A stretch of DNA of 23,853 nt, from NCBI GenBank assembly GCA_943704525.1, contig CALSCQ010002220.1, positions 1 through 23,853 on the forward strand. Reading direction: 5' to 3'. The notes below the pieces were generated by a model. It had not been told where the DNA came from. It made no database searches and worked only from the letters and a program-made list of their open reading frames with translations. Shown one piece after another: positions 1 to 23,853 of this stretch. The position numbers and the translations under genes are program-made. Every line of letters begins with the position of its first letter. Within the stretch, counting starts at the first letter, position 1. The DNA comes from Pigoraptor vietnamica (lineage: Eukaryota; Opisthokonta; Filasterea).

Positions 1-619
1 TCTCCATGGGGAAGACTGCGGCCGAGATGCGCGAGCTGCGCTTGAGCCAGAACGAGGCACTGTACAAGGAACTCGTCGAGGGCGGCCTCGTCTTCTTCAG
101 CCCTTCGCTCTCGTTGAAAGAGAAGGAAACGGCGGCAGAGCGCTTTCGCAGCCACATAGCGCACCTCAGCTACCCGCTGTGGCGCAGAGTGCCCGTGTTT
201 GTGTCGCGCAATTATGGGCTGAAACCGCGCGGACACGTCGTGGTGCCATTCGATTTTGAGCCTAAAGGTGGGTGTACACGCGCAGGCATTTCACATACGG
301 TGATGACGCTGTCAGTCGCCCTGCACATGCACACGTCAGCTGCATGCATTCTGCTGTCCCTCTCTCTCTTTCGCTATTCAGTTACATGCCATCTCCTGTT
401 ACTGCGCGCCGATGGCACACCGAATTCTGTGTGTGCCAGTCTATAGCCAACACCCGCGCGCTCGCAGACTTCGTGCGCCACGTGGAGACATACATCGGCG
501 TGATCAAGCACGCGCTCAGCAATCTCGTCAAGGACAAGCTCATGGAGAAAGACGCGAAGCAGTCGTACACTCCGTCGAGCCGCAGTGCAACGACGGGGTC
601 TGAAAAGAAGGGGTCGTGA
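1..619 (+). CDS. C-terminal part of a possible Arp2/3 complex subunit 2 (ARPC2/p34)-like protein, 5' incomplete
   Basis: Two exons are visible: from the window edge to 267, then 447-619, ending at TGA 617-619. The 179-base intron (268-446) has donor GTGGGT and an acceptor ending CTATAG. The split codon (G/CC) keeps the frame. The first ATG is at 6, but the frame is open to the window edge, so the true start probably lies upstream. The visible protein is about 145 residues. Its order of elements recalls the end of ARPC2, an actin-nucleation subunit: a strand with VFFS, a charged helix with ERFRSHI, a strand with VFVS, a strand GHVVVPFDF, then a long amphipathic C-terminal helix with many Lys and Arg, and a Ser/Thr/Lys tail. 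This resemblance is a pattern judgement with no exact signature motif. The exon structure is well supported; the family name is tentative. Confidence 0.4.
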
Positions 620-1205
620 CCTGCCATGCAAGTGATAACTATCGCGAGTCTGAGAAAGGCTTCTAATGTCGTCGTAGAGATATGGAGACGTATATGCCCG
701 CACGGCGCCGTGTTACATTTCACACTTTTCTGTCGAACTGGTGGTGCAAGCCGCATGACGCGCTTGAAAAGACTCCATAGCGATAATGAAAACTAGTGCA
801 TTACGCCCTGCTCCAACTCGGTGTCTTCCCTCGGCGGGTGTGTGTATTGCCCATTGAGCACAGCACGCCGGTTCGCACGCGGGAAGCGAGTTCGAGAAAG
901 AGAGGCACGCGGGGCGCAAGTACGCAAACGCAGCACAGCAAGACGCAAAAGACGCAGACACAACGAGAGCGCAAACGACTTGACAGGGCGACAATCGGAA
1001 CTATCCCTCGAGTTCCCTCCCGCGAATGCGGCGCGCGAGGAAGATATCCTTCGGCATGATGGTGACGCGCTTTGCGTGGAGCGCGCAGAGATTGCTGTGT
1101 GTGTGTGTGTGTGCGGAATCAAGGCAAAACAAGACAATTGGGAGATGAAGGGTGTCGGACGAAAGCGCGCACACACACCGACACAGACGCACGCAGGCAC
1201 GCAGG

Positions 1206-1259
<54 letters not shown>

Positions 1260-2959
1260 ACACTCACACGCACAACCACCAGTCCAATCCACACACAGCG
1301 ATGCACAGACCGCGGATACACATCCTCAAAGAGATGGACCATGTACGCCTCTGCGGCCTCCTGAATCGCCAAGAGCGCGTGCACTTCCCATCGCAAGGGA
1401 GAGTGTTCGTACGTCTGTGTAATCTCGCGAACCTGGCACGCGGCAAGCGTCACTCGTTAAAACGGAGGCGGTGAAGGCGAAGCGTGACGACTGGTTATGA
1501 AGTCCGCCCCACGAGTGCATACATACAGACCTAAGCACACATACATGCATAAACACATGCGTGCGCACTCGTAGAGACGCACACGCCAGCCTCGTCCATA
1601 ACGAGGCATGCTTCGCACATAGCTGTTTTCGCCCACAAGGGGGCACCTACAAGGGGGCCTTTCGCACACACGACCCACCAGTCGCGAGAAGGGCAACTTG
1701 CGTATCAACAGATCCGTCGACTTTTGAAAGTAGCGAATTTCCATAAGCGCACGCGTTCCGGGACGAAAACGCCGCTTTCGCCCCGCCGCATCTGTCATTG
1801 GCAGCCGGTGTCACTCGCAGACCCCAAGCACACGCACACGCACCCATCTCAAAGACACTTCACCGTCAGAAGGTGGGCGATGCACACCGAACTCACGCAC
1901 ACGTTACATGATCTCACAAACAACCCCAAACTCACACAATCCAATGCGCGCACTCCTGCAAGTACACGCAAACTCCACACACACACCCACCAGCCGCAGG
2001 CGCTGAGTGTTGTGGTCGTCGCTCCGGCATGCCCCGTTTGCGCTGGTTTTTCCGCACAACGGGCGCACCGGAAGCACCCCCGCGGTCCTTCCGCCCCGCC
2101 TCGCGCACTGTCGACGGTTTAACCATTTTCTCTCTCTTAGTCGCACCTCTCAAGAGGGCGTCGCAATTCGAGAGAGGGCGACGATTGCGAATCGCTGTTC
2201 AGGCGCACGCCTCGTCGCGTGTACTGTCCACGTTACGGAAACGACGCCTCCCGCAAGACCAGCCTCGCAATGAGCATGAATGACGGCGTCCTTGTCCGTG
2301 AATTTGAGTGCGGAGAACGTGAAAACGATGTTAATCTTTCCTAATCGTATGTTGGTTCGCAGCCTTCGGCGTCAGTGTTTTTTGGCGCGCAAAATTTTTT
2401 CAAATCGAAAAGTAATCGGAAAAAAATCCGACGCGCATTATTTTCGACGCCCATTTCAATACAAATTTCATAGTGAGTGATATATATTTCAACGTAGGAA
2501 ATTTTTTTACGCAACTCGTGTGCGCAAATTTGAGCGAAATCTCGGCAAAGGGCAAAATCACGTGACATGTGTAACCTCCACCCTGCCTTGGAAAAATGCG
2601 TTGTTATGGAGTGGAGAATGCACGGGGAGTCGAGAAAAGGAACGTCACCGGCGCTCCTCCTGTATTATATTGCCCAGGAACGAAACGCGCACACGCGCGT
2701 GTGTGGCGTGCGACGAGGGAGGTGCAGACGTGGGAGTGTCCAAAGGCGTGTGTTGTCGTCGTTTGGTATTTGCGACAATTGTCGACCTCCTTGCGACCCC
2801 AGTGGTGGCTAATCGGAAGTGGTGCGCGAACACACGTGCGACAACGGAGAATGCGCAGGAGATAGCGTGCGAACGTAGCTGCGACGCCCGGCGCGTGTGC
2901 CGTGGCTGTCGATACTGCTCGTTATTCCGTCGCGTGGACGAAGTGGAAGGGGAGCGAAG
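620..2959. other. Intergenic region, no convincing gene
   Basis: Open frames in this stretch are low-complexity (His/Thr or Cys/Val runs from CA/TG repeats) or rich in Arg and Ser without family patterns, so I call none of them. It holds TG and CA microsatellites (near 1096-1113 and 1210-1255), many short CA-rich patches up to about 2000, and an AT-rich island at about 2325-2560 in otherwise GC-rich DNA. The last few hundred bases should include the promoter and 5' leader of the CCDC17-like gene that starts at 2960. Confidence 0.6.
1210..1255. repeat. (CA)n microsatellite
   Basis: An essentially perfect CA dinucleotide run of about 46 bases. It is preceded by imperfect CA/GCA-rich DNA from 1166 and followed by CA-rich DNA to about 1300. 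Confidence 0.95.
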
Positions 2960-5900
2960 ATGGCCGCACGGGTCGCGCACGGTGCTGGAGCGCACGCGTG
3001 CGCCGAGTGCAATGTCGCGTTCGATTCTGCCGACAAGCTCACGAAGCACAAGGCAAAGTACTGCGTGGGAAGTGCGTACGATCCCGTCGTGCTTGCGACG
3101 GCCGCAGCGGCGCGAGGGGCGGCTGAAGGGAGCTCGTCGCCGTCCCACGGACAGCGCCTGCTCCCTCAGAACGTCACGGTGGAAACGGTCGCAAAGTCTG
3201 GAATGGCAAAGATGGTGCGTTGTTTTTCTAGCTAAGGGAACTCTGTGCTGCTGAGTGTCTATTTTGGGACACGGCGGCACCGCGATGCTCACAGAAGGTG
3301 CTAGTGGCGAACATGAATCGTTGGGAGATTACGAACTGTGTGTTTTTTTTTGTTTTTTTTTTGTGTGGTAGGTGTGGCGGCTAAGAATGGGGTTGTGTGT
3401 CTCGCAGAGCCTTCAGGAGGTGAAGCAGCACTTCAGTTCGAACGTCGCGGATCTCGAGCGATTGGAACAGGAGGCGTTGCGGCGCAGCGAGGCGGAGAAG
3501 GTGCGCAAGCTGCGTGAGCTCAAGGCGCGGAAGGAGCAGCTGCGGCAAAAGAGGGAGCAGGAAGAGCAGGTCGGTGGTCCATGCAGTCCCTAGTAATTGC
3601 TCACACTTCAGAATTTGTGTGTCCGTGAGCACGCCTATAATTCACTGTCTCATACTCGCTGTGGGTTGATGGGCACTCGTCTGTCTGAACGACATCACTC
3701 ATTCTCACGAATTCTGTCTGTAGGGACTCCTCTCGACCCTCAAGGACTTGCAAGCGCACAAGGAGACCGAGCTGCGCCTCGCACTCGAGCGCGAACAGGC
3801 CAAGAAGCAGCTGAAGGGGCTCGGGCGGCAGCAGTTGGCGCAGCTTGAAACGGAGAAGCGGCGGGAAATAGAGGCGCTTGAGAAGGAGAGGGACGCGGCA
3901 CTGCGGCGCGAGGCGGACGCTGTCCACATGTTACAGCGCGTGTCGGACCGTGTTGGTGCGGCCGTGGGCGTCAATGGCGGGGACATGATGCGGGGCGACG
4001 GCGCGAAGGGCGGGGCGCACGTGGGAGTGGGGGATGCGAAGAACAGGCACGCGATCTTTAACCAGGTGCAACAGCACGCGGAAGAGCACGGGCGCGTGTT
4101 TGCGGGCATCAGCGAACAGACGCGGCGACTGCAGGAGCAGCGGAACGCGATCATCCGGCGATTGAATGAGCTCAACCCCGACGGCGGCGAGGACGAGCGC
4201 GCCGAGATGCACGCGCGCGAAATCGCCGAGCTCGTGGAGCAGCTGCGCGCGGACAGCGAGAAGAACGAACTGGCGTTGCAGTCGCTGCGGGAGCAAATTG
4301 AGCGCAGCCGGGAGGAGGAGGCGCGGACGCTTGCCGAGGAGAATGCGTACGAAGCGCAGGCGAAGGCCGCCGGGGGTCGAAAGGGCGCGACGACGGCCAT
4401 GTCGCGCTCGTCCACCGTCGCTCAGCTCGACCGCTCGCAGCACCCGAAATCGCACGCGGCGGAAAAGGGCGCGCTGCAGCCGCCGCAGCAGCCCAACAAC
4501 AACGCGGCGAGTGGCGCCCCAAACAGCCCGCGGACGGAGGCGGCGTCGCACTTTGCAGCGGCGAACCCCCTCGTGGCCGACATTGCGCGCCTGCGGGCAG
4601 ACTACCTGCGGCAGGGTGGCGCCGATCCGCACGTCCTTGCGCAGATGGCCTCGCTGGAGATGCAGGCGCGCACTGCGGGCGCTCACGTGCCCACGCACTA
4701 CCCCGGAGGCCCCCATCCGCCGTACGCGCCGGCCGTGCCTGGCTATCCCGGGGCGCACCACTCGTTCGTGGACGCGTCGTCATTTTACGGCCTCCCTCCC
4801 CCCGTCCAGCCGCTGCCGTACGCCGCGTACCCCGCGGGACCCGGTCGCTTGCCGGTGGTTCCCGGCGCGTTTTACGCCGGCGGGCACCCGACGGCAGAAG
4901 AGCAGGCGCTGCCGTCTGCGATACAGAAGCAGCTGGACTCGTACGAGGAGGAGAACAGGCGGTTGCAGGACGAGATTGACGCGCTGCTCGCGAGGTCCAA
5001 GCGCCAACAGAAGGCACAACAAGAACAGCGCACCCTCGAAGCCCTCGCCCAGCGCAACGGCGGGCGCGCGGGTGTGCCGGGCACGCTGTCAACGCAGGAG
5101 GCGTTGCTGAGGGCCGGTCCGCCCATCGTCGATCCCGAGATGCTTCCCGAGGGCGACCCGGAGGTTTCGAAGATGCGCACGGACCACGCCAAGCGCATGC
5201 TGTCCCTACGCCACGAGTATGAGCTGCTCGTGCAGCAGAGCGCCGTCGAGGCCCTCCGCGGCGAGCAGAAGCGGAGGGCGGAGAGCGACCGGCTGGCGCA
5301 GGACTCGTGGACCATGAGGGGCGGTGCGCCGACGTCGGGCTTTGGGCCGTACGATCCTGCGATGGGGTTTGTCGTGTACTGGGACTTTGCGACGGGGATG
5401 CCGGCGGCCGTGACGCACTGCGCGCTTGCGTTTGGCCTGTTCGACAACGGCCGCGTCGTCGGCGGCGTCAAGGCTCTGCCCAAGACGGATTGCTTTTTGC
5501 TTGAGGCACCTGGCGCCGCCCCGCAACCCCCGGCGGGCAATAACAGGCTGCCGCTTCCGCCGCCCGCCCCCGCGCGCACATGCGTGTGCGTGTTTGGCGG
5601 GAGGCGCGCCTTTGCAAACGTCCCTCCGTCACCATCCGCGTGCATCGTCGTGGAGGCACAGGTGCCGTCGAAGGATGGCAAGCTCGAGGCGCTCGGGTGG
5701 TCCAAGTTTGAGCTCTTTGACGGCATGCGACAGCTGCGGAGTGGCCGTTGGCGCCTGCGCCTTCGCGTGCCCCCCATGCAAGTGCAGCTTCACCCGTCCC
5801 GCGTGGAGACACTTCCGCCCGTCGCTCAGGCCGAATTGTGCCTCCGGATTGTCGTCGCTCAGGGCCGCGCGATTCATGACACGGTCTCTCTCGACCCTAT

Positions 5901-8900
5901 CTCGCGGCCGGAATACGTGCCGCTCGACACATCGGTTGGGGCGATGTCGTTGCCGCAACCGCCGCAGCCCGTCATGCAGCCGGCTGTTTCGATGGTGCGC
6001 GAGCCGACCGTTGCGTCGGTGGCGCCCCAGACGCAGGCGCAGACGGCCTCGCTCACGCAGTCGCAGGTGGGACAGCTCGGGCCACGCTCAAAGCCGCCCG
6101 CCGCTCCCTCGCGCAAGACGGCGACGATTGTCGAATCTGAGAGCGATGAGGAGAGCGAAGAGGACGACGAGAGCGAGGAAGGCGACGTCGCGCCATCGCT
6201 CGGCAGATCGAAGGCCGCCGGCAGCATTGCGGCGTCGTCGCGGCGCGGGCGCGGGGCTGACGATGCGCTGGGGGGTGTTGGCATACAGATTGACCGGCTG
6301 AGGGACGCGGGCGACGGACCCTTCCGAGTGCGCGTGTCGCTGCTCGACGCCAACGGGGAGGCGACGGCGGACGATAACGGCATGCCGCACGCGTTTGTGA
6401 CGGAGCCAGCGCGCAGCCGACTGAAGGCCGGGATCGTCGAGTACGGCAAGCAGGCGCTGTTCGGCCCCGGCGCTTCGCCACCCGCCTACGCCGTGTTTGA
6501 GATCATCGCGAGGGTGGAGGGCGTGGAGACGGCCGTCGCGTGGACTGCCACCGCGATCGACCCGAGCGAGACGCTCCCGCAACCCCTCTCCCTCGACATC
6601 TACCTGCCCCCGCTCGCCGCACTCCCTGACCCCAACTTCCACCAGCGGCTGGGTTCGGCTGCGCTCATTGTCTGGACGTTTCCTCCCGGTGCGCCGCCGA
6701 AGGGCCCCGCGGCCCCGTCGACGATCGGTGACTCTGTGGCGGACGATCTCGGCGAGCGGGCGGGCGCCGACGGCGTCGCTTTTGGGCTTCCGCCGGAAGT
6801 GTTCCTCCCGTACTCCCGCGAGTACCCGCCGGCCAACGCCTACGAGGGGGACGAGGGCTTTGACCTGTACATTGACGGTGCGCGCTTTTTGCCGGACAAC
6901 GTGACGATCACCAAGGTCACCGGCCGCGTATTTGACGACGCGTACAACAAGATCGGCCCCGACCTCGCGACGGCCATCGAACTCGACAGCGACATGTTCA
7001 ACCCGGCGTACAACGCGCGCTTCGAGTACCGCGCCGTGCCCATACCTCCGACAGCGACCATCCTCCTCAAGCTGTATTCGATCGACCTCGTGACGCGCGA
7101 CCTCGCCCTCGTCGGCTACAGCGCCCTCAACGTGTTTGTAAACATCGGGACGGAGGACCAGCCAGGAATGCGCGACACGATGCCGATCGCCCTCAACACG
7201 GGGGCGTTCCAGCTGCGGATTTACTCGGGAGCGCCCGACCAGCGCCAGCGGCTGTCGGTGCGCACGCTCGAGCAGAACCGCGTCGTGCCGTGCGCAACCC
7301 TCCTCGTCCGCATCGTCTCTGCCCCAAAGGACGACAACGGCCACGCACTGTCGACCGGCAATGTGCCACGCGAGGACTGGGAGTCGCGTGGGCTGTTTGT
7401 GCCCGCGCCGTCGTATGTGGAGGGAAAGTACGTCTCGACGCAGTGCACTCCCACGCGCGGAGAGGCGTCCCTCTACCTCGCAGTGGCCGCGCGTGCGCCG
7501 CTGGCCATTCGCAACGCGCTGTCGCTCGCGGGGGACGGCAAGGAAAAGCGTCTGCGGACGGACAAGACGATACAGAGCTGGATCAAGACGCGCCTGTCGC
7601 GGCCGTCGACGGTGCAGGTCGTCGACATGCCCGTGACGTACATTGCAAAGTACGTGCCCAAGCAGGGCATCTCGGTGTCAGTGGATGCCGCGACGAATCT
7701 GCCGAAGCCTCGGCTGTCCTTTGCGATCTTCACGCTGTCGCCGCCGGGGTCGTTCTACCACGTGGGAAACCGCAACCAGCCGAAGGACTCGCTCACTTTC
7801 ACGCACGCGCTCGACTTCGAGTCGGAGCTGCGCACGCCCGTGTGGAAGGACGGCTTTCGCCACTTTCGGCGGCGCCTCTACGCCAAGTTCATGGTGCTTA
7901 TCGTGGACGTGCGCGGCGTCGAGATCGAGGAGCCCGGCGGATTTTTCTCGAAGGGCGGGGACAAGCGGACCTTCCGCCTCATCGAACAGGGGTGGTCCGT
8001 GGCGCAGGTGTTCACGCCGAACGGATACGTTTTCACCGAGTCGTACCAGCTGCCGCTCTACCAGGGGACGCCGCCCGAGGCACGTGACGGGCTCTTCTGT
8101 TTGTGCCGTGGTGGCCGAGTGTGCGGTCTGGTTAGGAGCCTCGTGCACTCATTTATTTCCCATTTCTCTCCACGTACGATTCACACGCACTCGCGCACAC
8201 GCACACGCACACACTCACATTCACTCACGCTTTCAAAACACGTACGCCACGCGCAGTCGATAATCCGGCAGCTGCGCGAGGAGACAGTCGAGTCTGTCAT
8301 GGCGAAGGCCGTTGAGACGAAGCGCGTCAAGCCTATCCAGGGCGCCTCCGTCTTTGTGCGCATCGCTGACCACCGCCGCACGGGCGAACTCGCGCGGCCG
8401 AGGGTGCGTGGCCACGTGATGCTGCGTGCGACCTTGTTCCCGTATTCTTCTGCTTTCCCCGCTCTCGTGTTGGCACGTCTATCGACAGTCTGTGGCGTTT
8501 GATGATTTCTGGCGAATTACTTCACCTCGTCCTGTCGACTGCCTTGTCGCTGACTGCTTGTTACGCGCGCGTTACGTTTTTCCCACCGCAGGGGCACATC
8601 AGCCGAGCGTACCTACCAGTCGGCAAAGAGAAGCAGTACCAAAGCGTCACGTCGTCCAAGACTGCCACGACCGCCATCCCCAAGGACCAGTCGCCGCCAG
8701 ACTTTGCGCATTTCATCGCCACGAAATTTGAGGAGGTGTGTGCGCGTGCGTGGACTCGCGTGTGCGTGCGTGAATTTTTCCGGTTTCGATTTGTGCATGC
8801 TACTGTGTCGTCCGCGCGTGAAAAGCGATGCATTTTTTTTCATTCGTCGCAATGCAAATACTCGCAGCTCGCGACCGCGTGGTCGGCCTCCCAAGCTTCA

Positions 8901-8912
8901 GCAGATGCCTAA
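2960..8912 (+). CDS. CCDC17-like zinc-finger and coiled-coil protein, about 1,700 residues
   Basis: Model: exons 2960-3214, 3408-3569, 3724-8118 (or to 8079), 8257-8403, 8592-8735 and 8868-8912 (TAA). All junctions are phase 0. ATG 2960 has a good context (GCGAAGATGG). Residues 14-35 form a C2HC finger, C14-x2-C17-x12-H30-x4-C35, just after the N-terminus as in animal CCDC17. Coiled coils follow (about 90-212, 262-357, 535-587), with a Pro/Gly/Tyr-rich segment at about 450-530. A conserved-looking block from about 680 (DPAMGFVVYWDF, then a GLFDNG motif) matches the CCDC17 C-terminal region. An acidic Ser/Glu/Asp linker lies near 941-965. A long beta-rich, possibly C2-like region runs from about 990 to 1590 (YEGDEGFDLYIDGARF near 1178). 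Human CCDC17 is about 620 residues, so this is a long form. A ciliary role is inferred from the family. The exon 3 donor is the least certain point. Confidence 0.75.
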
Positions 8913-9528
8913 GGAGGACACTTGTTCCCACATCAGAACGATTGCGCGCGCGCGTGTGTGTGCGTGTTTGCGCCTGTTTGTGTGTGTAGCGTGCGTGCGT
9001 CGAGTGTATCTTATGTCCCCGTCGTTTGCGTTATGTGATGTACATAGTTGCTGAATCCAATTCGCACCTCACTCGGCGTCCACTCGGATGCCGTTAACCC
9101 GAAAGTAAACGCTTCGCCGTAATTCAACTCGAATTGGCACTTCACTCTCTCACCTCACTCTGTCATTCCCTATCGCATAACGCACTCTTGTGAGCAATAT
9201 ATTACATTGCGTTCTCAGTGGCTCGGTCAGGCCTCACGTGGTCTGGGATTGAGTCCCAGCATCGCATGTGATCTAAGGGCTGGGCCAGTTCCAAGCCGCG
9301 GGCCCACACTCAACGGCACACGCAAAATCAGAAACCAACGAGTTACGCATACGCTGTGTTACGACACAAGCCAACGAGACGCGCACGACAGTTCAGACCA
9401 CAACAAACGATACGTACACACGCGCACGCACGCGCACGCAACACGACAGTTCAGACGACGACAAACGATACGTACACAAGCACGCGCACGCACGCAACAC
9501 GACAAAGTCGACAACGGGACGCGTCCGT
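8913..9528. other. Convergent intergenic region between CCDC17-like and GRL genes
   Basis: Both flanking genes end here, so this stretch should hold two 3' UTRs and polyadenylation sites. It begins with TG/GCGTG-rich DNA (8946-9005). At 9219-9256 there is a tRNA-like A-box/B-box pair with too little space for an anticodon arm. A short tandem repeat follows at 9385-9509. I see no gene. Confidence 0.5.
9385..9509. repeat. Tandem repeat, unit about 57 bases
   Basis: The phrase ACGACAGTTCAGAC starts at 9385 and again at 9443, each followed by ACAAACGATACGTACACA and a GCACGCAC-rich tail. A third partial start (ACGACAAAG) is at 9499. That gives slightly more than two copies. Confidence 0.8.
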
Positions 9529-11089
9529 TCACTTCCTAAAGTGGTAGCTTATAAGCACCGAGAGAATAGACGCGAGGCCATACGCGATCCGCGCAAGCAG
9601 CTCTGGCGTGATCGTAATCGTAAAGATCGTAAAACCGATGCAGTTGCGACCGAGCATCCACACGGAAAAGTACGCGTTGAGCTGCGAGAGCGCCTCCATC
9701 GTGGGGCACGGCGCATATCCACCCGCTTGCGATGCAATGGACGCGCACGACGCGGCGGCCTTGGCAGCGACAGAGCCGTCCGACTTGCCGTAGCGACTGT
9801 CGACGATGATGTGGTTGATCTTTCCCGGCAGTTGCTGGATCGCAGACGTGAGGATGGACGCCTGGGTGCGCGTGCGCGAGTCGTTAGGGGAAGGGAGGGT
9901 GCGGGACAACTAGGTAGGGAAGTATGCGTGCACGCTACGCACACATGTGCGCACAGAACAGGCAAAACCGACATACATACACGTAAACGCACATATATGC
10001 ACGCACAGACATTCACACGCAGGCAGACAGAGCGTGTGCAGACCTCACCTTGATCAGGAGGAACGCGACCGGCAGTAGGAAAATCGCCGAGAATATCCAG
10101 CCGCGCATCTCGGCCGTTTCCGTGCGAAAAACGAAGAGCACCGCCTGGAGGAAGAGCGACAGCGCCGCAATGTTCGACATGTACGTGATGTAGCCCTGCA
10201 TGTTCTTGGACGTCTTGGCCACCGAGCGCTTGAGATCGCGGTGCATCGGGATGATTATCTCCGGCCGAAACTCGCCGTCAGAGACAGTCTCGAGCACGTC
10301 CCTCAGCTCCATCGCGTGGAGCTCGCACGCCATTACAAAGTACCCCATAATCGTCGCCACGGCCGCGTTCTGGTACGTGAACACGACAAACGTCACCACG
10401 GTGTCCGCCGCCAGTTCGCCCACGTTGCGCCCGCGGAAGCTGTCCTGGATTACGAGGCCCGTCACGAGATTGATGGCGACAAAGAGGGCCGAGACGAGAC
10501 ACGAGTACAGCGGGATGATCCATTTCCAGCGCTGCACGGTGGTGGCGAAGCGCTGCGTGGCGGTGTCGCACCAGCACACATTGTTCGCGAGCTCGCGGAG
10601 ATGCGCCGACCGCCTGTGCACGAAGTGGCCGAACGCGAACGAGGCGATTGGGATGGACGAGAGACAGAGGCCGACGACCGTGTGGAGGCTCGGCGAGAGG
10701 CCGATCTCAAACCATCCCGGAAGGCACGGAAACGGCTTGTGACGGAGCAGAATGATGCCGTTCGTCACCCACCCGAAGAACGTCCACGAGACGCACAGCG
10801 CCACAAACGCGGGATAGAGAAAGCGGCCGAGCATGCCGCAGCCCTTTGGCACGTGGTACCCAAGCGCGAGAAGGACGGGCTCAAAGGCCCTGTCCACGAC
10901 GGCCTCAAACACGCGCGGGCGAGCGGCGATATCTTCCGTCTGTGTGTCCTATTTTGTGTTGTGTGTCAGAAGAAACGTGTTTGAAAATGGCGCGGAGAAT
11001 TACGCGCGAAACCTTACACTTACATCATTCGTGCACACGGGCGAGAGAAGAGGCACGCGGAGGCCCTCGTCGTCCGCCTTGCTCGCCAT
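9529..11089 (-). CDS. Seven-transmembrane gustatory-receptor-like (GRL) protein
   Basis: Coding order on the minus strand: exon 1 11089-11024 (22 codons, donor GTAAGT), exon 2 10939-10049 (297 codons, donor GTGAGG), exon 3 9861-9529 (110 codons and TGA). Introns are 84 and 187 bases, both phase 0. The second has a CTAAC branch-like site and a pyrimidine tract before CCCAG. The 429-residue product has hydrophobic segments at about 62-87, 107-128, 162-185, 202-226, 274-293, 302-318 and 405-427, with a charged loop between the fourth and fifth (227-273). The C-terminus (GFTIFTITI from 395, then ILSVLISYHF) has the layout of the last helix of insect gustatory/odorant receptors, which ends in a TYhhhhhQF motif (h, hydrophobic). 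Those proteins are cation channels with a cytosolic N-terminus; a channel role here is inference. The N-terminus has a dileucine-like VPLLSP. The exon structure is firm, the family moderately so. Confidence 0.6.
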
Positions 11090-12912
11090 GGCAGCGAAGA
11101 CATAAGCACAGGGAAAGGTATGATCGAGAAGACTTTACAAGTGCGTCTTTCAGCACTTGGCGTGAGGGGCGCGGTGGCTGGGTAACCTGTGTTGCTGGAC
11201 TGTACATCCGGGGTGTGTAGCCTTTCTTCTGGCACCTTCGACCGGCACTCGGGCGGGACTAAACTGAACATTTGTGCGATATTTTGAGTCTCTTTGCGCA
11301 CTTTCCAATATATTTTGTCACGGGTGCTCTGCGTCCGGACAGAGACTGCCAGCACTTTCTCACAGGCTGAAACAGCTGAGCACAGCGCACGCGTACGAAC
11401 CCCTTCTGCCACCCACTCTGCATCGCGCGCGCGCGTGTGTGTGTCTGTGAGTACGTTTTCATTGCTCACAGAGAACAAGCCAAGGGAGTCTGCATCTCTT
11501 TCTAACAGCTTTATCTCTAGGCGAACTTTTTCGTAAGCGAGTGTGGTGTTAATCCGGCACAGCAAGTGACCCTCGTTTTGTCTCAACGCCCGGAATTGCA
11601 CAAAATGGCCGACGTGGCTCAGCAGGTGGGTTGTTTGCCGCATTGCAGTGCACGCCAGACTGGCTCCCGTGTGGACATCTGTCACGTGCACTTGGGCTGT
11701 GTGCTGGTGGCGTCTAAGTGGACCGTTACCATGAAGTCTTGTTCCAGTTGGATTCACCGTCCTGCTCTAGCGGCGTTGCGTGGTTTACGCATGAGTGTGT
11801 TGCGTGCACTCGGCGTCATGCTCTAGCGGCGTTGCGTGGTTTGCGCATGAGTGTTGCGTGCATGCGTCACACTCGGCGCATGCAATGCACGCTTTCCCAT
11901 CCATCTCATGTGTCACGTGCCATTTCACTCGACGCAGGTGGAGGAGCTCAAGAAGAAGGGCAACACGGCCTTCTCCAGCGGCGACCACGAGACCGCCGTG
12001 CGCTTCTTCACGGACGCAATCAAGCTCGATGCGCGCAACCACGTGCTCTTCAGCAACCGCTCTGCTGCGTATGCGTCGCTGAAGCAGTACGAGAACGCCC
12101 TCGCCGACGCCAACGAAACCGTGCGCCTCAAGCCGGACTGGGCGAAGGTGCGTGCGTGTTCTTAGAGAGTGCGTGCGTGTTCTTGGAGAGTGCGTGCGTG
12201 CGTGGAGAGTGTGTGTGCGAGGTGTGTCGTGTGCGTAGAGTGCGTCTGTGCGTCTGTACAGTTATTATCACGGTGCACATGTAAGTTATTGGTTGTGTGC
12301 TGTGTGCACGCGTTCCCTGTTACTAGTGGGCGTGATTGTAACTGCGCACTTATGGCCCCGCTCCGACGTCGCAGGGCTACTCTCTGCGCTGGCGTTCCTC
12401 AAGCGCTACGAGGACGCCGCCGTTGCATACCAGAAGGGCCTCAAGATTGAGCCCGACAACGCCCAGCTGCGCGCGGGTCTCGAGGACGCCGAGCGCAACC
12501 TCCAGGACGACGCCGGCATCGGTGCGTGGCCACGCGGCGTGCGTCTGCGCCCTTTTCGCCTGTTTTTCTAACTGTCTTGTTCGTGTGCACTGCAGTCGAA
12601 AATGCATCGTTTGTTATGCATCCTTTGTTATAATAACTACGCTCTCTGCAAATTGTGTTGGTCTATCAGCGTCGGCGTAAGCATTTGGCGGCTGTCTTCC
12701 CCTGTGTCGTTACTCGCACTCCCCTCGCCGTTACTCACGCTTCCCTCCGCGGCTTTCCGACAGACAACATGTTCGGCAAGATGTTTGAGGGCGACGTGCT
12801 TGCGAAGCTCGCCGCGAACCCGAGCACTGCGCCGCTTCTGCTGCAGAAGGACTTTGTGGACATGGTCAACGAAATCAAGCGCGACCCCAAGAAGCTCAGC
12901 ATGTGGGTGGAC
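10885..12912. repeat. Segmental duplication, copy 1 (GRL 5' end, promoter, STI1 5' exons)
   Basis: This segment matches 21725-23853 in the same orientation. Aligned by eye, the STI1 exons and introns are nearly identical. Differences include a 10-base deletion in STI1 exon 3 of this copy and CCGG-rich extra DNA in the GRL intron and promoter of the other copy. The left edge is near AGGCCCTGT at 10885. The right edge cannot be seen, because the other copy reaches the window end. Confidence 0.9.
11090..11604. promoter_or_regulatory. Shared divergent promoter region of the GRL and STI1 genes
   Basis: The 515 bases between the two divergent start codons must hold both 5' leaders and probably both promoters. 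A CCAAT/TATA-like stretch (TTCCAATATATTTTG) lies near 11305. A near match to a heat-shock element, TTCTGGCACCTTC (11227-11239), differs from TTCnnGAAnnTTC at one position. STI1 genes are commonly heat-inducible, so this element is plausible but unproven. All of these are kept in copy 2 at 22001-22530. Confidence 0.4.
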
Positions 12913-13524
12913 GGCACTTGCAACGCACTCACGCGCACACACGCATTGTCTCAAACAACGCAAAGCACGAAAATTGTATTGAGCCTTCACAGAATCGAAC
13001 CCGCGGCGCTCACCTCCCCGATGATTTTTGCGCAACGCAGGTACCTCCAGGACAAGCGCGTGATGACGATGATTGGTGCGCTTGTGGGCATTAACGTGAA
13101 CGGCGGCCCCGGGGGCGATCCGATGGACATTGACCAGGACCGGGAGCGCGAGGAGGCTGAGGCACGCAGGAAGAAGGAGGAGGAGGAGAAGAAAAAGAAG
13201 GAGGAGGAGCGCAGGAAGGTGCGTTTGGACTGTCGGCTGCGTGCGCGTGCGGGTGTGTGGGGGCACCGTGTCATTGTTAAATTGCTTTGAATCGCTCCGT
13301 TGATTGTGTCGAATGGCACGCTGACACGTGCGGCACACTGTCGCAGGCGGAGGAAGCTGCGCGCCCGCTGACGGAGGAGGACAAGATCAAACTGGAGGCG
13401 GTGAAGGAGAAGGACCTCGGCAACGAAGCGTACAAGCGCAAGGAATTCGCCGTCGCTGTCAAGCCCTACGACGCCGCGATTGCGAAGGATCCCGCCAACA
13501 TGACGTTCTACACGAACAGGGCCG
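11605..13524 (+). pseudogene. STI1: STI1/Hop (Hsp70-Hsp90 organizing protein), copy 1, frameshifted and truncated
   Basis: Exons: 11605-11625 (MADVAQQ), 11938-12147, 12375-12521, 12764-12902, 13041-13218, 13347-13524. They cover TPR1 (KKGNTAF, NRSAAYA), the DP1 domain (from NMFGKMFEGD to KRVMTMIGALVG), a Lys/Glu-rich linker and the first part of TPR2A (KEKDLGNEAYKRKEF). Hop links Hsp70 to Hsp90 through its TPR domains. Compared with copy 2, exon 3 lacks 10 bases after GGCTACTCTC (about 12384). This breaks the frame in the KGYSRLG motif, which holds TPR1 clamp residues; the exon should be 157 bases and is 147. After the exon 6 donor (13525) a TG microsatellite begins, and no further TPR exons follow before the opposite-strand gene. 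The rest of TPR2A, TPR2B and DP2 are absent. Intron 1 holds a 56-base tandem duplication (from about 11763). An assembly error could mimic both defects. Confidence 0.85.
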
Positions 13525-13567
13525 GTGCGTCTACCACATTTGTCGTTGCGAGTGTGTGCGTGCGTAA

Positions 13568-13568
<1 letters not shown>

Positions 13569-13616
<48 letters not shown>

Positions 13617-13648
13617 TGTGTGTCTGTGTGTCTGTGTGTGTGTGTGCG
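13569..13648. repeat. (TG)n microsatellite with TGTC interruptions
   Basis: A perfect TG run to about 13615, then a TGTGTC-interrupted tail to 13648. It starts 44 bases after the last recognisable STI1 exon of copy 1 and marks the point where the gene is lost. Confidence 0.95.
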
Positions 13649-14465
13649 CAATGGTCCGAGTGGTCCGAGGGTGGGTCACCACACGTCCACCTTACACGTA
13701 CAGTACTACAATCAGGCCCATTTCAGAAACAGTGCAATACAAATGCGCACGGTCTATTTAAAGGGGCACCTAAGGCCCAAAAGGTCTTGAGCAGCTAGTA
13801 TGGCATGAAGCTTGTAATGATTTGACAAATTTCGTTTAATCCCCACCCTACGTTGCAAACAGCAGGTCATCTTTGACCCCAGTTTTCCCCTCTTAGAAAT
13901 AACTTGACATTTTCGAGCAAGACACAAAGATGACGCGCCTTTTACTGCTCTTTCGTGCCACGCAAACAGTGGGCGTACCGGATGACTGAAATCGCAGTTT
14001 AGTCGCAGTTGATGTTTACTGATTAACCCTCACCGTAAACTACATTTTGTACAACACATCTCACATGTATTGCCATCTTGAAAAACACTCGACATTTCTA
14101 AACTTTGCATCGTTGGATACGTCTTTGCAAGCTCTGTAATACTCTCCAAGGGTGTGCGCACACCTTGACGATTCCAATTAGTATTGAAAATTATAATGGA
14201 AAATTCTGACGTCGTTTGAAACTTTCGTACGCGATTTTTCAATACATTTCGTAGTAATCATGTTACCTGCCCCCTATTAGCAGCTGGAATCTACTGAAGT
14301 GCGCTGTCCAATGGAAACGCTGGAGTGCGTTCGAATCACTAAGCACATTCCATTTATGCCGAGGTCGTGTAAACACCGGCAAGTACATGCTGCCGCTTGC
14401 GCACTGACATGGCCAGCATACACGCACTCACACACACGCGTCGCGCACACATACACAAGCAGGAC

Positions 14466-14472
<7 letters not shown>

Positions 14473-14503
<31 letters not shown>
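14473..14503. repeat. (CA)n microsatellite
   Basis: About 31 bases of perfect CA repeat in CA-rich DNA (14421-14503), just beyond the 3' end of the minus-strand secreted-protein gene. Confidence 0.95.
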
Positions 14504-14506
<3 letters not shown>

Positions 14507-14581
14507 AACAGCAACAATACAGTCTTGCATATTCGGCTCGCCGAAAGCTGTAGAAGTGCCAGAATGCTTGCAGTATTGCGC

Positions 14582-17164
14582 CTACTGCGCATCACAAGAA
14601 GATCCGCCGCCGCAGCTGAGCAGCAGCGCAAGACGCCAGTCCGCGTCGCCGCGCTTGAATGAAACGCCCCTCGACGTGATGCCTATCTGCGAGGCGCCGT
14701 CGCATGTCGTGCTCGCGTACAGGCCCGCAGGTATCGTCTCGTCCGCCGGTCGCGCGTCCGAGCGCCAGGACAGGCCGCCGTCCCCGCTCGATGCGCAGTC
14801 GAGACGACCGCCAGCACCTCCCGTATTGCACGCGAAGATTGTGCCCGCATTGCCGTTCACGAACACGAGCTTTGCGGCGAAGCTGTCCACGGACGGAGTC
14901 GGCGTTGGCAAAAAGGTCCCGGCCGCAGCCGGAGGCTGCGTGACCGTCACGGTCGCAGGCGGTGCCGTCACAGTGACGACCATCGTGTCCCGAAGCGTTA
15001 CAGGAGGCTGGGAAACCGTCACCGTCACAGCTGGTTCAGTACGAGTGACGGTGGCAGCGGGCTCGACGACAGTGACGACGTCGTGCGCAGTGGCGACTGC
15101 CGAGGCCATCACGGGAGGTGCGGTAACGATCACAGTTTCGCGAACGGTGACTGGTGCATCCCGAACGGTGACGGTTTGGTCGTTCGTCACCGTGACTGCG
15201 ACGGTGGCCGCGGGTGGGACAACAGTGACGACATCGTGCACGACCGCTGTGGCTGTCGCCGTCACCGGCGGTATGGTAACGCCCACAGTCTCGCGGACGG
15301 TTAACGGTGGATCGCGTACGGTGACAGTGGGCTCCCGCGCTGTCTCCGTCACAGTGACGACGGGAAGGACGATGCTCACAGTCTCGCGGGCCGTAATCGC
15401 AGCAGCCGTGACGGTTCGCGTGGGGCCCGCGATCGACTCGAAGACTGTTACTGGCGGAAGTGTCACGGGAGGCGCTGTTACGGCGAGCGTCTCGACCTGG
15501 CGAACAGCCGAGATGGACACGACAGGGGTAGTCACGGTCTTGGTGACCGTTACAGTCGACGTCGACGTGGAAGTAACTGTTGCAGGGGCGCGCATGTTGT
15601 ATGCGGGCAGGACACTCGCCACGAGCAGGGACGAGTACCCCACCTGCGCTGAGGTCGCCTCCTTGGGAAGGCCGTGGAGCGTGATGTTGGCGAAAACCGG
15701 CGTATCCGATGACGGGTTCCAATCGAATCCGCACGAGAGGTTCTGCAGCGGCGGCAACTCGACGAGGATTATGGCGAGAGGACTGCCGTCCGAAACCGCC
15801 GACGAAAAGCGAGCGCCGTCGGCCCAAATGCGCGGGAAAGTGGCGTTGCTCCCCGTAACGTTGACCGAGAATCCGCCGGCGATCGCGCGCGCTAGGTCGC
15901 CGTTGTCCAGGATCTCTCTCGCCCACACGTGCTCCTGAAGGCCGGTCAGCATCATCCGCACGGTGAGGCCGTCCTTCGCCAAGTGGCGACAGGGGAGCAC
16001 GCCGTCGCACAGGCCATCCACAAAGAAGGAGACAGTACTGGGAACGAGTTCCGCGTTCGAGACTTCAGCAACGACGCCGACCTGCGCATCGACCAGCGCC
16101 GAGTACGTCACACCGCGCACAAACGCGCTGTCTTCCGCTGGGATGGCGAGCAGCTGAACGCCGGCGGTTTGCGCCATCGGCAACACGTTGACCGGCACGC
16201 CATTTGATGACAGGCGCATCGTGGCGCCTCCCGACAGAATCCTGAAGGTGAAGAGCACGCCCCGCGTCGCCTTGTTGGCTTGCGTCGCCGTCGGCAAGAA
16301 ATTGAGCTGCGCGGCGCTGCGTTGCGCGAGGGTCACGACCACTTTGCTCTTCGAGCCGCCGCTGCGGACGTCCGTGAAGCGGAGAGAGACCGGCTGGACA
16401 CCGAGCCCCCCCCCGGTGGCGCCGACGCCCCTGATACGGACCATGAGGAATCGCGCCGCCGTCCCCACATTCACCTTGACAACGCCCGTCACCTTGGCGA
16501 CTGTCTGGGTGGCGACCGTGGCCCAGTCGAGGTCGTCGCACTTGACATCGGGCGCCGCGTCGATGGTGTAGGACGTGCTCTTGCTGACCTGCCAATCGAC
16601 CCACAGTTGGCCGGCCACGTCCGAGGTGGAGAGCGATACGTTCACGTACGCTGTTCCTCCCTCGGCGATAGGATTCAGCGTCACGAACGATGTCCTCGCC
16701 GCAGCGACATAGCGGGCGTCGAGGGAGACCGTGTACGTCCCTGACACTGGCGAACGGAAAAAGATTCCGCTGAAAACGCTCACGACATAGACAACAGGGC
16801 CGCTCGGAACGGCCGCCGACGGGGCAAAAGAAACGACTGATCCTCCAAAAATGGTATACGATTGCGACGACACCGTGCCGGACAGCACGTCGCGCATAGT
16901 GACGAGAGCGGTGGCGGATGAAGCGAAGATCGCGCCGAACCGCAACACCAGCGCAACGTGGTCGAAGGTCCCGTCACCCACATCAACAGAGAACGTGACG
17001 TCCGAAGCGGTGTTGACGACGATAGGGACGCCGCCGAGAGTGAGACCAACTTCATGGTAGAGCTGGACCGAGTCAAACGACAGAAGTTGTGTAAATATGC
17101 GAATGCGTGATACTACACTACAAGAGCCGAAAACACCCTACTGCGCACACATATGCATCGCGAC

Positions 17165-17254
<90 letters not shown>

Positions 17255-20200
17255 TGTCTCTGGATGCGGGCATGATTGTGGGTGTATGGCATCGGTACGC
17301 AAGTTAGCGTGCAAATGCGGGCGTTAGCGCACCGAGACCGATAGTGACTTCGTACAAAAAACTTACCGTGAACGAATACGTGCAGTCTCCCCGCGGGGCG
17401 AGAACTTGAGCGTAGATGTTGTTGCCGTTTGCCGCATAAACGATAGCCTGGTTCAACGGCATGACGAGCCGCCTGTCACCGCCGTGCTCGTCGTCGTCCG
17501 AGCCAATTGGCATCAAGTACGTGCCCCCCAAGTCTACGTACAGTCGCAGGTTCAGGCCGCAGTTGTCGTCCGGTTTCGCTACGAAGGCGAGGCTATCGCC
17601 TGCGGGAGCGAGCTGCGGGATGGCAGAGAGGTCGCCGGCGTCGAACTGGAGGATGTGAAGGTAGTGACGGCGGGCAGACAGTTCGGTACCATTGGCGATA
17701 GGCACCCGGAACGCAGTGCCAAACCGAGGGTTCGAGAGCGTGTAAAGCGCTACGACAAAGTACGTGAACTTCGCAGTGACCGCGCCTGACACGAAACTGA
17801 CGCCGACGTTGAGACTCGTGGTTGTGGGCGATGTGCGCGTCCACTGCACGCGCTTGACAGTAGCGGCCGTCCGATCGATCGAAGCTTGCTGCGGAACTCT
17901 CAGGGCGTTGAACGGAATGCTGTTCTCGGAAATGTAGAGATCCACCTTGGAGGAGAGCGTGACGTCGACGGCCGCAACCACGACCACAACATATACCGAC
18001 GGCGTGATGTCGATCTTGAGCGAGAACGCGCGGGCGCTGGCAGGGACATCGCTGGCGACGTCGAAAAGCGACCCGAGGTTAAAAGACCCCGCACCGCCGA
18101 CGCGCAGTGTCGCGAAACGGCACGCGAAGAGTCTCACACGGTTTGGACTGGTCGACGAGGGCACCTCCATGTCGAGTACGCCCCCCGCGTTCGCCACCCA
18201 CGTTGAGAACGACCCGAGGGCCGTCAGCACTAGGCTCTTATCGAACCCGAGCGAAACGTCTTCCCACATTTGGATAGTCAAGGGCGCGCTGTCGAAGAAG
18301 CCGTTCGAAAGTGACCACAGCTCGTCAAACGTCGTCGTCGTTTTGTGCGATGTCTCGAGAACTTGCTGCATCCACGGCGCGGAAAGCTGCACATACGATT
18401 TTGACACCGAGTGGGTCACAGTGAGCACGCCGAGGTAGCTCGTAATGGGCGCCGACGCCGGCTGCACGCCCGGCATGAGACTGTTGAGTCTCGGGAAGAC
18501 GCCCGTATCCTGCAGCTGGTCCGAAGAACGCTGTCCGTTGCCGCCGATGCAACCGGAGCACACCGAACAGCCGAGATAGCGGCGGTCGACGAGGCCCGCT
18601 CCACACATAATTCGAGTCGGACGGGTAGGGAAGTAGACCGAACATGTCAATGCTGACGTGTCCGCCGAAAAGGCTGAGCGATATCTTGTCCACGCGCCAC
18701 CGCCAATCGACGCCAAAGTACGTCCTGTACGAAATGAGGGGGCAAGACCTGTCCGTATCGAGCTCGATGCCGGCGTACGGCCCAAGCGAGAACGAAATGG
18801 GCAAAACGCCACCGACCATGACCACGAACTTGAGAACGAGACGTAGTTTTGCGTCGATGTGCGCCGAGAGCTGGCCGGCGGGCGACTGTAGGGTGAGCGT
18901 GGGGGCCTTGCTGTCACCCAGCGCAACCTTGTTGAACGGATCCGAAGTGATCCACTTCCCCTGGACGCGCGCGATGCCGTACGACACCGACCGGGAGAAT
19001 GCAAAGCTCTGGCTCGCGGTGAAGCACAGCGCGGCGACGACGTCGAGCTCGAGCCCAATGTTGATGGAAGACGTGAGGCTCACGGGGATCCAGCCGATCG
19101 CAAAAGTATACGAGAACGCCGGCACTGGCAGGTCCTCCAGCAGCCACCACTCCTTGTGGATGAACGTACTCGTGTAGACGGTGGCGTTCGCGGCGAATTC
19201 TACTTGCATGGAGCCGTCGAACGACACGCCAAAGTCAACGTAGGGCCAGAGCGGGAATATGCCGATGTCGAACCAGATCGAAAACCCCGCCTTAAAGATG
19301 GCGAAGCAGTCCGTGCACGAGACCATTCCATCGTCCGTGTGCATGACGGCCTTATACCCCGCGCCCGGCTTGTTAAACGACCACTCGACGCTCTTATCGA
19401 AAGAGCCCTCGACGTCGAAGATGCGCTTCTGCAGACGACCCGACGACTCGTCGTTTCCCCCGCTTCTATCTCCTTCGCTCGAGTTCGTATGCGGCGTCGT
19501 CGCGCGTCCCCCAGCGCCTCGGTCTGGAGCAGGATGCATCGCATGGCGCACGGAACGAGCGTTGTCGGTACCAGAATCGGAAATCCCATCTTCGCCGTCG
19601 TCGTTCGCGTCGTCCTGTTGCGCGGGAGTCGCGTCGATTCGAGGGGCGTACGAGATACGCGCAGACGAGCCCGGCTTGAAGCAGTCAAAGAGACTACGTC
19701 GCGGACCCTCGAGCTCGACCACATAAACGCACGTGTCTCTGGGGGACTTGTCGGGAAACAGGTTCGTGTAATTTTCGATGCGCGCGCATGCGATTGAGCG
19801 CACGACCGTGTGGCCGACGTACGTTCGATGTTGCACCGCAGCGTCGATGAAGACGTCCGGAGAGAACAGCGTGTGGCACCGCACGGCAGCGGACGTCACA
19901 ATGATGCTACGGCCCGGAGTGAGGCGATTGACCCACGACAGTCCCGTCGCCCACACGACCAGATCGGCATCAGGGTTGGGATTGCCGTCGTCGGAGACGT
20001 CCTCATCGCACGCGACGGACCACACTTGCGCCTCGTAGTCGAGGGAAAACACTCCATCGTGCACTTCCACGCTGTAAGAGGACTCGGCGCTTGCTCCGTC
20101 GTCGTTCACCACAAGCCTCTCGTCGCGCGTCGCACGCCACGAGCCAATGTCGCCGCTGCCCTCGAATTCGGTGTCACGTGCGGCGCCGTCCGTTGAGTCC

Positions 20201-20514
20201 GGCGAGTCAGTCCGTCGGCGCCGCCGCGTCGCACTGTCCTGACCGGCGGGCGGAGCCGGGGGCGCAAAGATGTCGATTCCTTTGAAAATCTTCGCAGGCG
20301 TCTTGAACGGTGGCAAGGCCACTTTCTCAGCTTCGCCCCCACCGTTTGGTCCTGGCTGAGACGTCGCGTTAACACCATCACTGACAGCGCCGGCCGGCGC
20401 CGCGCCGTCGTTCAGAGTCGGCGCTGACTCCGCGCAGGTGAGAGTGGCGGAAAGGAGAATTGTCGCGAACCACAGGGCAATAACGGCCCTCATCGTCGTG
20501 CCAGTAGTCGGCAT
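14582..20514 (-). CDS. Large secreted, possibly adhesin-like protein of unknown family
   Basis: Start ATG 20514 (alternative ATG 20493) gives an N-terminal signal peptide with a hydrophobic core (RAVIALWFATILLSATLTC, probable cut after Ala). A polybasic stretch (TRRRRRTD) near residue 95 could be a processing site. Residues about 330-630 form a Trp/Phe-rich beta-like region opening with CTDCF; it faintly recalls fungal DUF7223-type domains, which I rate as weak. The frame shifts by +1 near 18606. Either a 76-base phase-0 intron (18606-18531, GTGTGG...GGACAG) or a two-base loss in a short TG run would explain it. Reading continues to donor GTAAGT (17366) and resumes at 17062 after a 304-base intron containing a long microsatellite. 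The last exon has further beta-rich sequence, Cys-containing parts and a Val/Thr/Pro repeat, ending at 14582. Total is about 1,850 residues. I see no membrane anchor, so secretion is the simplest reading. Confidence 0.65.
14926..15590 (-). repeat. Repeats encoding a Val/Thr/Pro-rich stalk
   Basis: Inside the last exon of the secreted-protein gene. A unit of about 51 residues (roughly 150 bases) recurs two to three times, each with TVTVRDxPxTVRETV, then xPPV, then HDVVTVVxPAATV; shorter TVTVTxPP units flank it. The composition is almost only Thr, Val, Pro, Ala, Arg and Glu. It is probably an extended, O-glycosylated stalk, as in many cell-surface or secreted adhesins. The antisense strand is open for 460 codons across it as a by-product of the composition. 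Confidence 0.8.
17167..17252. repeat. Long (TG)43 microsatellite within an intron
   Basis: An uninterrupted run of 86 bases of TG on the plus strand, which is CA in the transcript. It lies inside the 304-base intron 17063-17366 of the secreted-protein gene and is the longest simple repeat in the window. Confidence 0.97.
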
Positions 20515-20970
20515 CGATCGCCGGCGCAGGCAACGGGGCTCGCATGCACTGGCATTGCCGTCGCCCTGAGCCCACCGCTCAGCATAGGAAGACGGCCGGA
20601 AACGCTGGACAAATGCAGCGTCGGGGCCCTCATTGTGTCGACCGCCGGCGGAAAGATCTAGAGTGGCGCTCGCCGGCATCTTGGCGAGCAACCGTGGCGA
20701 GAATGCGCCCTTGCCGGCCCGCTCGAGTCTGCCGCGCCCCGCCGGATACCCAGCCGTCGCGATTGCCGGCGGGACCAAACGTGACGGCAAGCCTGCTAGC
20801 ACCTTTGGCTCGGACACACTCGGCGTGTTTAAGTTGTGCCGCCCGTCCTGTGCCGAATACTGCACGGCAGCTCAGCAGTCTTCCCAGTGAAATCTCGGCC
20901 GATTCCAGGAATCGATGGGGAGACAGAGACGCCGGCGTTCAGGCTCGGGGGCACTGACGGATGAGCTTTC
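20515..20970. other. Upstream region of the secreted-protein gene
   Basis: The minus-strand frame stays open upstream of the signal peptide to about 20865, but that part is Arg/Pro/Ser-rich and would bury the signal peptide about 117 residues inside. It is therefore more likely 5' leader and promoter. No other gene is seen. Confidence 0.5.
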
Positions 20971-21650
20971 TACTGGTGACAAGAGTGGCCGACCAGTTTG
21001 TACCGAGAAAATTTTCACACTGGTTTGTGTATGGATGCGAAATTATTAATATTTTCTCGGCCGGGGGAGTGTTAGGGCCTGTGCAAACCGTCAGTGACTG
21101 TCATTGGCACGTGCACGGCCAAACATTCGGTTTTCCCACAGGCAGGTTTCCCCAACTTGCCAAATTCGGTCTCCACGAAATATTTGCTGCGGCCAAGCAC
21201 GGCCGTGACATGCCGGCGGTTCTGAAACCCGAGCATGCGGCCGGCACGGCCCATTGGCACGTGGTCAGGCCCGTCGTGTGCGCCCTATTTTGTATGCCGT
21301 GTGTCAGAAGAATTTGACAGCCGATGACAGCGGTGCTTTGTCAGTTACACTACTGACCGTGACAAGAGGGCCGACCAGTTTGTGAGAAAATTTTCACACT
21401 GGTTTGTGTATGGATGCGAAGTTATTTTCTCGGCCGGGGGAGCATTCGTGGTGTGTTAGGGCCTGAGCAAGCACGCGCACGGCAAACACAGTTGGTTTCC
21501 CAGGTTTCCCCAACTTGCCAAATTCGGTCTCCACGAAATATTTGCTGCGGCCAAGCAGCCGGTTTCTGGAACCCCGGAGCATGGTTCTGCCGGTTCTGGA
21601 ACCGGAGCATGCGGCGCACGGTCGGCCTTTGGCACGTGGCCCACTCAGTA
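20971..21650. repeat. Two degenerate direct repeats of about 300 bases, offset 380
   Basis: Unit A starts near 20971 and unit B near 21351, both with TACTG, then GACAAGAG. Shared blocks follow in the same order: GCCGACCAGTTTGT, AAAATTTTCACACTGGTTTG, TCTCGGCCGGGGGAG, CCCAACTTGCCAAATTCGGT, and GAGCATGCGGC followed by GGCACGTGG. The last pair resembles GRL exon 2 (10828-10852), so the units seem to contain decayed receptor-gene fragments. Unit A also ends with a GRL intron-like stretch (21286-21310). Confidence 0.75.
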
Positions 21651-21724
21651 CCCCCGGGCCACCGCCGGCCGCCGGGCGAGCGCGAGCCGGCGGCGCCGGG
21701 AGCTCAACGGCGAGTCCGGCGGGA

Positions 21725-22000
21725 GGCCCTGTTCACGACGGCCTCAAACACGCGCGGGCGAGCGGCGATATCTTCCTTCTGCCAGTGCGCCCTATTTGAG
21801 TTGAAAATGGCGCAGTCCGGTGACCGAGCCGGCCCAGGCCACTCCCGACGACGGGGCCGGCCCGGGCCCGGGGGCGCCCGGCCGCGGCGCCGCCGGCCGG
21901 CCGGCCCGGACCCGCCGGGCCGTCTTACATCACTGTTCGTGCACACGGGCGAGAGGAGAGGGACGCGGAGGCCCTCGTCGTCCGCCTCAGTGCTCGCCAT
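21725..22000 (-). pseudogene. 5' relic of the GRL gene (copy 2)
   Basis: ATG 22000 opens a 24-codon exon (22000-21929) matching the first exon of the GRL gene with two extra codons (MASTEADDEGLRVPLLSP), followed by donor GTAAGA. An acceptor-like CTGGCAG near 21779 precedes a match to the start of GRL exon 2 (EDIAARPRVFEAVV). Similarity then ends and the frame runs into a stop after about 25 codons. None of the seven helices remains. The intron has gained a CCGG-rich stretch. This is a non-functional leftover of the duplication, or a contig-building error. Confidence 0.8.
21852..21922. other. Nearly pure G/C insertion in the copy 2 GRL intron
   Basis: Bases 21852-21909 contain only G and C, and only one A (21910) breaks the run to 21922. 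It is dense in CCGG, GGCC and CCCGGG palindromes. Copy 1 lacks it entirely. Confidence 0.85.
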
Positions 22001-22530
22001 GGCAGCGAAGCAAACACACAGGAAAGGTGATCGAGAAGGCAGTGCGCCGCCCGGCCGGTGAGCGTGACTGAGCCCGGTCCCGGCCGGCCGGGCATGCCCG
22101 GGTCAGGGCCTGGGTAACCTGTGTGCTGGACTATACATCCGGGGTGCGTAGCCTTTCTTCTGGCACCTTCGACCGGCTCTCGGGCGGGACTAAACTGAAC
22201 ATTTGTGCGATATTTTGAGTCTCTTTGCGCACTTTCCAATATATTTTGTCACGGGTGCAGTGCGTCCGGACAGAGACTGCCAGCACTTTCCTCAAGGGCT
22301 GAAACAGCTGAGTACTGGCGCACGCGTACGAACCCCTTCTGCCACATCGCGCGCGCGTGTGTGCGTGTCTGTGAGTACGTTTTCATTGCTCACAGAGAAC
22401 AAGCCAAGGGAGCCTGCATCTCTTTCTAGCAGCTTTATCTTTCGGCGAACTTTTTCGTAAGCGAGTGTGGTGTTAATCCGGCACAGCAAGCGACCCTCGT
22501 TTTGTCTCAACGCCCGGAATTGCAAACAAA
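22001..22530. promoter_or_regulatory. Divergent promoter region, copy 2
   Basis: It is homologous to 11090-11604. The CCAAT/TATA-like stretch and the heat-shock-element-like TTCTGGCACCTTC (22158-22170) are kept. The part next to the GRL relic (about 22044-22108) is replaced by CCGG-rich sequence, while the STI1-proximal part is well preserved. This fits continued use for STI1 only. Confidence 0.4.
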
Positions 22531-23838
22531 ATGGCCGACGTGGCTCAGCAGGTGGGTTGTTTGCCGCATTGCAGTGCACGCCAGACTGGCTTCCGTGTGG
22601 ACATCTGTCACGTGCACTTGGGCTGTGTGCTGGTGGCGTCCAAGTGGACCGTTACCATGAAGTCTTGTTCCAGTTGGATTCACCGTCCTGCTGTAGCGGC
22701 GTTGCGTTGTTTACGCATGAGTGTGTTGCGTGCACTCGGCGTCCTGCTCTAGCGGCGTTGCGTGGTTTGCGCATGAGTGTTGCGTGCATGCGTAACACTC
22801 GGCGCATGCAATGCACGCTTTCCCATCCATCTCATGTGTCACGTGCCATTTCACTCGACGCAGGTGGAGGAGCTCAAGAAGAAGGGCAACACGGCCTTCT
22901 CCAGCGGCGACCACGAGACCGCCGTGCGCTTCTTCACGGACGCAATCAAGCTCGATGCGCGCAACCACGTGCTCTTCAGCAACCGCTCTGCTGCGTATGC
23001 GTCGCTGAAGCAGTACGAGAACGCCCTCGCCGACGCCAACGAAACCGTGCGCCTCAAGCCGGACTGGGCGAAGGTGCGTGCGTGTTCTTAGAGAGTGCGT
23101 GCGTGTTCTTGGAGAGTGCGTGCGTGCGTGGAGAGTGTGTGTGCGAGGTGTGTCGTGTGCGTAGAGTGCGTCTGTGCGTCTGTACAGTTATTATCACGGT
23201 GCACATGTAAGTTATTGGTTGTGTGCTGTGTGCACGCGTTCCCTGTTACTAGTGGGCGTGATTGTAACTGCGCACTTATGGCCCCACTCCGACGTCGCAG
23301 GGCTACTCTCGCCTCGGTGCTGCGCTGGCGTTCCTCAAGCGCTACGAGGACGCCGCCGTTGCATACCAGAAGGGCCTCAAGATTGAGCCCGACAACGCCC
23401 AGCTGCGCGCGGGTCTCGAGGACGCCGAGCGCAACCTCCAGGACGACGCCGGCATCGGTGCGTGGCCACGCGGCGTGCGTCTGCGCCCTTTTCGCCTGTT
23501 TTTCTAACTGTCTTGTTCGTGTGCACTGCAGTCGAAAATGCATCGTTTGTTATGCATCCTTTGTTATAATGACTACGCTCTTTGCAAATTGTGTTGGTCT
23601 ATCGGCGTCGGCGTAAGCATTTGGCGGCTGTCTTCCCCTGTGTCGTTACTCGCACTCCCCTCGCCGTTACTCACGCTTCCCTCCGCGGCTTTCCGACAGA
23701 CAACATGTTCGGCAAGATGTTTGAGGGCGACGTGCTTGCGAAGCTCGCCGCGAACCCGAGCACTGCGCCGCTTCTGCTGCAGAAGGACTTTGTGGACATG
23801 GTCAACGAAATCAAGCGCGACCCCAAGAAGCTCAGCAT
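22531..23838 (+). CDS. STI1: STI1/Hop co-chaperone, copy 2, intact frame, 3' end outside window
   Basis: Exons: 22531-22551 (MADVAQQ), 22864-23073, 23301-23457, 23700-23838, with phases 0, 0, 1 and 2. The ATG sits in ACAAAATGG. TPR1 is complete and carries the expected carboxylate-clamp positions that bind the EEVD tail of Hsp70: Lys and Asn in KKGNTAF, Asn in NRSAAYA, Lys and Arg in KGYSRLG. DP1 starts with NMFGKMFEGD and runs to the window edge; the donor GTGGGT at 23839 gives SM/Y joining as in copy 1. Unlike copy 1, exon 3 is the full 157 bases. TPR2A, TPR2B and DP2 should follow outside the window. This is the likelier functional copy. Confidence 0.9.
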
Positions 23839-23853
23839 GTGGGTGGACGGCGC

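Follow-up and report, generated by a model that had tools for sequence, protein, structure and literature searches.

Insect taste and smell channels have been proposed to originate in the last common eukaryotic ancestor, and convincing members of their superfamily beyond animals and plants help to distinguish common descent from convergence and gene transfer. Benton et al. (2020) described 17 gustatory-receptor-like proteins (GRLs) of unicellular eukaryotes, from Spizellomyces, Protostelium, Thecamonas, Vitrella, Chloropicon and Micromonas (PMC7746228). As characterized by these authors, unicellular GRLs are 350-500 residues long, with seven predicted spans, long inner loops and a weak or missing TM7 motif; the identity of protist GRLs to other members goes down to 10%, and some keep only one of the four motif positions (PMC7746228). 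Trypanosome members and PHTF were added by Benton and Himmel (2023; PMC9998090), and a wider superfamily is attributed to Himmel et al. (2023) in a later review (PMC11526382). Because protist GRLs have thus already been published, the protein reported here is at best one more of a described type.

We analysed a window of 23,853 nt, meaning the whole stretch of DNA under study, and confirmed that positions 9529-11089 of its minus strand hold a genuine three-exon gene of a GC-rich eukaryote, which encodes a 429-residue membrane protein (Table 1). The initial annotation had spliced three phase-0 exons into a protein of this length, and this model was borne out by GT...AG intron borders, codon use and a partial second copy of the gene. 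Measured against the large open reading frame at 3748-8502, itself an unconfirmed gene, codon log-odds in the proposed frame were +0.32, +0.33 and +0.25 for exons 1 to 3 and negative in the remaining five frames of each exon. Third-position GC reached 0.82, 0.86 and 0.76 in the three exons, and the GC content of the two introns was 0.44 and 0.57. The length of the open reading frame is by itself no evidence for a gene, because the longest stop-free run (311 codons) lies below the maximum of 411 codons found among 300 mononucleotide shuffles (mean 157). A 432-residue model, with the acceptor of intron 1 placed 9 nt upstream, was rejected: the partial copy is out of frame with the upstream acceptor and in frame only with the downstream one, and the 429-residue model is therefore better.

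Table 1 Features of the seven-helix gene and of its partial copy in the 23,853-nt window.
Feature	Coordinates	Strand	Details
Exon 1	11024..11089	-	66 nt; residues 1-22; start codon at 11089; supported by codon log-odds and second copy
Intron 1	10940..11023	-	84 nt; phase 0; donor GTAAGT, acceptor CACAG; this acceptor keeps the frame in both copies
Exon 2	10049..10939	-	891 nt; residues 23-319; hydrophobic segments 1-6
Intron 2	9862..10048	-	187 nt; phase 0; donor GTGAGG, acceptor CCCAG
Exon 3	9529..9861	-	333 nt with stop; residues 320-429; long loop before TM7, the GFTIFTITIT stretch, the last helix and a tail of four residues
Truncated second copy	21724..21992	-	Exon 1 equivalent, diverged intron, about 18 codons of exon 2

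On the Kyte-Doolittle scale, the protein has main peaks at 62-80, 107-125, 168-186, 203-221, 275-293, 304-322 and 407-425. The seven hydrophobic segments of the initial annotation correspond to these main peaks; simple hydropathy adds an eighth at 386-404, which is weaker yet above threshold, and a count of seven spans is valid only if 386-404 is no membrane span of its own. With the N-terminus assumed to lie inside, inner loops of 61, 42, 42 and 84 residues stand against outer ones of 26, 16, 10 and 4. In this model, 25 lysine and arginine residues fall inside versus 8 outside. By density the inside is not richer, neither over all loop residues (25/218 inside, 8/56 outside) nor within 15 residues of the membrane (13/105 inside, 8/56 outside). 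An intracellular N-terminus, as claimed initially, is thus favoured by the charge count but not by the density, so that charge leans weakly towards this orientation; neither counts nor densities pointed to a clearly extracellular N-terminus.

The protein terminates 4 residues past its last helix, and GFTIFTITI and ILSVLISYHF, from which a likeness to the end of insect receptors had been drawn, are both present as quoted. No strict match to the TM7 motif (T/S)Yhhhhh(Q/K/E)(F/L/M) occurs in the protein; in register with Gr43a, SILSVLISY stands opposite TYLVILIQF, with one of the four motif positions kept. The motif is described as diagnostic, not definitive, for GRLs, and since fungal GRLs with one of four positions have also been reported in that publication (PMC7746228), such a score is compatible with membership. 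Local alignments placed the C-terminal stretch on TM7 in 4/4 reference tails (DmOrco, AbOrco, DmGr43a and BmGr9), the scores of the C-terminal 55-residue alignments being equalled by 12%, 10%, 8% and 30% of 1000 shuffles, respectively. Judging from the alignment with GAKFFTVSL of Orco, we read GFTIFTITIT as the probable linker preceding TM7b, not the helix itself, and the candidate pore helix would be the segment at about 405-428. Near the other end of the protein, LALGYHVP (46-53, before TM1) presumably recalls the Gly-x-x-Pro stretch found before TM1 of many GRs.

In AlphaFold2 models of the separately folded exons, predicted without relatives, mean pLDDT was 45.3 (exon 2) and 47.0 (exon 3). 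Within the exon-3 model, the helix at 405-428 scored highest (block pLDDT 55, 75 and 83). The low-confidence exon-2 model contains helices at about 196-242 and 248-294, and such long fourth and fifth helices would be compatible with cytosolic extensions like the OR anchor domain. A Foldseek search with this model, whose confidence is too low for the result to count, gave 33 matches to mixed helical proteins (best E 5.0) and no OR/GR.

Sequence searches for a family were negative throughout. Pfam, searched with the whole protein and four fragments at E up to 10, gave no match to 7tm_6, 7tm_7 or DUF3537, under HMMER filters that conceal most weak matches. DUF6867 (E 0.29 with the whole protein, 0.096 with one fragment) and FliX, the sole NCBIfam match (E 0.17), were dismissed as chance, as were CAP-Gly proteins (E 1.2 and above), found among PDB sequences with part of exon 3. 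PDB sequences contained no match for the whole protein or exon 2 and no receptor for exon 3. A small, insect-only GR/Orco profile, built from the C-terminal regions of five receptors with solved structures, gave no signal with the whole protein: its 0.8 bits were equalled by 19% of 485 scored (of 500) segment-preserving shuffles, and the reversed protein reached 1.2 bits. The C-terminal part scored -1.9 bits, equalled by 94% of 496 shuffles, and its best local match lay away from TM7. Controls were detected, namely Orco versus GR (18.0 bits), Gr43a versus Orco (5.1 bits) and BmGr9 versus Orco (11.1 bits). The profile search suggested earlier for the Gr and DUF3537 families thus failed to find a match, in Pfam and with a five-sequence insect profile that detects known OR-GR pairs. 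Likewise, no match to another 7TM family appeared in Pfam, NCBIfam or PDB sequences. Relatives of exons 2 and 3 were absent from viral and genome contig collections, and tblastn of exon 2 found none in phages and plasmids, these collections of viruses, plasmids and prokaryotes having little bearing on eukaryotes.

Taken together, we favour, with a probability of roughly 0.5, that the protein belongs, as a very divergent member, to the seven-transmembrane ion channel superfamily of insect OR/GR, animal and protist GRLs and plant DUF3537. What stands of the original GR-like assignment is the length, the segments, the general layout and the C-terminal end; sequence homology to insect GR/OR and the TM7 motif, at 1/4 positions, do not back it. 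It is quite possible, if rather less to our mind, that we are dealing with a lineage-specific membrane protein of an unrecognised seven-helix family with a convergent layout, which may not be a channel but a transporter or scaffold. Such a protein would explain why no GR/OR profile signal appeared though known distant pairs were detected, and why Pfam, NCBIfam and PDB sequences yielded no family match of any kind. However, the order of loop lengths and the C-terminal end match GRLs, and published protist GRLs are so divergent, with identities down to 10% and in some cases 1/4 motif positions, that a missing signal is expected for true GRLs too. Having no match to another family is acceptable under criterion (i) of Benton et al. 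(2020; PMC7746228).

An eight-span protein, whose segments 386-404 and 407-425 would pair up as a hairpin in the membrane, leaving the C-terminus inside provided that the N-terminus is inside too, appears improbable to us. On the Wimley-White octanol scale, ten windows pass at threshold 0, and 383-401 exceeds the last helix at 407-425 (7.8 versus 5.7); 386-404 also passes the Kyte-Doolittle threshold. Nevertheless, only two residues separate the windows 386-404 and 407-425, the former contains an Arg and an Asn, and part of it is modelled as strands, not helix, in the single-sequence exon-3 prediction, at low confidence.

The second copy, whose upper limit (21992) was taken from the exon-1 start codon in the list of open reading frames, was recovered by blastn as matches of 11019-12915 to 21924-23851 (94% over 1942 columns) and of 10885-10954 to 21724-21797 (89%). 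In the alignment, it keeps the exon-1 frame across two 3-base gaps; its similarity to exon 2 ends after about 18 codons, and a stop follows shortly beyond. Since this copy keeps the frame, it supports exon 1, the start codon and the 429 residues. That the gene is decaying or mis-assembled, its 5' end being present twice within 11 kb, is highly improbable: it is true that the second copy is incomplete and that a 10-base length difference separates the two copies of the neighbouring STI1-like gene, but the copy at 9529-11089 is open across three exons with coding-like codon use.

The blastn matches also delimit a direct repeat (11019-12915 and 21924-23851, 94% identical, about 10.9 kb apart), which carries the 5' starts of the seven-helix gene and, on the opposite strand, of an STI1/HOP-like TPR gene. 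Some stretches of the repeat are identical, which points to a duplication of recent date, to gene conversion or to an artefact of the assembly. The 10-base length difference between the STI1-like copies falls in a coding stretch (12370-12390 versus 23300-23325), and therefore at most one of them is in frame at that point. Elsewhere on the contig, 2897-8502 of the plus strand combines a C2H2 finger match that is weak and below cut-off (E 6.8e-4) with a subsequent 1584-codon coiled-coil open reading frame, for which there was no solved relative below E 0.06. We take this region to resemble CCDC17, a protein of organisms with cilia; such a likeness would be a hint that the host has a flagellum. 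On the minus strand, 14582-20865 contains a pair of large open frames. TVTV/APPVTV repeats abound in one of them; the other probably encodes a signal peptide and matched no Pfam family above the cut-off. This region perhaps encodes a secreted or wall protein. Long CA/GT microsatellites occur at 1155-1260, 13511-13682 and 17131-17308, partly inside predicted open frames and introns, and scanning the window for Rfam families and tRNAs gave no matches.

If the protein belongs to the seven-transmembrane ion channel superfamily, as we infer from its architecture, it would have a cytoplasmic N-terminus with an amphipathic helix, followed by TM1-TM6, with loops that are short outside and long inside. 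Helices 4-6 would reach into the cytosol and hold the subunits together, and the last helix (about 405-428) would line the pore of a tetramer, which a ligand or another stimulus may open. A more specific reading, which we regard as rather unlikely, is a member from a lineage in which none has yet been published, so divergent that architecture alone is left, in which a possibly re-entrant pre-TM7 segment forms a variant pore entrance, unlike that of insect receptors. The protein will add weight to the question of channel origin only once its fold and host are known.

Among the described systems, plant DUF3537 proteins (PF12056) carry, ahead of their last helix, a stretch like Gly-Ile-Thr-Val-Phe that presumably resembles GFTIF of the protein. 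They differ in their longer third inner loop (PMC7746228), and their family gave no Pfam match in the protein. Insect Orco and Gr43a (PDB 9vqr, 6c70, 8jm9) share the same order of elements, short outer loops and long second and third inner loops, and the chains of DmOrco and DmGr43a also stop close to the last helix; in contrast, they lack significant sequence similarity to the protein, and their TYhhhhhQF-type motif is absent from it. The pre-TM7 segment 386-404 is more hydrophobic in the protein and without counterpart in Orco/Gr43a by Kyte-Doolittle, a method which, applied to Gr43a in the same way, overlooked span four and picked out a segment at the N-terminus. The membership of unicellular GRLs rests on BLAST and HMM links; the protein here was compared with their published description. 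By that description, it shares with unicellular GRLs its length of 429 aa, its weak TM7 motif, its seven main segments, with 386-404 counted apart, and, given an N-terminus inside, its long inner loops, which exceed the outer ones; in length, main segments and loops it fits Benton et al. (2020; PMC7746228) on criteria (ii), (iii) and (v).
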